Positions 1 to 64,000 of a DNA stretch of 64,000 nucleotides are shown here, piece after piece. The position numbers and the translations under genes are program-made. The notes beneath the pieces were generated by a model, which was given only the letters and a program-made list of their open reading frames with translations, had not been told where the DNA came from and did no database searches. The DNA lies in NCBI GenBank assembly GCA_014238415.1, contig JABABA010000004.1, forward strand, positions 124,001 to 188,000, in the 5' to 3' direction. Origin of the DNA: Planctomycetota bacterium. Its GTDB lineage: Bacteria; Planctomycetota; UBA1135; GCA-002686595. The first letter of the stretch is position 1. Each line of letters begins with the position of its first letter.

Positions 1-727
1 CGGGATCGGTGATGTCCTCGGGTGCTGGGGTAGCAGCCAAGGCGTCCCCGCCTCGCAAGTGATAGAGCACGGCAGTCTTGAGCCCACTGAAGGAGAATCC
101 GATGCTTCCGTCTTTGGGCCGATAGCGTGGGAACGAGATTGCGCGCGGGTCGCCTTCGGGGGCCAGCTTTGCAATCGATGGGCCCCCCGGATAGGACAGG
201 CCCAACATGTGCGCCACCTTGTCAAAGGCTTCGCCGGCGGCGTCGTCCAAGGTGTTCGCCAAGGGCTTCATGGACAGGGGTCCTTCGGCCAGATAGAGAG
301 CTGTGTGTCCACCTGAAACCACAAGCGCGATGGCGGGATAGGGAGGTGTGGGCAAGTCCATGGCCGCGGCATAAACATGCGCTTCGATGTGGTCGACTCC
401 CACAAGTGGCAGGTCAGTTGCAAGAGCCAGACCCTTCGCCGCGCCTACTCCCACCAACAAAGATCCGATCAGGCCAGGTTTGGTGGTCACTGCGATCCCC
501 GCAAGGTCTGTGAGCTCCAGCTGTGCTTCTTCCAAGCAACGATCGAGTACTGGCAGAATCTGATCGAGGTGGCTGCGGCTGGCGATCTCAGGGACTACTC
601 CGCCCCAGGGCGCGTGCTCACTGATCTGGCTGTGGATCACGCTGGCGATTTCCTTGCGACCTGCCTCCACTATCGCAACCGCGGTTTCATCGCAAGAGGA
701 TTCAATGCCCAGGATGAGTTTCGACAT
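1..727 (-). CDS. tsaD: tRNA N6-threonylcarbamoyladenosine transferase TsaD (partial, 3' end outside window)
   Basis: TsaD transfers threonylcarbamoyl from the TsaC product to A37 of ANN-decoding tRNAs, working with TsaB and TsaE in the cytoplasm. Reading leftwards from an ATG at 727, the protein opens with MSKLILGIESSCDETAVAI, the family's N-terminal ASKHA nucleotide-binding motif. The metal-binding HxxxH follows as HIEAH near residue 110, then a VSGGHT phosphate-binding loop. About 242 residues are present of the usual 330-350; the rest lies beyond position 1. The start is 4 nt after the stop of the S41 protease gene, so it is the last visible member of the transketolase-protease-tsaD run. 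The open frame is uninterrupted and the family assignment is firm. Confidence 0.95.
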   Translation of the reverse strand, partial: MSKLILGIESSCDETAVAIVEAGRKEIASVIHSQISEHAPWGGVVPEIASRSHLDQILPVLDRCLEEAQLELTDLAGIAVTTKPGLIGSLLVGVGAAKGLALATDLPLVGVDHIEAHVYAAAMDLPTPPYPAIALVVSGGHTALYLAEGPLSMKPLANTLDDAAGEAFDKVAHMLGLSYPGGPSIAKLAPEGDPRAISFPRYRPKDGSIGFSFSGLKTAVLYHLRGGDALAATPAPEDITDP

Positions 728-731
728 GGAA

Positions 732-2027
732 TCAATTCCCTACGGCCAGTTCGTTGCCCAGCAAGATGTCCAAACCTGTTTCAAGCGCGCTATCAACCGG
801 CGCGGAGGGCAAGAGCTCAATACCCAATTGTGCCTCCCAGGCACGAATCAGGGCCTCCTCTTGCGAATCTGGGTAGTGCGAGCCCAGGTAGTTACTGATT
901 CCTCGGCGCTCGCCTGCGGAGACCACAAGAGCCACATCGGGCTGGATTCCGAAGGTGCGATCCTTTCCTATGGTGCGTTCGAAGTTGCGACCGCTGGGGC
1001 TGTAATAGTATGCGCTGGTGACTTTGGCCCGCGCACCCCAGGGTTCAAAACGCCTGATGGTCTGCACCACTCCTTTGCCGTAGGTACCTTCGCCCACCAG
1101 CACTGCCCGGCGATGATCTTGCATGGCAGAGGCAAGCACCTCGGATGCGCTGGCGGAGGAGCGGTTGACCAGTATCACCAGAGGCAGATCGGGGTGGCTG
1201 ACCTGATCGGCGAGCGCACGTTCGACTCGCTTGGTTCCGTTACCACGGGTCTCCACAATCACGCCTTCGCTGATGAACATGCGCGCTATGTCGATGGCAG
1301 CCTGGAGGACACCGCCGCGATTGTCACGCAGGTCCAGAATGAGCCCGGCCAGGGGGGTTTCCTCTTCGAGATGGGTCATGGCAATGATCAACTCGCCGTG
1401 AGTTTCCCGAGAGAATGAATGCACTGAAATCCAAGCGATGGGTGGAGTGTCTGAGATCATGCGAACATGTCGCAGGCTGGGGTCAACCAGACCCGCAGCA
1501 TCCACTTGCAACTTGCGTTTCATTCCGTCCGGATCGACCAGTTCGAGGGTTACTGGCTCTCCGGATTGAGGGGCCAGGGCCTCTCGGAAGCGCCCATCTT
1601 CCCAGGCTGATGGGTCTTCCCCGTCGATGGTCAGGACTCCATCGCCTACGGTCAACCCAGCCAGGCGGGCTGGGGAGTTGGGCAGGGTAAAAAGCACATG
1701 CCGACGGGTTTCAAGGGTGCGAAACAAGGCGCCAATCCCCTCGTAACGCCCGCCAGTTTCACGCTCCAACTGCACCGCTTCCACTGGTGGGTAGAAGCGT
1801 GAATAGGGATCCAGGCTCTCAAGCATGCCCGTCAAGGCCGCGTCGAGAAGTTCTTCATCGTCCACCTGACGCACAAAGGCATCCCTGGCGTAGGAACTCA
1901 CCAGTTGATAGCGGGTCGTATCCTGTCGATCTCCGCGTTGCAAGATCGCTTGTACCAGGGTCAACAGCAATACGCCGGTAGCTACGCCGAGGAACCAGCC
2001 TCCCAGGAGAGCCGGGCGCTGGTTCAA
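732..2027 (-). CDS. S41 family C-terminal processing peptidase (CtpA-like)
   Basis: This is a periplasmic serine protease of the Tsp/CtpA family, which trims or degrades envelope proteins from their C termini. An N-terminal signal anchor (about residues 7-29) precedes a helical lead-in, a PDZ domain (about 85-175) and the S41 catalytic domain. The serine sits in SSASASE (Ser293) and the lysine in TYGKG (Lys318). Their 25-residue spacing equals that of E. coli Tsp Ser430/Lys455. At 431 residues it has a normal CtpA length. The start is a TTG whose TTGA overlaps the stop of the upstream transketolase half, which implies coupled translation. tsaD follows after 4 nt. The physiological substrate cannot be read from sequence. 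Confidence 0.92.
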   Translation of the reverse strand: MNQRPALLGGWFLGVATGVLLLTLVQAILQRGDRQDTTRYQLVSSYARDAFVRQVDDEELLDAALTGMLESLDPYSRFYPPVEAVQLERETGGRYEGIGALFRTLETRRHVLFTLPNSPARLAGLTVGDGVLTIDGEDPSAWEDGRFREALAPQSGEPVTLELVDPDGMKRKLQVDAAGLVDPSLRHVRMISDTPPIAWISVHSFSRETHGELIIAMTHLEEETPLAGLILDLRDNRGGVLQAAIDIARMFISEGVIVETRGNGTKRVERALADQVSHPDLPLVILVNRSSASASEVLASAMQDHRRAVLVGEGTYGKGVVQTIRRFEPWGARAKVTSAYYYSPSGRNFERTIGKDRTFGIQPDVALVVSAGERRGISNYLGSHYPDSQEEALIRAWEAQLGIELLPSAPVDSALETGLDILLGNELAVGN

Positions 2028-2860
2028 GAGACCGCGGCGCCGAGTTCTTCGAGGGCCTGGGCCAGTTGCTCATCGTTTGGTGCCACCCCATGCCAGGCCG
2101 AGGCGTCTTCCATGTAGGAGACGCCTTTGCCAATAGTGGTGATGGCTATGATTGCAGAGGGCTGATCGGTCGTTTCCTTGGCGGCGCAGAGAGCCTGATC
2201 AACAGCAATTACATCGTGTCCGTCCACCGTGACCGCATGCCAGCCGAAGGCGTTGTACTTTGCTTCCAAGTCCCGCACGTCCATGATTTCGCGCATGCGG
2301 CCATCGATCTGGATGTTGTTGAAGTCCACCAGCACTGTCAGGTTGCCCAGGCCCCAATGAGCCGCGCTGGTAGCAGCCTCCCAGATCTGGCCTTCCTGGC
2401 TTTCGCCGTCGCTGGATGTGCAGTAGACGCGCGAATCCCATGAGTTCAGGCGTGCGCCCAGGGCCATGCCAGCAGCGACCGATAGGCCAGTACCCAAGCT
2501 GCCCGTGGAGAAGTCGATGCCCAGTTCCAGGTTGCGGTGCGGATGCCCCTGCAACTGGCTGCCCAGCTTGCGGAAGCGTAAGAGTTCCTCTCGCTGGATC
2601 AGGCCCTTTTGCGCCAAGAGGGCATAGTATCCGGCGCAGGTGTGACCGTTGCCCAGCACAAAGCGATCACGGTCATCGCTCAGTCGATTGTCCCGTGAAA
2701 GGTTGAGATGCTGCAGGAACAGGGTGCTCATGAAATCCGCCATTCCCAGGGGGCCACCGGGGTGGCCGCAACCTGCCGCATGGACCATGCGTACGACGTC
2801 CTGGCGCACTTCCAGGGCTACCTTGCGAATCTGGGTTGCTTCTTCTCGTGTAAGGGCCAT
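2024..2860 (-). CDS. transketolase, N-terminal (ThDP-binding) section
   Basis: This is the N-terminal half of a split transketolase, 278 residues. It binds the pyrophosphate of thiamine diphosphate and, together with the C-terminal half, moves two-carbon ketol units in the pentose phosphate pathway. Visible motifs are AGCGHPGGPLG near residue 30 and the ThDP/Mg motif, here SDGESQEG rather than the usual GDGE. The Mg-binding aspartate is kept, followed by VDFNNIQIDG. The gene starts 3 nt after the stop of the C-terminal half and overlaps the protease start by 4 nt. Split transketolases are known in many bacteria and archaea. The order here, with the C half transcribed first, is the less usual arrangement. 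Confidence 0.93.
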   Translation of the reverse strand: MALTREEATQIRKVALEVRQDVVRMVHAAGCGHPGGPLGMADFMSTLFLQHLNLSRDNRLSDDRDRFVLGNGHTCAGYYALLAQKGLIQREELLRFRKLGSQLQGHPHRNLELGIDFSTGSLGTGLSVAAGMALGARLNSWDSRVYCTSSDGESQEGQIWEAATSAAHWGLGNLTVLVDFNNIQIDGRMREIMDVRDLEAKYNAFGWHAVTVDGHDVIAVDQALCAAKETTDQPSAIIAITTIGKGVSYMEDASAWHGVAPNDEQLAQALEELGAAVS

Positions 2861-2862
2861 TC

Positions 2863-3837
2863 TTAGCGCTCCTTGCGTTGCATGAGGGTTTCGGCGCGGT
2901 CCGCCAGAGAAGGCCCGTCCAGGCCGTAATGGCGAATCAGGTCAGACGCGGGGCCGCTTTGGCCAAAGGAGTCGTCCATACCAACCAGGTCCATGGGCAC
3001 CGGATGGTGGCGTACCACAACCTGGGCCACCGCATCGCCGAAGCCTCCTCGGATCTGGTGTTCCTCGGCCGTCAATATTGCTCCGCAGTGCTCGGCCGAA
3101 TCCACGATCAGGTCCACGTCTATCGGGTCAATGCAGGCGAGGTTGACCACCCTTGCTTCAATGTTGCGATTGGCCAGAATATCTGCGGCGATCATGGCCT
3201 CCGCCAGTTCTACACCGCAAGCGGCAATGCAAATGTCAGAACCATCTCGCAGGATCGCACCCCGGCCCAATTCCAGTCTGTATTCGTCACCAAAAATGAC
3301 CGGCGTGGATGCCCGTGAAAGGCGCACATAGACTGGGCCCGGTGTCTCGTAGGCCAAGCGCACGGCCTCAGCAGTTTCTACAGAGTCTGCAGGAACAATG
3401 ACTTTCATGTGGGGCAGCACCCGCATGAGAGTGATGTCCTCCAGCATCTGGTGAGACTTGCCGTCTTCGCCGACTGTCAGGCCAGCGTGGCTCGCGCAAA
3501 TCTTCACATCCATCTGTGGGATACAGATGCTCTGGCGTACTGGCTCCCAAGCTTTGCCAGTAGCGAACATGGCGAAGGAACTGGCGAACACTTTGCGCCC
3601 CGTGCAGGCCAGGCCTGCGGCGGTGCCCATCATGTTCGACTCGGCAACTCCACAGTTGAAGAAGCGGTCAGGATGCGCCTTGCCAAAAACCGCGGTCTTG
3701 GTGGACCCGGAGAGGTCTGCATCCAGTACGACTACATCCTGATGCTGATTTCCGAGTTCGAGGAGAGCCTGCCCGTAGGCGGCTCGCGTGGCAATCTTCT
3801 GGTTGGCGCCCTTGCTGAGAGGCGCGAGCTGGTGCAT
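2863..3837 (-). CDS. transketolase, C-terminal section
   Basis: This is the second subunit of a split transketolase, about 324 residues. It carries the pyrimidine-binding domain and the C-terminal transketolase domain. The sequence shows the E1-type glutamate context NCGVAESNMMG, which provides the activating Glu for ThDP, then SSFAMF and HAGLTVGEDGKSHQ in the substrate loop, and a C-terminal domain with a terminal GQSGPASDLI region. The chosen start is the ATG at 3837; an in-frame GTG at 3846 adds three residues. It is the first gene of a minus-strand run whose second gene is the partner subunit, so the two should be made together. A 1-deoxyxylulose-5-phosphate synthase is unlikely, because that enzyme is a single longer chain. 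Confidence 0.93.
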   Translation of the reverse strand: MHQLAPLSKGANQKIATRAAYGQALLELGNQHQDVVVLDADLSGSTKTAVFGKAHPDRFFNCGVAESNMMGTAAGLACTGRKVFASSFAMFATGKAWEPVRQSICIPQMDVKICASHAGLTVGEDGKSHQMLEDITLMRVLPHMKVIVPADSVETAEAVRLAYETPGPVYVRLSRASTPVIFGDEYRLELGRGAILRDGSDICIAACGVELAEAMIAADILANRNIEARVVNLACIDPIDVDLIVDSAEHCGAILTAEEHQIRGGFGDAVAQVVVRHHPVPMDLVGMDDSFGQSGPASDLIRHYGLDGPSLADRAETLMQRKER

Positions 3838-3846
3838 GGTCAACAC

Positions 3847-4234
3847 GGGTGCTCTGGGATTCTTGGGGGGGAGGTCGGCAGGCCCTGGGGGAAAGTCGCC
3901 GACCGGGAGGGATCTGGTCCCCGCGGGGCCCAGGATGAAAACAGTTTGTACAGAGGTTGTGCTCCCGGGACAACGGTAGACCTGAGGTCAAGGGCGACAA
4001 CTCCTGGTCAATCCCTCTCAGGACCTCTCCCGCTTGCATTGGTTCTATCTGTCCCACCCAGAGGACGGTTGCGTCCACCCCAGACCCTGCACGATCCAGA
4101 GTGCCCCTCCCTGCGTCCCTGAGGTTAGGATCTGGGTGTTCCAGAGGGTATGGCACACCATTCGCCCATAGCAATCAGTCAGCGATACCGGCCCGCGCCG
4201 TTCGCGCGGATCCTCGCCCCATGGAGGGCCCCAC
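3847..4234. other. divergent intergenic region between transketolase and EF-hand genes
   Basis: About 390 bp without a credible gene. It separates genes transcribed in opposite directions and must hold both promoters. On the minus strand, a TTGTCC at 3973-3968 and a TACAAA at 3950-3945 are 17 bp apart. They match four of six bases of each sigma-70 element and could be the transketolase promoter. No convincing promoter or structured RNA is visible for the plus-strand gene. Confidence 0.4.
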
Positions 4235-5380
4235 ATGCAGAAATCCACTCATCTGATCATTCTCGGTTTGTTCCTGGTTGGGGGCGCTAGCGCCCAAGCT
4301 TCGGGGGTCACCCTTGCAAAGGTTCGTGCAACCTTCAGCAAAGCCGATACCAACGGGGACGCCCTCTTGAGTCGGGCCGAAGCAGCGGCCGCGGGGATTC
4401 CTTCCAGGGACATGCAGCGCATGGACGCGGACAAGAGCGGTAGTCTTTCCGGTGAAGAGTTCATCGTCTACTACAGTCAACTGTTGAGCCGCGCAGGTCG
4501 AACCTCTGCCAAGGATCTTGAAGCTGAAGTCAAGCGCATCAATGCCGCACGGCGCGCTGCGCAGCAGAAGAAGGATCAGGAGCGCAAGGACAAGGCCCGC
4601 GCAGACAAGAAGGCGAGCGACCAGGCCCGCGCCGATCAGGCCCGCGCAGACAAGAAGGCGAGCGACCAGGCCCGCGCCGATCAGGCCCGCGCAGACAAGA
4701 AGGCGAACGACCAGGCCCGCGCCGATCAGGCCCGCGCAGACAAGAAGGCGAACGACCAGGCCCGCATCGATCAGGCCCGTGCGGACAAGAAGGCGAGCGA
4801 TCAGGCTCGCATTGACGCGGTCCGGGCAAAGAAGAAGGCCAAGGATGAAACCGGCAATGACGATGGAAAGGGCGCTCCTGAGCCCGTTCAGGCACCCAAG
4901 TCCGATTCAGATCGGGCTGCCAAACTCTTGCGTGCAGCGGTTGCGAGCGGTCGCGTGACCAAAGCTGCCGCAAAGGATGTTTTTGATCTCCTGACGAACA
5001 CGACTCTGCCCACGAAGGTCGAAGAACTGCGTCGCTTGCATCAGGTGGCCACAGCCAGGGTCAGCGCTCTGGCTAAGTCGGGCAGCCTGAGCCCGACTGA
5101 GGCGCGCGAACTGCACAAGGCCCTGACCCGACGCATGCAGCAGGCAGGGGTCAAGCCAAGTCCACCGGTTCAGACACCATCTGCCAAGCCTCCTGCTCGC
5201 AGGAAGCCCGGAGGAAATGGTCCAGCACCTCAGGCCAGGCGCAAGCCCAACACTCCGGCGAGCAAGCCGCCGGTTGACGATGGACGCAAGCCTGCTGACG
5301 GCAGTTCTCGCAAGAAGGCTCCAGCCAAGAAGCCCGCCGTTCGGCCCTCCGAAAAAGGCGGCCGCAACGGCGGCAGCTAG
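4235..5380 (+). CDS. secreted EF-hand protein with 15-residue Ala/Lys/Asp/Arg/Gln tandem repeats
   Basis: A Sec signal peptide (residues 1-20, ending ASA) is followed by two EF-hand loops, residues 38-49 (starting DTNGD) and 64-75 (starting DADKSG), so the N-terminal domain should bind calcium. Residues 121-195 consist of five 15-residue repeats built on ARADKKASDQARADQ, very highly charged and predicted helical or coiled-coil. A helical segment around 225-305 and a Pro/Lys-rich disordered tail complete the 381 residues. The protein is probably periplasmic or surface-exposed. EF-hand secreted proteins are abundant in planctomycetes but this repeat domain has no function I recognise. Its stop codon lies only 6 nt from the end of the convergent queD-type gene. 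Confidence 0.85.
   Translation: MQKSTHLIILGLFLVGGASAQASGVTLAKVRATFSKADTNGDALLSRAEAAAAGIPSRDMQRMDADKSGSLSGEEFIVYYSQLLSRAGRTSAKDLEAEVKRINAARRAAQQKKDQERKDKARADKKASDQARADQARADKKASDQARADQARADKKANDQARADQARADKKANDQARIDQARADKKASDQARIDAVRAKKKAKDETGNDDGKGAPEPVQAPKSDSDRAAKLLRAAVASGRVTKAAAKDVFDLLTNTTLPTKVEELRRLHQVATARVSALAKSGSLSPTEARELHKALTRRMQQAGVKPSPPVQTPSAKPPARRKPGGNGPAPQARRKPNTPASKPPVDDGRKPADGSSRKKAPAKKPAVRPSEKGGRNGGS
4595..4819 (+). repeat. 45-bp coding tandem repeat, five copies
   Basis: Five 45-bp units start at 4595, 4640, 4685, 4730 and 4775 and encode 15 residues each. The first four are nearly identical (mainly an AGC/AAC Ser-to-Asn change and GCC/ATC changes); the fifth is more diverged. The repeat length is a multiple of three, so copy-number change keeps the frame of the EF-hand gene. 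Confidence 0.95.
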
Positions 5381-5386
5381 GCAGCC

Positions 5387-5818
5387 CTAGAAGTCATTTG
5401 ATGCTGGTCCGCGGTACTCGGCAGAGTCGGCCTCGGTTTCGTAGACGCGTACCAGGTCAAGGGCTGCGCCCAGTTCGTCCTGGCGATTCGCGAGCTTCTT
5501 CCAAATTGCAATTGCCAGGGTCTCAGCGGAGATCACAGTGTCCTTCAGCCAGGGAATCTCGTCGAGCAGTTGGTGATCCAGTTGCTCAAAGATCTCTTCC
5601 TTCATGACGCGCATCAGGTCCACCAGATTTGCCACCATGCCGGTCTCCGGGTCAAGGGGGCCCCTCAGACTTGCTTCTACCCTGTAGTTGTGCCCATGGA
5701 TCCGGTTGCAGGGCCCGAAGATCTCCAGGTTGCGTTCGGGACTCAGTCTTGAATTGTTCATGCGGTGGGCAGCAGAGAATTGCACACCGTGGGTGATGGT
5801 CAGGATGGGGTGGTCCAT
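5387..5818 (-). CDS. queD: 6-pyruvoyl-tetrahydropterin synthase / 6-carboxytetrahydropterin synthase family (QueD-like)
   Basis: This 143-residue protein belongs to the PTPS/QueD family, which converts dihydroneopterin triphosphate to 6-carboxytetrahydropterin for queuosine or to pyruvoyl-tetrahydropterin. The zinc ligands are visible as His18 (SAAH) and His41/His43 (IHGHNY), with the catalytic cysteine at Cys37 (GPCNRIHGH). SAETLA and a C-terminal VYETE, which holds the pterin-anchoring Glu, complete the pattern. There are no other queuosine genes next to it, so QueD versus a PTPS of other function cannot be settled here. It converges on the EF-hand gene with a 6-nt gap. Confidence 0.87.
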   Translation of the reverse strand: MDHPILTITHGVQFSAAHRMNNSRLSPERNLEIFGPCNRIHGHNYRVEASLRGPLDPETGMVANLVDLMRVMKEEIFEQLDHQLLDEIPWLKDTVISAETLAIAIWKKLANRQDELGAALDLVRVYETEADSAEYRGPASNDF

Positions 5819-5953
5819 GGAGAGAGGGTACTCAGAAGGCCACCCTCGGGGCTTTCTGCTCTCCAGTTGGAGAAGTGTATATCTGGGAAAATTCTCCCTT
5901 CGGTTGGGCCCTGTGAAATCGCTACTAGGGTAGCCCCAAGGAGGAGGGTAGAT

Positions 5954-6313
5954 ATGAGACAGACCTACAATGAAGCCACCGCAACACGCCTGATTCCGCT
6001 GCTTTCCGGCATCGCCACTGAATACATCGATCGGGCCAGATCTATCCGCCGCCTTGAGCGTCGACTGGAGTCACAGCGGGCTTCGGACGAAGAGCAGGCC
6101 GGCATCCTTGAAACTACCGCTCAACTTTCCCTTGAGCGGCGCGGGCAGCGCCACTGCTGCGAAGAGGTCGAGCACCTTGGCTGTGAACTCGAAGCTGGCC
6201 GTACTGTCTCGGTTCTCATTCCTGCAGTTGGTGGCAAGCATACCCTGCCCTGGCGCTGGCGCTTTGGAGACCGTTCTCTGCGCCAAACCCAACAAGTGGT
6301 GCCTGCAGCCTGA
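5954..6313 (+). CDS. small hypothetical protein, possibly DUF2203-like
   Basis: A 119-residue soluble protein with a strong purine-rich ribosome-binding site (AAGGAGGAGG, about 5938-5947) ahead of the ATG at 5954. The N-terminal half is helical (NEATATRLIPLLSGI, then a charged helix to about residue 65). The C-terminal half is short strands with HTLPWRWRFGDRSL. The pattern of a leading helix ending in a Leu-rich segment, then a Gly-rich strand and a Trp-containing motif, loosely resembles DUF2203 proteins, but the resemblance is weak and I would not name a function. It is convergent with the dehydrogenase gene downstream, with a shared hairpin terminator between them. Confidence 0.6.
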   Translation: MRQTYNEATATRLIPLLSGIATEYIDRARSIRRLERRLESQRASDEEQAGILETTAQLSLERRGQRHCCEEVEHLGCELEAGRTVSVLIPAVGGKHTLPWRWRFGDRSLRQTQQVVPAA

Positions 6314-6358
6314 GTCCATCACTTGACCGCTACACTTTTCCTGTAATGGGAAAGGAAG

Positions 6359-6391
6359 CCGGGCCGCCCCCTGAAACAGGGGGCGGCCCGG
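6359..6391. terminator. bidirectional hairpin terminator
   Basis: A perfect 15-bp GC-rich stem (6359-6373 with 6377-6391) closes on a 3-nt AAA loop. It is followed on the plus strand by TGTATTTTG. It sits between convergent genes ending at 6313 (plus) and 6419 (minus), as expected for a shared terminator. Confidence 0.85.
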
Positions 6392-6418
6392 TGTATTTTG
6401 CTCACATTGTTCAGCCAG

Positions 6419-7111
6419 TCATGGACGCACTTTGATGTCCTTCGGGCACTCGTTCTCTTGGGCAGCTTTCCAGACAACCTCTGCCACTGTTTCTGGTGAG
6501 TCCATTGTGCTGCGATCCAAGTCAAGGTCAACTCCATCAAAGAGAGTCGTGTCTGTTGCGTCGGGGTACACGGTTGTGACACGAATGCCTTCATCGCATA
6601 ATTCTTCGCGCAGGGCATCCGAGAATCCTCGCAAGGCATACTTCGTGGCGCAGTAAACCGAGCTGCCGGGGTAGCCCTGAAGTCCTGCGGTTGAGCTGAT
6701 ATTGATCACGTGTGCGCCGTCTGCTTCTCGCAGCGCTACCAATGCTTCCTGGGTTGTGTACATGGCTCCCAGGATGTTGACATCGAAGAACTTCTGAACC
6801 ATGCCAGGGTCGCATTCCTCAAACGGCTTGACATCAAAGACCCCAGCGTTGTTGATCAGCAGGTCCATCTGGCCCTCAAAGAAATCAACAGCGCGGTAGA
6901 CAGCGGCTTCGATTGAGCCATGATCTCGCAAGTTGAATTGGGCGGCAATTGCCTCTCCTCCTGCGGCTTCAATCTCCTCTACGACCTTGTCGAGTTCGTC
7001 CGAGGTTCGGGATGCAACGCAGATCTTGACGCCGCTGGTGGCAAAACGCAGGGCGATCGCGCGGCCGATGCCGCGGCCGCCTCCAGTAATCAGGATTCGT
7101 GTGGGGGCCAT
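6419..7111 (-). CDS. short-chain dehydrogenase/reductase (SDR) family oxidoreductase
   Basis: A classical SDR of 230 residues with an NAD(P)-binding Rossmann fold. The cofactor motif TGGGRGIG is at residues 9-16, NNAG in the middle of the chain, a catalytic serine in ISSTAG, and the catalytic YxxxK as YCATK. An Arg at the end of beta-2 (ASRT) suggests NADP preference, which is an inference. The substrate is unknown; related proteins are often annotated as 3-oxoacyl reductase-like. It is divergent from the membrane protein gene at 7237 across a 125-bp gap that should hold both promoters. Confidence 0.9.
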   Translation of the reverse strand: MAPTRILITGGGRGIGRAIALRFATSGVKICVASRTSDELDKVVEEIEAAGGEAIAAQFNLRDHGSIEAAVYRAVDFFEGQMDLLINNAGVFDVKPFEECDPGMVQKFFDVNILGAMYTTQEALVALREADGAHVINISSTAGLQGYPGSSVYCATKYALRGFSDALREELCDEGIRVTTVYPDATDTTLFDGVDLDLDRSTMDSPETVAEVVWKAAQENECPKDIKVRP

Positions 7112-7236
7112 GAAGTTCTCGGGTTCAATTTGGAGGGACGTATCCTATGGTCTTCGACCGTTGAGCATAGTCTGCTGGGCGGTGTTTTGAGCTGTGGGCT
7201 TCGGATGGATCTCCTAGTCGTTATCATCCTTGGCCT

Positions 7237-8025
7237 ATGGCCTGGGGCCCTCTTGCTACTCAATTCTGCCTGGAACTCGCCTTTGGGGTGCTGCTGTTCT
7301 TGTCTCTCATGCCAAGAGCGCCCTTGGGGCAGTTTTTCTTCCGCATGATGGGCACCACTGCCCTGATCCCGCTGCTTGCTGCTGGCCTCTTGCCTGTCGC
7401 ATTCGGAGGGATCGCCTGGGATGCTCCTACCAGCCTGGCCAGTTTGGCCGGAGCCCTTGCATTTCCCCTTTTCTCCGGTCCTGTAAACAGCCGTAGACGG
7501 CTGGGGGCCATCATTTGGGCGCTCTTGGCCACCATTGTTGCCTTGTTCCAACTTCTGCAGGACAACGCATCTGGGCTGCAGGGAGTCTTCCAGGTGACAA
7601 TCGGCACTGCTTCTGCACTGGCAACAGGAGCCGTGGCGGGAGGCGTGGGAACCGCCATGGTAGTAGGACATTGGTACTTGACCGTGCCCCAATTGCCTCT
7701 GGATCTGCTCAAGCGGCTCAATCAGGTCACGTTGGTCAGCATGGGTGTCTCGTTGGGGTTGGTGGGGATCTTGATTGTTCAGCATCAGAGCGCCTTGAGC
7801 AGTGCAGATACGCCGTTGCTTTCGCCATTTGGTCTGTTTCATCTGGGCTCGCGAGTGGGGATCGGCCTGGTCCTGCCACTGATTTTTGGTTGGATGGCCC
7901 GTGGATCTTTGGCCTACGGAAACACACGCTCAGCGACCGGCATCCTGTACGCTTCCACGGTGCTGGTTCTGATTGGCGCCGCAGCATCCCTCTCTCTACA
8001 AGATTCCTACCACATCCCCCTGTGA
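7237..8025 (+). CDS. polytopic inner-membrane protein of unknown function
   Basis: A 262-residue, very hydrophobic protein with about seven to eight predicted transmembrane helices (for example residues 10-25, 38-60, 88-107, 125-148, 165-182, 190-215 and 228-250) and few charged loops. I do not recognise a family. The ATG at 7237 is the first in-frame start after a TAG at 7216. Its stop overlaps the start of the next gene by 4 nt (GTGA), so the two membrane proteins are translationally coupled and probably work together. Confidence 0.8.
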   Translation: MAWGPLATQFCLELAFGVLLFLSLMPRAPLGQFFFRMMGTTALIPLLAAGLLPVAFGGIAWDAPTSLASLAGALAFPLFSGPVNSRRRLGAIIWALLATIVALFQLLQDNASGLQGVFQVTIGTASALATGAVAGGVGTAMVVGHWYLTVPQLPLDLLKRLNQVTLVSMGVSLGLVGILIVQHQSALSSADTPLLSPFGLFHLGSRVGIGLVLPLIFGWMARGSLAYGNTRSATGILYASTVLVLIGAAASLSLQDSYHIPL

Positions 8026-8549
8026 GCTTCGATCCGAAACCCCTGCGCTGGATTGAGTTGGACCTGCCTCATCCTGATGGTGGTGGCCGCCTGGTGACCT
8101 TGCGAACCGATGGTCCATTTGCTTTGCGCTCTTGGTACTTCGCGCCCGAGTCTGATGTGAAGATGGAGTTGCATTTGGATCGGCGCACTCCTGAGGGTGG
8201 ATTGACAGGCTGCTTGCACTGTGGGCATGCGGAGCTATACACCCGCAAGAAATTCAACAAGACTCTCGGTTTCGCGATCGTTGGCGTGGCGGCCTTGCTT
8301 GTTCTGGTCTTCGAGAACTACTGGAGTCTCGTTGCGGCGGCTGTCATTGATCTTGTGCTCTTCTCCATCGCTCGTGACGAGGTTGTCTGTTATTCCTGTT
8401 CGGCAGTTCACAGGGGCTTTGGCGTATCTCCGCGCCATCCTTCATTCGATCGCACAATCGAAGAGCGATTGAAATTTGGCGAGAGGGCTGTCATGGGCGA
8501 GCCCATGCGCGAGGGGGGCACCGCCAATGCTCCTGATCCGGAGCACTGA
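8022..8549 (+). CDS. membrane protein with two CxxC motifs flanking a helical hairpin
   Basis: The start is GTG at 8022 inside the upstream gene's stop (GTGA overlap), giving 175 residues. A soluble N-terminal domain (1-60) is followed by CLHC (Cys64-67), two closely spaced hydrophobic segments (about 82-97 and 101-116), CYSC (Cys123-126) and a charged tail. Four cysteines in two CxxC pairs could bind one zinc as a split ribbon brought together by the helical hairpin. That is inference. No named family is recognised. A hairpin terminator follows at 8566. Confidence 0.75.
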   Translation: MSFDPKPLRWIELDLPHPDGGGRLVTLRTDGPFALRSWYFAPESDVKMELHLDRRTPEGGLTGCLHCGHAELYTRKKFNKTLGFAIVGVAALLVLVFENYWSLVAAAVIDLVLFSIARDEVVCYSCSAVHRGFGVSPRHPSFDRTIEERLKFGERAVMGEPMREGGTANAPDPEH

Positions 8550-8565
8550 TCGCGCAAGCAAACAC

Positions 8566-8597
8566 GCGGGGCGTGGTGATTTTTCACCACGCCCCGC
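8566..8597. terminator. bidirectional hairpin terminator
   Basis: A perfect 14-bp stem (8566-8579 with 8584-8597) with a TTTT loop lies between the convergent ends of the CxxC membrane protein gene (8549) and the beta-barrel gene (8621). No long T-run follows on either strand, but position and stem strength support termination. Confidence 0.8.
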
Positions 8598-8620
8598 GCT
8601 TGATTGGGTTTTCTGATTGC

Positions 8621-9289
8621 CTAGAAGTACCAGCGTGCACCGATGCTGACCGTGTCACCTTCGTCTGGTTTGTTGTAGATCACGCCCAGGCCCAAGCTCT
8701 CGGTCAGGCGATAGAGAGCCGACACTTCATAGACCAGGTCAGCGTTAGGAGCTTCGGCTCTCGATAAGCTCGCGCCCAGTTCCCAGGCCTCCCAGGCAAA
8801 GTAGCGAACGCCTCCACTGTACACCGTGTCGTGACTGGCGATGTTGATGGCGGGGTTGTCGGCCTGTAGGGCGAAGCCTGCCACTGAGACGCGGAAGAAC
8901 CCGTTCAGTTCCGGGGTGATGTACTGGTGGATGCCAATACCGGCGAACCAGTTGTCTATCTGGCCTCCCTGGACACTCACATTCTGCACTGTTGCGCTGG
9001 AAGAGCGACCGCCGCCGACGAAGATGTGTATGTAGGGGGTCAATTCCAGCGATCCGACCCCTCCCTGCATTTCCACTTCCACATCGTTGCCTTCGTAGTA
9101 ACCATCCAGGGTCGTGCTTGAGTAGCCCAGCTCCAAGTAGGTGTAGGGAATGCGTGAGTCCGGGCCCAGGCTACTGGCCAGTGTCTCCTGCATCAGGTTC
9201 ACGGACGGGGCTTTCGGCCGGGCCGGGATGGGAGTCTCGTGTCCAGTGGCCAGAGCAGCAACGGAAATTGTGATGAGAGAGGTGAGCAT
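8621..9289 (-). CDS. putative outer-membrane beta-barrel protein
   Basis: A 222-residue secreted protein. A short hydrophobic N terminus (LTSLITISVAALATG) acts as the signal peptide. The body from about residue 45 alternates polar and hydrophobic residues in amphipathic strands with Gly-rich turns, and the chain ends ARWYF, a C-terminal aromatic residue typical of beta-barrels inserted by BamA. The length fits an 8-10 strand barrel of the OmpA/OmpW or outer-membrane-protein-beta-barrel type. No close family is recognised and the ligand or role is unknown. Confidence 0.7.
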   Translation of the reverse strand: MLTSLITISVAALATGHETPIPARPKAPSVNLMQETLASSLGPDSRIPYTYLELGYSSTTLDGYYEGNDVEVEMQGGVGSLELTPYIHIFVGGGRSSSATVQNVSVQGGQIDNWFAGIGIHQYITPELNGFFRVSVAGFALQADNPAINIASHDTVYSGGVRYFAWEAWELGASLSRAEAPNADLVYEVSALYRLTESLGLGVIYNKPDEGDTVSIGARWYF

Positions 9290-9567
9290 GATTGATCAGT
9301 GGTGCGCGGGATGGCCCCGAAGCGCTGAAGCGGGCGGGCGAGTCCCGTGCAGGCTGTATCGGTTCCTTGAGCGGTATTCCTGACTGCCAATCCGGGGAGT
9401 CCGGATCTTGCTTCAGTTGTAGGCGCAGGCAGGTCTGGCCAGGGCATTTTGGGTTTCTAGGTCCGGTCAGTACTGTTTATGAATAGATATTCCTGGGGGC
9501 AAGTCGTTGACGGGGCGCCCCCGTAGGGCGAGAATCCGCCTCCCCGCAGGATTCTGCGGAGACCCTC

Positions 9568-9643
9568 GGCCAGGTAGCTCAGTTGGTAGAGCACTTGATT
9601 GAAAATCAAGGGGTCACCAGTTCAAGTCTGGTCCTGGCCACCA
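9568..9643 (+). tRNA. tRNA-Phe (GAA)
   Basis: A complete cloverleaf: acceptor GGCCAGG pairs with CCTGGCC, the D-arm is GCTC AGTTGGTAGA GAGC-type, the anticodon stem CTTGA/TCAAG closes the loop TTGAAAA with anticodon GAA, and the T-arm holds GTTCAAGTC. The discriminator A and the CCA end are encoded (9640-9643). Confidence 0.97.
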
Positions 9644-9718
9644 TCGCTCTGCCCACGGGTATTCCCCTTGGGCCAAAGCCATGTCTGATCCGCGCTCACC
9701 AGAGTCCGGCACTCCCAA

Positions 9719-10027
9719 ATGAGCACAGCACCCAAGCGTATCGGGCGCCGGGACCCTTCCCGGCTTGAACTCGAGTGGCATGATGGTCACAGGACCGTCT
9801 ATAGCAGCGCTGAATTGAGGCGCCTGTGTCCTTGCGCCCGTTGTATCCATGAACTGACTGGTCAGGCCCTGCTGGATCCCGCCTCGGTTCCCGAGGAACT
9901 TACCCACAATGGAGTCCAATTGGTTGGTACTTACGCTCTATCTGTTGCCTTTTCAGATGGCCACAGCACAGGCATCTTTACATGGCCCATGCTGCGTGAG
10001 AATGATCCTGCCGGTTCTACTGGCTGA
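9719..10027 (+). CDS. DUF971 domain protein (gamma-butyrobetaine hydroxylase-like N-terminal domain)
   Basis: A 102-residue protein matching the small DUF971 fold: an N-terminal strand pair (LELEWHDGH), the LRRLCPCARCIHE stretch with three cysteines, and the closing SFSDGH-type strand followed by FTWPMLRE. In eukaryotic gamma-butyrobetaine hydroxylase the equivalent domain binds zinc. Stand-alone bacterial copies are often found near Fe-S cluster genes but have no firm function. It lies 9 nt upstream of the ArfB gene, so they are likely cotranscribed. Confidence 0.85.
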   Translation: MSTAPKRIGRRDPSRLELEWHDGHRTVYSSAELRRLCPCARCIHELTGQALLDPASVPEELTHNGVQLVGTYALSVAFSDGHSTGIFTWPMLRENDPAGSTG

Positions 10028-10036
10028 GAGGATTCA

Positions 10037-10465
10037 ATGGAGCCCCTTCCCGTTGGTTCGCGCCTGATCCTGCCCCCGGAGGAGATCGAGCTGCGAACCA
10101 TGCGCGCATCCGGGCCAGGTGGGCAACGGGTCAACAAGGTGGAGACCGCCGTCGAGCTGCGTTTTGACATCGACGCCTCCCAGAGCCTGGGCAGGGCCCG
10201 GCAGGACCTGTTGCACAAGCATCTGGCTTCTCGTCTGGTGGGGGGGAGTGTGCTCGTGGTGCGTGCTCAGGCCAGTCGAGAACGTCAGCGGAACCTGGAA
10301 GAGGCCCGGGAGCGTATGGCAGCGTTGATTGCGGGCGCTCTCAAGCCCCGCAAGGCCCGCAGGGCCACGAAACCCACCACCGGATCAAAGGAAAGGCGCC
10401 TGTCGGCAAAGCGCCGGGCGGGGAAGCGCAAGCAGGACCGCCGCAAGCCCTCGCAGGAGGACTGA
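10037..10465 (+). CDS. arfB: ArfB/YaeJ-like alternative ribosome-rescue peptidyl-tRNA hydrolase
   Basis: ArfB releases nascent chains from ribosomes stalled without a stop codon. The GGQ catalytic motif is at residues 28-30 within ASGPGGQRVNKVET, the class-I release-factor signature. The typical Lys/Arg-rich C-terminal tail (about 105-142), which enters the empty mRNA channel, is present. At 142 residues it has the normal length for ArfB and lacks the codon-recognition domains of RF1/RF2. A hairpin terminator follows at 10523. Confidence 0.93.
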   Translation: MEPLPVGSRLILPPEEIELRTMRASGPGGQRVNKVETAVELRFDIDASQSLGRARQDLLHKHLASRLVGGSVLVVRAQASRERQRNLEEARERMAALIAGALKPRKARRATKPTTGSKERRLSAKRRAGKRKQDRRKPSQED

Positions 10466-10522
10466 CCCCAGGCCTGGCTCAAGGCCGTAGGGCCGTCGAC
10501 CTCATACCCCTACCCCCCCCTC

Positions 10523-10557
10523 AAAACCGCTTCCTGGGCCTCTCAGGGGTGGTTTTT
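10523..10557 (+). terminator. rho-independent terminator after arfB
   Basis: An AAAACC arm (10523-10528) pairs with GGTTTT (10551-10556). An inner CCTG/CAGG stem lies between them and a T-run ends the structure. It lies 58 nt after the arfB stop on the plus strand. Confidence 0.65.
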
Positions 10558-11112
10558 CCCGAGGTGATGGATGGGGTGCCTGTTTCATGTGTCCAAACAC
10601 CAAGATTTGTCAGATCCCTGCCATGGCAGCGCCGCCTAATAATAGGGTCACCTCCATCAACCTGAATTCAGCAGGCGCTGGTCTGATCAGAGGTCCTTTC
10701 TTGGGTCACAGACCCCTGCTGGACAGCACTGGGGTTGGATTATGGCCCCTGGGAGTCAGAATTCGGTATCGGGTCAAGATAAGGGACTTTCTAACACAGA
10801 TTGCACATAGGTAGTTTCTTGTCATCAATGCTGCAGTAGCGCGGCTTCTCCGCAGATTCTCGTCGAGCAGGAGTCGAGACCTAAGTCTTTTCCAATCAAC
10901 AACTTAGGTTATCTGGTCGGATTCAATCGTCAGTTTGAGGGACATGCCATCCGACACCCCGCCGAAGGTACCCCCGGAAACAAAAATGCGCCGATTTGCC
11001 CATCTGGGTACTTGGATTGAGGAGGCCCACTCGGCATTCTCTTCGCGCAACAGACCCCCATCCCTGAACTCTCTGTCTGTCTCTCACGAGCACTCTGAAC
11101 ATACGAACTATC
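10558..11112. other. long non-coding leader region upstream of the porin-like gene
   Basis: About 550 bp without a plausible coding frame; the short frames present lack family features and start signals. It is presumably the control region of the porin-like gene at 11113. I see no confident promoter pair, riboswitch or repeat. Confidence 0.4.
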
Positions 11113-12126
11113 ATGAAGACCATCATCTTCTGCGCAACTGCGCTCACCATGACCGGAGCCACCCTGGCCGCCGGCAGTGACTGGACCGCGCTTGACCGCG
11201 AAGTCGAGGCACTTTCCTCTAGTCTTGCTCCCCAAGGGGGCGGTGTCGCCATCGGTGGCTACCTAGACCTTCTATACACCAACAATTCCGACACGGACAC
11301 CTCCCAATTCGGTGGTAACAACGCACGTATCGGGTTCTCCGCTGAGAGCTCGGGCTACGGTGTCACCATTGGAACTCAATGGGCTGGTGGCCTTGGCGCG
11401 ATCACCGATGCTTATGCCACATCTGAATTAGGCGGCATGAACTTGACCGCCGGCTTCTTCAAGGCGCCCGCGGGTGCCAGTGGTGGCCGTGCCGAGCGTG
11501 ACGGGTTCTTCCAGGACCGCAGCGCGATTGGCAGTAACTTTGCCGGCCGTGATTCCGGCGCCATGTTGGGCGGCGGCTCTGGCAACCTGAACTGGGCTGT
11601 GGCGATCCAAAACGGAGACGACCTTGCCGCTAGTGATGACTACCAGACCACCGTGCACGTTGGCTTCGCGGTCATGGGCGCAGGTTCCTCCGTGGAAGGC
11701 TGCTACGGTGCTGCCGACGGAATGGGCCTTGTGATTGGCGCTTCCATGGTTGATGACGATGGCGCTGCCGACTCTTCGACGATTGTTGACGCCAGCCTCA
11801 CCTCAGGCACCTTCTCTTTCAGCGCTGAATTCGCTGATATGGGCGGTAGCACCACTGGTGCTGGCGCATCAGCCGGCGCTGCTTCGACTGCGACTGGCGA
11901 TTCGCCCATGGCTATCACCGCTACCTACGCAATTGGAAGCGACTGGGAAATTGGCCTCCGCCATCAGGACCTGGACACTGCTGGTGGTGACACGGATCTC
12001 GATATCGTTGCCAACCGCTATATCAGCGGCCACGATGTGAAGTACACCATCGGGCTCTCCATGCCGGATAACGACGCCGACACCGGATCTGACACCATCA
12101 CGATCGGCCTCCAGATCGGCTTCTGA
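11113..12126 (+). CDS. porin-like outer-membrane beta-barrel protein
   Basis: A signal peptide (residues 1-20, ending LAA) is followed by a short coiled segment (DREVEALSSSLA) and a body of amphipathic strands separated by Gly/Asp/Ser-rich turns, with the C terminus ending LQIGF. The overall plan, a short N-terminal helix then a single barrel of about 300 residues with a terminal Phe, is that of general porins. Thr, Ser and Gly dominate and lysine is scarce, giving an acidic protein. The substrate cannot be inferred. It is monocistronic, with a long upstream region and a strong terminator 54 nt after the stop. Confidence 0.8.
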   Translation: MKTIIFCATALTMTGATLAAGSDWTALDREVEALSSSLAPQGGGVAIGGYLDLLYTNNSDTDTSQFGGNNARIGFSAESSGYGVTIGTQWAGGLGAITDAYATSELGGMNLTAGFFKAPAGASGGRAERDGFFQDRSAIGSNFAGRDSGAMLGGGSGNLNWAVAIQNGDDLAASDDYQTTVHVGFAVMGAGSSVEGCYGAADGMGLVIGASMVDDDGAADSSTIVDASLTSGTFSFSAEFADMGGSTTGAGASAGAASTATGDSPMAITATYAIGSDWEIGLRHQDLDTAGGDTDLDIVANRYISGHDVKYTIGLSMPDNDADTGSDTITIGLQIGF

Positions 12127-12179
12127 TCCCAACTCAACCCGCATCCTGCGCGCGTCGTAGGGTCTGGGTTCGAATCAAC

Positions 12180-12219
12180 GGAAGGTCCTTCGCGCGCGTC
12201 GCGAAGGGCCTTCCGTCTT
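12180..12219 (+). terminator. rho-independent terminator after the porin-like gene
   Basis: A 15-bp stem with one G.T pair (12180-12194 with 12200-12214) and a 5-nt loop is followed by GTCTTTTT. This is a classical intrinsic terminator for the plus-strand gene ending at 12126. Confidence 0.92.
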
Positions 12220-12248
12220 TTTGTGCCCCGGTGGCTGGAGGGATGGCC

Positions 12249-13190
12249 TCAGGCCAGCAATGCCCTGGCCGCCTCGCAGTCCAAGGCAATCTGGCGGGTC
12301 AGGGCTTCAAGTCCCTCAAAGCGCTGCTCATCCCGCAGGCGTCCTGCGAACTCGAACTCCAGGTGCTGGCCGTAGAGATCCCGGCCACCCTCCAAGAGGT
12401 GCACCTCAAAAAGGGGCTTCTCTGGACGCTGGCCCTCCAGGGTTGGCCGGAAACCGATGTTGACCACCGCTGGCAGGGCCTCGATTCTGGTTGTGCCCTG
12501 GGCAGGGGGGCCCACCCGAGCCCAGCCCGCATAGACCCCGGTGGGGGGCAGGAGTTCGTGGTGCGGATTCAGGTTTGCTGTGGGGAAGCCCAGCTTGCGT
12601 CCAAGGCCTTCTCCGCGGACAACCTCGCCGTAGACGCTCACAGGGCGCCCTAGCATGCGCGCTGCGCCCGCCAGGTCGCCCAGCTCGACTGCTTCTCGGA
12701 TGGCGGTGGAGGAAACGGCTCGCTGGCCTACTTCGACCTTTTCGATGATCTGGACCTCATGGCCCAGGTCGCGCAGGAACATGGCGTCTCCTTCCCGGCC
12801 TGCGCCAAACTTGCTGTCAAAGCCAAGTACGAAGGCCTGGGCACCGAGGTCAGCCAGGAGGATCTGGTCCACAAAGTCCCGGGCGGATGTCTCTCGCAGC
12901 GCCTGATTGAACTCCAGCACCAGGGTGTGCTCGATTCCAAGGCCCTCAAAGTGCCGCAGACGGTGATTCAGGGTGGTCAGGGTGCGCGGCGCATGGCCCA
13001 GGATCAGTCCCTTGGGATGCTGGTCGAAGGTGACCACGGTGGCCAGGGCACCCGCTTCTGCTGCGCGTTTGCGATTTGCCTGCAGGATCGCCTGGTGTCC
13101 CAGGTGCAGTCCATCGAATACCCCGATGCTGACCACCGCTGCTGGGTTGTTTGCCAGGGGCAGCAGGCCGAGATCCTTGGTGACGCGCAC
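12249..13190 (-). CDS. ribF: bifunctional riboflavin kinase / FAD synthetase RibF
   Basis: RibF phosphorylates riboflavin to FMN and adenylylates FMN to FAD. The N-terminal nucleotidyltransferase domain shows GVFDGLHLGHQ (about residues 23-33) and the STAIREA end motif (about 161-167). The C-terminal riboflavin kinase domain shows GRKLGFPTANL and PTGVYAGWA, with the catalytic Glu in FEVHLLE near residue 270. The 313-residue length is normal. The start is a GTG 9 nt after the def stop, so def and ribF form one unit. The gene order def-ribF pairs two housekeeping cofactor and protein-maturation steps. Confidence 0.96.
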   Translation of the reverse strand: MRVTKDLGLLPLANNPAAVVSIGVFDGLHLGHQAILQANRKRAAEAGALATVVTFDQHPKGLILGHAPRTLTTLNHRLRHFEGLGIEHTLVLEFNQALRETSARDFVDQILLADLGAQAFVLGFDSKFGAGREGDAMFLRDLGHEVQIIEKVEVGQRAVSSTAIREAVELGDLAGAARMLGRPVSVYGEVVRGEGLGRKLGFPTANLNPHHELLPPTGVYAGWARVGPPAQGTTRIEALPAVVNIGFRPTLEGQRPEKPLFEVHLLEGGRDLYGQHLEFEFAGRLRDEQRFEGLEALTRQIALDCEAARALLA

Positions 13191-13199
13191 GGGATAGGC

Positions 13200-13733
13200 T
13201 CAGAGGCCCTGCTTGTAGGTGTCCACCAGCTCCTGCAGAGCCGCGCGGTTGCGCAGTTTGTCCCCCGCGCTCATGCGGTCCACCAGCAAGATGCCCTCAA
13301 GGTGGTCGAGTTCATGCTGCACGATGCGGCTCAGGAAACCGGTCAGTTCCAGGTTGAGGGGCTCTCCCGTCAAGTCCTGGGCCTTGACCGTGCAGGCGTC
13401 GGGCCGGGAGACCTCGGCGTAGATGTCGGGAAAGGACAGGCAGCCCTCCTCGTGCAGGGTGTTCTCCCCCTTGCGGCCTGTGATGGTGGGATTGACCAGG
13501 ATCAGCTCATCTTCGGTCTTTTCACGGTCTCCGGTTTCGTTGATCACCAGGAGGCGTAGCCCCAGCCCGACCTGGGGTGCCGCCAGGCCCACTCCGCCGC
13601 TCTTGTACATCACCTCAAGCATGTTGGCGGCCGTACTCTTCAGGCTCTTATCAAAGGTCTTGACCACAGGGGCCACCTTACGCAGGAGGGGCGAGGGGTA
13701 GAGGGTCAGGTTGAGTTCGAGGTCTGCGGGCAT
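13200..13733 (-). CDS. def: peptide deformylase
   Basis: Peptide deformylase removes the formyl group from nascent N-terminal methionine. All three family motifs are present: GVGLAAPQVG (motif 1), EEGCLSFP with the metal-binding Cys (motif 2) and HELDH with both metal-binding His (motif 3). I chose the ATG at 13733 (177 residues), which gives the standard N terminus PADLELNLTLYPSPLLRKVA. The open frame extends further upstream to 13922 but that part is unlike the family. It is the first gene of the def-ribF unit and is divergent from the TPR gene. Confidence 0.95.
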   Translation of the reverse strand: MPADLELNLTLYPSPLLRKVAPVVKTFDKSLKSTAANMLEVMYKSGGVGLAAPQVGLGLRLLVINETGDREKTEDELILVNPTITGRKGENTLHEEGCLSFPDIYAEVSRPDACTVKAQDLTGEPLNLELTGFLSRIVQHELDHLEGILLVDRMSAGDKLRNRAALQELVDTYKQGL

Positions 13734-13932
13734 GGGCTTGGTTCGGGGCTGCTGGTGACCAGGTGTGCATCTCAAGAGAGCCGCACCACATTCCAGTGGG
13801 GAAACAGGATACCCGCGCGTTGACGGTCTCAGAGCCCCCCTATAGGATTCTCCCCGCAACTTGGTGCCCGAACCTCCTTGCGTCGTTCTGCACACCCAGA
13901 CAGGGCAGACCCTGCGAAGCACAGCAAACCCC

Positions 13933-15270
13933 GTGGACTACAGCAAACACATCCAGAAGGCGGAAGAGGCAGCCAGGAGGCGTAACTACGATTTTGCCAT
14001 TCAGCTCTACCAGCAGCTGCTGGAGATCAACCCCGATGTAGGCGACGCCCGAGCCGGGCTGCGAAGGGTCTTCAAGGCTCGTCATGAGGCCAAGGGCGGG
14101 CGTGGGCTGTTCGGCAAGCTCAAAGGGGCGGCGCCTCTGGCTGCTGCCAGAGGCTTGGCTCGTGCAGGGCGTTGGGACGCAGCGATCAAAGGCTACGAGG
14201 GCTATCTGGCTACGAATCCCATGGATGAGGAAGGGAACCTGCTATTGGGGCAGGCGCTTGAGGCCGGCGGGTATTACGCCTCGGCCCTGGCGGTGTTCGA
14301 GTTCCTTGCTGAGATCGCTCCTCGGAATTCCGAAGGGCTCAAGAGCGCCGGGGCCATGATGGCCAAGCAGGGTGATCCTGCAGAGGCTCTGGCTTACTAC
14401 GAGCGTGCCCTTGAAGCGGATCCTCGCGATCGGGACGCGATGAAAGCCCGCAAGGATCTCGCGGCGGAGGCTGCCTTGGAGGGTGGCCGCTTTGACTCGG
14501 TGGATCACAGCCGCGAGCAGATCGTGGATCGCGAGGAGACCCAGTCTCTGGAGCGCGCCAACCGTCTGCAGATGTCGCCTGAGGAATTGGACGCTGAAGT
14601 TGAACGCCTGGAGGCTCGCCTGGCGGAGGATTCGAGCGATGTGGAGGTCATGCTGGAGTTGGCTCGTGTGCAGGAAAAGCGCCGCGATCCCGGTGCGGCG
14701 CTGGACCTGGTGGAACGTGCCCTGACTTTTCGCCAGGGGGACAGTGAACTGGCGGACCGGGTTGGGGCCCTGCGTGTGGCATCGATCAAGCGCCAGATTT
14801 CGCAGGCGGACAAACTCGGAGACAACGAGGCGGCAGACCGTCTGGAGGCGGAACTGGGGGACTTGGAAGGTAATCGCCTGCGCGAGATAGTGGAGAGAAG
14901 GCCTGGAGACGCCTCCAGCCGCCTTGCTCTGGGGCGCTACCTGCTCGCGGCTGGCGATCTGGACGGAGCTGCCGCGGAACTCCAGAAAGCGCTTGCGGAC
15001 CCTCGTCTGGCCGCTGAGGGCCATTTTCTGCTGGGTCTGTGCTTTCGCCGGCTTAGTTTCTTGGACCTGGCCCGCAAGCAGTTCAATGCGGCCCTTGAGG
15101 ATCAATCGACCCTGGACGACCGGGGGAGGGAGATCCTGTATAATCTCGGCGGAATTGCGGAAGCTGAGGGCGAAAACACCGAGGCGCGCGCCTTCTACTC
15201 AAGGATATTCGAGACCGATATCGGGTACCGGGACGTGGCCGCAAAGATGGAACAACTGAGCAAAGACTGA
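13933..15270 (+). CDS. tetratricopeptide repeat protein
   Basis: A cytoplasmic-looking protein of about 445 residues. I chose the GTG at 13933 (VDYSKHIQKAEEAARRRNYD), where the first helix begins; in-frame TTG and GTG codons at 13861 and 13864 add 23-24 residues that look like untranslated leader. TPR units are visible in the first 200 residues (AIQLYQQLLEINPD, AIKGYEGYLATNP, ALAVFEFLAEIAP, ALAYYERALEADP), then a long charged coiled-coil segment and further TPRs near the C terminus (GHFLLGLCFRRLSFLDLARKQF). It probably works as a protein-interaction scaffold; partners are unknown. rpsT follows after about 117 nt on the same strand. Confidence 0.88.
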   Translation: MDYSKHIQKAEEAARRRNYDFAIQLYQQLLEINPDVGDARAGLRRVFKARHEAKGGRGLFGKLKGAAPLAAARGLARAGRWDAAIKGYEGYLATNPMDEEGNLLLGQALEAGGYYASALAVFEFLAEIAPRNSEGLKSAGAMMAKQGDPAEALAYYERALEADPRDRDAMKARKDLAAEAALEGGRFDSVDHSREQIVDREETQSLERANRLQMSPEELDAEVERLEARLAEDSSDVEVMLELARVQEKRRDPGAALDLVERALTFRQGDSELADRVGALRVASIKRQISQADKLGDNEAADRLEAELGDLEGNRLREIVERRPGDASSRLALGRYLLAAGDLDGAAAELQKALADPRLAAEGHFLLGLCFRRLSFLDLARKQFNAALEDQSTLDDRGREILYNLGGIAEAEGENTEARAFYSRIFETDIGYRDVAAKMEQLSKD

Positions 15271-15387
15271 TCATCAGCTGGTTCGAGCCCCGCCCCAAGG
15301 GTGTTGCCGGCTCGCAGTCCGCCTGGCGACTTTCAATTCGCCGCACTGAGACAGCAATACCGAACAAGTAGCATTCACCAAGTAAAC

Positions 15388-15639
15388 ATGCCCACATCCA
15401 ATCAAGCAAAGAAGCGTATGCGCACTGACGCAGTCCTGCGAGTCGCAAACAAGGCGGTTTCCAGTGCCATGAAGACTGCCATGAAGAAGGTTCTCGACGC
15501 CGAGAACACTGAATCCGCCCAGGCCGCCCTGCCCAACGCAATGAAGATGGTGGACAAGGCCGCCAAGAAGAACATCATCCACGCAAACGCTGCCGCTCGC
15601 AACAGGTCTCGCCTGACGCGCGCTGCTAGCGCGAGCTGA
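15388..15639 (+). CDS. rpsT: 30S ribosomal protein S20
   Basis: S20 binds 16S rRNA in the body of the small subunit. The 83-residue protein shows the typical start MPTSNQAKKRMRTDAVLR, the K-rich central helices (TAMKKVLDAEN) and the C-terminal NAAARNRSRLTRA. The ATG at 15388 matches the conserved N terminus; the open frame upstream of it is not part of the protein. The length is normal. Confidence 0.95.
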   Translation: MPTSNQAKKRMRTDAVLRVANKAVSSAMKTAMKKVLDAENTESAQAALPNAMKMVDKAAKKNIIHANAAARNRSRLTRAASAS

Positions 15640-15709
15640 GCAATTACGAAGGGCCTCGATCAATCTGGGTCCGCACTGTCGGGATTTCTTCTGGATCTCA
15701 ACCAATCTG

Positions 15710-16051
15710 ATGGGCATGTTCGAAACCAGCGATACGAACTCAGCGCGATGGCATAAGCCTGTGCAGGTTCCGCGTGAGAAGGGCGACATCTTTTCGGCAG
15801 CATGCGAAATGGCTGCAGACATGCCGGGCTGGACTGTGACAGAGACCGATGAAACCGGCCTGCGGATTGTGGCCACGAAGCAGAATGGTTTTCTTGGTGG
15901 CACCTCCACCATCATCGTCTCCGTAGATGGCCCAGCCGACATCCCTAACTCATCGACTCATTGCCGTAGTGAATCGAGCGGCGCCCTCCTCTCTCGTGAC
16001 AAGGGCAATGTTGCCGAGTTCATCCAGAAGTTCTGGATGCGCGTCAGCTAG
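15710..16051 (+). CDS. DUF1499-like small protein
   Basis: A 113-residue soluble protein. GDIFSAACEMAADMPGWTV, followed by a strand with LRIVATKQNGFLG and a terminal RSESSGALLSRDKGNVAEFI, follows the pattern of the C-terminal part of DUF1499 proteins: a helix with PGW, a beta strand with a hydrophobic face, and a Ser-Arg-rich strand before an Asn-containing final helix. No signal peptide or membrane segment is present. Function is unknown. It is convergent with the prenyltransferase-fold gene with only 9 nt between the stops. Confidence 0.65.
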   Translation: MGMFETSDTNSARWHKPVQVPREKGDIFSAACEMAADMPGWTVTETDETGLRIVATKQNGFLGGTSTIIVSVDGPADIPNSSTHCRSESSGALLSRDKGNVAEFIQKFWMRVS

Positions 16052-16060
16052 CTGCTGACC

Positions 16061-17221
16061 TCAGTCAGCGATTTCTTCCAGGATCAGCAGCATCAGCGCG
16101 GTGGAATAGATCCGGCCGCCGCTGTAGCCCCAGGCACCCTGGGGATCCCAGGAACCCCGGTAGTCGTCCTTCTCCTTGCACTGGGCTTTGAGGGCTACTT
16201 TCTCCATGGGCTTCTTCCAACTGCGCCAGCTCTTGCTGCCCATATGGGACATGGCCAGGGTTGCGTGGTACCAGTAGTACATGTCAATCGCCTTGGGATT
16301 CCAGGTCGGCTGTGCACTGAGGATCAATTCTGCCTGTCGCTTGATAACGGGCTCGTCCCGTGGGGTCTGGCCCATGAGGAAACGGCAATGCAGTCCGATA
16401 GCGGTCAGCGCTTCACCCCCATCGTTTGGAAAGTCATCATTGACCTTCATCACGCGAGCACTGAAGGACCCTCGCATGGTGTAGCCAACGCGGGCTGTAT
16501 CCGGATCGGTGACTTGCTCGATCCAGGCAAGCGTATCCTTGTGAGCGGCATCCATATCGGATTGGGTGTGCCGTCCAGCAGCGTTCAGAGCGGCCAACAT
16601 CCACCCTGTAACGGAGGTGTCATTGTCGCCGTTTGGGGGGTTTTCGTAACGCCAGACACCGTGGGGATTGCGAGCCTTGCGGATGTACTCTTCAGCCTTG
16701 ATCAGGGCTGTCAGCATTCTTGTGTCGGGTAATTCCTCGAAGTGCTTCTTGTTCGCGCAGAGGGTCAGGGTATCGGCCAGGGCCAGAGTTGCGATGGCAT
16801 GGTCGTAATGAAAAGCTATGCCCAAGCTATCGCCAATGAGACCGCTCTCAGATTCCTGTCTCTCCAGGAGCCACTCGACGGCGGACAGGATTCCAACCGC
16901 GTATTCTCCTTGCTTGAGTGAGCGCTTATCGCCCACGAGGGCCATGAGCGCCAGCCCCGTAGAACCGACATGCTGCACATGCGTCCCCGCACCTTGGGCG
17001 CATTGTGTTCCGCCTGCCCTGTTGTCCTTCCAAAACTCCTTGTGATTCCAGTATCCGTTCGGATTCTGATGTCGAGCCAGCCAGGCGAGTCCCATCTTGA
17101 TGGCGTCTTTGGGCGCAGAGATGGCGGGCTCTTTCGTGGTGGGTTGGGTCAGTTCGAGTGTTGCGGGGACTTCGAGTGTCGGTGCGCTTGCCAGCAGGGC
17201 GCAGTTGATTAGTGAAAGCAT
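16061..17221 (-). CDS. secreted prenyltransferase/squalene-cyclase-fold repeat protein (short paralogue)
   Basis: A 386-residue protein with a short hydrophobic N terminus (LSLINCALLASAP) and repeated alpha/alpha-toroid units such as GLAWLARHQNPNGYW, RKARNPHGVWRYE, NDTSVTGWM and WDPQGAWGYSGGRIYST. These QW-like units define the prenyltransferase/squalene oxidase repeat superfamily. The NDTSVTGWM motif occupies the place of the cyclase DxDD motif, but the planctomycete branch is not known to cyclise terpenes. The protein parallels its upstream neighbour (17389-18954) along almost the whole domain, so the two are tandem duplicates. This copy lacks the neighbour's membrane anchor and acidic linker. 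Function is unknown. Confidence 0.85.
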   Translation of the reverse strand: MLSLINCALLASAPTLEVPATLELTQPTTKEPAISAPKDAIKMGLAWLARHQNPNGYWNHKEFWKDNRAGGTQCAQGAGTHVQHVGSTGLALMALVGDKRSLKQGEYAVGILSAVEWLLERQESESGLIGDSLGIAFHYDHAIATLALADTLTLCANKKHFEELPDTRMLTALIKAEEYIRKARNPHGVWRYENPPNGDNDTSVTGWMLAALNAAGRHTQSDMDAAHKDTLAWIEQVTDPDTARVGYTMRGSFSARVMKVNDDFPNDGGEALTAIGLHCRFLMGQTPRDEPVIKRQAELILSAQPTWNPKAIDMYYWYHATLAMSHMGSKSWRSWKKPMEKVALKAQCKEKDDYRGSWDPQGAWGYSGGRIYSTALMLLILEEIAD

Positions 17222-17299
17222 TTATTCAGTCTATCCAGGGGCGGCTCATCCGGGCAAGTGCTTGGTCGTACGGCATGGAAGGACCCTGGCGAGGCAAGA

Positions 17300-17370
17300 G
17301 ACCACCCTCATTCGCAAGCGATCCCCTGAACCCGGCGGGCTCAGGGGATCGCTTGCGAATGAGGGTGGTC
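17300..17370. repeat. 30-bp perfect inverted repeat (long hairpin)
   Basis: The arms 17300-17329 and 17341-17370 are perfectly complementary over 30 bp and flank an 11-nt spacer that itself contains CCC/GGG. No T-run follows on either strand, so it is not a classical rho-independent terminator. It lies between the two paralogous prenyltransferase-fold genes, 18 nt after the end of the upstream one on the minus strand. It could be an RNA-processing or stabilising hairpin, a factor-dependent terminator, or a small palindromic mobile element. Confidence 0.95.
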
Positions 17371-17388
17371 CTGGATCCGGTAGCGTAA

Positions 17389-18954
17389 TCAGCGTGCTCC
17401 CAGCACCCGGGCGTAGCGGAAGTAGACTTCGAGGCAAAGGACCAGCAGAGCCGTGGAGTAGACCCGGCCGCCGCTGTAGCCCCAAGGCCCAACTGGGTCC
17501 CAGGACCCCTTGTAGTCCCCGTCCTTGCGCTGGCTGTTGAGCACTGCCTTCTCCATGGACTTCTTCCACTTCTTCCAGTGGGTGCCGCCCATTTGGAACA
17601 TGGCATAGCTGCCGTAGTACCAGTAGTACATGTCCGTACCCTTGCCTTCGGGATCCCATTCGGGGAGACGCTTGAGCAGGAGGTCTGCGTGCTTCTCCAT
17701 GATCGGGTTCTCCTTGGGATCCTGGCCCATGAAGAAGCGGCACAGCAGGCCCACCGAGGTCATGGCTTCGCCCTTGTCTGCGGGGAAGTCGTCATTGATC
17801 CCATCTACCCGCGAACTCAAGGAACCTATGGTGTCGTAGCCCATACGGCCTGTTCCCGGGTCTGTGACCTCATCGAACCAGGTCAGGGCTCCCGCATAGG
17901 TTTCCTTTGAAATCTTGAAGCCACCTTCTTCCGCTGACTTGAGCGCAAAAACCATCCAGCCGGTGACCGATGTATCGTTCTCGCCAATGGGCGGGACCTG
18001 ATAGCGCCAGGCGCCATAGGGGTTGCGGGAATTGACAATGTACTTGGTTGCATTGCGCACCGTGCTGCTCAGTATCGGTGTCTTGTTGGAGAGCACATAG
18101 GCCTCAGCCATGGCCAAGCTGGCGATGGAGTGATCGTAGAGAAAAGCTTCGCCGATGTCCTGGCCCAGAAGCCCGGTTTCGGGGTCTTGTTCCTTGCGCA
18201 TCCACTTGATGCCTTTGGTGACCACGTCCTTGTACAGACCCTCGCGCAAGGTATGACCGTCTCCGAGGAAGGCAAGCAGGGCCAGGCCCGTGATGCCTGT
18301 GTCCTGGATGTGAGAGCCGGCGCCTTCAGAGCAATCGGTGCCGCCGCTGACATTGTTGATCCAGTACTCGTCCACATCCCAGGAACCATCTGGAGCTTGG
18401 TGGTTCTTGAGCCATTCCAGGCCATCCGCCAGCGCTTGGGCTGTGCCGCCGCCGCCAGCGCGCAGGTTGCGATTGCCGCCGAAGCGTCCGCCATACTTGC
18501 CGCCTGCGCCGCCACCAACACCGATCACGTTGTTGAAGTTCTTCTGGTCGAAGGGAGAGTTGGACATCATGTCCGGGTCGCCATCGGTCAATTCGAAGTC
18601 CTGGTCCACATCGACTTCGTTGTGGTCGGAAATCTCGTAGTCCTGGATGATCGGCTCCTCTTCGGTTTCGACCTCTTCAATTTCCTCCTCTTCTTCCTCC
18701 TCGGGATCTTCGACTACTTCTTCGGGAGCCTGAGCCGTAGTGGCATCGATGATGACTTCGTCCGGTGGGAAGAACAGATTCCACGGAATGGCCGCCAGCA
18801 GCATGATCGCAGCAAAGTGGGCCACAGCGGAAATCGCCAGCCAGGGCGCTCTCTCCATCCATTCATAGAGGACGTCGTTGAAGGAATCCTCGTGTTCCCA
18901 GGGCTTGGGAAGGGTCGATTCGATCTGAATGTCTTGATAGCGCGCTTCGCTCAT
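17389..18954 (-). CDS. membrane-anchored prenyltransferase/squalene-cyclase-fold repeat protein with acidic linker
   Basis: A 521-residue protein. Residues 1-35 are cytoplasmic, a transmembrane helix follows (about 38-57, AISAVAHFAAIMLLAAIPW), then a Glu-rich linker (about 75-105, with a run of seven Glu), a Gly-rich spacer (GVGGGAGGKYGGRFGG) and the toroid domain from about 165, with GLEWLKNHQAPDGSW, NDTSVTGWM and GPWGYSGGRVYSTAL. The anchor-linker-domain layout resembles TonB-like proteins in outline only. Proteins of this type are widespread in planctomycetes and often sit near ExbB/ExbD-like genes, none of which are visible here. It is the full-length paralogue of the 16061-17221 gene. 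Function is unknown. Confidence 0.87.
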   Translation of the reverse strand: MSEARYQDIQIESTLPKPWEHEDSFNDVLYEWMERAPWLAISAVAHFAAIMLLAAIPWNLFFPPDEVIIDATTAQAPEEVVEDPEEEEEEEIEEVETEEEPIIQDYEISDHNEVDVDQDFELTDGDPDMMSNSPFDQKNFNNVIGVGGGAGGKYGGRFGGNRNLRAGGGGTAQALADGLEWLKNHQAPDGSWDVDEYWINNVSGGTDCSEGAGSHIQDTGITGLALLAFLGDGHTLREGLYKDVVTKGIKWMRKEQDPETGLLGQDIGEAFLYDHSIASLAMAEAYVLSNKTPILSSTVRNATKYIVNSRNPYGAWRYQVPPIGENDTSVTGWMVFALKSAEEGGFKISKETYAGALTWFDEVTDPGTGRMGYDTIGSLSSRVDGINDDFPADKGEAMTSVGLLCRFFMGQDPKENPIMEKHADLLLKRLPEWDPEGKGTDMYYWYYGSYAMFQMGGTHWKKWKKSMEKAVLNSQRKDGDYKGSWDPVGPWGYSGGRVYSTALLVLCLEVYFRYARVLGAR

Positions 18955-19140
18955 GGTCTTGATTGATTCCTTCGTGCTCTGGGGGGCTCATGAGGGCCTG
19001 TGGGGGCCCAGCAGGGGCATTGAGGACCTCGTCCAGCATCCAACGGCGGGGAACAGGGGGGGTTCACCATTCTATACCCGTAATGGGGTCAGTCACCGTC
19101 TGGCAGACCGCAGAGGCCGAGAATATTTCCAGGCTCAGGT

Positions 19141-20319
19141 CTAGCGGCCCTGAATCTCATGCCTCATCAAGACCGGACGCAGGTCCGTGGGGTGCAGATG
19201 GCTTTTTTGGACCAGATGCAGTCGGGCGCGGGTCATGCGGCGTCGGTCCAACTCGCTGAGCAGGTGCTTTCGCAGGGACTGTTGGACCTTGAGGTCGGAG
19301 AAGGGCTTGGGAGGCGTAGCAGGAAGGCGCTCACTGAGGGCATACAGCACCATGGCCCGCCGCCCATCGCTGGCTTCGAATGGCAGGGGCACGGAGACGT
19401 GTCCGATCTGTGCCGCTGTGACGAACTCATGCAACAGGTCTGAATTGTGAAATGTCCGGGACATGCCCAGGATCTCGTCCAGAGTGCGCTGGAGCGGCTC
19501 GTTTTGACCTCGATTTGCGTCCCAGGCGCCTGCTTGGGCTTCAAAGGTCGCTTCACCTTCAAGGACCTGTGTCCGAAGTTGCTCGGCGAGAAGCGTGACC
19601 TTTTCCAGCCCGGCATCTGGTTCGAGTTCTGGGGCGTGTTCGTCTACGGGCAGGATGATGCGCAGAAGAATGATCTCTTCGGCAGAGCCACCGACGAGCA
19701 TGAGTTGCTCGGGATCAGCGGACTGGGCGAAGGCCGTGTAGGTGCTATAGAGGTAGCCAGGGCGGATGTAGCGATCTACGCTGACCCTGCCCGTGGGCCC
19801 TGGCTGCTTGCCAAGAGAGGAGTCGCGCCACGCATAGCGATAGAGGTCCGAGGTCACTTCCATGCGGAATCTATTGGGGGTCATGCGCCAGTCGTTTAGG
19901 CGCCTGGTGAAGCTGGTCGCGCCTCCGTAGCGCTCGACCTGGCGTTCGAAGTGCTGTTCGACCAGGGACTCCACCAGCTCGGGATCGAAGCCTCGCACGC
20001 GTCCTGCGTCGATCTCGAGCTGGGTCATGGCGAGATCTTGCAGAATCGAGATCTGAATCGGACCGCGTTGAGCGCCCAGTTGCAGTTGACGAACCCAGTC
20101 CTGAGAGGGATCGCTCTCTGCCCTCAAGATGTCGCTGATGGTGATCACCTTGTCGCCGGAGATTCCCACTCCCCAGTCAAGATAGGCGCTTACCGGCAGA
20201 TCAGGTTGGAGGCTGGGAGCGGGGAGTTCCTGTGCAGTTGTCGGCAGGGCCAGCCCGATGATTGCAGCGCAACGGGTCAGGGTACGGGATTGCTGCTGGA
20301 TTGAAGAGAGGGCTTGCAT
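19141..20319 (-). CDS. SurA-like periplasmic chaperone / parvulin-related protein
   Basis: A 392-residue exported protein: a signal peptide (about 1-29, ending TTAQ), then helices with VITISDILRAE and a SurA_N-like region (LAMTQLEIDAGRVRGFDPELVESLVEQHF), then a segment like a parvulin domain (EEIILLRIILPVDEH, VLEGEATFEAQA, IGHVSVPLPFEASDG), and closing helices (VQQSLRKHLLSELDRRRM). The order of N-terminal helices, parvulin-like domain and C-terminal helix is that of SurA/PrsA chaperones for outer-membrane proteins. The parvulin motifs are divergent, so isomerase activity is doubtful. It lies upstream of nothing co-directional within 400 nt. Confidence 0.65.
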   Translation of the reverse strand: MQALSSIQQQSRTLTRCAAIIGLALPTTAQELPAPSLQPDLPVSAYLDWGVGISGDKVITISDILRAESDPSQDWVRQLQLGAQRGPIQISILQDLAMTQLEIDAGRVRGFDPELVESLVEQHFERQVERYGGATSFTRRLNDWRMTPNRFRMEVTSDLYRYAWRDSSLGKQPGPTGRVSVDRYIRPGYLYSTYTAFAQSADPEQLMLVGGSAEEIILLRIILPVDEHAPELEPDAGLEKVTLLAEQLRTQVLEGEATFEAQAGAWDANRGQNEPLQRTLDEILGMSRTFHNSDLLHEFVTAAQIGHVSVPLPFEASDGRRAMVLYALSERLPATPPKPFSDLKVQQSLRKHLLSELDRRRMTRARLHLVQKSHLHPTDLRPVLMRHEIQGR

Positions 20320-20816
20320 TCATACCATTGTCGGACTCGATTGCGCCCGGGGCAAGGACCGGTGTCTGCAAGTTCTCGCTCGCGCTTGGAAGCTGAGTGG
20401 TTCTCCTCCCTCCGTTGCTGGCTTGCGCGGGACGCATAGGGAGTACGATTGTCAGGGTCCGAGGCTTCCGGACCTCCGCTGCCAGTGAGACCATTTCCCA
20501 TATCTGTGCCGCAAGGCCTGTGCCTGCTGCTGTTTTCCTGCGCCAGTGATCAGGGTGGCTGCGATCTCCCGGCCCAAATTTCTTCGGCCTGTACGGTTTT
20601 TTCCACGAGTGATCCGGACGTACAGATCACTGCCTCTCAGCGCGAGGCTCTCATTCTCACAGACATGACCCGCTGCGCTCAGCCGTTTGGGGTTCTTCCT
20701 GTCTGGGCGGAGTCGGCTCGGGGTTGAGGGTCGGGTGGTTTGGGAAAAAATCAACCAGATCGAGTCATGGGCGTTGCATCAATCCATGCTCCTGTGCTTG
20801 CCCATGTGCCTCTTGC
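20320..20816. other. intergenic region without recognisable gene
   Basis: About 500 bp between two minus-strand genes. Short open frames exist on both strands, but none has a family signature, a ribosome-binding site or consistent codon use. The promoter of the SurA-like gene should lie at the left end. No strong hairpin, repeat or RNA gene is seen. Confidence 0.35.
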
Positions 20817-21881
20817 TCACTTGAGGAGTTGGGACATCGTTTCCTGGAGCCATGAGTCCATGTCACCAGGCAGTCCCAGGCCCAAGGCGAAGAAGCAAGC
20901 GGTGATCGTTGCACTGAGCAGGATCGGAACCAAAAGTCTTCCAGTCTTTCTGTAGAGCCAACAACTGGCGAGGCCCTGGGCGAACAACATCAGACCCGCC
21001 GATGGTAGGGCTGCCAGAAAAAGGGCCGGCAAGCAGCTTGAAATCAGCGCTCCCTTGACTCCGCTTCCGGCGGCACTCATCCGCGCGTAAAGGTGGTGGC
21101 GCAGGAACACCTCTTGACCGATGGGAACAATCGTGACCGTCAAGAAAACAACAATCACCGTGAAGACGGGATGCATGAACAAGGCCCAGAAATAGAGGCC
21201 CGAATAAGGAACCGGGTCTCCTGTCCAGATGTAGATTGCGTAGCCCAGAATCGAGAATCCCAGACCGGCGGGGATTCCCCACAAGAGGCACATACCTGTG
21301 CTGATCGGTGAGCCGAGAATTCCTGCGGTCTCCTGGCTGCGCATCGCCCACGAGCGTCTGGAACGAACAAGAAAGCCAACTGACGCCAGCAAGAAGCAGC
21401 GAACCACCCAACCGAGAGCGGTGGTATGCACTTTGAACGGAGACTGCGATTTCTTTCCAGTGCTTGCGGGTTCCTCGTACCCGAAGTTGGGCAATTCGGC
21501 TTTCATCCTCACTTGGAAGTCTTCCAGGGAAGCAGAAGAGCTCCCGTCAGAACTTGCGGTGAGAGGCCAATGGGCATTGAATCTGACCTCCACGTTAGTC
21601 CAGCTGTCGCTCACATAACGGCGAGATCGCACTTCCTTGATGCCGTCCCAGCTGGTCACCCATCTTGTTAGCTCCTGGTCGTCGGCGGGCAGAATGTGTT
21701 CTTCTGCCTCGACGCTCCAGGAATAATCGATTGTGATCTTGTCGGCAGGGTCCGCTACGAATGAACTGGCAATCAGAATCGGCGCCAGGATGAGGCCTCC
21801 AATCCCCATGCTGATCGCCAGGTCCTTGAACCAGGTCCGCAGGATGAGAGAACTGGATGGTCTTGCCGGAGCATCTTGCAT
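20817..21881 (-). CDS. CPBP-family-like membrane protein with altered catalytic residues
   Basis: A 354-residue membrane protein. One helix (about 21-42) is followed by an extracytoplasmic domain (about 45-150) and then six hydrophobic segments. The region from residue 252 aligns by eye with CPBP/Abi intramembrane proteases, whose motifs are EExxxR, FxxxH and HxxxN. Here motif 1 is QEVFLR (Gln256, Glu257, Arg261). The His of motif 2 falls in LPALFLAALP as Ala, and the His/Asn of motif 3 fall in LLSATIT as Ser/Thr. If the alignment is right, this is a pseudoprotease. The large N-terminal domain is not typical of the family either. Confidence 0.6.
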   Translation of the reverse strand: MQDAPARPSSSLILRTWFKDLAISMGIGGLILAPILIASSFVADPADKITIDYSWSVEAEEHILPADDQELTRWVTSWDGIKEVRSRRYVSDSWTNVEVRFNAHWPLTASSDGSSSASLEDFQVRMKAELPNFGYEEPASTGKKSQSPFKVHTTALGWVVRCFLLASVGFLVRSRRSWAMRSQETAGILGSPISTGMCLLWGIPAGLGFSILGYAIYIWTGDPVPYSGLYFWALFMHPVFTVIVVFLTVTIVPIGQEVFLRHHLYARMSAAGSGVKGALISSCLPALFLAALPSAGLMLFAQGLASCWLYRKTGRLLVPILLSATITACFFALGLGLPGDMDSWLQETMSQLLK

Positions 21882-22000
21882 GTGGATCGCCTAGGAGAGG
21901 TGGAGGTGGACCTCTAGAGGGTAGGATCTTGGCGGCCTGCTTCCTGCTGTTTCTTGAACAGAGGTCAAGGCCAGTAGGGGTTTACGGCTCTGGGACTTCT

Positions 22001-25000
22001 TCAGCGTACCTGCGACGGGCTGGCATTGGAGTGGCCAGGGTCCGTTCTTGGAGCCTTGATATCTGTGAGTTGTTCGAGCCACGCCAGCGCCTGCAGGGGT
22101 TTCTGGCGGTCCGTCGGTAGGACCACATGCACCAGGCCTGCACGGATGCGGCGCACCTCGGCTTGAGAACTGGCGAAGAGTCCTTCGAAGGCCACCGGGT
22201 CGCCGTATTCCACTAGATAGACCTCGTCGCGCAAGGCGATTCGGCGAACATCATAAACTTCCAGTTCCGTGCGTAGTCCCGCAAGGCGCAGAAGCATCAG
22301 CGCTTCGCTGGGGGGACGGCCGAAGCGGTCGCGCAGGTCCTGCTCGGCTGCGAGAGCTTCTTCCTGGGAAGATATCTCGGTGAAGCTGCGAAGGAGGTCC
22401 AAGCGCAAGACCGGGTCGGGGATCCACTCGGGCGGCAGCAGGGCAGCAACGCCCAACTCGAGCTCCACCCCGGCTTCGGTGTCTTCCACCTGGGGTACAG
22501 CATCTGCGTCCTCTCCCGCTTGCATGCGCTCCACCGACATTTTCATCAAACGGCAGTACATGTCGTAACCCACCGCCGCGATATGGCCGGATTGTTGAGC
22601 ACCGAGGACATTGCCTGCGCCACGTAGCTCAAGGTCTTTGATGCTGATACCGAAACCGGCTCCCAGGTGGGTCATTTCTTCCAGCGCCTTGAGGCGCTGC
22701 CGCGCGATGTCACGTAGAGGCTTGTGGCGTTCCACCAGAAGATAGCAACGAGCCTGTTGGTCTCCGCGGCCCACCCGTCCCCGCAATTGATGCAGTTCAG
22801 ACAGTCCGAAACGATCTGCATCCTCGATCAGGATTGTGCCCGCGGCAGCGATATCTACGCCGTTTTCGATGATGGTGGTTGCCACCAGCACATCCGCCTC
22901 CCCTTGAGTGAATGATTCCATTACGGCGCGCAACTCGGCAGAGCCCATTTGTCCGTGGCCCACTGCGAAGGTCGCACCTGGGACCAGTCCCCGTAGCCGA
23001 CGCATGACTCCGTTGATTGAGGAGACCCGGTTGTGCAGGTAGAACACCTGGCCACCCCGGCCGATCTCCCGCTGGATGGACTCACGGACAAGATCCTCGT
23101 CGTCGATGTAACCAAGGATTGTCTTGATGGCCTGGCGCCCGGGTGGTGGGGTGGCGAGAGCCGAGATATCGCGCAGGCCTGAGAGGGACATGTGCAGGGT
23201 GCGTGGGATCGGCGTGGCGGTCAGGGTCAAGAGATCGATCTCCGCCCGCATGCGCTTGAAGTGTTCCTTGTGCTGCACTCCAAAGCGCTGCTCTTCGTCC
23301 ACCACAACCATTCCTAGTCGATGGAAGCGTACATCTTTGGACAAGATGCGATGGGTGCCCACCACGATGTCCACTTCCCCGGCGGCCAGTCCAGCCAGGA
23401 TTGCCTGGGCATCCTTGGGAGTCGTATAGCGACTGAGAGATTCCACGCGCACGGGAAAATCTGCGAGGCGTGCGGTGAAGGTGGTGTTGTGTTGTTGTGC
23501 CAGGATTGTGGTGGGCACGAGTACCGCAACTTGTCCTCCCCCAGCTACCACCTGGAATGCGGCACGCACGGCGATCTCGGTCTTCCCAAAGCCAACGTCA
23601 CCGCAGAGCATTCGGTCCATAGGCTTTTCACCGGTCAGGTCCTTGGTGATTTCCGCATGCGCGGCGACCTGATCTTCGGTGTCGGTAAAAGGGAAAGAGC
23701 CCACCATGTCTGCCACCATTCCTTCGTCCCCGTCCCAGGGATCGCGCTTGCGGAGGGCGCGCTTGGCCTGCACCTCGATCAATTCTGCGGCGAGATCAAA
23801 GAGCCCCCGCTGCACTCGCTCCTTGCGTTTTTTGAAGGCCCCGCTGCCGATCTTGTCCAAGTTTGCGGTGGCGCCGCCGCCGATATAACGCTGGACCAGA
23901 TCGATGCGCGTGCTGGGCACATAGAGACTGACCTCATCAGCAAACATCAGGTGCAGATGCTCTTCTTCTCCAGCTCCGCGCTTCATGCGCACTAGTCCAT
24001 GGAAGCGCGCTAGACCATGTACCGCGTGCACGACGAAGTCACCGGGGCGCAATTCAAAGAACGATTGGATTGCCTTGACTTTGTGGCGCGCGCCCTTGGA
24101 GACCTTGCGCTTTGTTCCCAATACACCCTTGAGTTCGTGATGGTTGACGATCAGCAGCTTCCAGGAGGGCATGCAAAAGCCCCTGGAAATAGTTCCCAGG
24201 GCCAGTTCCGCCTCCGGAACGCCACCTTGTGATGTGAGGGCTTCGTTCAATGCATGTCGGTCCGCTTCTCCGAGACAGGCAACGATTACCCGGGACGAAT
24301 CGATCACCTCGCGTAGGGCTTCAGCCGCGCGGTTGATCCCCACCTCGAGGGCCTGAATCGAGCGGGTCTCGAAGCACAAGTCATCTCCTGGCAGGGTCTG
24401 GAGGCAAAGTTCGCGTAGCTGCTCGCGGCGCTTGGCCATTGCGCTCAGGGCGCGTTCATGAGCCGCAGACCGTACGCGCAAGGCTTCGGCACGCTCTGTG
24501 TTGCGCAGGGGCTCGATGGTCACCATCAATGTATCCGTGCTGAAGAGATCCGTGGCGTGGGTTGCCGAGACATCGCCCACCTCGGCGGAATCTGCGGCGA
24601 GGCACAGGTGGAGATCCTCGAAGCTCTTGGTAGAGCGCTGGTCGGCGGGATCAAAAGTGCGCAGGGACTCGATTTCGTCCTCAAAGAACTCAATGCGTAT
24701 GGGTTGGTCTGCGGCAAAAGGGAAGATGTCCAGGATGTCCCCTCGCAGGCTGATTTCGCCGGGAGTTTCAGCCAGTGGCTGGCGTTCGTATCCCAGCTTG
24801 ACCAGGTGCTTGAGCAGCCCTTCCGGGTCGATGGTGTCGCCGCAGCGAAAGGTGATCAGTTCCTTTTCCAAGTCCTTGAGGCCCGGCAGGGGTTGCAAGA
24901 GGGCAACCACGCTGGTGACCACAAGTCGCGGTTGCTGCTCTGGAGGACCGGTCATACGCCGGGCGAGATCGATGCGTGCCACTGCTGCTCCGCCTTCGGC

Positions 25001-25285
25001 TCCCTCGCGCGATGGAAAGGCAGTTGCTTCGACGCCAAAGATCTCCAGGTCCTGCAGGAAGCCCATCGCTTCCCCGTCTGTGGCCAGCACCACCAGGCAG
25101 GGCCCCTCACCCAGGGCGTCATGGCTGGCGAGGTATGCCAGGATCAGTGCCTGGGAAGAGCCCCACAGCCCGCCCACGGAGACCTTTTGCTGATCACTTT
25201 GCAGCAGGCTGATCAGTTCGGCGATTTCAGAGGATGCTTCAAGGTCCTTGGCCCGTAGCAGATGGGGCTGGTCGCTGGCGCTCAC
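22001..25285 (-). CDS. mfd: transcription-repair coupling factor Mfd
   Basis: Mfd removes RNA polymerase stalled at DNA lesions and recruits UvrA. The 1094-residue protein shows the UvrB-like N-terminal domain (EISLRGDILDIFPFA), the CarD-like RNA polymerase interaction domain (FELRPGDFVVHAVHGLARF), and the RecG-like translocase with Walker A GDVGFGKTE (about residue 560), DEEQ (about residue 662), TATPIPRTL and QLRGRVGRG. A C-terminal TRCF domain (LRLDLLRSFTEI) follows. The start is a GTG overlapping the rnc stop (GTGA). The pairing rnc-mfd suggests cotranscription of nucleic-acid-processing genes. Confidence 0.97.
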   Translation of the reverse strand: MSASDQPHLLRAKDLEASSEIAELISLLQSDQQKVSVGGLWGSSQALILAYLASHDALGEGPCLVVLATDGEAMGFLQDLEIFGVEATAFPSREGAEGGAAVARIDLARRMTGPPEQQPRLVVTSVVALLQPLPGLKDLEKELITFRCGDTIDPEGLLKHLVKLGYERQPLAETPGEISLRGDILDIFPFAADQPIRIEFFEDEIESLRTFDPADQRSTKSFEDLHLCLAADSAEVGDVSATHATDLFSTDTLMVTIEPLRNTERAEALRVRSAAHERALSAMAKRREQLRELCLQTLPGDDLCFETRSIQALEVGINRAAEALREVIDSSRVIVACLGEADRHALNEALTSQGGVPEAELALGTISRGFCMPSWKLLIVNHHELKGVLGTKRKVSKGARHKVKAIQSFFELRPGDFVVHAVHGLARFHGLVRMKRGAGEEEHLHLMFADEVSLYVPSTRIDLVQRYIGGGATANLDKIGSGAFKKRKERVQRGLFDLAAELIEVQAKRALRKRDPWDGDEGMVADMVGSFPFTDTEDQVAAHAEITKDLTGEKPMDRMLCGDVGFGKTEIAVRAAFQVVAGGGQVAVLVPTTILAQQHNTTFTARLADFPVRVESLSRYTTPKDAQAILAGLAAGEVDIVVGTHRILSKDVRFHRLGMVVVDEEQRFGVQHKEHFKRMRAEIDLLTLTATPIPRTLHMSLSGLRDISALATPPPGRQAIKTILGYIDDEDLVRESIQREIGRGGQVFYLHNRVSSINGVMRRLRGLVPGATFAVGHGQMGSAELRAVMESFTQGEADVLVATTIIENGVDIAAAGTILIEDADRFGLSELHQLRGRVGRGDQQARCYLLVERHKPLRDIARQRLKALEEMTHLGAGFGISIKDLELRGAGNVLGAQQSGHIAAVGYDMYCRLMKMSVERMQAGEDADAVPQVEDTEAGVELELGVAALLPPEWIPDPVLRLDLLRSFTEISSQEEALAAEQDLRDRFGRPPSEALMLLRLAGLRTELEVYDVRRIALRDEVYLVEYGDPVAFEGLFASSQAEVRRIRAGLVHVVLPTDRQKPLQALAWLEQLTDIKAPRTDPGHSNASPSQVR

Positions 25286-26019
25286 GGCGCTTCCCCATCG
25301 GTGAAGACTCCTTCGCCAAACTCCTGCGCTGCCTCGCCCTGTGGAGCCGGGTTGAGTTCTGACAGGGCCGCTTCCGCGGCCAATCCCTCAGCCTCTTTGA
25401 GGGTAGATCCCCAGGCCTTTGGAAAGCAGCGCTCTCCAATCCGAGCTCTTACGAGAAAACGCGGAGCATGGGGCTCACCTGCTTCCTCAAGCACCTCATA
25501 GGTCGGTGGCTCCCCCCCGTTTCTTTGCGCCAGTTCCTGCAGGCTCTGTTTCGGCACGCGCACGCCTTCGTCCGATCGCGCACGCAAGAGAGGCTCCCCC
25601 AGGGTACGTTTGATGAATTCCGTCGCGGCTTCCAGGCCGCCGTCCAGGAAAATCGCGCCCAGTACAGATTCATAGAGGCCCGCTTTGACCGCCGCTGAAA
25701 GGTCATCACGGTTGAGTCCGCGCCCAACCTTCGTGCGCCCGGGCAAACCGAGTTCGTCTGCGGCTACTGCCAGGCTGGGCCGCGAGACCACATGGCTCTT
25801 GCGTACTGTGAGTTCCCCCTCTGAGAGATCCTCACGTGTGCGGTAGAGGTCATCCACGACCACCAGATCGAGCACCGCGTCCCCCAGGAACTCCAGGCGC
25901 TCATTGTGGCGCAGGCCCATCGATGCGTGCGTCAAGGCTTGAGTCAGGAGGCTCTCATCCTTGAAGGCGTATTCAATCGGATCGGGGGTGACCATGGGGG
26001 CAGGATCAGATAGGGGCAC
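25282..26019 (-). CDS. rnc: ribonuclease III
   Basis: RNase III cleaves double-stranded RNA in rRNA and mRNA maturation. The signature NERLEFLGDAVLD is at residues 39-51, the second catalytic acidic cluster is in ESVLGAIFLDGG, and a double-stranded RNA-binding domain occupies about 165-230 (QSLQELAQRNGG and GSTLKEAEGLAAEAAL). The listed start is the GTG at 26019 (245 residues); an ATG at 25995 removes eight residues and is equally plausible. A short Glu/Gly-rich tail follows the RNA-binding domain. It overlaps mfd by 4 nt. Confidence 0.95.
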   Translation of the reverse strand: MPLSDPAPMVTPDPIEYAFKDESLLTQALTHASMGLRHNERLEFLGDAVLDLVVVDDLYRTREDLSEGELTVRKSHVVSRPSLAVAADELGLPGRTKVGRGLNRDDLSAAVKAGLYESVLGAIFLDGGLEAATEFIKRTLGEPLLRARSDEGVRVPKQSLQELAQRNGGEPPTYEVLEEAGEPHAPRFLVRARIGERCFPKAWGSTLKEAEGLAAEAALSELNPAPQGEAAQEFGEGVFTDGEAP

Positions 26020-26120
26020 GCTCAGGTGCCCTGAGAAGAGACAAGGGTACGCATGGGATGCGGAAGGGCAAGGGATCGGAGATAATGAGGCGTGGACCCA
26101 GGGTCCCCGAGGCGACTCCC

Positions 26121-26255
26121 ATGCGCAAGAACGACCATCTGATCGAGCCCTTCCTGGCGGGGTTGCCCAAGCAGAAGCCCAAGGTGCGCGCGCGTCTGGT
26201 GCCGTTTCTGGTGGTCATCCTGGTTGTGATCGCGCTGGCGGCTTTGTTGTCCTAG
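26121..26255 (+). CDS. 44-residue single-pass membrane protein (putative)
   Basis: A short open frame from the ATG at 26121 encodes a polar, basic N terminus (about 27 residues, with two KP/KV-rich stretches) and one C-terminal transmembrane helix (VPFLVVILVVIALAALL). The tidy layout, a charged soluble part then a helix at the very end, argues for a real tail-anchored small protein. No homologue family is recognised and the ribosome-binding site is weak. The last 4 nt overlap the convergent dgt stop. It is divergent from rnc. Confidence 0.45.
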   Translation: MRKNDHLIEPFLAGLPKQKPKVRARLVPFLVVILVVIALAALLS

Positions 26256-27463
26256 GGCCTGGTGGAGGCGCTCAGAGGCGTGAATCCACCGGGTAGCGGT
26301 CCCACCAGGCGCTCGTGTTCCCGCAGGGCGAAGCGGTCCGTCATGCCCGCCATGTAATCGCACACCGCGCGTTCAAGACCCTCCGATTGCGCCCAATTCT
26401 GGTACCAGTCGGGTAACTCATCGGGTGCAGCGCACAGGGTTGTCCAGAGTCCGTCGAGCACCTTGCGTGCAAAGGTCAAGAAGCGCTCAAGGTGTTCATG
26501 GCAGTAGAAGTGTTGATAGAGGAACTTATGTAGTTCCGCGACTTCACGAGCGATCTCGGTTCCGTGACAGATGAGCATGGAACCATGTTGCTGCGCAGCC
26601 TGCGCGTCTGTTGGTTGAGCCTCGTCGAGGGCGAGCTGGGAGCTTTCAATCAGATCTGAGATGCAGATCCCCAGCACTTCGTTGGTGACCCGTGATACCC
26701 GCAGCTTGTTGTCCCCATCGGCTGTCAGGAATCCGGGATGGCGTTCGTTGACCTGTGCTTCTGCCCTCCGCCAAAGGGAGCTTTCTGCTCGCAGGTCTTC
26801 TTCTTGGAACATTCCTGCCAGCAGGCCATCCTCCAGGTCGTGCTTGTTGTAGGCGGAAGAGTCCGCCAGATCGACCACTTGGGCTTCGAGACAGGGCCTT
26901 GGATGCCTCGGCAAGAGGTCTTCGGGCCAGTCCCGATCGGCCTCGTGCTTGAGCAGTCCAGCGCGCACTTCGCAGGTCAAATTGAGGCCCTTGTAGTCGG
27001 GGGAGCGTCGTTCCAGCTGGTCCGCGACTCGTAGGACCTGGGCGTTGTGCCGGAAACCTCCGTGGTCAGCCATCAGATCATCGAGAGCCCGCTCACCCCG
27101 GTGTCCGAAGGGCGGATGCCCAAGGTCATGGGCCAGGCCCAGGGTCTCGCACAGGGCCTCATTCAGTCGCAGGGCTCCCCCTATGCTGCGCGCCACCTGA
27201 CAGACCTCCAGGCTGTGTGAGAGGCGTGTGCGGTTGTGGTCTCCCTCTTCATTGAGGAACACCTGGGTCTTGTACATCAGCCGGCGAAAGGCTGTGGAGT
27301 GGGTGATCCGGTCGCGGTCGCGCTCATAGACCGTGCGCATGGGGTCGATTGCCTCTGGCTCTCGACGACCTGCGCTTTCCGCAGAGAATCTGGCCCAGGG
27401 GGCGAGGTCCCGGCGTTCGCGTTCCTCCTTGGCGAGGCGGTCGAGGAAGGCAGCTTGCTTCAC
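26252..27463 (-). CDS. dgt: deoxyguanosinetriphosphate triphosphohydrolase-like protein
   Basis: A dNTP triphosphohydrolase of the HD superfamily that hydrolyses dNTPs to deoxynucleosides and triphosphate. HD-domain ligands are visible: His83 (RLSHSLEV), the AHDLGHPPFGH block with His112-Asp113, and a downstream Asp in VVDLADSSAYNKHDLEDG. FRRLMYKTQVF near residue 60 is the family's conserved N-terminal motif. The 403 residues fit the type-2 (non-E. coli) subfamily. The start is a GTG. Whether it prefers dGTP cannot be told from the sequence. Confidence 0.93.
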   Translation of the reverse strand: MKQAAFLDRLAKEERERRDLAPWARFSAESAGRREPEAIDPMRTVYERDRDRITHSTAFRRLMYKTQVFLNEEGDHNRTRLSHSLEVCQVARSIGGALRLNEALCETLGLAHDLGHPPFGHRGERALDDLMADHGGFRHNAQVLRVADQLERRSPDYKGLNLTCEVRAGLLKHEADRDWPEDLLPRHPRPCLEAQVVDLADSSAYNKHDLEDGLLAGMFQEEDLRAESSLWRRAEAQVNERHPGFLTADGDNKLRVSRVTNEVLGICISDLIESSQLALDEAQPTDAQAAQQHGSMLICHGTEIAREVAELHKFLYQHFYCHEHLERFLTFARKVLDGLWTTLCAAPDELPDWYQNWAQSEGLERAVCDYMAGMTDRFALREHERLVGPLPGGFTPLSASTRP

Positions 27464-27617
27464 GTGTAAAGAGGTTGGTGGCGGGTGGATCGGATCACAC
27501 GATCATCCATGGGCTCATATTCTATGCTGCCTGAGAGCCCAGCATGAGATGCGTGCCTGTCCGGTGGTGGGGAAGCCTGCAGCGTGCCCGGCAGGCATGT
27601 CAGAATGCTGTCAATCC

Positions 27618-28391
27618 ATGAGTCCCAAGCCCTCTATCCCCCCTTGGTTCGAGACCGCATTTCGAGCGGAGTACTTGGAGGTCTATGCCCACCGGGATCA
27701 GGCCTCTGCAAGGGCAGAGGTCGGATTCCTGTTGGATCAGGGACTTTCTGGGAAGGTACTGGATCTCTGCTGCGGTCAGGGTCGGCACCTGATCGCTATG
27801 CGCGATGAGGGGCTTGAGGCCTTTGGCATTGATCTTTCGCAGGAGTTGTTGATGCGCGCGGGAGCCCTTGATGGGGGTCAGAAGACTGTGGGCTCTCTTG
27901 CCCGTGCCGATCAGCGGATGCTGCCCCTGCGCGATGAGTCCTTCGATGGGGCGACCCTGCTCTTCAGTTCCTTTGGCTATCACGATGACTGCGGAGACGC
28001 GGCAGTGATGGAGGAACTCAGGAGAGTGCTCATTCCCCAGGGGCTATTGGTGTTGGACCTGATGAATCCCGACTTGATTCGAGCTGGTCTTGTACCCCAC
28101 TCCGTGCGCGAAGAGCAGGGCCTGCGGCTCGAAGAGACCCGCAGTCTTTCGGAGGATCGCAGACGCGTACGCAAGCGAGTGCGTCTCAGTCGCACGGGGT
28201 CTGAGCCCCTGGTCTGGGAGGAGGATGTGCGGCTGTACGATCCGGCGGATCTCGATGCCCTGCTCGAGGACCACGGATTTGTTGTGGAGCGCCGTTGGGG
28301 GGCCTTTGGTGCACAGGTGTTCAATGCGCAAGCTCCCCGCCAACTTGTCTTTGCGCGCAAGGACGCTGGGGCCACCTCCTGCCCGGTATAA
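27618..28391 (+). CDS. class I SAM-dependent methyltransferase
   Basis: A 257-residue protein with the Rossmann-type methyltransferase fold. Motif I is VLDLCCGQGRHL (about residues 47-58), an acidic residue follows at the end of strand 2 (FGIDLSQELL), ADQRMLPLRDESFD marks motif III, and LLVLDLMNPD marks the post-motif region. The ATG at 27618 puts the N terminus at a normal distance from motif I; the open frame upstream is not needed. The substrate is unknown; such proteins are commonly small-molecule methyltransferases. The acyl-CoA dehydrogenase gene follows after 52 nt. Confidence 0.88.
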   Translation: MSPKPSIPPWFETAFRAEYLEVYAHRDQASARAEVGFLLDQGLSGKVLDLCCGQGRHLIAMRDEGLEAFGIDLSQELLMRAGALDGGQKTVGSLARADQRMLPLRDESFDGATLLFSSFGYHDDCGDAAVMEELRRVLIPQGLLVLDLMNPDLIRAGLVPHSVREEQGLRLEETRSLSEDRRRVRKRVRLSRTGSEPLVWEEDVRLYDPADLDALLEDHGFVVERRWGAFGAQVFNAQAPRQLVFARKDAGATSCPV

Positions 28392-28443
28392 TCAGGGCGT
28401 CACAGTCCTGTGTGGTTCCAGGGCAATAGACGAGAAAGTACCC

Positions 28444-29691
28444 ATGCAGCAGTCCAACATCGTATTCAGCGAAAAAGCTCTCGAACTCAAGGCCATAGCC
28501 CGGGAAATAGCTGACAAGCACGTCCGGCCTCTCGCCTCTAAGTATGACAAGGCTCAGGAGTACAATTACGATGCCGCGCGAGCGGTTGCCGAGGCTGGTC
28601 TCTTCCGCACCTTTATCCCAACCGAGTACGGCGGACATGGTGCCGGCGTGCTTGCATTGGCTCTGGTAGCTGAGGAACTGGCCAAGGCTGATTCCGGTTT
28701 TGGAGTGGCCTTCGCGGTCAATGCCCTGGGTTCCTTCCCCATTATTCTCGGGGGCACAGAGGAACAGAAGCAGCGGTGGCTGCCAAAGATTGCAGCCGGG
28801 GAAAAGATGGTCGCCTTCTGTCTCTCTGAGAAGTTTGCTGGATCCGATGCACAGGGGCTCTCCGTACGCGCTTTCGAAGATGGGGACGACTACATCATCT
28901 GTGGCGAGAAGAAATGGACCACCAATGGTGGTGTGGCCGATGTCTATTCGGTCTTTGCGGTTACCGAGCCGGACTCCAAGTCCCGCCGAATCAGCGCCTT
29001 TGTGGTGGAAAAGGGCACCCCCGGTTTTGAGATCAAGAAAGTCGAGGACAAGATGGGTATTCGCTGTGTTCCCGTGGTGGAGACCCATTTCGATCATGTG
29101 CGGGTGCCCAAGGCCAATTTGATTGGCGGCCGTGCGGGCATGGGCTTCCGCCACGCCATGTCGACTCTTGACTACGCCCGTCCGGGTGTGGCCGCGCAGG
29201 CCATGGGGGCCTCACAGGGGGCTCTGGATCTTGCAACGGTCTATTCGAATCGCCGCAAGCAGTTTGGCGTGACGATCGCCAATCACCAGATGGTCCAGCA
29301 GATGCTGGCTGACATGGCCATGAAGACTGAGGCCTCGCGCCAATTGGTCTATGCGGCCGCGGCAGGTATTGACGACACAGGCCCTTCCCCCTTGAACAGC
29401 AAGATGGCCGCCATGGCCAAGTGCTTCGCCACGGATGTTGCCATGGAAGTGGCCACGGACGCTGTGCAGGTCTTTGGGGGCTATGGATTCATGGAGGACT
29501 ATCCCATTGCCAAGTTTTTCCGAGACGCCAAGATCCTGCAGATCTACGAGGGCACCAATCAGGTCCAGCGTCTGGTGATTGCGCGCCATCTGATACGGGA
29601 AGCTGCGGAACTTGAGCACCTGAGTGAGTTCATCCCCACCGAGGTGCAGGAGAGCTACTCGGAAGAACTAGTCGGCTCGCGGAACATTTAG
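28444..29691 (+). CDS. acyl-CoA dehydrogenase
   Basis: A 415-residue FAD enzyme that introduces a 2,3 double bond into acyl-CoA in fatty-acid or branched-chain catabolism. All three domains are present: N-terminal helices, a middle beta domain (LSEKFAGSDAQG, KKWTTNGG) and a C-terminal helical domain with RKQFGVTIANHQ and QVFGGYGFMEDYP. The catalytic Glu is Glu369 in QIYEGTNQ, the position used by short- and medium-chain and branched-chain enzymes. Chain-length preference is not decidable. A TATAAT at 28387-28392 upstream could be a -10 element, but no good -35 is spaced from it. Confidence 0.93.
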   Translation: MQQSNIVFSEKALELKAIAREIADKHVRPLASKYDKAQEYNYDAARAVAEAGLFRTFIPTEYGGHGAGVLALALVAEELAKADSGFGVAFAVNALGSFPIILGGTEEQKQRWLPKIAAGEKMVAFCLSEKFAGSDAQGLSVRAFEDGDDYIICGEKKWTTNGGVADVYSVFAVTEPDSKSRRISAFVVEKGTPGFEIKKVEDKMGIRCVPVVETHFDHVRVPKANLIGGRAGMGFRHAMSTLDYARPGVAAQAMGASQGALDLATVYSNRRKQFGVTIANHQMVQQMLADMAMKTEASRQLVYAAAAGIDDTGPSPLNSKMAAMAKCFATDVAMEVATDAVQVFGGYGFMEDYPIAKFFRDAKILQIYEGTNQVQRLVIARHLIREAAELEHLSEFIPTEVQESYSEELVGSRNI

Positions 29692-30140
29692 TGGGCCAGA
29701 AGGCGGGGGAGGGGCTCCTGGCTCCTCTGGCATGGTGATTCACCAGAATGGTCTGGGGGGCTTCCTGGTGGGTCAGGGTCCATTCGGAGCTGTTGTTCTC
29801 GGTCCGGAATGTCCAGGGCAAAAGTAGGGTATACACCTAGCTGAATAAGTATTTTTTCTGTTCGTTCGGTATCTCGCCGCCTCTGGCTCAGTATGGTGCA
29901 CAGAGAAACCATGGCCCCCACATGGATCTTGAAGCGCAATGCCTAGCCTGCCACAAATCATCCCCCCTGGACCCTCTCGCAGGGGGTCTGCCAGCCAGAA
30001 GGCCGCGAATCGGCCTGGCATTGCCGTATGTGGGGCTCAGGGCAGCAAGACGGACACCTGACCAGAGAATCTTTGTGGGGTTCTTGGAACCAGAGGCCAG
30101 ATGCCCCCACTAACCAACCTTAGAGAGAGGGAAATTGGAA
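29692..30140. other. intergenic region upstream of the sigma factor gene
   Basis: About 450 bp with no credible gene. A locally AT-rich patch around 29825-29875 (with a TATAC and a run of six T) could hold a promoter for the sigma factor. A purine-rich AGAGAGAGG at 30122-30130 precedes the ATG at 30141 and is a fair ribosome-binding site. No terminator is evident after the acyl-CoA dehydrogenase. Confidence 0.35.
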
Positions 30141-31289
30141 ATGAACAGCAAGAACACAATCAGCCTTGAGGACCTGGATACCAAGCTCGACGCTTGGGCA
30201 GATGAGCCTCAGAAATTCGAAGGGCGCGTGAAGCGCCTGGCCAGCAAGTGGAATCGAGAGGGTACCTCCTTCGAACTCAAGGATCCCAACAGTTGGAGGG
30301 CCCCTCGCCGGCCAGCCAACGGTGTGGTCACCATCGAGGATCAGCTGCGAGCCGAGATAGATTCGATCATCATCATGGGGCGTGACGAGGAAGCCAGACA
30401 CGCCCGCCGGATTGAGTTCGTTCGGACCTGCCTGGAGCTGAGCCTCAAAGAGCATGGGCTCCAAATGAGTGATCTGGAGGGCCGCGTCAATTATCACCCA
30501 CAGACCTTCCGGGATCTTGACCCCACAGAATGTGAGTTGCCTCGGGATGTCTTCATTCGTTGGAAGGAACTCCATGGCCTGCGCACAGAACTGGTGGAAC
30601 GCAACCTGTATCTGGCCCTGATCAACGTTGAGCGGTATGCGCACTTTGGTGTGCCTCGCCTGGATCTGGTCCAGGATGGTTCCGCGGCTCTCTTTCGCGC
30701 AGTAGATGGTTTCGACTGGCGTCGTGGTCTGCTCTTTCGTACCTATGCGGTGCACTGGTTGAATCAGGCCTTCCGCAGTCACCTCTATAACCACGGCCAG
30801 ACCGTGCGTATCCCTGTCTACTTGCAAAAAGCCATGCGACATGTGAAGGCAGCAATGGGCAAGCTCGGGAACACCAGTTCCTCGGCCGCAGCAATCGCAG
30901 ACTTGACGGGTATGCGATTGGGCCTCGTGGAGAGTGCTTTGACCGCAAGCCGTTCAACTTTGTCCATTGATGCCTCGTCCGGTGACGAAGGGGATGGTCC
31001 GGGGCTTGCGGATAGTTTGAGCGATGAGCAGACCGAGGGTCTCTATCAACCATCAATGGAGGATGTGACCCTTCGGGAGGGGCTAGGTGAGGCTCTTGAT
31101 CTGCTTTCCGAGCGCGAGCGCCTGGTGCTGGAGCGCCGGTATGGTCTCGGTGCCTTCGATGAGCACACCTTGTCAGAGTTGGCCGGGGAATTGGGTGTCA
31201 GCCTTGAGCGAGTGCGTCAGATCCAGATGCGAGCGCTCGGTAAGTTGCGCACTCCCGCCCTGCGCAAGACGGTCGATCCGTTCATCTGA
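30141..31289 (+). CDS. divergent sigma-70 family RNA polymerase sigma factor
   Basis: A 382-residue group-2/3-type sigma-70 factor. Region 2 is recognisable (LVERNLYLALINVERYAHFG, then LDLVQDGSAALFRAVDGFDW and FRTYAVHWLNQAF), as are region 3 (IADLTGMRLGLVESAL) and region 4 with the helix-turn-helix LSELAGELGVSLERVRQIQM. Housekeeping factors have FSTYATWWIRQAI where this one has FRTYAVHWLNQAF, so -10 recognition and melting residues differ. The N-terminal 100 residues are acidic and unlike region 1.1 or 1.2 of RpoD. The ATG at 30141 has a purine-rich leader; an in-frame TTG at 30135 adds two residues. It heads the strand that carries the cytochrome cluster. Confidence 0.88.
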   Translation: MNSKNTISLEDLDTKLDAWADEPQKFEGRVKRLASKWNREGTSFELKDPNSWRAPRRPANGVVTIEDQLRAEIDSIIIMGRDEEARHARRIEFVRTCLELSLKEHGLQMSDLEGRVNYHPQTFRDLDPTECELPRDVFIRWKELHGLRTELVERNLYLALINVERYAHFGVPRLDLVQDGSAALFRAVDGFDWRRGLLFRTYAVHWLNQAFRSHLYNHGQTVRIPVYLQKAMRHVKAAMGKLGNTSSSAAAIADLTGMRLGLVESALTASRSTLSIDASSGDEGDGPGLADSLSDEQTEGLYQPSMEDVTLREGLGEALDLLSERERLVLERRYGLGAFDEHTLSELAGELGVSLERVRQIQMRALGKLRTPALRKTVDPFI

Positions 31290-31390
31290 TCATCGAGCCT
31301 GGCCTCTTTCCGGACACAGAAAGGGGGGTTTCGGGGGTGAGCACCTGGAATTGGGATACCCGCATGATGCTGGGGGGTATCGTGTGAGTC

Positions 31391-32503
31391 ATGGAGAACT
31401 CCAGGGTGCACGTCGAGCCATTTCATGAAGCAGTGAGTGGGGCTCAGCAGTCTTCAGTCCAAGATCCAAGCACGAAGGCCAGGCCTGCCCGTGCCTTGGC
31501 TCACGGATCCCTGCGCACCACCTTCATGGATCTGGTCGGGCGGCCGCCTTATGAGAGCGAATACGAACGGTGGCTTGGCTTGGGCAGGGACAAGCTGTTG
31601 GATGCCCTGTTGGGGAGCGAGGAGTTCTGGGGGCATTGGTGGAGCGAGCAGCTCTACTACTTTCTGCTGGTGGACAACTTTCAGCCCATAGCGCGAGCTA
31701 CGAAGGAAATTCCTGACAAGCTGGCGGTGGGGCGCATGGACTACCGAACCGCTTTGCACCGCATTGCTCTGACATCGAGCTTTGACCAGCGCAACCCTGG
31801 CTCAGATACCTTTGTCACCGTTGTCATGGAGCAGTTCTGCGGCCTGGTGGTTCAGAAGAATCGGCGGGATCTGGAGAGTGGCAAGCGCGCCTATGATGGG
31901 GGCAAGGGCAACTTTCTAGGCACCATCGTCAACAATCAAGCCGAAGTGATCGAGGTATGCGTCAACCACTCCAAGGCTTCCAAGCACTTCTTGGCGCGTG
32001 AGTACCAGCGTCTAGTGCACGCCCCGGGGGACAAGAAGACTCTCGCCAATCAAGCCCGTCGCCTGCATCGGGATCCTTGGAAGTATCTGGCCACGGCCAG
32101 GGACTGGCTGCTTTCGGAGGAATACAGCCAGCGCCTCGAGAGGCTTGAGCCCAAGTCCAACTCCTTGTTCCTGAACGGCCTCTTTGTGGATCTGCTCGAT
32201 CGCCTGCCTACGGAGGAGGAGCTTGACCCCATGCGCACAGCCCTTGATGCTCTGGCCGACCCCCGCCCTCTGCGCTCGGTGGTGGTGCGTCTGCTGTTGG
32301 ATTCTGGGCGCGCCAAGATTCCTGAGAAGGACACGATTACAGACCCCACACGTTGGATCGGAGATAAGTACCAGCGTCTTCTCGGCCGTGAGGCCACAGG
32401 GGAGGAGCTACGGGTTTTTGTGGGCATCTTTCATCAACCGGACTGTCGTCCAGCGACAATCCTGTACGCTCTACTGTCCCATCCCGAATATCAGAACTAC
32501 TAG
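31391..32503 (+). CDS. DUF1549/DUF4214-like repeat protein, short and without signal peptide
   Basis: A 370-residue protein containing three units of the same kind: FMDLVGRPPYESEYERW...LLDALLGSEEFW (about 45-85), FVDLLDRLPTEEELDPM...VVRLLLDSG (about 262-305) and YQRLLGREATGEEL...YALLSHPEYQNY (about 325-370). The pattern, an LLxRxPTxxE helix pair followed by a helix ending in an LLxSxEY motif, recalls planctomycete DUF1549/DUF1553 proteins and phycobilisome-linker-like DUF4214 domains. Typical DUF1549-DUF1553 proteins are exported and 700-1000 residues long; this one has no signal peptide, and an in-frame TGA at 31385 excludes a longer N terminus. DUF1549 proteins are usually paired with DUF1501 proteins, as here. 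Confidence 0.65.
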   Translation: MENSRVHVEPFHEAVSGAQQSSVQDPSTKARPARALAHGSLRTTFMDLVGRPPYESEYERWLGLGRDKLLDALLGSEEFWGHWWSEQLYYFLLVDNFQPIARATKEIPDKLAVGRMDYRTALHRIALTSSFDQRNPGSDTFVTVVMEQFCGLVVQKNRRDLESGKRAYDGGKGNFLGTIVNNQAEVIEVCVNHSKASKHFLAREYQRLVHAPGDKKTLANQARRLHRDPWKYLATARDWLLSEEYSQRLERLEPKSNSLFLNGLFVDLLDRLPTEEELDPMRTALDALADPRPLRSVVVRLLLDSGRAKIPEKDTITDPTRWIGDKYQRLLGREATGEELRVFVGIFHQPDCRPATILYALLSHPEYQNY

Positions 32504-32543
32504 GCTCTGAATTCACCAGCAGCCCAGCGGAGGCACATCCACA

Positions 32544-33692
32544 ATGGAACAATTCAACTTTGATCGCCGTTCCTTGATACGAGGCGCCGCATTGGGTGCT
32601 GCGGGGGCACTCTCGCCGGGGCTGGCCAGCAGTTTCTCCTTGCCCCTGCAGAAGGGCCGCAAGACGAAGCGGGTGGTGTTGGTTGCCTTTGCAGGAGGTG
32701 TACGCACACGCGAGACATTTGGCACACCAGACAACATTCCAAACATGCGCCAACTGGCGGATGAGGGGGTGCTCTACACCAATGTGGCCACGGCCAACCT
32801 TGGTCACTTCGGTGCGACCATGTCGATATTCACTGGCGTCAGCGAGCCACGGGGCATTCGTGAGAATGCACGAGGTCAGGAACCAACCCTCTTTGAGTAC
32901 CTGCGCAAGGGACTCGCCATGCCCAAGGAGGACATTTGGGTCACGACAACCGGCGGCGCACAGCAGGTGAATTATTCCTATTCTCTGCACCCTGAGTACG
33001 GCGCCAAGTACGGCGCGAACATCTTGGATGGCGAGGGGATTTTCAATACGGAGTTCAAGCAACTGCTCGACACCTGGGGTATGCCGGAATCCATGGGCGA
33101 AAGGGAAAAGGCCTTGCTTGATCAACTTCGCAAGGGCGTAGGCGGTGGACCCGATGCGGTTCGCGAGGCCGAGCGTCTTGCGCGGGTGGAGGAGTACATC
33201 CTGAAGGAACTGACTCAGGGCACTTCCGATATCACGGGAACGGCTGCTGGAGATCGCAAGGCCTTGCGCTTGGCGCGCAATCTCTTGTCCCTCTTCCGAC
33301 CCAAGGTAGTGGGTGTAGTGTTGCAGAACGCTGATGTGGCTCACGGGTCCTACAACGCTTACTCAGAGGTGGTGCGCCAGAACGACGCGGCCATCGGCGA
33401 ACTGGTCATGGCGATTCGCGAGGACGAGGAGCTAGCTGAGTCCACTGCTGTTATCGTGATGCCGGAGTTCGGACGTGATCGGGACCTGAATTCACGACGC
33501 GGTTTGGATCATGGTGATGGATCGCCGGACCTGCGCCGGGTGACTTGCCTCGCTTGGGGTCCTGACTTCAAGCGCGGCGTGGAGATTGATTCTGAGCAGC
33601 GCACTACTGATGTGGTGGGCACGGTTTGCGAGTTGTTTGGAACCACCGCCCCCCTTGCCCGTGGTGGCCGATTGACAGGCCTTTATTCCTGA
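32544..33692 (+). CDS. Tat-exported alkaline-phosphatase-superfamily protein (DUF1501-like)
   Basis: A 382-residue protein with a twin-arginine signal (FDRRSLIRGAALGAAG, residues 6-21), so it is exported folded. The body has the alkaline phosphatase/sulfatase fold pattern: an initial strand with VVLVAFAGGVRT, MRQLADEGVLYTNVATANLGH, SIFTGVSEPRG, and late metal-site strands ending in VIVMPEFGRDRDLNSRRG and LDHGDG. The EFGR and DHG motifs are those of DUF1501 proteins. A sulfatase CxPxR motif is absent. It lies 40 nt after the DUF1549-like gene and 4 nt before the ten-haem gene, suggesting one operon. Confidence 0.8.
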   Translation: MEQFNFDRRSLIRGAALGAAGALSPGLASSFSLPLQKGRKTKRVVLVAFAGGVRTRETFGTPDNIPNMRQLADEGVLYTNVATANLGHFGATMSIFTGVSEPRGIRENARGQEPTLFEYLRKGLAMPKEDIWVTTTGGAQQVNYSYSLHPEYGAKYGANILDGEGIFNTEFKQLLDTWGMPESMGEREKALLDQLRKGVGGGPDAVREAERLARVEEYILKELTQGTSDITGTAAGDRKALRLARNLLSLFRPKVVGVVLQNADVAHGSYNAYSEVVRQNDAAIGELVMAIREDEELAESTAVIVMPEFGRDRDLNSRRGLDHGDGSPDLRRVTCLAWGPDFKRGVEIDSEQRTTDVVGTVCELFGTTAPLARGGRLTGLYS

Positions 33693-33696
33693 TCGC

Positions 33697-36600
33697 GTGG
33701 ACTCTGACCAGCCTCTCAAGCCTGTTCGCGCACGGTTGCGCTGGGGATGGTGGTCCATGTTGCCCATGGCCCTTGCCCTGCCATTTTTGGTGGAGGGAGT
33801 TCCCGCGGGTTCGGCCTTCCAGGATTCAGGTGGGAGCATTCAAATGGACATCGAGCCCCACCCGGTACCCACCCAGCCGGCAGCGGGAGGAGAGGGTTCG
33901 GACGGTTGCTTGCATTGTCATCAAGGCGTGGAGGACATGCACCCCTGGCTTGCTCTCTCATGTGTTGAGTGTCACGGGGGAGATCCCACCACCCACAACA
34001 AGCTCAAGGCCCATGTACCCAACATCTCCAACAGGGACACGGACGAGCGCGTGGCCCCCCTCGCCAAGGACTTGGCCTGGCGGCGCTTCAAGAACCCAGC
34101 TGACCTGAGGGTGATTGATGTGACCTGTGGTACCTGCCATGAGGAGGCCTGTAAGGACCTGCTCCTTTCATTGCACGGCACTACTGCCGGGCACCTGTCA
34201 GATGGCTTTTACGAGATCGGCCAGATCCCGAAGAAGGGTTCGCTCTACGGCGTCTTTCCCGTGCCGGGGCACTTGACCGATGAAGGTGATGTGGACCGTT
34301 TGATTCAGCCGCCCGCCTTTTCTGCCGCGGACGATGAGACGCGCCTGTCCAGTCACTTCCCTGATCTGATTCGCAAGGAGTGCATGCAGTGCCATTTGTG
34401 GTCGCCGGGCCGAGGCTTGCGGGGCCGAACAGGTTTCGATGGGGATTATCGTGGTGAAGGTTGTGCCGCCTGTCATGTGCCCTACGCCTCAACCGGTTTG
34501 TCTGACACGGCGGATCGCTCGATTTCAAAGACTGAACCGGGTCATCCTCGTAGGCATGTAATGACTTCCGCACCCAGCACCCAGACATGTGTCAGTTGTC
34601 ACTATGGGGATGCGTCCATCGGGCTGCACTTTCGGGGACTGTCCCAATTGCCTCCCAACAGCGCGGGCGGCCCGGATATCGAAGGCACAACGAATGTGCT
34701 ACTGAATCGTACCTTCTATGTGAACGACAATCTCTTGACGCCGCCCGATGTGCATCACGAGTTTGGTATGCACTGCGTGGATTGTCATGGGCGCGGGGAT
34801 GTAATGGGAGACGGTGCCCTGCACGGGAGCATGGAGCATGCGGTGGCGATCTCCTGTGAATCCTGTCACGGTACGTTCGATGCTCGCGCCAGCATGACCA
34901 CCGCTCGCGGCGAGACGCTCGACAATGTTTGGCGAGATGGAAGTCAGCTGTTGTTGAAGAGCAAAGTCACAGGCAAGACCCACCGAATCAAAGAGGTCAT
35001 AGATGTGCTCGATCCGAACCATCCCGATCACATTCCCGCTGCAGTTGCTGCCATGAACAGCAATCACGGAAGTCTTGAGTGCTACGCCTGCCATGCGGGC
35101 TGGAACGTGAACTTCCTGGGCTTTCATTTCTATCGCAATGAGAGCCTGACTCAGATGGACTTGATCACCGGGCGCCGCACCAAGGGCCGGGTGACCACCC
35201 AGGAAAAAGTATTCACGACCTGGAAGTCCTTCTACGCAGGACTGAACGAGAAGGGCCGTATCGCGCCATACTTGACAGGTTTCTCCACCATGGGCACGGT
35301 GGATGGGGAGGACGGGACCCGTATTCTGGACCAGGCCATGCCAGAGACCGCTGCGGGTTTGTCGGGCATGACCATGATCCACCATCAGATGCACACCACC
35401 CGGCCCACGGCTCGCGAGTGCGTGGAGTGTCATCGTTCCGGGGGTACCTGGGGTCTGGGTACTTCGAACTTCCGCTTGGGCCGCCAGATCGCTTTTGTGG
35501 CGGACCGGCGGGGAATCGAGGCGGTGGCACTCAATCGACAGAACATGGCCGGCTCAATTCCCTTGGGCAAGTTTGTCCTGCCGGATGTGGTGGACCTGGA
35601 GTTGGACTGCGACCCCTTGCAGGGCTACGGCAAGATCCTCTATGCCAGCGAAGGTGGGCGGGGCATACATGTATTTGATGTGGCCGATCCACGCGCCTTC
35701 AATCGGCTGGCGTTTATCGAGACGATTTCTCCTCGGGGCATGGCCAAAGCCGGGGACTATCTGTACATCGCAGATGGTATCGGGGGCCTGCGTGTGGTCG
35801 ATGTGAGTGTTCCTGCCAAGCCCAAGGTTGTGGGACAGTTGCCGTTCTTCGATGCACAGGAGGTTGAGGTCCGTTGGCCTTACGCTTATCTGGCGGATGG
35901 GATTGGTGGTCTTGCAATTGTCGATATCCGCGATCCGATTCGACCGCGTTTGGTCAGTGGCCTTGGTTGGGCAGTGGGCGCAGACCAGAAAATGGCGGCT
36001 ATCGATCTGGATTTGGTGTTTCAGTACAGTCGGCCGGCCGTCTTGCACGGGGATGTGCCAGCCCCCTACCGCACTGATGCGCGCAATTTGTGCGCTGTGG
36101 TGGACGAGAATGCGGGCTTGATTTTGATCGATGTAACCGAGCCCAGCCACCCAAAAGTGGTCTATCCCAATCCCAGTCGCCAAACGCGCGCGAGTCGTCG
36201 GCCTGGAATCCTTTATCGGGGTCTTGCACTGCGTACCAAGGTTGATCCAGCGCCGCCCTTGGGTGGCAAGCGATCAGCGGAGACCGATTATGTCTACCTG
36301 CTGGAGGAGCGCACCCAGGGCAATGGCGATCAGGTCTCTACCGTGCGCGCGATTGACGTTGCCAATCCTAAGCGCCCGCGCGTGATTGATTCTCTTCGCG
36401 TTGAAGGCTCCTCCGAGTCGCTGATGCACCTTTCGATCTACAACCAGCCTTTCCTGCAGCCTCTGGCCTTGGTGGCCGGTGATGAGGGTGTCAGTCTGGT
36501 GGACCTGACCAATTCGGAGAGCCTGGAGTCCGGTGGTGTCTTGATGAGCATCCGTAACGCCTACGCCATCGCGGTGGAGGAGTTCCCCCTGGACGCCATG

Positions 36601-37674
36601 ATCGATCCTTCCGGCCGCCGTCTCAAGGATGTGAGTCACGAGGGTTCCCGTTGGTTGTTGCCGAGGGAAGTAGCGAATATTCTCGATGTACCGGGTGAGT
36701 TGTTGGGAACGATCAAGAAAGACGAACCTCCCCTGGCGATTCCCGGCCACAGCGCACGCTCGTTCTTCATTCGGTACGACGAGAGTCGCGATGGTCTTCT
36801 GACCGGAGCCGAACTCGCCAAGGCTGGGAGTGTTCTCGATCGTAATGGGGATGGTCGCGTAACCCTGGCAGAAGCCGCGCTTGTGGGTCAACTGTTTGAG
36901 AAGCCAAGGACCGCGGCGGCCGAGCCAGAGCAGGTTGTCTTTGGCGAGGAGCGTACGGATCCCGACGGCGATCTTGCGCGCTTGCTCGACGGTCATGATG
37001 GCCGTGTTCATGATCGGGACCGGGACGGCCGTCTTGATCGCAGGGAGATGTCACGGGCACTCTTCGCGGCTTTGGACCTGAACGGCGATGAACGCCTGAA
37101 CCGCGGCGAGCTCTCCCGGCACCCGGGTCGCGCCCGGCAGATTCGTTACGGGGACGAAGGTGCCCTTGAGGACTTCAGCAAGCGCGACCTGAACAAGGGC
37201 GGCACCATTGCAATTCGGGAGTTCAAGATTCTCGACCCTGAATGGAAGGCACTCGATCGGGACTCAGATGGAGGAGTGCAACTGCCAACCCTGCGCAAGG
37301 ACCGTGGACGCGGAAATGGAGTCTTGCCTCTGCCATCCGAGTGGCCCGTGCGCAGGAATCTGGCGGTTCCCTTGCCGCCCTTTCTGGAGGATGGCGCCTT
37401 GGCGGCTTTCGACAAAAATGGCGACACGGATCTATCGCGGCGTGAGTTGCGTGACCGGGAGGACCTGCTGGAGCTTGCCGATCAGGACTACTCGGGCCTG
37501 CTTGAGAGCAATGAGTGGATGCGCCTGGAAGCAATCGCCAGGGGCGGCAATCTCGACTCCCTGTCCGACAGCTTCTTGGAGCGCTGGGACTTGGATGGCA
37601 GCGGTGAGGTTGAGGAGCATGAGCTGCCAGCCTTCGCCCGCCCCGTTCTGCGTCAGCGACGCCCTAATCGCTAG
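33697..37674 (+). CDS. decahaem cytochrome c fused to an LVIVD-type beta-propeller and EF-hand array
   Basis: A 1325-residue exported protein starting with GTG at 33697. A hydrophobic segment (about 20-40) serves as signal peptide or anchor. Ten CxxCH haem c sites lie at residues 71, 89, 144, 229, 256, 298, 360, 387, 462 and 575. Residues 645-960 contain LVIVD-like repeats (GIHVFDVADP, GLRVVDVSVP, GLAIVDIRDP, LILIDVTEP, GVSLVDLTNS) that should form a beta-propeller. From about 1028 to the end there are some nine EF-hand-like loops (starting at 1028, 1048, 1106, 1127, 1164, 1187, 1239, 1262 and 1298). The combination suggests a calcium-dependent periplasmic or cell-surface electron-transfer protein. 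Redox partner and substrate are unknown. Confidence 0.9.
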   Translation: MDSDQPLKPVRARLRWGWWSMLPMALALPFLVEGVPAGSAFQDSGGSIQMDIEPHPVPTQPAAGGEGSDGCLHCHQGVEDMHPWLALSCVECHGGDPTTHNKLKAHVPNISNRDTDERVAPLAKDLAWRRFKNPADLRVIDVTCGTCHEEACKDLLLSLHGTTAGHLSDGFYEIGQIPKKGSLYGVFPVPGHLTDEGDVDRLIQPPAFSAADDETRLSSHFPDLIRKECMQCHLWSPGRGLRGRTGFDGDYRGEGCAACHVPYASTGLSDTADRSISKTEPGHPRRHVMTSAPSTQTCVSCHYGDASIGLHFRGLSQLPPNSAGGPDIEGTTNVLLNRTFYVNDNLLTPPDVHHEFGMHCVDCHGRGDVMGDGALHGSMEHAVAISCESCHGTFDARASMTTARGETLDNVWRDGSQLLLKSKVTGKTHRIKEVIDVLDPNHPDHIPAAVAAMNSNHGSLECYACHAGWNVNFLGFHFYRNESLTQMDLITGRRTKGRVTTQEKVFTTWKSFYAGLNEKGRIAPYLTGFSTMGTVDGEDGTRILDQAMPETAAGLSGMTMIHHQMHTTRPTARECVECHRSGGTWGLGTSNFRLGRQIAFVADRRGIEAVALNRQNMAGSIPLGKFVLPDVVDLELDCDPLQGYGKILYASEGGRGIHVFDVADPRAFNRLAFIETISPRGMAKAGDYLYIADGIGGLRVVDVSVPAKPKVVGQLPFFDAQEVEVRWPYAYLADGIGGLAIVDIRDPIRPRLVSGLGWAVGADQKMAAIDLDLVFQYSRPAVLHGDVPAPYRTDARNLCAVVDENAGLILIDVTEPSHPKVVYPNPSRQTRASRRPGILYRGLALRTKVDPAPPLGGKRSAETDYVYLLEERTQGNGDQVSTVRAIDVANPKRPRVIDSLRVEGSSESLMHLSIYNQPFLQPLALVAGDEGVSLVDLTNSESLESGGVLMSIRNAYAIAVEEFPLDAMIDPSGRRLKDVSHEGSRWLLPREVANILDVPGELLGTIKKDEPPLAIPGHSARSFFIRYDESRDGLLTGAELAKAGSVLDRNGDGRVTLAEAALVGQLFEKPRTAAAEPEQVVFGEERTDPDGDLARLLDGHDGRVHDRDRDGRLDRREMSRALFAALDLNGDERLNRGELSRHPGRARQIRYGDEGALEDFSKRDLNKGGTIAIREFKILDPEWKALDRDSDGGVQLPTLRKDRGRGNGVLPLPSEWPVRRNLAVPLPPFLEDGALAAFDKNGDTDLSRRELRDREDLLELADQDYSGLLESNEWMRLEAIARGGNLDSLSDSFLERWDLDGSGEVEEHELPAFARPVLRQRRPNR

Positions 37675-37695
37675 GCTCGCCATTGGTCGCGATTG

Positions 37696-37711
37696 AGCCC
37701 CATTTGTGGGG
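37696..37711 (+). terminator. small hairpin after the decahaem gene (possible terminator)
   Basis: A GCCCC/GGGGC stem with a 6-nt loop (37696-37711) lies 22 nt after the stop and is followed by ATTTCT. A second small CCCC/GGGG hairpin lies at 37743-37754. Both are weak and the T-run is poor, so termination here is uncertain. They separate the cytochrome cluster from lipA. Confidence 0.35.
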
Positions 37712-37792
37712 CATTTCTGCCTTCTGGCCCAGAGAATTGTCACCCCTTTTGGGGCCTGGGATCGCGCCTGTGATAACCTCCGCGGCTGCCCC

Positions 37793-38725
37793 ATGGACCT
37801 CAAGATCCCTCCCATCGATCCGACCGCTCTGGGCGGCCGCAAACCCGGTTGGCTCAAGGTGCCTCTGCCGGGGGGTGAGGGCTACACGCGCTTGCGTCGG
37901 CTGACCCGTGAACTCAAGCTTAATACGGTTTGCGAGGAGGCCCACTGTCCCAACATCGGTGAGTGTTGGAAGGGCGAGCGGGCAACCATGACGCTGATGG
38001 TTTTGGGGGACGAGTGCACTCGAAGGTGCCGGTTTTGCGCGGTCAAGACAGTTGAACGCGCTTCGGCTCCGGACCCAGCTGAGCCCGAACATGTGGGGCG
38101 CGCTGTGGCAGCCCTTGATCTTGACTATGTGGTCATCACCAGCGTGGATCGGGACGACCTGGAGGATGGTGGGGCAGGGCACTACGCCAACTGCGTTCGT
38201 TCGATCCGTAGTCATTCAGCGCAAACGATTGTAGAGACCCTGATTCCTGACTACACCGGTTCCATGCTCAAGACCTTGATGCAATCGGAGCCCGATGTGC
38301 TGGCCCACAATGTGGAGGTGGTGCCGCGCTTGCAGCGCCGCATCCGGGATCCTCGCTGCTCCTTTGAGAGGTCATTGGATACCTTGCGCGAGGCTCGCGT
38401 GCTCTCATCGCGTGTATTCACCAAGTCTTCATTGATGCTCGGATTGGGCGAAACCGAGGCTGAGGTGGAGGAGGCCATGGGGCTCCTCCGGGCCGCAGAG
38501 GTGGACTTTCTGACCCTTGGCCAGTATCTGCGTCCCTCACCTCAACATGCTCCGGTGCGTGAGTATGTCACACCCGAGCGCTTTGATGCCTACGACCGCC
38601 TGGGAAGGGCAATGGGATTCCGTCAAGTTGCTTCTGGGCCCTTGGTGCGCTCCAGTTACAAGGCGGGCGAACTCCAAGCCGCTTACCTTGTGCGCGAGCG
38701 GCGTAAGGAGGAACATTCAATATGA
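37793..38725 (+). CDS. lipA: lipoyl synthase LipA
   Basis: LipA inserts sulfur at C6 and C8 of octanoyl groups on lipoyl domains. Both iron-sulfur clusters are visible: the auxiliary cluster cysteines Cys47, Cys52 and Cys58 (CEEAHCPNIGEC) and the radical-SAM CxxxCxxC at Cys75, Cys79 and Cys82 (CTRRCRFC). The terminal RSSYKAGE motif, whose Ser binds the auxiliary cluster, is present. At 310 residues it is of normal length. I used the ATG at 37793; the frame runs further upstream without family similarity. The stop overlaps the E1alpha start by 4 nt, tying lipoate synthesis to its target complex. Confidence 0.97.
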   Translation: MDLKIPPIDPTALGGRKPGWLKVPLPGGEGYTRLRRLTRELKLNTVCEEAHCPNIGECWKGERATMTLMVLGDECTRRCRFCAVKTVERASAPDPAEPEHVGRAVAALDLDYVVITSVDRDDLEDGGAGHYANCVRSIRSHSAQTIVETLIPDYTGSMLKTLMQSEPDVLAHNVEVVPRLQRRIRDPRCSFERSLDTLREARVLSSRVFTKSSLMLGLGETEAEVEEAMGLLRAAEVDFLTLGQYLRPSPQHAPVREYVTPERFDAYDRLGRAMGFRQVASGPLVRSSYKAGELQAAYLVRERRKEEHSI

Positions 38726-39834
38726 CCGAAATGCTGACCATGTTCAAAGCCGATGGATCTGCTCCAGACTTCAACGGCGCCCTGGATGAGAAGGCATTGA
38801 TCCATTGCTATCGCACCATGCTGATGGTGCGTGCCTTTGATGACATCTGCATGAAACTGCAGCGCTCGGGCAGGATTGGTTTTTCGATCCCTAACAAGGG
38901 TGTCGAGGCCACCCAGGTAGGGGCTGCAAGTGCCCTACGCGCGACGGACTTTTTCTTTCCAAGCTACCGGGACTTCGGCATGGCATTGCACCATGGTGCC
39001 AAGCCTGTCGACATGATGCACAACATGTTCGGCAACGCTTCTGACTCGGCCCGCGGCCGACAGATGTCAGTTCACTTTTCGTTTATCGAACCTCTTCGTT
39101 TCTTTTCGATCAGTTCTCCCATAGGCACGCACTTGCCCCATGCTGTGGGCGCGGCCTATGCTGCTCAGGCCTTGGGCAAAGACGATGTGAGCTTGGCTAG
39201 CTTCGGCGATGGAGGCACATCGAGCGCTGGATTCCACAGTGCCTTGAATCTGGCAGGTGTTTGGAAGGCGCCGGTGATCTTCCTGTGTCAGAACAATGGG
39301 TGGGCGATTTCGTTGCCCGCCAGCGGTCAAACTGCCTCCGATGGCTATGCAATCAAGGCCAAGGCCTATGGCATGCCCGGCGTCACGGTGGATGGCAATG
39401 ATCTACTCGCAGTCAATCAGGCGGTGGGCGATGCTGCAAAGCGTGCGCGTGGAGGTGAGGGCCCTACCCTGATCGAGGCTTATACCTACCGCATGGGTGG
39501 GCACTCTACTTCGGATGATCCCACCAAGTATGTGCCCGCCGAGGAACTCGAAGAGTGGGCAAAGAAAGATCCTGTGTTGCGCATGCAGCGTTTCCTGGAC
39601 AAGAGCGGTCTGTGGGACGAGACACTGGAGGAGAAGCTGCTGGCAGAGTGTGCTGATGAAGTTGCCCAGGCTGCCAAGGTTGCCGAGGCGACTCCTGGTC
39701 CTACCCTTGAGACGATCTTCAGCGATGTGTACGAGACCCTTCCCTTACACCTGCGCCGTCAGGGTGAGCAGGCCTTCGAATTGGCCGAGAGAAAAGGCGG
39801 CGCCGACGCTGGAGGCGGTGCTTTTCCACTTTGA
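38722..39834 (+). CDS. pdhA: 2-oxoacid dehydrogenase E1 component, alpha subunit (first copy)
   Basis: The alpha subunit of a heterotetrameric ThDP-dependent E1 that decarboxylates a 2-oxoacid (pyruvate or a branched-chain oxoacid). The ThDP/Mg motif is complete: GDG at 162-164 and NN at 191-192 (CQNNGWAIS). PSYRDFG near residue 80 and YRMGGHSTSDD in the phosphorylation-loop region are family features, and the chain ends GGGAFPL. At 370 residues it has normal length. Overall the sequence leans towards branched-chain or thermophilic pyruvate E1alpha types, so substrate is unsettled. It overlaps lipA by 4 nt and is followed by E1beta. Confidence 0.92.
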   Translation: MTEMLTMFKADGSAPDFNGALDEKALIHCYRTMLMVRAFDDICMKLQRSGRIGFSIPNKGVEATQVGAASALRATDFFFPSYRDFGMALHHGAKPVDMMHNMFGNASDSARGRQMSVHFSFIEPLRFFSISSPIGTHLPHAVGAAYAAQALGKDDVSLASFGDGGTSSAGFHSALNLAGVWKAPVIFLCQNNGWAISLPASGQTASDGYAIKAKAYGMPGVTVDGNDLLAVNQAVGDAAKRARGGEGPTLIEAYTYRMGGHSTSDDPTKYVPAEELEEWAKKDPVLRMQRFLDKSGLWDETLEEKLLAECADEVAQAAKVAEATPGPTLETIFSDVYETLPLHLRRQGEQAFELAERKGGADAGGGAFPL

Positions 39835-39875
39835 TTCTGCAACGCCCCCCGATTCACCAAGCAAGAACAGACACC

Positions 39876-40850
39876 ATGACAACACTTACTTTGCTCCAGG
39901 CGGTAAACGACGCGCTGCACACAAAGATGCGCGAGGACGAGCGCGTGACTGTTTTTGGCGAGGATGTGGGTCCCAAGGGCGGCGTCTTCCTAGCCACCGA
40001 GGGCCTGACCCAGGAGTTCGGCAAGCAACGCTGCTTTGACACGCCCCTTTCCGAAGATGGCATCGTTGGGGCAGCGGTAGGCATGGCGGTCAACGGCCTG
40101 CTGCCCGTGTGTGAAATACAGTTCCAGGACTTCATCTTCCCCGCTTTTGACCAGATTGTCAGCGAAGCGGCCAAGTTGCGTTATCGCTCCGGCGGTCAGT
40201 ACACCGCTCCCATGGTAATCCGTGCGCCCTACGGCGGCGGTATCCGAGGGGGGCTGTACCACAGCCAATCCGGCGAGGCCTACTTTGCGCATACTCCCGG
40301 TTTGAAGGTCGTGATCCCTTCCACGCCACACGATGCCAAGGGACTTTTGATAGCCGCCATTGAAGATCCCGATCCTGTACTTTTTTTGGAACCCAAGGCC
40401 CTCTATCGCTCAGTCAAGGGCGAAGTACCCGAGGGAAGTTACAGCGTTGATCTGTCAACAGTGCGTACTGTGCGCGAAGGTTCAGATGTGACGGTTTTCT
40501 GCTACGGAGCAATGGTGCCTGTTTGCGAGAAGGCCGCCGCCAAGGCTGCTGAAGGTGGCATAGAGTCGCATGTGATCGACCTACGCACGTTGCTTCCTCT
40601 CGACGAGGAAGCTGTCCTGGATGCGGCCAGGAGTACTGGGCGCGTTGTGGTGGTACATGAGGCTCCCCGTTTTTGCGGTTATGGCGCTGAAATCAGCGCC
40701 TTGATTGCTGAGAATGCAATCGAGTACATGGAAGCCCCTGTCAGGCGTGTCACAGGATTCGACACTCCCTTTCCGAACACTCTTGAGCACCATTACATGC
40801 CGGACGAGCGTCGGGTCCTCGATGCGATTGAAGGTGTGGCCTCTTTTTGA
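39876..40850 (+). CDS. pdhB: 2-oxoacid dehydrogenase E1 component, beta subunit
   Basis: The 324-residue E1beta subunit supplies the glutamate that activates ThDP and part of the active-site channel. Family motifs are TVFGEDVGPKGGVF, the FDTPLSEDGIVGAAVGMA block with the catalytic Glu, EIQFQDFIFPAFDQI, and a C-terminal domain with IDLRTLLPLDEEAV and VVVHEAPRFCG. The ATG at 39876 gives the conserved start MTTLTLLQAVNDAL. It is the only beta subunit in the operon although there are two alpha subunits, so both may compete for it. Confidence 0.94.
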   Translation: MTTLTLLQAVNDALHTKMREDERVTVFGEDVGPKGGVFLATEGLTQEFGKQRCFDTPLSEDGIVGAAVGMAVNGLLPVCEIQFQDFIFPAFDQIVSEAAKLRYRSGGQYTAPMVIRAPYGGGIRGGLYHSQSGEAYFAHTPGLKVVIPSTPHDAKGLLIAAIEDPDPVLFLEPKALYRSVKGEVPEGSYSVDLSTVRTVREGSDVTVFCYGAMVPVCEKAAAKAAEGGIESHVIDLRTLLPLDEEAVLDAARSTGRVVVVHEAPRFCGYGAEISALIAENAIEYMEAPVRRVTGFDTPFPNTLEHHYMPDERRVLDAIEGVASF

Positions 40851-40870
40851 CCCCAGCAAGTTATCCAACC

Positions 40871-42136
40871 ATGATTGAATTCAAATTGCCGGATATCGGC
40901 GAAGGCACTGCGGAGGGCGAGATCGTCAAGTGGCTCGTTTCTGCTGGTGAAGCGGTCAAGGAGCACCAGGCAGTTGTCGAGGTGATGACTGACAAGGCCA
41001 CGGTCGAGGTGCCCGCTCCTGCAGATGGCACAATTACCAAGTTGCTTGCTGGGGAAGGTGACGTTGTGCCCGTGGGCGATGTCATTTTTCATCTTGACAG
41101 TGCTGGTGGTGGAGCGCCTGTTGCGGAATCGGAACCACCTGCTACGATCGCACATGAGCCTGCGCCAGCAGCTGCTCCCGTTCTGGTTGCAACAGCTACC
41201 ACCAGTGTTGCAACAGCTACCACCAGCAAGGTCCTGGCGGTTCCGAGCGCCCGTCGCGTGGCCAGGGAACTTGGCGTGGACCTTGAGACTGTCGCCGGCA
41301 GTGGTCGCAACGGAGTCATCCGTCGCGCCGATGTGGAGGCCAGTGCCGCGGGTCCAGGTGTCGTATCCGCAGCGCCCAGGCCTGCGGCCACCTCTGAACA
41401 GCGGATTCCATTCCGCGGGGTGCGTCGCAAGGTTGCCGAAGCCATGACGCGTTCCGCCCAGACCGCAGTGCACTTCACCATCGTGGAAGAAGTGGATGTG
41501 ACTGAGTTGGTGCGAGTACGACAAAAGGCCAAGGCGCTTGGTGCTCAACAGAACATCAAGGTTACGTTCATGCCCTTCATCATGAAGGCCGTGGCTGGCG
41601 GCCTGATGAAATTCCCCATGCTCAACGGGCACCTTGATGAGGATGCCGGAGAGATCGTGTTGCCCGGCACCGTGAATCTGGGCATTGCCACCGACACTCC
41701 CAATGGCCTGCTCGTGCCTGTGATTTCTGGCGTAGAGTCCAAAGGCTTGCTGCAGTTGGCGGCCGAACTTGGTGATCTGGCTGATCGCACACGCAAGGGG
41801 CAGGTGCGCCCGGATGAACTGCGTGGCAGCACGTTTTCGATCACTAACGCGGGCAACATCGGTGGAACTCTTGCAACACCGATTATCAACTTCCCAGACA
41901 TCGCGATCCTAGGTGTACATCGCATTGTCAGGCGACCAGGGGTGGTGGATACGCCCGATGGTGAGGTTATTGAAGTGCGCCAGTACATGAACTTCTCCTG
42001 CAGCGTGGATCATCGACTAGCCGATGGGGCCGACGCGGCCCGATTTGTGGCACACCTGCGCGAAACCCTGGAGGAGCCAGGTCTGCTGACCCTGTTGCTT
42101 GCTCTCAAAATCGATTCGATGGAATCTCTTGCTTAG
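40871..42136 (+). CDS. pdhC: 2-oxoacid dehydrogenase E2 (dihydrolipoyl acyltransferase)
   Basis: A 421-residue E2 core protein that transfers the acyl group from lipoate to CoA. It has one lipoyl domain (residues 1-77) with the lipoylated Lys42 in MTDKATVE, an Ala/Thr/Pro-rich flexible linker, a peripheral subunit-binding domain (about 122-157, VPSARRVARELGVD, with GRNGVIRRADVE) and the catalytic domain ending with the HxxxDG motif in SVDHRLADGADA. TFSITNAGNIGG is also typical. The linker contains a 21-bp tandem duplication. The substrate could be pyruvate or branched-chain oxoacids. The second E1alpha gene begins 4 nt after the stop. Confidence 0.95.
   Translation: MIEFKLPDIGEGTAEGEIVKWLVSAGEAVKEHQAVVEVMTDKATVEVPAPADGTITKLLAGEGDVVPVGDVIFHLDSAGGGAPVAESEPPATIAHEPAPAAAPVLVATATTSVATATTSKVLAVPSARRVARELGVDLETVAGSGRNGVIRRADVEASAAGPGVVSAAPRPAATSEQRIPFRGVRRKVAEAMTRSAQTAVHFTIVEEVDVTELVRVRQKAKALGAQQNIKVTFMPFIMKAVAGGLMKFPMLNGHLDEDAGEIVLPGTVNLGIATDTPNGLLVPVISGVESKGLLQLAAELGDLADRTRKGQVRPDELRGSTFSITNAGNIGGTLATPIINFPDIAILGVHRIVRRPGVVDTPDGEVIEVRQYMNFSCSVDHRLADGADAARFVAHLRETLEEPGLLTLLLALKIDSMESLA
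41186..41227 (+). repeat. 21-bp direct tandem duplication in the E2 linker
   Basis: Two 21-bp copies (41186-41206 and 41207-41227) differ only at the last base and encode VATATTS twice in the flexible linker between the lipoyl and subunit-binding domains. The duplication keeps frame and simply lengthens the swinging arm. Confidence 0.95.
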
Positions 42137-42140
42137 TTGC

Positions 42141-43250
42141 GTGGCTGAGCTTCAACAGATCTTGGATGAGAGCGGAGCCCTTGTGGGAGAGGTCCCTGAC
42201 TTGTCTGATGAGCGTCTCAGGGAATTGTTCCAGCACATGCTCATGATTCGCTCCTTGGACGGGCGCATGTTGAAACTGCAGCGTGCTGGCCGAGTGGGCT
42301 TTGTGGGCACCGCTACAGGTTTGGAAGCGTCGTTGGTTGGTGCGGCTGCACCTCTCTTGCCCCAGGACTGGATGTGGTCCGGGTTGCGGGAAGGTGGTGC
42401 CGCCATCACCCGTGGACTGCCCATGTCAGAGTATGTGGCTCAGATGTACTGCAATTCGAATGACACCGCCAAGGGCCGGCAGATGTGCAATCACTTTCAG
42501 CACAAGGAGTCGAACTACCCTAGCTGGTCTTCGGTGATAGGTACCCAGATCACTCATGGAGTCGGGGCCGCCTACGCCAGCGCTCGGCGCGGGGATGACG
42601 CGGTGCACTCGATCCACTTTGGCGACGGTGCCAGCAGCTCCAACGGGTTTCATTCGGGTATGAACCTCGCTGGTGTTTGGAAGGCACCTTGCGTTTTTGT
42701 CTGTATCGACAATGGTTGGGCGATTTCGGTCAAGTCATCTGACCAAACTGCCGCCGAATCCTACTCGGACAAGGCCGAAGCCTATGGCATGTCCGGGGTG
42801 ACTGTGGACGGTAACGATGTACTTGCGGTGTATGTCGAAATGAAGACTGCGGTCGAGCGGGCTCGCGCAAAGGGTGGCCCGAGCTTGGTTGTGCTCAAGA
42901 CCTATCGTATGTTGGGACACTCAAGTTCCGATGATCCGAGCAAGTACCGAGAAGACGAGGAGGTCGAGGCCTGGGCCCAGTGTGATCCCCTGGACCGCTA
43001 CGAGTCCTTCCTGATAGCCCGGGGGCTGATCGATGCCAACGGGCGCTCGGCCCAAGAGGAGGCGATCTTGGCAGAGATAGATGAGGTGATCCACGAACAA
43101 GAAGCCGCCCCTCCTTTCCCTTTGCGATCTTTGGTGGAGGATGTCTATAGCGAGGTGCCCCGTCACCTGCGTCTCCAGTTCAATCAATTCCTAGAAGTCG
43201 CTGAACGCCGCGGGGATGCGACCCCCGGCGATGGTGCCTTTCCCCTTTGA
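42141..43250 (+). CDS. 2-oxoacid dehydrogenase E1 component, alpha subunit (second, divergent copy)
   Basis: A second E1alpha, about 369 residues, starting with GTG at 42141 just 4 nt after the E2 stop; an in-frame TTG at 42099 overlaps E2. It shares the core of the first copy (GFHSGMNLAGVWKAP, NGWAIS, YRMLGHSSSDD, ending GDGAFPL) but differs in the ThDP motif, which is GDG...DN rather than NN. The metal-binding second Asn is kept, so it should be active. The substrate-entry segment is WSGLREGGAAITRG instead of PSYRDFGMALHHG. This suggests a different oxoacid preference or a regulatory role. No second beta gene accompanies it. Confidence 0.9.
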   Translation: MAELQQILDESGALVGEVPDLSDERLRELFQHMLMIRSLDGRMLKLQRAGRVGFVGTATGLEASLVGAAAPLLPQDWMWSGLREGGAAITRGLPMSEYVAQMYCNSNDTAKGRQMCNHFQHKESNYPSWSSVIGTQITHGVGAAYASARRGDDAVHSIHFGDGASSSNGFHSGMNLAGVWKAPCVFVCIDNGWAISVKSSDQTAAESYSDKAEAYGMSGVTVDGNDVLAVYVEMKTAVERARAKGGPSLVVLKTYRMLGHSSSDDPSKYREDEEVEAWAQCDPLDRYESFLIARGLIDANGRSAQEEAILAEIDEVIHEQEAAPPFPLRSLVEDVYSEVPRHLRLQFNQFLEVAERRGDATPGDGAFPL

Positions 43251-43270
43251 GAGAGAATTCCCCCTTCCCC

Positions 43271-44671
43271 ATGAATCAGAGCCGCAAGGTCGTTGTAATC
43301 GGTGCCGGACCCGCAGGCTACGTCTGCGCGATCCGCCTCGCCCAATTGGGCCAGCAGGTAGTCGTTGTGGAGAAGGAAGCCCTGGGCGGGACCTGCCTGA
43401 ATGTGGGTTGCATTCCCTCCAAGGCCATGATCGCCGCGGGTTCGTTGATGGAAAAGGTCAGCCAGGCTCACAGCATGGGCATCACCATCGAAGGCATGCA
43501 ACTCGATCCCGCCAAGCTGGTGGATTGGAAGAATGCGATAGTTGGGCGTTTGACCGGAGGGGTGGGGGCCTTGCTCAAAAAACACGGTTGCCAGGTGATC
43601 ACGGGCACGGCGCGCCTACTAGACAAGAACACGGTGGAGGTCACTACCAAGCAGGGTGCCGAGAAAGTGTCCTGTGACGACATTGTGATCGCTACTGGTT
43701 CGGTGCCTATTGAGATCCCGGGTTTCGCTTTTGACGAGGACGCGGTCTGGTCTTCCACCGGTGCCCTTTCTCCTACAACGGTTCCCAATCATCTAGTGGT
43801 GATCGGTGGGGGCTATATCGGGCTTGAGATGGGCATGATGTATCACCATCTGGGTTCCCAGGTAACCGTGCTGGAGGCTACCGGTGGTGCATTGCCGGGC
43901 CAGGACCGGGACTGCGTCAAAGTCATCGAGCGTTCCCTCAAGAAGAAGAAGATCAATTTGCTGGTCAATACATTTGCCAAACAGTGGAGCAGGTCCGGCG
44001 ATGGTTTGGTGGTCACGATAGAGAAGAATGGAAAGACCGAAGAGATCTTGTGTGATCAGATCCTGTCCACCGTGGGTCGGCGCCCTTACAGCGAGGGGCT
44101 TGGCCTCGAGAACGTGGGCCTCGCCACCAACGAGAGCGGATTCATCCAGATCGACAAGCAAATGCGAACCAGCGTGCCCAATATCTACTGCGTGGGCGAC
44201 ACCGCTGGTCAACCCATGCTGGCCCACAAGGGCAGCAAGGAGGGATTGGTGGCGGCAGGTGTGATCGCTGGAAAGCCCGAGGAGTACGACGTGCGTTGCG
44301 TGCCTGCTGTAATCTTCACTGCTCCGGAAATGGCATCCGTAGGACTGACCGAGGATCAGGCCCGCGAGGCGGGCTACGAGCCCGTCACAGGCTCCTTCCC
44401 TTTCAAAGCCTCAGGCAGGGCCATGACCCTGCAGGATACCGAGGGCATGGTCAAGGTCGTCTCCGACGCCAAATCTGACCTTGTCCTGGGTGTACACATG
44501 GTTGGCCCGGAAGTCACAGAACTCATTGCTGAGGCAGCTTTGGCCATCGAAATGGGAGCCACCAGCGAAGACCTTGCGCGTACGATTCACGCCCACCCGA
44601 CCTTGCCGGAAGCTCTAATGGAAGCCGCTGAAGCCGTGCATAACATGGCCGTACACATCTACCAGCCCTGA
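43271..44671 (+). CDS. lpdA: dihydrolipoyl dehydrogenase (E3)
   Basis: The flavoprotein that reoxidises dihydrolipoamide with NAD. It has an N-terminal FAD motif GAGPAGYVCA (residues 11-20), the redox-active disulfide Cys42/Cys47 in GGTCLNVGCIPS, the NAD-binding GGGYIGLEMG, the second FAD motif YCVGDTAG, and the catalytic His-Glu pair in the C-terminal AHPTLPEALME. At 466 residues it has normal length. I used the ATG at 43271, just before the FAD-binding strand. It completes the E1-E2-E3 set of the operon and precedes lipB by 4 nt. Confidence 0.97.
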   Translation: MNQSRKVVVIGAGPAGYVCAIRLAQLGQQVVVVEKEALGGTCLNVGCIPSKAMIAAGSLMEKVSQAHSMGITIEGMQLDPAKLVDWKNAIVGRLTGGVGALLKKHGCQVITGTARLLDKNTVEVTTKQGAEKVSCDDIVIATGSVPIEIPGFAFDEDAVWSSTGALSPTTVPNHLVVIGGGYIGLEMGMMYHHLGSQVTVLEATGGALPGQDRDCVKVIERSLKKKKINLLVNTFAKQWSRSGDGLVVTIEKNGKTEEILCDQILSTVGRRPYSEGLGLENVGLATNESGFIQIDKQMRTSVPNIYCVGDTAGQPMLAHKGSKEGLVAAGVIAGKPEEYDVRCVPAVIFTAPEMASVGLTEDQAREAGYEPVTGSFPFKASGRAMTLQDTEGMVKVVSDAKSDLVLGVHMVGPEVTELIAEAALAIEMGATSEDLARTIHAHPTLPEALMEAAEAVHNMAVHIYQP

Positions 44672-44675
44672 GCCA

Positions 44676-45407
44676 GTGGACTCTCCTGTTTCTGATCTAC
44701 CGCTGCTCGAGGTCTTGCGCCTGGGAATTAAATCCCATCAGGAAACTTGGGATTTGCAGCAGGAGTTGCTTCAAAAACGCGCGGCGGATGAGATCAGTGA
44801 CACGCTGATCCTGGTAGAGCACGAGTCCTTGATTACTGTGGGTCGCGGCGGCGACCTGCAAGCCGTGGGATCAGCTGGTCTGCCTGTGGTGGAGGTGGAG
44901 CGAGGGGGTGAAGCCACTTATCATGGACCTGGGCAAGTCGTCGCTTATCCCATTATCGCCTTGCCTGAGGATCAGCGCGACCTGCATAGGCACCTTGGGA
45001 AGCTCGAGGAGGTCATCATCCGTGTGCTGGGCGAATTCGACATCACAGGCGAACGCAAGCAGGGTCTGACCGGCGTATGGATTGGTGAGCAAAAAGTTGC
45101 CTCAGTTGGTGTCGCGGTGCGGCAGTGGGTGACCTGGTATGGATTTGCCCTCAATGTGCACACGGACCTGGAACAATTTGCGGGGTTTCAGCCCTGTGGT
45201 CTCGACCCCAAGGTGATGACTCGAGTTGCGGATCACGTTCAGCTACCTCCGGCCACGATTCTCTTCGAGGTCTTGATCGTCAAACACATGCTTGAGGTGT
45301 TTGGGCGTCGCCTGCCTGATCCGCCCCCCCTGGATCCAGGACCGGAGCCTGGGGGTACCTGCAACTCAGGTCCGTCAGGGTTTCCGAGCCTGCCGATTAT
45401 TCCCTGA
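44676..45407 (+). CDS. lipB: octanoyltransferase LipB
   Basis: LipB moves octanoate from acyl carrier protein to the lipoyl domain lysine, the step before LipA. The motifs are RGGEATYHGPGQ with His83, the catalytic Lys140 (EQKVASVGVAV) and the acyl-accepting Cys174 (FQPCGL). The start is a GTG 4 nt after the E3 stop. The C-terminal tail of about 30 residues is Pro/Gly-rich and not part of the fold. As last gene of the operon it pairs with lipA at the first position; a terminator follows at 45468. Confidence 0.95.
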   Translation: MDSPVSDLPLLEVLRLGIKSHQETWDLQQELLQKRAADEISDTLILVEHESLITVGRGGDLQAVGSAGLPVVEVERGGEATYHGPGQVVAYPIIALPEDQRDLHRHLGKLEEVIIRVLGEFDITGERKQGLTGVWIGEQKVASVGVAVRQWVTWYGFALNVHTDLEQFAGFQPCGLDPKVMTRVADHVQLPPATILFEVLIVKHMLEVFGRRLPDPPPLDPGPEPGGTCNSGPSGFPSLPIIP

Positions 45408-45467
45408 TGCTCTCCAATTCGCCCACTGGTGGGAGCCAGGGCGGTGGGAGTGTCTCGATCCGAGATC

Positions 45468-45492
45468 AGTACTCGACTCTGCGAGTACTTTT
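45468..45492 (+). terminator. rho-independent terminator after lipB
   Basis: A perfect 8-bp stem AGTACTCG/CGAGTACT (45468-45475 with 45482-45489) with a 6-nt loop is followed by TTT. It lies 60 nt after lipB and closes the lipoate/2-oxoacid dehydrogenase operon. Confidence 0.85.
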
Positions 45493-45835
45493 CTCCGATT
45501 AGTGAGACAGGTCTCCCCTGTCAACCCCTTCTCTCAATGCACTCTTGTTCCCAGAAGTTCAAACACTCGCGCTGCAACTCGCGAGCCGTAATCGAACTTG
45601 TCTTGAATACGGGTTTTGGAGGGTTGGCATGATGCTCGATTGTGCCTGCGAGAATCGAATGCCTTCGGGGAGCTCGCTCTTGCTCGTCGGAGCAGAAGTG
45701 CTGACCCATGAAATCCCGAGTCTTGTCGAATTGACGAGAGCCGTTGGTGCCTCCCTCCATGCTCCCAAGAAGTTAGGACACAATCAGTGTGTGACTTCGT
45801 TTCAAGGCTCAGGAGCCAAGAGGACCTGATTCTCC
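45493..45835. other. intergenic region upstream of the HDOD-REC-GGDEF gene
   Basis: About 340 bp with no credible gene; the one open frame on the plus strand (about 45545-45829) has no family feature or good start. It should contain the promoter of the signalling gene at 45836. A GAGGA (about 45820-45824) upstream of the ATG may act as its ribosome-binding site. Confidence 0.35.
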
Positions 45836-47830
45836 ATGGAACGTCGTTTCGATGAAATGCGCCTGGCGCGGGACTTGCCTACGCCCTCGGCAGTCGGGCT
45901 CAAAATCCTGGAGTTGACTGCTCGCTCTGACTACGATCACGCTGAGCTTGTGAGTCTGATTGGTGCCGACCCGGCCTTGAGCGGGCGAGTATTGCGTCTG
46001 GCCAATAACATGGGACGTAGCAAAGGGGAGCCTGTCTCCTCTGTACAGCAGGCCGCTGCGTGTCTTGGTTCCGATGCTGTGCGCAAGGTGGCTCTTGGTT
46101 TCAGTCTGCTGGAGACTCGCATGCCTGTAGCGCGCCGCTTTTGTGTGGACTCTTTCTGGAGTCAGTCCTTGGCTTGTGCGGTGTCTGCAGAGATGCTTGC
46201 AAAGTCTACGGGCAAGGATCCGGCCAGTTTCTTTACCCTGGGATTGTTGAGTGGCATCGGGCGTTTGGCCTTGGCCTGCGTACATCCAGAAAGGTATGGA
46301 AGAATCTGTTGTGATCCAAGAGCCGCTGACGAAGCGTCCATGTTGCAGTTGGAGTGGCGTACCTTCGAAATCGACCATTTGGATGTCGGTGCATGCCTGC
46401 TCAAGGATTCGGGCTTGCCTGAGACCTTCAGCCAGGCCATAGAGCAGACTTCGCCACGGAAGGCGGCCTGTGGAGAATCCCAGGGCGAGTGGGCTCTGCT
46501 CCTGATCGCTGCGAGGTTGATTGGCAGGGTTCTTTCGCCCCATGCGAGCGATCCCCTTGGGGATCGGGCGCGAGCTCTGACCTCGCTGCCTTCCGCAGTG
46601 GAGCAGATGGGTTTGGCACCTGATAGCTTCACGGGCTTGATTCTAGAGGCCTCGAATAGATGGCATGAATGGGCGAACTTCACGGGCATTCGCAGGATGG
46701 GCCCAGATCTTGGGGATCTCTCCATGGCATTGGTAGAGGCAGCCAAATCAGAACCCCTGCCCGAGACATTCGTAGGCCGCAGGCAAGAGACTGATCGCGA
46801 CCTCTTCATGGAAGAGCACGCCATCCATGATGAGGAGGGCACCGAACAGCCGCGTCCCACTCGGGTGCTCTTGGTGGATGACGATCCTGCCATGTTGAAG
46901 CTGCTGGCCTTCAACTTGGAGAATGAGGGCTTCGAGGTCTTCATGGCTACCGAGGGCAGTGTGGCTCTTGAGCTGGCTATGCATATGCAACCGGAGGTAG
47001 TGATCATTGACTGGTTCATGCCCCTGATGAGCGGCGATGAGCTTCTGCAGGTATTGCGAAAATCGGAGATTGGCCGTCGCGTTTATGCGATCGGAATCAG
47101 TGCTGATGGGGGTGACACGCGTGCTCTGGAGGCCCTCGATTGCGGAGCCGACGACTTCATGTCCAAACCAATCAACCCAAAATTGTTTGCTGCGCGCGTG
47201 CGCGTTGGTTCCAGGGTCGTGGCAGAGCGCCAGGCAGTTGAGCGTTCCGAGCGAACCAACCACAGCCGCGCTGCAGAGATGGGTTTGATGGGTCGCCGTC
47301 TGCGCTCAGCGGCCTTGACTGACGCCTTGACCGGCCTCCCCAACCGTCGTCATGGTATGCGCTTGCTTGAGACGGAGTGGGATCGCTCTGATCGTGGCGA
47401 TCAACCTTTCTCGGTGATTGCCATCGACATTGACCACTTCAAGAAATTCAACGATCTTGCGGGCCATGACATCGGAGATGCTGTCCTGCGGGAGGTCTCC
47501 AGTACATTGGCAGAGAATTGCCGCACCGGAGACGCGGTCTCTCGAATGGGTGGAGAGGAGTTCCTTTGCGTCGTGGGAAGCGCTCGCATAGATGTTGCTT
47601 ACATTGCTGCGGAACGCCTGCGTCATGCGGTGGATCAACTGCCTCCGGTCCAGCTTGATGAACCCATGGTAATCACGATCAGTCTAGGGGTTGCACAGCG
47701 CGAGCCCTGGATGCGTTGCATGGATGACCTCTTGCGAGAAGCGGACAAGGCGCTCTATGTGGCCAAGGCTGAGGGCCGCAACAGAGTGTCTTTGGCTGTG
47801 GATCCGAAAGGGGGCGCGGCAAGCGCCTAG
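45836..47830 (+). CDS. HDOD-REC-GGDEF signalling protein (putative diguanylate cyclase)
   Basis: A 664-residue cytoplasmic protein with three modules. Residues 10-230 form an HDOD domain (LIGADPALSGRVLRLAN; AAACLGSDAVRKVALG). Residues 342-465 form a response-regulator receiver with the acidic pair at 348-349, phospho-acceptor Asp392 (IIDWFMP), Ser422 and Lys444. Residues 490-655 form a GGDEF domain with DALTGLPNRR, an active GGEEF at 572-576 and an intact inhibitory RxxD site at 563-566. It should make cyclic di-GMP under phosphorylation control and product inhibition. No histidine kinase gene is adjacent. HDOD at the N terminus of a REC-GGDEF protein is an uncommon order. Confidence 0.93.
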   Translation: MERRFDEMRLARDLPTPSAVGLKILELTARSDYDHAELVSLIGADPALSGRVLRLANNMGRSKGEPVSSVQQAAACLGSDAVRKVALGFSLLETRMPVARRFCVDSFWSQSLACAVSAEMLAKSTGKDPASFFTLGLLSGIGRLALACVHPERYGRICCDPRAADEASMLQLEWRTFEIDHLDVGACLLKDSGLPETFSQAIEQTSPRKAACGESQGEWALLLIAARLIGRVLSPHASDPLGDRARALTSLPSAVEQMGLAPDSFTGLILEASNRWHEWANFTGIRRMGPDLGDLSMALVEAAKSEPLPETFVGRRQETDRDLFMEEHAIHDEEGTEQPRPTRVLLVDDDPAMLKLLAFNLENEGFEVFMATEGSVALELAMHMQPEVVIIDWFMPLMSGDELLQVLRKSEIGRRVYAIGISADGGDTRALEALDCGADDFMSKPINPKLFAARVRVGSRVVAERQAVERSERTNHSRAAEMGLMGRRLRSAALTDALTGLPNRRHGMRLLETEWDRSDRGDQPFSVIAIDIDHFKKFNDLAGHDIGDAVLREVSSTLAENCRTGDAVSRMGGEEFLCVVGSARIDVAYIAAERLRHAVDQLPPVQLDEPMVITISLGVAQREPWMRCMDDLLREADKALYVAKAEGRNRVSLAVDPKGGAASA

Positions 47831-47836
47831 CTGGGA

Positions 47837-49852
47837 TCAGTTCGTCACGAACCAAGGGCTGGTCCAGGCCCAGGCTCCGTCCACTTGCTCCACCCTCAAG
47901 TAGGCGTAGCTACCAACCGTCAATGGGCCACCTGGGAGCTCGTAGGAACCGGTGAGGAATGGTACCGTCAAGGGCTCGCGAATCAGGTCCGTGAGTTGGC
48001 TGTCCCGCACCAGAGTGACTCGCTTGATAGGGGCGGTGCCGGTGATAGTCAGGTCTATCCGTGGGCTTGCGTCCGGGGTCACAGCTGTCCCGGGCTGTTG
48101 TCCCAGGAGGGATGCAGTCAGGTGAATTCTTGGGCCGCTTGTGGCGTAGGTTCTGCGTGCGCGAAGGGCTTCCAGAACCGCCATCTTTGTTCGTTTCTCG
48201 CTTAGGATTGCGGCCAGTCCGCCGTTGCCAGGGAGAGGACCTCCGCGCGCTTCTGGCCTTGCTCCGTAGAGGGGCGATAGGTGCGCGAGTCCAGGATGTC
48301 CATCGTGTCCATCCCCAGAGGCGACGAACCCCAACTGGACACCCGCGTCCAATTGATCTCTGACGAACTGACCGGCCCGACTGCCCCTCACCGTTGGTGC
48401 CCCGTCAGCTGCCTCACTGGAGCCATGCACACTGGCTACTTCTGTCAAGGGCTCAAGTACCGGGTCAGGGGCAAAGGTCCAGTTTGTGGAAACGGGCGCA
48501 CCTGAAGAGTGGTGCGCAAAGGTCAAAGCTGGCAGACCCTTCAGTCCTTCCCAGAGCTGCCGCGGGGTCTCGTATCGATCATCGAGGGATGAGAGCAGCG
48601 GTGCTTCTTCACCAAAGTACAGCACGTGGCGGTGCCCGTGGATCCAACTGGTCCACTCGTAGGCCGCAAGGGCCACGAACTTGTCCGGTTCATGGGCGGC
48701 GGTCACCACTTCGTTGATTCTGGACCAGAGGTCTGGGTTCTCGTCGAGAAACAGCACTCCAAAGTGGTCATGATCGGTGAGCGCCGCGACATCCAAGCCT
48801 GCGACTTCCCGCGCGTAGGCGAACCAATCTTCGGGACTGCCTGTGCCATCTGAATAGCACGAGTGTCCGTGTAGGTCGCCCCACAGGACTCTGGGCAGCT
48901 CGCTCGAGACCAGGATCGGATTGGAGCTGCAGACAAGAGTGAGTTCCTTTGATACGAATGTGACTTCGAGCCGTGTTGTGCCTGCTTGTTGGGCGCGGAA
49001 TGGGACTTGCACGACTCCTTTCGCCAAGCCCTCCAGTTTGACTTCGGTCTCGATCTCCAGCAGGCCTTGGGGTTCCTTGATGCGCAGCCAGCCTTCTGTT
49101 TCCACCCCGCGGTTGGCCAATGCATCCAAGACCGAGAGGTGCAGGAGTGCCCTTTCGCCAGGACGCAGCACAGTGGGAGCCAGGGCAACCACCATGGCTG
49201 CGGGGCCAGCGGTGATGCGCACGGTGGGTGAGTCCTTCAGTACAGACCGTGTGCCGTCTCCATCCCCGTCGACCCAGATCCAAATGCGCGCGGCAGCCTC
49301 GGAATGACGATCTGAGAGGGCACCGCTGCCCTTGCCGTAGATCAGTCGCACCACCTCGCCGGGGAGCAGGGCGCGTCCGCCGACCGTGGCCTGGAACAGG
49401 GGCCCTACTGCGGTTGCCGCCAGGTTCACTCCTTCGACATCGGTCGTGGCGCTTGTGAATCCCAGGCGCTCGGGAGTTCGCGTCTGGGGGTTGCTCCAAC
49501 CCCAGAAGGGTTCGGGCATCAGGAAGATCGCACCGCCTGTCTCGATACCCTCTGGTCCCACCGTGAAGTCAATGGTCCAGGTGTGAGGGGTACTGACTTG
49601 GACCACGGCTTCTTCGTCCGGTTGCAGTACAAGTTGTGCCGTTCCTCCACCGTCTGAAGGGGCATGGTGAGCATCGCGACCCGACTTGAGGTCCTCCACC
49701 GTGCCCCAGACCGCCGTGGGGGGAGAGGGGTTGTCGACCCTGGCGGGCGCTGGTGTCGGGGTGATTGGTTCTTGACCGCAGGCACCGATGAGAACCAACA
49801 GGATTGCTGTTGACCCCAACGATCTGATGGGGCGTCTGGATTCGTTCAGCAT
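47837..49852 (-). CDS. lipoprotein with C-terminal PHP/DUF3604-type metal-dependent domain
   Basis: From the ATG at 49852 the 671-residue protein begins with a lipoprotein signal ending in the lipobox LIGAC, so it should be lipid-anchored in the envelope. Residues about 25-330 are beta-rich (Ig-like or carbohydrate-associated) with no clear family. The C-terminal part resembles PHP-type phosphoesterases and DUF3604: GDLHGHSCYSDG supplies the HxH metal ligands, AALTDHDHFG the next ones, and HGHRHVLYF, FAHHSS and SGDGHDG further ligands. DUF3604 proteins are large extracytoplasmic PHP-related proteins of unknown substrate. The frame extends 24 codons upstream to 49924, overlapping the DinB-like gene. 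It is convergent with the GGDEF gene. Confidence 0.82.
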   Translation of the reverse strand: MLNESRRPIRSLGSTAILLVLIGACGQEPITPTPAPARVDNPSPPTAVWGTVEDLKSGRDAHHAPSDGGGTAQLVLQPDEEAVVQVSTPHTWTIDFTVGPEGIETGGAIFLMPEPFWGWSNPQTRTPERLGFTSATTDVEGVNLAATAVGPLFQATVGGRALLPGEVVRLIYGKGSGALSDRHSEAAARIWIWVDGDGDGTRSVLKDSPTVRITAGPAAMVVALAPTVLRPGERALLHLSVLDALANRGVETEGWLRIKEPQGLLEIETEVKLEGLAKGVVQVPFRAQQAGTTRLEVTFVSKELTLVCSSNPILVSSELPRVLWGDLHGHSCYSDGTGSPEDWFAYAREVAGLDVAALTDHDHFGVLFLDENPDLWSRINEVVTAAHEPDKFVALAAYEWTSWIHGHRHVLYFGEEAPLLSSLDDRYETPRQLWEGLKGLPALTFAHHSSGAPVSTNWTFAPDPVLEPLTEVASVHGSSEAADGAPTVRGSRAGQFVRDQLDAGVQLGFVASGDGHDGHPGLAHLSPLYGARPEARGGPLPGNGGLAAILSEKRTKMAVLEALRARRTYATSGPRIHLTASLLGQQPGTAVTPDASPRIDLTITGTAPIKRVTLVRDSQLTDLIREPLTVPFLTGSYELPGGPLTVGSYAYLRVEQVDGAWAWTSPWFVTN

Positions 49853-50355
49853 GACGCCGAATTGAGGATTTTCTCCGCAATTTGCAGGTGGTGTTCCGCG
49901 TGCATACGGGCGAAGGTAACCCATTCCCGGGCGTCAAGACCTCCTAGTTTCTCGTGCACTATTCGCCCAGTGGTGTTGCTCAGGTCTTGCCCTTCAAGTT
50001 CTTGTGCCGCCGTGCTAGCAGTGGCGATTTCCTGCTTCAGAAACTCCATATTGATCTCGTCGGGCGGGATCACCAGGCGCGGCGCCTTGGTTCCCCCTGG
50101 AAAGTGCCCCAAGGCCTGCAGTTGAGAAAACAGCTCGCTCTTGGGCAGATCATGCCGCAGGCGAGGGCTCGTGCCTGCCATGATCGTCGTCACGCATCTC
50201 ATCGCAAGATCTGTGGACAGGGCCACATGGTAGAGGTGCTGGGCAGCGGACCAGCCCGAGACTTCAGACTGCCGGTTGTTGAGAGCGTCGCTGCCCTTCT
50301 GGCGCAGGTCTTCCATGCCATCAAGGGCTGTGGTCAGTCTGCTGAGATTATCCAT
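49846..50355 (-). CDS. DinB-like (DUF1569-type) four-helix protein
   Basis: From the ATG at 50355 the 169-residue protein shows the DinB four-helix pattern: SAAQHLYHVALSTDLAMR near residue 35, with the first His ligand, and a final helix WVTFARMHAEHHLQIAEKIL carrying the other two His ligands. DinB-superfamily proteins bind metal and many are thiol-dependent transferases; the substrate here is unknown. A TTG at 50367 would add four residues. The stop lies within the first codons of the downstream lipoprotein gene (7-nt overlap), so the pair is coupled. Confidence 0.78.
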   Translation of the reverse strand: MDNLSRLTTALDGMEDLRQKGSDALNNRQSEVSGWSAAQHLYHVALSTDLAMRCVTTIMAGTSPRLRHDLPKSELFSQLQALGHFPGGTKAPRLVIPPDEINMEFLKQEIATASTAAQELEGQDLSNTTGRIVHEKLGGLDAREWVTFARMHAEHHLQIAEKILNSASC

Positions 50356-50419
50356 TCGTGTCTGCAATCAATTTGAGGGTGACGGACGGCACCCCCGCAG
50401 GCTAATCTCTGGGCCGCAT

Positions 50420-50496
50420 GGGCCCCTAGCTCAGCTGGTTAGAGCAAGCGACTCATAATCGCTTGGCCGTGGGTTCGAGTCCCACGGGGCCCACCA
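50420..50496 (+). tRNA. tRNA with CAT anticodon, probably tRNA-Ile2 (lysidine-modified)
   Basis: A complete cloverleaf: GGGCCCC acceptor stem paired with GGGGCCC, anticodon stem AGCGA/TCGCT and loop CTCATAA with anticodon CAT, T-arm GTTCGAGTC, and encoded CCA. The anticodon arm and the start of the acceptor stem match bacterial tRNA-Ile2, in which TilS turns C34 into lysidine to read AUA, more than elongator tRNA-Met. The tRNA call is certain; the isotype is inferred. Confidence 0.95.
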
Positions 50497-50620
50497 TACA
50501 TGCTTGTTTGGGGGGAGAATTTGTTTTGGGGATGAGTTTTGTTCCGGGTGTTTCTGGTGGGTGAGCCTGCCGCCCGTGAGGACATGTGAAGATCGAGCCG
50601 TGATTCGCTAGACTGCCATC

Positions 50621-53386
50621 ATGGCGCTCGTTGACCTGAAATTTCTTGGTTGGGATACTCCACCGATTCCAAGCGCCGCCGAGTGGTTACTTGACAACTT
50701 GGGACCTGACATGAGTTCCCGAGTCGTGGCTCTGCCCGGTTCTCGAGCCGTTCGTAGTCTGCGCCTGGCCCTGCTGCGGGGAGTTCAGAAGCGTGGCGCA
50801 ACCCTGTTGGCCCCCAACATTGTGACCGTTGGAGCCTTGACTGACCTGTTGGTGGGTGGCGAGGGTCGCGTGGCTTCGGGTCTTGTGAGACGCCTTTGTT
50901 GGGAGCGGGCTTTGGACCAGGCGACTGAGCAGGATCGCGGTTGTCTGGCGATCCATGACGCTGTTCAGAGCCGCTCCAGTTTGGCCGTACAGGTGCGCGG
51001 GTTGCATGCGGATCTGGTGGCCGCTGGCATGGACGTGGATCAGGTTCTCAAGACTGAGTGCATTCAGACGCGCCCCCATGAAGCCGTGCGTTGGAGAGCG
51101 GTGGGGCGTCTTCAGCAGGCCTACCGGAAGATCTTGGCGAGCCTTGATCTGGTTGATCCCCACGACCGTCGGCGATTGGCGTTGGCCCAGCAGCCCGGTG
51201 CGGATTTGGACGTGATTCTGGTTGGCATTGCCAGTCAGGAACCTTTGCGAAATGCAGCCCTCGTACAAAGTAAGGGTCTGGTCCAGCACCTGGTGTTTGC
51301 TCCAGAATCATTGCGGGACCTGTTTGATGCTGAGGGTTGCGTCTTGACCGATGCCTGGCTTCAGCGTGAGCACATCGTGCCAGAGGGAAAATGGTCCGTT
51401 GTGTCAGATCCCAAGGCTCAGGCCGAGCGAGCTATGGAAATCGTGGCTCAATCCGGCGTTACCCAGGACAGTGAGGTCAGCATCGGCATCGGTGATGCGG
51501 AGGCAGTACCGGAGTTGATCGCCGCATTGGCAGAGGATGGTATCGAGGCCAGAGATGCGGCTGGACAGTCTGCAGCGCGTTCTATGGAAGGCAGCTTGAT
51601 CAAGTTGTTGGCGGCCTTCTTCAAGGATCGAGACACTCGCTCTCTGGCGGACCTTTGGCGGCACCCTTGGATGGAGCGGAGCGTAGAGGATGAAGATCCT
51701 TCTTTCGGTGGCTTGCTGGCAGACTTGGATTCCTATCTGTCCAACCACCTGCCTCACAAGATCGGAGCGTCTTGGTTGACGGATGGTCATCGCAGCCAGA
51801 TCTTGCGCAATGATCACTTGCAAAAGGCACTGGCACGGACGGATGAATTGCTCTTGCCCCTGGCGAATGCTCAGGGCGCTGATGCCGTTTGTGCTGCACT
51901 GCGCGAGGTGCTGAGCACGCTGCTGGGCGAGCAGGAATTCGATCAGGAAGCTCCTGCTCAACGAGCACAAGTCATGAGTCTGCGGCAACTTGGGACAATT
52001 TTGCGTGACCTGGAGGATCTGCCCGCAGAACTATCTCCGGGGAATTCCACCCATGAGGTCCTGCAACGTGTCAGTGACGAGTTGTCTGAGTGCATGATCG
52101 CCCCCGCGCCCTTGGACGCCAACACGCCTGCGGTGGATCTATTGGGTTGGCTCGAACTCCTGTTTGACCCGGCGCCTCTCTTGGTGGTGACCTCTGTAGT
52201 TGAAGGTGCGATCCCCGCTAGTTCGTCGCCGGATTCCATTTTGCCTGAGGCTCTGCGCAGGGAGCTTGGCTTCGAAAATCAAGAGGATCGTCTGGCTCGG
52301 GATCTGTTCACCGCCGAGGTGCTCGATCATTCCCGTGAGACCCACTGGATCACGCCACGGGTGGCGGCTCAAGGGGATCCCTTCTTGCCCAGCCGCCTGA
52401 TGTTGCGGGTTTCGCCCAGCGCTTTGCCGGCTCAGGTACGGCGTTGGAGCGATGGGGGCAAGATCACGCCCACCATGGGGCTTGTCCCACCGCCCCCTTC
52501 CGCCTGCCAACGGCTTGGTTCGGCGTCTCATCCTGACGTGTTTTCTGTTACTGGGTTCAAGACCTGGCTGGATGCCCCCTACCTTTATCACCTGCAGCGT
52601 GAATTGGAGTTGGATCAACTGAGCGACCGGAATCGGGAGCTGACTCCATCGGCCTTTGGAAGTCTCGTGCACAAATCTCTTGAGGTGTTGGGCTCTGATG
52701 AACTGCGCGCTTGCGCTGACACGAAGAAGATTTGTGGGGCTCTCCATGAGGCCCTTGCTGATGCGGCTCGAGTCTCTTTTGGTTCAGATGCTTTGCCGGC
52801 CGTGCAATTGCAAGTGGAGCAGGCTGCCCACCGGTTGGAGAACTTTGCCGGGATACATGCGGCTCGTGTGCAGGCAGGGTGGCGTGTGGAGCAGGTGGAG
52901 TGGGCTCCGAAGGAGGGGCGCAGCGTTCCGATTGCGGCTCCTGATGGCCCCGCACTCCTGCGCGGGCGTATCGATCGCATCGAGCGTAATCAGGATGGCC
53001 GTTGGGCGCTCTTGGACTACAAGACAGGGAATTCCAAGAAGTCACCCAATGGCGCGCATCGAGCAAAAAACAACGGTGAGATTGCTGGGCCCTGGAGAGA
53101 CCTGCAGCTTCCGCTTTATGCACACCTTGCTCGGGAATTGATCGGCGGGGATGTTCCGGAATTGGGCTATCTGTGGCTTGGCAAGGATGCCAGCGAGACC
53201 GGGCTCATGCTCCTCAAATGCGATGAGGTGTACCTGGCGGAAGCCTATGAGAAAGCTGGTGAGATCATTCGTGAGATCCGGAGTGGCGAGCTCCCCAAGC
53301 CCAGAGATCACTACAAGCCCTACTCTCACATGGAGAGTTTCCTGATTGGTCAGGGCCTTGCTTTGACTGAGGATGGTGAGGGATGA
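50621..53386 (+). CDS. addB: AddB-like subunit of the helicase-nuclease AddAB
   Basis: A 921-residue protein. The middle resembles a degenerate UvrD-type helicase: the N-terminal Walker A position reads LPGSRAVRSL, so ATP binding is unlikely. The C-terminal PD-(D/E)XK nuclease is clear: GSLVHKSLEVLG, GRIDRIER, LLDYKTGN (about residue 800) and QLPLYAHL, the RecB-type nuclease motifs. Only one cysteine follows the nuclease lysine, so the four-cysteine iron-sulfur cluster of Firmicute AddB is absent. It overlaps addA by 4 nt. Together they should process double-strand breaks for RecA. The tRNA gene lies upstream on the same strand. Confidence 0.82.
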   Translation: MALVDLKFLGWDTPPIPSAAEWLLDNLGPDMSSRVVALPGSRAVRSLRLALLRGVQKRGATLLAPNIVTVGALTDLLVGGEGRVASGLVRRLCWERALDQATEQDRGCLAIHDAVQSRSSLAVQVRGLHADLVAAGMDVDQVLKTECIQTRPHEAVRWRAVGRLQQAYRKILASLDLVDPHDRRRLALAQQPGADLDVILVGIASQEPLRNAALVQSKGLVQHLVFAPESLRDLFDAEGCVLTDAWLQREHIVPEGKWSVVSDPKAQAERAMEIVAQSGVTQDSEVSIGIGDAEAVPELIAALAEDGIEARDAAGQSAARSMEGSLIKLLAAFFKDRDTRSLADLWRHPWMERSVEDEDPSFGGLLADLDSYLSNHLPHKIGASWLTDGHRSQILRNDHLQKALARTDELLLPLANAQGADAVCAALREVLSTLLGEQEFDQEAPAQRAQVMSLRQLGTILRDLEDLPAELSPGNSTHEVLQRVSDELSECMIAPAPLDANTPAVDLLGWLELLFDPAPLLVVTSVVEGAIPASSSPDSILPEALRRELGFENQEDRLARDLFTAEVLDHSRETHWITPRVAAQGDPFLPSRLMLRVSPSALPAQVRRWSDGGKITPTMGLVPPPPSACQRLGSASHPDVFSVTGFKTWLDAPYLYHLQRELELDQLSDRNRELTPSAFGSLVHKSLEVLGSDELRACADTKKICGALHEALADAARVSFGSDALPAVQLQVEQAAHRLENFAGIHAARVQAGWRVEQVEWAPKEGRSVPIAAPDGPALLRGRIDRIERNQDGRWALLDYKTGNSKKSPNGAHRAKNNGEIAGPWRDLQLPLYAHLARELIGGDVPELGYLWLGKDASETGLMLLKCDEVYLAEAYEKAGEIIREIRSGELPKPRDHYKPYSHMESFLIGQGLALTEDGEG

Positions 53387-56300
53387 GTTCCCCTGGAGAA
53401 ATCCTGCTTGCCTCGGCAGGCTCAGGGAAGACCTTCCAGCTGTCTTTGCGTTATGCGGGCTTGGTTCTGCGCGGAGTTCCCGTCAAGAACATCCTGGCGG
53501 CGACTTTCACGCGCAAGTCAGCGGGTGAAATCCAGTCACGGATCCTGGCTAGGATTGCGGGTGCGGCAGAAGGTGGTCAGGACCTGGAAGATCTGCGCAA
53601 GTTTCTGAAGCAACCAGACCTCAAGGCCGTGGATTGTGGAGAAGCCCTGGTGAGGGTCGTGGGCGATCTGGCGCATATGCGGATCAAGACCCTGGATGGG
53701 TGGTTTGCCCAGCTTGCTCGCGGCTTTGCGCCAGACCTGGGCCTTGATGCTGCTTGGGCCATGCTTGAAGAGGTGGAGGACCAGGCCCTGCGGACGCGCA
53801 GCGTAGAGGAACTCTTGGATCAATTGGATCCAGATCAGCGCAGGGTGCTTTTGAGCGACCTACAAAAGGGAGGCAGCAAGGCTGGCGTGATCTCTCAATT
53901 GATGAGCAGCATCGAGATCGGGCGCAGTCGTCAGCGCTGGGCCACAGCAGACGCATGGGACCAGATCGATGTGCCGAAGGCTCCCAGCAAGACAGTCTGG
54001 CAGGCTTTGCTGGATGATGCAGATGGCTGGGAATTGCCGCAGACCAAGGCTGGCAAGACGGACAAGCGTTGGGAGAATGTAGTGCACGCGCTGGTGGAGT
54101 GCGTGCGGGAACAGGATTGGTTGGGCGCAGTCAACAACGCGGTTCTTCAGCGCAGCATCGACGGCGGGACCTACTACGGTCAATCCGTCCCTGATCATCT
54201 GCTAGAGCCTCTTGGGATCATCCGGGACCGTCTTGCTCATGAAATCCTGGGGCAGGTCCGTAAACAAAATGTCGCTTCGGGGGAATTGCAGTCCCTGTTC
54301 GATGGGATTCATCAGGAACTGCAGCGCGCACAGGGAGGTCTGCGATTTGATGACTTGTCTGCTCTGCTTGCTGAAGCTGCCAGCGGTGAGCAGGCTTTCG
54401 ACCTGTCATATCGTCTTGATGCCAAGCTGGACCATGTGCTGCTCGATGAGTACCAGGACACAAATGCGTTGCAGCACGCTTCCCTTGATCGCACCTTGCA
54501 GGAACTAGCCACCCCCTCCGGTGAAGACCGCTCGATGTTTGTGGTGGGCGATCCCAAGCAGTCGATCTATGGATTCCGTCAGGCAGAGCCCCGTCTGTTG
54601 ATTGGTCTTGGAGATCACCTGGGTATCGTCCCCGAAGGGCTCGATAGGAATTATCGCTCCTCTCCTGTCGTCCTGAGTGCTGTCAATGAACTGTTCAGCC
54701 AAATCGCAGAGGCGACGCCCTTTGAGGATGACAAAAAGAAACACGTGGACCGGCTGCACCTGCGAGAAGCTGCGGCTGATTGGCAGGAGTCCTTCACTGA
54801 ACACACTTCGTGTGATTCCAACGCATCCATGCTGGGGGCCGTACGCATCTGGCAGGCGCCTGAAGGGGATGAATACTCGAAGGACCAGCTGCTTGATTAT
54901 GCGGCCGACCATGTGGCTCGGCTCCATGAGCAGGCACCCAAGGCAGTGATCGCAGTTCTGACTCGCTCCAAGGACTTCGGCCAGCAGATGATTGCTCGTC
55001 TCGCCCTGCGCGGGGTTGCCGCCGCAGGTGATGGGGGGCACTCGATCACCGACTGTGAATTGGTGAGGGCCTTGCTTGCCCTGCTGTACTTGGTGGACCA
55101 CCCAGGTGATGGCTACGCTTGGGCCATGGTGACCGGGTCCAAGTTGGCCGGTGTCCTGGAACTTGAGGTCGATGATGGTCTCAAGGGTGGGCAAGTACTT
55201 GCGCACCGAGTGCGTACCGAGGTTCTTTCGAAGGGGCTGGGACCCTGGTTGGCCGATTTACGTGACCGCCTTGAGGAGCTCACACTCTTCGAGCACCAAC
55301 GACTTGAGTCACTGATTACCACAGCTCATGCCTGGTCAGCTCGCATTGATGTGCGCCTGGGTACTTTTTTTGACCATGTGCTGGGCATGAAGGTTGGAGT
55401 GGAGAGCGACGCGCTCGTGCGCGTGGTCACGATCCATGCGTCCAAGGGACTGGAGTATGACGCAGTGGTTTTGCCCGAATTGATCAATCTGTTGGAGAAG
55501 CCGCCGACAGTGGTGTCTTCACGGCCCGATGCCTACGGCAAGATCGAGGCAATGTCTCTTTACCAGAAGAGAGAGATTCGAGCCTTGAGCGGGGATCTAA
55601 AGACCCTTCATGAAGTCGAGGACAAGGCCCAATTGCACGACACGCTCTGCACCCTATATGTAGCTATGACCCGCGCCAGGCATTCGGTGGACTTGATACT
55701 GCCGGCTGAGAATCCGACGAAGTGGAACAAGCGAACTTTCGCGGGGATTGTGCGATCGACCTTTGTATTGGACCTTGATTCGGAACCAGTCTGGAGTCAT
55801 CCCGATTGCAATGATGACTGGCCCACGGCTCTGGAGGACAAGTCGGTCGCGCAGTCAACGTCAAAGAGCAAACCCCTAGAACTGAAAGCCGGTGGACCAT
55901 TGCGTTCACTGGTCCATCGCAGCCCGTCTGCCACGGAAGGGGGGCACTCCAGGACCGCGGCTGCGTGGCTTGACGCGATTCCTGCAGGTGCTGCGGACTG
56001 GGGCACTCTGGCACATGAGTGGCTCAGTCAAATCGAGTGGCTTGAAGCTGAAAACACCGGCCCTGCTGCAGAAGATCTGACCAAGCTGGCGGCCTGCCTG
56101 GGAATCTCCCAGAAGGTGGTCCCCGGGGTGCAGAAGCTCCTGATCAAGGCCCTTGAGTCTCCGGCAATCCGTGAACTCCTCAGTGCTCCTATGAACTCGG
56201 ATACCGCAGAAGTCTGGTGCGAGCGTCGTTTCTCTGTGCTCTTGGGCGAGGAGGGCAATGAAGAGATCTGGAACGGCAGCATTGATCGGGCCGTGCTTCA

Positions 56301-56511
56301 CCTCGGTGCACAGGGAATTCACGAGAAGGCGACAATAATCGACTACAAGACAGATTCGGTGAGCGCAGAAGACCTGGAGGGTCGCGTCAAGCACTATGCG
56401 CCCCAACTCGAAGCCTATCGGAGGGTGATTTCGGCCCTGACTGGATTGGACCCCAACGATATCATCTTGAAGTTGGCGTTCCTGGTCCCTGGCGTTGTGG
56501 TCGATTGCTAG
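53383..56511 (+). CDS. addA: AddA-like UvrD/REP helicase with C-terminal RecB-type nuclease
   Basis: The helicase subunit of AddAB, 1042 residues. The Walker A motif is ASAGSGKT (residues 10-17), motif Ia TFTRKSAGEI, motif II LLDEYQDTNA, motif III VVGDPKQSIYGFRQAEP, motif V TIHASKGLEYDAVVLPEL and motif VI VAMTRARH. The C-terminal nuclease is marked by WGTLAHEWL and IIDYKTDSV. The length is somewhat shorter than the 1150-1250 residues usual for AddA. With AddB it unwinds and resects DNA ends; a RecBCD set is not seen here. The ATG lies in the AddB stop overlap (ATGA). Confidence 0.88.
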   Translation: MSSPGEILLASAGSGKTFQLSLRYAGLVLRGVPVKNILAATFTRKSAGEIQSRILARIAGAAEGGQDLEDLRKFLKQPDLKAVDCGEALVRVVGDLAHMRIKTLDGWFAQLARGFAPDLGLDAAWAMLEEVEDQALRTRSVEELLDQLDPDQRRVLLSDLQKGGSKAGVISQLMSSIEIGRSRQRWATADAWDQIDVPKAPSKTVWQALLDDADGWELPQTKAGKTDKRWENVVHALVECVREQDWLGAVNNAVLQRSIDGGTYYGQSVPDHLLEPLGIIRDRLAHEILGQVRKQNVASGELQSLFDGIHQELQRAQGGLRFDDLSALLAEAASGEQAFDLSYRLDAKLDHVLLDEYQDTNALQHASLDRTLQELATPSGEDRSMFVVGDPKQSIYGFRQAEPRLLIGLGDHLGIVPEGLDRNYRSSPVVLSAVNELFSQIAEATPFEDDKKKHVDRLHLREAAADWQESFTEHTSCDSNASMLGAVRIWQAPEGDEYSKDQLLDYAADHVARLHEQAPKAVIAVLTRSKDFGQQMIARLALRGVAAAGDGGHSITDCELVRALLALLYLVDHPGDGYAWAMVTGSKLAGVLELEVDDGLKGGQVLAHRVRTEVLSKGLGPWLADLRDRLEELTLFEHQRLESLITTAHAWSARIDVRLGTFFDHVLGMKVGVESDALVRVVTIHASKGLEYDAVVLPELINLLEKPPTVVSSRPDAYGKIEAMSLYQKREIRALSGDLKTLHEVEDKAQLHDTLCTLYVAMTRARHSVDLILPAENPTKWNKRTFAGIVRSTFVLDLDSEPVWSHPDCNDDWPTALEDKSVAQSTSKSKPLELKAGGPLRSLVHRSPSATEGGHSRTAAAWLDAIPAGAADWGTLAHEWLSQIEWLEAENTGPAAEDLTKLAACLGISQKVVPGVQKLLIKALESPAIRELLSAPMNSDTAEVWCERRFSVLLGEEGNEEIWNGSIDRAVLHLGAQGIHEKATIIDYKTDSVSAEDLEGRVKHYAPQLEAYRRVISALTGLDPNDIILKLAFLVPGVVVDC

Positions 56512-56620
56512 GGGTTTCATGGTGAGAACCAGGTGCATCGAAGTGGTCTTCGGTCGCTCCTGAGAGCCGCTTCTTGCATTCACTGACCCCTATTTCTGCG
56601 ATGTGCTCTAACCTGGGGTC

Positions 56621-57892
56621 ATGCTTCGACTCTTGTGTGCTTTGGTGCTTGTGGGATCGGTCGGCGCCACAACAGGCGAGAGGCCCATGGGTACGCCCCC
56701 CAATATCATGCTCATCACACTTGATGATGTGGGCATTGACCGCTTTCCAAGTTATGGCGTACATCCAGTGCCCGTGCGTATGCCGGTGATGGAGCAGTTG
56801 ATCGCTGGTGGGGTGACCTTCGATCGGGTCTGGGCCATGCCCTCTTGTAGTCCCACCCGTGCGAGTCTGTTGACTGGCCGTTTTCCTTCACGTCACGGGA
56901 TCATGAACCAGATCGGTCCAGGTGATCCCACAGAACCTCAGCTTGATCCCGCTGAGATCACAATCCCCAAGGTACTGCCCGCTTATCGCAGTGCAGTGAT
57001 CGGCAAGTGGCACCTGCGTAGTGCGGGTAATCCCACGACTCATCCTTTGGCATGCGGATTTACTCACCATCTTGGTTCCATGTACAACGTGGGTGCCAAT
57101 GGTTACTTTCATTGGCGCAGGTATGTAGATGGAACTTTTGCGATTGAGAATCGTTATGCCACAACTGTGACCACCACCGACGCGCTGCGCCTGACGCAAC
57201 TACTGCCCCAGCCCTGGTTTCTCTTCGTCAACTACAACGCCGCACATGCGCCCTTCCATGTGCCGCCGCCTCACTTGCACACCTATGGCTCGCCGAGTGA
57301 TGAGATCACCCAGTTCCGTGCCATGCTGGAGGCCATGGATACGGAAATTGGCCGAATGCTGGCGGGAGTCGATCTGGACACGACCCTGGTGATCGTGTTG
57401 GGGGACAACGGAACTCCTCGGCCGGTTACAGACGGACCTTGGTCCCCCGATCACGCCAAGGGTTCGCTCTACGAAGGTGGTGTGCGGGTTCCCATGGTGG
57501 TCCATGGTCCGGGCGTGGGCCAAGGCCGCAGCGACGCGCTGATCTCGGTAGTTGACGTTCACCGCACTCTGGTGGAGTGGGTTGGAGGCAACTTCCAAGC
57601 ACAGGATTCAATCAGTTTTGTTCCTCAACTGCTTGATCCCAGTACTCCTGGTGCACGACAGTACCTGTTTGCTGAGAAGAGCAACGATCAGGCTGGCGGA
57701 GCAACCGGGCCGGGGCACCAGAGAGCGATCAGCGATGGGCGCTGGAAGTTGATCAGCGACAACTTTGGTCAGCAGTTCTTTGATCTTTCGGTGGATTTGG
57801 TAGAGGTCAACAATCTGCTGCAGGCACCCTTGAACGCTGAGGCACAGGTCGCATATGACGACTTGCTACAGGCGCTTACGACCTTCCCCTAG
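56621..57892 (+). CDS. sulfatase (arylsulfatase family, formylglycine-dependent)
   Basis: A 423-residue exported sulfatase with a signal peptide (LRLLCALVLVGSVGA). The paired metal-binding Asp35/Asp36 occur in LITLDDVGID. The Cys that is converted to formylglycine is Cys76 in CSPTRASLLTG, matching the CxPxR consensus. IGKWHLR and VLGDNGTPRP carry the other catalytic and metal residues. Sulfatases are strongly expanded in marine planctomycetes for using sulfated polysaccharides; the substrate here is unknown. A nearby sulfatase-like gene (58938-59942) lacks the nucleophile. Confidence 0.93.
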   Translation: MLRLLCALVLVGSVGATTGERPMGTPPNIMLITLDDVGIDRFPSYGVHPVPVRMPVMEQLIAGGVTFDRVWAMPSCSPTRASLLTGRFPSRHGIMNQIGPGDPTEPQLDPAEITIPKVLPAYRSAVIGKWHLRSAGNPTTHPLACGFTHHLGSMYNVGANGYFHWRRYVDGTFAIENRYATTVTTTDALRLTQLLPQPWFLFVNYNAAHAPFHVPPPHLHTYGSPSDEITQFRAMLEAMDTEIGRMLAGVDLDTTLVIVLGDNGTPRPVTDGPWSPDHAKGSLYEGGVRVPMVVHGPGVGQGRSDALISVVDVHRTLVEWVGGNFQAQDSISFVPQLLDPSTPGARQYLFAEKSNDQAGGATGPGHQRAISDGRWKLISDNFGQQFFDLSVDLVEVNNLLQAPLNAEAQVAYDDLLQALTTFP

Positions 57893-57915
57893 GGACGTCT
57901 GTACGGAACCGGGCC

Positions 57916-58878
57916 TTACTTGTTGCGGGCCTTGATGCGAGCCATGTGTCCCTTGGGATCACGCAGCATGGCCTGGTGATCGGCAACCAACCCTTTCCAG
58001 AGCAAGCCCTCCCCCAAAGTCGTACAGACGCGGTCGATGATCATGGCTTGGGCGTCGCATACTTCTCGGGGTTTGTCCTTGATGCCCTCTTCTTTGTAGA
58101 GCAACGGGCGCACCAGTCGGCGGAGCTTGACCAGAGTCGCCGCCATTGCTACTCCCGTGTTCTCGTAGCCCAGCGTTGATTCCAACTGCTTGGCAAACTC
58201 CAAACCTCTCCGACTGCCGAGAGCCTGCGCCAGTTGAGGGCCGTAGAGCTTGGCCAGAGCGCGCATGCCCTTGGCTTGCTTCTTGTCCACTCGGGCCAGT
58301 GTGTAGGCCTCAAGGGCCCTTGGCACCGACTTGTCGTGGCGTACGCAACGCAGGTGAAAGGCCCCCACATCGAGAGGTGGACAGGCTAGGCCATCGAGCA
58401 GCTTGTTGGTCTTGAGCCTCAGGTCGGCCTGATCCTCGATTTCTGCGGGGGTGAGGCTCCCTTCGGAATCTGGGCTGGAATTGCGCGCGGGCAGGGCCAG
58501 CAACTTCTCGCTCCCCGTGGGAGACCGGAGATAAGAGCTGGCGACCATGCGTGACACAATGTCGAGTTCTTCAGACGTGTCGAGCCCCAAGTCCATCGCG
58601 ATCAGACGCGTTAGCTCAGTTTGATACCGGCGCACAGCTTTGGCGGTGAGTTGTACCTCAAGAGCTCTTCTGATTACGCGCTTGATGACCTTGGCTTCTA
58701 CCTCGACCATCTGCAACTCGATGCGTTCGGCCAACACCTCGATCAGGGGCGCCAGAGACTCCTTCTGTTTGCGCGTTGCACCCAGGGCACGCTCAAGCTC
58801 TTGACCTGCGGCGGGGCTGGTAGTTGCAAGGCCCATGCTGAGGCAGAGGAGAAGGGGGGTCTGCAGGAGAATGCGCAT
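57916..58878 (-). CDS. secreted alpha-helical protein of unknown function
   Basis: A 320-residue protein with a signal peptide (RILLQTPLLLCLSMGLATTS, cleavage likely after PAAG). The mature part is rich in Leu, Arg, Lys, Glu and Ala and looks entirely helical, with a Ser/Pro-rich gap near residues 128-145. Three cysteines (CPPL, LRCV and REVCDA) are scattered. I recognise no domain. Its start is 59 nt downstream of the degenerate sulfatase-fold gene on the same strand, so the two may be cotranscribed. Confidence 0.75.
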   Translation of the reverse strand: MRILLQTPLLLCLSMGLATTSPAAGQELERALGATRKQKESLAPLIEVLAERIELQMVEVEAKVIKRVIRRALEVQLTAKAVRRYQTELTRLIAMDLGLDTSEELDIVSRMVASSYLRSPTGSEKLLALPARNSSPDSEGSLTPAEIEDQADLRLKTNKLLDGLACPPLDVGAFHLRCVRHDKSVPRALEAYTLARVDKKQAKGMRALAKLYGPQLAQALGSRRGLEFAKQLESTLGYENTGVAMAATLVKLRRLVRPLLYKEEGIKDKPREVCDAQAMIIDRVCTTLGEGLLWKGLVADHQAMLRDPKGHMARIKARNK

Positions 58879-58937
58879 GTGAGATCCAGTCTAGGCGAGC
58901 CGCGGAACTGCAGGAGTGTTTGTCTTGAGTGCTTTCT

Positions 58938-59942
58938 CTATTGGGCTTTCAGAGCCTCGGCAAGGGCTGCTTGGACCCTCATGGGAGGGGTTGGTCCACT
59001 ACCAGTAGTCGCTTTGAATGTGCCATCTGGGCTCAAACTCCAACCAGCGAATAGCGCCAATGTGGGCCGTGCGGTTTCGTTTTCATGGGCGCGGAAGACA
59101 ACAGGGCCCCGGCGAGTTCCCAGGCCATAGAGGGCCAGTCCGGGGCTGAGACCGTCCAGGCCTGACGGTTCACTGACAGCTTGCGGCCATGTGGGTTCAG
59201 ACAGGTGCTCGATGGCGAGCAAGGCAAAGTCACTGTAGGACAGATCTTCTTGAGATTCACCGCCAACGGCCCGGGGTAAGGACACAGCAGCCCAACCCCT
59301 ATGCAGTGATCCTGATTGCGCTGGCGAGATGTTCATCACGAGGATCAAGGTGCGATTCAAGCGATCAAGTTCGCGTACTCCTGTTACAAGGGTCTGCAGG
59401 GCAGAGTTCGTGTTGATTGCTTGTGCGCCTGTGGACCCCAGGTGCGTCCAGATCAGCCAACCCCCATCGCGGTCAGCACGCTCTTCAAGCCATTGGATGG
59501 CGATCTGAGCCACCTGATCGGGCGTACTTGCTGGATCCTGGGAGAAGCGCTCGAAGCCTCGCTCAAGTCCAGCTGCCAATTGTCCATCACCTTGAGCCAC
59601 CGCACCTGCCGTCCACACATCCTGTTCATAGACCGCTGCTGCAAGGGTTGGAAGACTGCTGGAGAGTTCACCATTGCTGGAGCTGACCCCATGGTTATGG
59701 GGATGCAGACCAGTCAGCAGTGAGGTCAAGACAGAATCCGGCGAGCCATTCGGGTGCCAGACATGGGGAAAGAACATGCTGGCTTCGATGAATTCTGTCA
59801 GGGCGGTCTGATCTGGCGCAATCTGCCGGGGTTCAGTCGGTTGGTCTAAGGTGATTATCAGCAGGCTGGGATGCCCACGACCATCCTCCACAGGCACGCA
59901 GGCGCCCAGCATGACAAGACCAGAATACAGGAGCGGTTTCAT
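58938..59942 (-). CDS. sulfatase-fold lipoprotein lacking the catalytic nucleophile
   Basis: From the ATG at 59942 the 334-residue protein starts with a lipoprotein signal ending in LGACV. LLIITLDQP matches the first strand of sulfatases but only one of the two Asp ligands is present. The position of the CxPxR motif, read back from TSLLTGLHPHNHG, holds SPDSVL, with neither Cys/Ser nucleophile nor Arg in register. The DNG and HxxxK motifs of the C-terminal part are also missing. It is most likely a catalytically dead sulfatase-fold protein, perhaps a binding or structural partner. The frame runs 19 codons further upstream without a better start. Confidence 0.65.
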   Translation of the reverse strand: MKPLLYSGLVMLGACVPVEDGRGHPSLLIITLDQPTEPRQIAPDQTALTEFIEASMFFPHVWHPNGSPDSVLTSLLTGLHPHNHGVSSSNGELSSSLPTLAAAVYEQDVWTAGAVAQGDGQLAAGLERGFERFSQDPASTPDQVAQIAIQWLEERADRDGGWLIWTHLGSTGAQAINTNSALQTLVTGVRELDRLNRTLILVMNISPAQSGSLHRGWAAVSLPRAVGGESQEDLSYSDFALLAIEHLSEPTWPQAVSEPSGLDGLSPGLALYGLGTRRGPVVFRAHENETARPTLALFAGWSLSPDGTFKATTGSGPTPPMRVQAALAEALKAQ

Positions 59943-60003
59943 TCCGAAGAACGGCCAATAGCGCCAGCGCCCTCCGCGACTCCAGCCCGGGGTCCTCACC
60001 GTT

Positions 60004-62043
60004 TCACTTTCCCTTGGCGCGGGCTTTGCTGGCGGATTTCACAGGGGTCCTTTTGGATCTGCTCGCCGACCGTTTACTTGCTTTCTTGGTGCTGGTCTTC
60101 TTCTTGCCCCTCTTGGCTGGTTTGATCACGCCGTCGATCACCATTCCATTGGCCTTTCTCAGTTTCACCAGGTCTTTGGCCTGCTGGCGCATATCGCGCT
60201 GGGTCTCACGGGTCTGACGCCTCGCCTCGCCGAGCTTCAACTTGGCGGCTTTGATTTCCGTTCGCAGGGTCTTGAGAAGGCGATCCCGCATTCCGAGGTC
60301 TGTGCGCACATTGTGCAGTTCCTTGTCAACCGCGCTTGAGGTCTTGCGGGCTTCGACAAGTTCACTGCGCAGATCGCCAACCCGGCTGGTCAATTCGATG
60401 ACTTTTTCATCTCGCCGCTGTTGTTGGTTGGCGTTGTTCTCGATCTGCCTGGCTTGACGGTTGGATACACTGCGCTCGGTTCTGAGTTCGCGAGTGCGTT
60501 CTCCAAGTTCGATTGTCCCTTGTTTCCGGCGCTCGGTCTCCTTGTTGGCTCGATTCTCGAGAATCGCATGCTGGCGATTCAAGACCTTCAGTTGTTGTTC
60601 CAATTCGGCCACTTGCGCGGGTAGAGGATCAAGAGCTTCCTTGCGCTGCCTGGTTTCTTGGAGTTCCTTTGTTTGAGCCTCCAACTTACTGTTGAGTTCC
60701 GCTTGAATGCTCTCGGCTTCCTGGTACGTACGCTCCACTTGATCTGGGAGTGCTGTCAATTTGTCCAGTTGTGTTTGTAGAGCGGTCAATTGTTTGGTGT
60801 TCTGGGCCTGTTTTGCATCGGCTTGAGCTTGCATCCGATCTATTTGGCGGTCTCGTTCAGCCAGCAGGGCACCGGCGGGTTCTAGCTCACGCAACTGCTT
60901 GCGTACATCGCGCAAGTCCTCGCGCAGATTGTTGACCTGCTCTTGTCGTCGCTCGCCTTCGACGCTCAATTCACCCTCGCGCTTGGCGAGTGCAAGACGC
61001 AGAGGCTGCAATTCGGCCACCCGATGGGCGGCTTCGTCAGAGGCCTGCCCGTACTCGTGTTCAAGCTCTTTCAGTTGAAACTGGGCCTGCTTCAAGTCAG
61101 CTTCGCATACGGACAAGAGCGCGGGGATCGGGCGCAGGGTCTCAAGCTCCTCCGATAGGGCAGCAGTGTCTTCTGCCGCTTGCGCCTCCGCTTGAGACAA
61201 GCGAGCATTCAGCAATTCCAAGTCCTGTTCCTTCTCGGAGAGCTGTGACTTGAGGGGGTCAAGTTCCTCGACCTGGTCTTCGAGAGTGACGATGCGTTCT
61301 GCAACTGCAGTGCGATCCTCTTTCACGGAATGCTTGAGAGCGCGCAGTTCACTTTCCCGTTGATCCAGTCGTGCAGGCAGGGGCTCCAGCTTGAGCCATT
61401 TGCCTTCGAGGGCATCCGCCCGAAGTCGAGCTTCGTCTCGTTCCCGCCGTAACGAATCGAGTTGCGCTGTTGCGGTTTCTAGCTTGCGGGGAAGAGGTTC
61501 AAGTTGCTGCACCCGCTGGGTTATTGTCTGGCGCTCAGTGGCATGATCACTTAGCAACCTGTCACACTCTGCTTCTGCTGCAGCTGCAGTGGCCTTACTT
61601 TTCTCGACGATGGTTTGAAGGTTGTCTCGCTCGCTGGAGACTTCTCTCAAGGCCGCGGCCCGGCGTTTTGATTCTTGAGTGGCTTTGGTGTGTTCTGTTT
61701 GCAGGGCTTCTGTGGTCTGGCTTATCTGCGCAAGCTTGTTGCCCCTATCCACGAGCCTCGCTTTCAGGTCTGCTTGAACTGCAGCGGCGCGGTTTGCGAT
61801 CTCTTCGAGCTGCTTGGCCTTGGCTACCAGGCTCGCGTGTTGAGAGCGCATGCTTTCGTTGGTCGCCTGGTTTTGTTTGAGGTCAGTTACTGCCTGCTCA
61901 CGATCCATATCACACATGTGGAACTTGCGGTCCCACAGCTCTTGCTGTACACGCCGCTGGACGCGGCCGCGCTCCACGGCAATTACATAACCAATGAAAC
62001 CGCCCAGGCATCCGCCACCTAGCATTAAGAGGAGTTCTTGCAT
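60004..62043 (-). CDS. membrane-anchored long coiled-coil protein with basic Lys/Ser/Ala tail
   Basis: From the ATG at 62043 the 679-residue protein has one N-terminal transmembrane helix (about residues 3-22, ELLLMLGGGCLGGFIGYVIA), followed by about 590 residues of heptad-rich coiled coil, with recurring LEPLPARL-like breaks roughly every 70-80 residues (EPLPRKL, EPLPARLDQ, DPLKSQL, RPIPALL, QPLRLAL, DPLPAQV). The last 45 residues are a Lys/Ser/Ala/Arg-rich tail (KKKTSTKKASKRSASR) like those of H1-type bacterial proteins. The frame is open to an upstream start at 62280, but that extension precedes the membrane helix and looks unlike coding sequence. A role in cell structure or in tethering DNA or polyanions to the membrane is possible. 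Confidence 0.78.
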   Translation of the reverse strand: MQELLLMLGGGCLGGFIGYVIAVERGRVQRRVQQELWDRKFHMCDMDREQAVTDLKQNQATNESMRSQHASLVAKAKQLEEIANRAAAVQADLKARLVDRGNKLAQISQTTEALQTEHTKATQESKRRAAALREVSSERDNLQTIVEKSKATAAAAEAECDRLLSDHATERQTITQRVQQLEPLPRKLETATAQLDSLRRERDEARLRADALEGKWLKLEPLPARLDQRESELRALKHSVKEDRTAVAERIVTLEDQVEELDPLKSQLSEKEQDLELLNARLSQAEAQAAEDTAALSEELETLRPIPALLSVCEADLKQAQFQLKELEHEYGQASDEAAHRVAELQPLRLALAKREGELSVEGERRQEQVNNLREDLRDVRKQLRELEPAGALLAERDRQIDRMQAQADAKQAQNTKQLTALQTQLDKLTALPDQVERTYQEAESIQAELNSKLEAQTKELQETRQRKEALDPLPAQVAELEQQLKVLNRQHAILENRANKETERRKQGTIELGERTRELRTERSVSNRQARQIENNANQQQRRDEKVIELTSRVGDLRSELVEARKTSSAVDKELHNVRTDLGMRDRLLKTLRTEIKAAKLKLGEARRQTRETQRDMRQQAKDLVKLRKANGMVIDGVIKPAKRGKKKTSTKKASKRSASRSKRTPVKSASKARAKGK

Positions 62044-62450
62044 TTCTTGCTTGTCTTTCGGAAGGCGCGTAGCAGGGGGCAGTGCCTTTCTGCCCAGTTG
62101 GATTCCCTGCACGCGCAACGTCATCGATGCTAGCGATCTCTGATAGTGATTTCCCCCTTCGCCTGGGGTCTCTTGGAGCTGTTTTGGATTCTCCGCAGGG
62201 GGTGCGTGAGCCTGGTAGGGCTTCTCCATAGGGGAAGGCATGGCTGACAGGGTCAGATGCTCACTCGTCAGGAGGGTCACCGGTGATGTTCACTGAAGCC
62301 CATTGCGCCCCTCGGCTTCCGCTGAGAGCCAATATGGCCCTGTTCGGGGCACCTGGAAGGACCACGCCAACCTCACGACCAGGGGGGCGACTCCCTTGCA
62401 GCAGTCGGAACGCAAGGGTTGCCTCAGGCAACGCTAGGATCACCATCTGC
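62044..62450. other. divergent intergenic region between the coiled-coil and hrpB genes
   Basis: About 400 bp between divergent genes, shrinking to 170 bp if the coiled-coil gene starts at 62280. No other gene is supported. It should contain promoters for both directions. No strong hairpin or repeat is seen. Confidence 0.35.
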
Positions 62451-64000
62451 ATGTTGTCCTTGCCCGTTGATCAGGTTCTGCCAGAACTGCTTCAAGCCCT
62501 AGACGTCAGCGGTGCAGTGGTGCTGGTGGCCCCTCCGGGAGCAGGCAAGACCACCCGGGTGCCTCCAGCCATGGTGCGGGGCAAGGGAACGATTTGGGTC
62601 TTGGAGCCGCGGCGTATCGCGGCCCGTGCAGCTGCGCGGCGTGTAGCCCAGGAACAGGGTTGGACCCTGGGAGAAGAGGTGGGCTGGGCTGTGCGTTTCG
62701 AGAAGAAGTTCAAGCCGACTTCGAAAATTGTCTTTTGCACAGAGGGGGTCCTGTTGCGGCGTTTGCAAGCGGACCCGTTTCTGGAAGGGGTCGACGCCCT
62801 GGTGCTGGATGAGTTTCATGAGCGCCACATGGAAGGGGACCTGGCTCTCGCAATGGCTGAACGAGTGCGTAGCAGCGTACGCGAGGACTTGCGGCTCGTG
62901 GTCATGAGCGCCACTCTGATCGCTGAGCCTATTTCTGAGTTCTTGCGTGCGAAGGTGGTGCGTTCCGAGGGTCGGCAGTTTGATGTGGATGAGCGCTACT
63001 TGCCACTCTTGCCCAGAGAGACGCCCGAGGATCATCTGCAACGAGCCGTCGAGATTGCACTTGCAGGCTCGCCCGGGAATGTGCTTGTCTTTCTCCCTGG
63101 TGCGGGAGAAATGCGCCGAGCCCGCCGGAGGATTGAGTCTTGGATTTCTAGCTTGGGCCTCGACCTGCACGACTTGCATGGCAGTCTTTCACCGCAGGAA
63201 CAGGACCTTGCCTTGACCGGGGGAGGCCGTCGTCGTGTAGTTCTTTCAACCAATGTGGCCGAATCCAGCGTTACCGTGGATGGGGTCACTGCGGTAGTGG
63301 ATTCAGGTCTAGCGCGTATCTTGCGTCATGATCCATCGGTGGGCCTGGATCGCTTGGGCCTTGAGCGCATTGCTGCGGATGCGGCAGCTCAACGAGCGGG
63401 ACGCGCAGGGCGCATTGGTCCTGGCCTTGTATTGCGTCTTTGGAGCGGTATCGACCAACGCACTCTCAGGCCAACCGAGGAACCGGAGGTGCGGCGGCTC
63501 GATCTGGCTGGACCGGTGTTGCAGTTGCTCTCTTTTGGGGAACCGGATCCAGCGGAGTTTCCTTGGTTCGAAACGCCTAGGCCCGAGGCACTGGACAACG
63601 CAGTGGCGTTGCTTGATCGCTTGGGAGCCACCGATCATGGTGTTCTGACCAAGATGGGTCGTTCCCTCGCGGCTTTGCCCGTGCACCCTCGCCTCGGGCG
63701 GTTGTTGGTGGCAGGCCATGGTGAAGGCGTGCCTCATGAGGCCGCTCTGGTGGCGGCCTTGCTGGGGGAGCGCGATCCCTTTGAACATAGGCAGGGTCCT
63801 GTGGACGGTGGCGAGTCGGATCTGGATGAGCGTTTAGACGCCTTGGAATCTCTGGCACGCACCAAACGAGCTCCTGGCGGCTTGCGCCCGGGTCCCGGGC
63901 TCAATGTGCTTCGTTCTCGGGACCAACTGGCGTCCATGCTGAATCGGGCCCTGGGTCAGGCACCGCCGCCCGGCGATCCAGATGACGCTCTGCTTCGTGC
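62451..64000 (+). CDS. hrpB: ATP-dependent helicase HrpB (partial, 3' end outside window)
   Basis: HrpB is a DEAH-box superfamily-2 helicase. From the ATG at 62451 the first 516 residues are present of about 800-850. Motif I is APPGAGKTTRVP (about residues 27-38), Ia is LEPRRIAARAAARR, motif II is LDEFHERH, motif III is VVMSATL, motif V is VVLSTNVAESSVTVDGV, and motif VI is QRAGRAGRIGPG. The HA2/winged-helix region has begun (LTKMGRSLAALPVHPRLG). The frame is open to the window edge. The cellular function of HrpB is not well defined in bacteria. Confidence 0.94.
   Translation, partial: MLSLPVDQVLPELLQALDVSGAVVLVAPPGAGKTTRVPPAMVRGKGTIWVLEPRRIAARAAARRVAQEQGWTLGEEVGWAVRFEKKFKPTSKIVFCTEGVLLRRLQADPFLEGVDALVLDEFHERHMEGDLALAMAERVRSSVREDLRLVVMSATLIAEPISEFLRAKVVRSEGRQFDVDERYLPLLPRETPEDHLQRAVEIALAGSPGNVLVFLPGAGEMRRARRRIESWISSLGLDLHDLHGSLSPQEQDLALTGGGRRRVVLSTNVAESSVTVDGVTAVVDSGLARILRHDPSVGLDRLGLERIAADAAAQRAGRAGRIGPGLVLRLWSGIDQRTLRPTEEPEVRRLDLAGPVLQLLSFGEPDPAEFPWFETPRPEALDNAVALLDRLGATDHGVLTKMGRSLAALPVHPRLGRLLVAGHGEGVPHEAALVAALLGERDPFEHRQGPVDGGESDLDERLDALESLARTKRAPGGLRPGPGLNVLRSRDQLASMLNRALGQAPPPGDPDDALLR

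Follow-up and report, generated by a model that had tools for sequence, protein, structure and literature searches.

The window, a 64,000-nucleotide stretch of DNA from a 3.74 Mb draft genome of 84 contigs, contains an open reading frame on the + strand (33697..37674) that starts with GTG and encodes an exported decahaem cytochrome of 1325 residues with an LVIVD propeller and EF-hands. Reading of the sequence gave a probable Sec signal peptide (RARLRWGWWSMLPMALALPFLVEGVPAGSA; 33697..33830, +, approximate boundary), and no lipobox cysteine was seen in the N-terminus. Next comes a decahaem domain that is homologous to ExtM by its match to NF040943 (residues 71-579; 33907..35433, +). Three genes form a conserved trio in which this gene comes last. 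The first is a gene for a 370-residue DUF1549/DUF1800-like protein with a DUF4214/phycobilisome-linker-like C-terminus (31391..32503, +), which is followed after 40 bases by a gene for a Tat-exported, DUF1501-like protein of 382 residues from the alkaline phosphatase/sulfatase superfamily (32544..33692, +), and 4 bases separate the latter from the cytochrome gene. A sigma-70-family factor of 384 residues (30135..31289, +) is encoded further upstream and is perhaps just a neighbor. The lipoyl synthase gene, lipA (37706..38725, +), begins 31 bases 3' of the cytochrome gene. Positions 37706-44671 of the window hold lipA and a full 2-oxoacid dehydrogenase gene set, with two genes resembling E1 alpha.

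The 10 CxxCH motifs start at residues 71, 89, 144, 229, 256, 298, 360, 387, 462, and 575. Shuffling the protein 20,000 times gave a mean of 0.0125 such motifs and a maximum of two. The first-pass annotation had described 10 CxxCH motifs, an LVIVD propeller, and EF-hands in a single chain of this length, and this observation was confirmed by the open reading frame, the motif counts, LVIVD and EF-hand matches above the Pfam cut-offs, and EF loops far above the number found in shuffled sequence. Since the source is a draft assembly, an assembly chimera or a chance set of motifs was considered. This explanation is refuted by the orthologues and has next to no probability left. Dozens of independent assemblies share this architecture, among them the complete chromosome CP036434.1 of 'Planctomycetes bacterium Poly30' (locus L048). 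Orthologues on other genomes and contigs also keep the haem spacing (18-55-85-27-42-62-27-75-113) nearly unchanged, which argues against an assembly fusion, and full-length orthologues in most genomes of the family argue against both fusion and chance.

Of the named records, the nearest are metagenome assemblies of Planctomycetota, with 95-96% identity over the whole protein. In a set of 61 relatives, all six members sampled from the genus had a full-length or nearly full-length match, as did many genera of the family. A scan of GTDB contigs gave 202 related loci, from which the best 80 were kept. Among 392 Planctomycetota genomes drawn from across the phylum, 54 from scattered families had a match at E 1e-60 or better. 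A PHROGs search gave no match. In the literature searched, which left subscription journals mostly outside, we found no description of an LVIVD repeat or EF-hand fused to a multihaem cytochrome, and nothing on LVIVD with a multihaem cytochrome or on a multihaem protein with EF-hands in Planctomycetes. The family is real and widely conserved, and it appears to be undescribed.

The propeller occupies approximately residues 593-964 (35473..36588, +). Its match to the Pfam LVIVD model PF08309 had an E-value of 1e-17 and 63.6 bits, compared to a cut-off of 20.2. LVIVD motifs were located at residues 656, 697, 738, 807, and 931, in agreement with the five or more repeats proposed before, and two degenerate copies were recognized by eye near 605 and 885. 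An AlphaFold2 model of residues 62-1003, made with 65 sequences, was confident over the haem and propeller parts (pLDDT 87.5, pTM 0.88) and placed approximately 30 strands between residues 593 and 964. Together with the seven motif positions, this number of strands fits seven blades. Among the 50 matches listed by a fold search with the haem and propeller model, most were propellers and WD40-like proteins. One match was 7bid, a designed seven-bladed propeller, with a TM-score of 0.69 on the target. No multihaem cytochrome was among those 50. The repeats thus belong to the LVIVD type by both the Pfam gathering score and the propeller fold.

The tail of the protein (residues 1028-1309; 36778..37623, +) is lineage-specific and contains nine EF-hand loops. 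Eight are canonical 12-residue loops, starting at residues 1028, 1048, 1106, 1127, 1164, 1239, 1262, and 1298, and the ninth, at 1187, is without a Glu at position 12. These numbers agree with the approximately nine EF-hands counted earlier. Shuffled tails had a mean of 0.04 canonical loops and a maximum of two. At positions 1, 3, and 12, eight of the nine putative calcium-binding loops carry the canonical residues. Pfam EF-hand_1 matched with 49.1 bits against a cut-off of 25.4 (E 2e-13). The tail model had a pLDDT of 79.8 and a pTM of 0.60, and its 50 listed fold matches were calmodulin, calcineurin B, NCS-1, and other apparent EF-hand proteins or constructs, at weak E-values between 3e-3 and 1.3e-2. 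An EF-hand assignment is the best reading of the loops, given this model and its helix-loop-helix fold matches in addition to the Pfam gathering score. The first-pass annotation had allowed that the repeats might not form a propeller and the loops might not be EF-hands, and the models and fold matches did not bear this out.

It had also proposed that electron transfer is tuned by calcium, and this part was not supported. The EF-hand tail was present in 43 and absent from 20 of the 63 scored members of the tree. Homologues without it end just past the propeller and keep the haem and propeller core, and many of them also keep the same operon with its upstream genes. Therefore, calcium tuning is not indicated, and the architecture is layered, with the haem domain and propeller as the core and the EF-hand tail as an accessory. 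Presence of the tail was strongly clustered on the tree and needed two changes. A tail that stabilizes the structure or anchors it would be a more economical reading than calcium tuning. These results also bear on whether the protein is mainly an adhesive or structural surface protein that depends on calcium, with the haem part being secondary. EF-hand arrays occur in surface proteins too. LVIVD repeats were first described from cell-surface proteins (PMC2447325). However, the core persists in homologues that are without the EF-hand tail, and conservation within the protein is highest in the haem domain, with a mean column identity of 67% compared to 45% for the tail in alignment A4. We consider a mainly structural role quite improbable.

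The haem domain is related to a known cytochrome. NF040943 (ExtM) matched residues 68-398 with an E-value of 5.2e-57 and 193.5 bits, and a profile search of the genome covered ExtM positions 19-306 and 336-511 of 599. ExtM is the 12-haem cytochrome of the Geobacter extHIJKLMNOPQS cluster (PMC5877670). The equivalog cut-off of NF040943 is 800 bits and our score is far below it, so the protein is a relative of ExtM with a homologous multihaem core and not ExtM itself. It also has 10 motifs and one relic in place of 12 haems, with a propeller and an EF-hand tail added, and the ext partners are not adjacent. Beside the cytochrome gene we saw none of the porin, Rieske, and cytochrome b genes that belong to the ext cluster, so there is no indication of an outer-membrane conduit. 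In Geobacter, selenite and tellurite reduction falls when the porin gene extI is lost, a phenotype shown for ExtI (PMC5877670). We found no activity of purified ExtM in the ext-cluster literature searched.

Other known systems were compared as well. An outer-membrane cytochrome of the MtrC/OmcA type was rejected since PF22113 scored 23.3 bits, short of the cut-off of 30, and no lipobox was seen. NrfA and the octahaem nitrite reductases gave a short, weak profile match around HxxxGxxCxDCH and were also rejected, given that all the motifs are CxxCH, without the lysine-ligated CxxCK haem. Hydrazine synthase and its homologues combine haem domains with six- and seven-bladed propellers, and some homologues of its beta-gamma subunit carry eight N-terminal haem motifs (PMC12758564). 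The combination of haem and propeller is in common with our protein, a likeness drawn from the published description alone. The host genome encodes at least one other multihaem protein (L149, G000:C13:59770), of 789 residues with eight CxxCH motifs and a repeat-rich C-terminal half.

Closer relatives were found within Planctomycetota. Three sister proteins from the same order (L156, L157, and L158, the last with one altered motif) carry 11 haem motifs and LVIVD repeats with the same spacing plus an extra motif at +11. They keep CxGCH at the place where the cytochrome here has FxGFH, and they have neither an EF-hand tail nor a DUF1501 orthologue in their genomes. The third haem motif of L158 is unusual, CGKSSDGWTGSCH (Cx10CH). 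In a second subfamily of approximately 1400 residues (L112 6480-10934, L113 5397-9602, and L114 5234-9379), LVIVD-like repeats are fused to an ExtM-like haem domain without the EF-hand tail, and in L114 the third haem motif is CGTTGCH (Cx4CH). Open reading frames with 23, 17, and 17 CxxCH motifs (L111 11166-13481, L112 2789-5059, and L113 738-3173; family f1) were seen close to ExtM-like cytochromes.

At one place, two haem motifs lie 11 residues apart in the relatives with 11 or 12 haems, for example CYACHTSWIPNCYGCH. The cytochrome family of the window has CYACHAGWNVNFLGFH there, and in our protein one motif of the pair is replaced by FLGFH at residues 473-477 (35113..35127, +). F473, G475, F476, H477, and R480 are identical in all 65 aligned members, and the relatives examined keep CxGCH at the corresponding site. 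The rows with FxGFH form one clade with an SH-aLRT support of 100; some outgroup branches are long and the deeper order is unsure. Relatives taken into this tree had to carry the motif pair, and the CxGCH comparisons made elsewhere had no such requirement. The simplest reading of the aligned sequences is that one of 11 ancestral haem sites was lost once with its histidine kept, because CxGCH in the relatives stands against an invariant FxGFH in a single clade.

Histidines outside the motifs changed too. In a 65-row alignment of cytochrome homologues, 11 non-motif histidines were invariant. Two histidines, H160 and H563, are invariant solely in the FxGFH clade, and those at 341 and 378, conserved in the three nearest 11-haem sisters, are not kept in it. 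This pattern reads as a remodelling of the haem chain. A possible explanation for the kept H477 is that the site still holds a haem, non-covalent and of the b type, which H477 would ligate to give a wire of 11 cofactors with mixed c- and b-haems. The motif's proximal His is invariant and its cysteines became Phe, a residue often found in the walls of haem pockets. This is improbable in our judgment since the histidines at 341 and 378 were not kept and the model places the FxGFH stretch in beta strands.

Linkage of the cytochrome to its neighbors was counted by tblastn over loci with enough sequence. This replaced a greedy clustering of neighboring open reading frames, which was confounded by long antisense frames in the GC-rich DNA. 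The DUF1501 gene was upstream in 71 of 72 loci, the 370-residue gene in 62 of 68, and the sigma factor in 28 of 63, and lipA was downstream in 36 of 69. A twin-arginine start is conserved in the DUF1501-like protein, which is remotely similar to sulfatases and phosphodiesterases. Its orthologue was found in 31 of the 61 relatives, and all 31 had the core cytochrome, with only remnants in one genome (G007). These co-occurrences are not independent events since the genomes are related. The other 30 relatives, including the three with an 11-haem sister protein, had no DUF1501 orthologue. In the 28-member family of the 370-residue protein, 25 matched PSCyt2 and seven matched DUF1800. The cytochrome in G007 (L159, G007:C602, about 5814-6901) is reduced to pieces that match residues 45-103 and 1064-1314 and contain stop codons. 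They adjoin intact sigma factor, 370-residue, and DUF1501 genes, and decay, deletion, or an assembly fault could account for them. A 358-residue open frame with 13 CxxCH motifs lies near the module in each of L056 and L106.

The clade with the haem site change coincides with the partner genes. It is possible, though we rate it somewhat doubtful, that this lineage turned the ancestral c-haem site CxGCH into a pocket with invariant FxGFH roughly when it joined the DUF1549-DUF1501 pair. If so, the FxGFH pocket would be a site for a substrate, a partner, or a b-haem. Another explanation is that the protein is a catalytic oxidoreductase in which haem loss opened a pocket next to a neighboring haem, H477 and R480 bind a small substrate that is converted there, and the DUF1501 protein supplies or processes it. 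The five identical residues of the site, a change that fits one event at the base of a clade shared with the partner genes, and the clade-specific H160 and H563 are all consistent with catalysis, as is the weak similarity to NrfA and eight-haem nitrite reductase. However, haem motifs in common would be expected to give as much similarity, and there is no catalytic motif of the CxxCK type. We regard such an enzyme as unlikely, with roughly the chance of one in a few.

What the sequence and models do give is a predicted ExtM-type chain with 10 c-haem sites, a propeller of approximately seven blades, an EF-hand array, and strict linkage to DUF1501 and DUF1549/DUF1800-like genes. We propose as the most likely reading, at about even odds, that the protein serves in exported electron transfer as the redox subunit of a three-protein module at the surface or in the periplasm. 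The haems would relay electrons between the respiratory pool and a partner or substrate beyond the cytoplasmic membrane, and the propeller may be the docking face for the two partner proteins. The vacated eleventh site, with its invariant His and Arg, could be the exit or a pocket for a substrate or partner. The EF-hand tail would be loaded with calcium at environmental concentrations and would stiffen or anchor the protein and not act as a switch. For the direction of electron flow, analogy with ExtM would favor outward reduction. The host genome has a match to ResB of cytochrome c maturation system II, one NrfD-type subunit, and one COX1-type oxidase, making c-haem assembly and a respiratory chain plausible. 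The first-pass annotation had likewise inferred an extracytoplasmic multihaem electron-transfer protein, which the Sec-type N-terminus, the ExtM homology, and the invariant haem motifs support; its propeller and EF-hands held, and its calcium tuning did not. It had not noted that the haem domain is related to ExtM, that two partner genes are linked to the cytochrome gene, or that an eleventh haem site was converted.

Each part of the protein is already known, and the partner linkage and the converted haem site are the parts worth following. These findings define a family of exported multihaem proteins that is widespread in Planctomycetota and apparently undescribed. They also bring a large architecture into the ExtM group, discussed in the literature searched for Geobacter and cable bacteria. 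The apparent single conversion of a haem c site with its histidine kept brings the pruning of multihaem wires within reach of experiment. Also, the uncharacterized DUF1501 and DUF1549/DUF1800-like proteins are connected with a redox partner by strict linkage, in a module that is testable. If the lineage did convert its haem site on joining this pair, the module would give two large uncharacterized families of Planctomycetota their first concrete role in redox chemistry.
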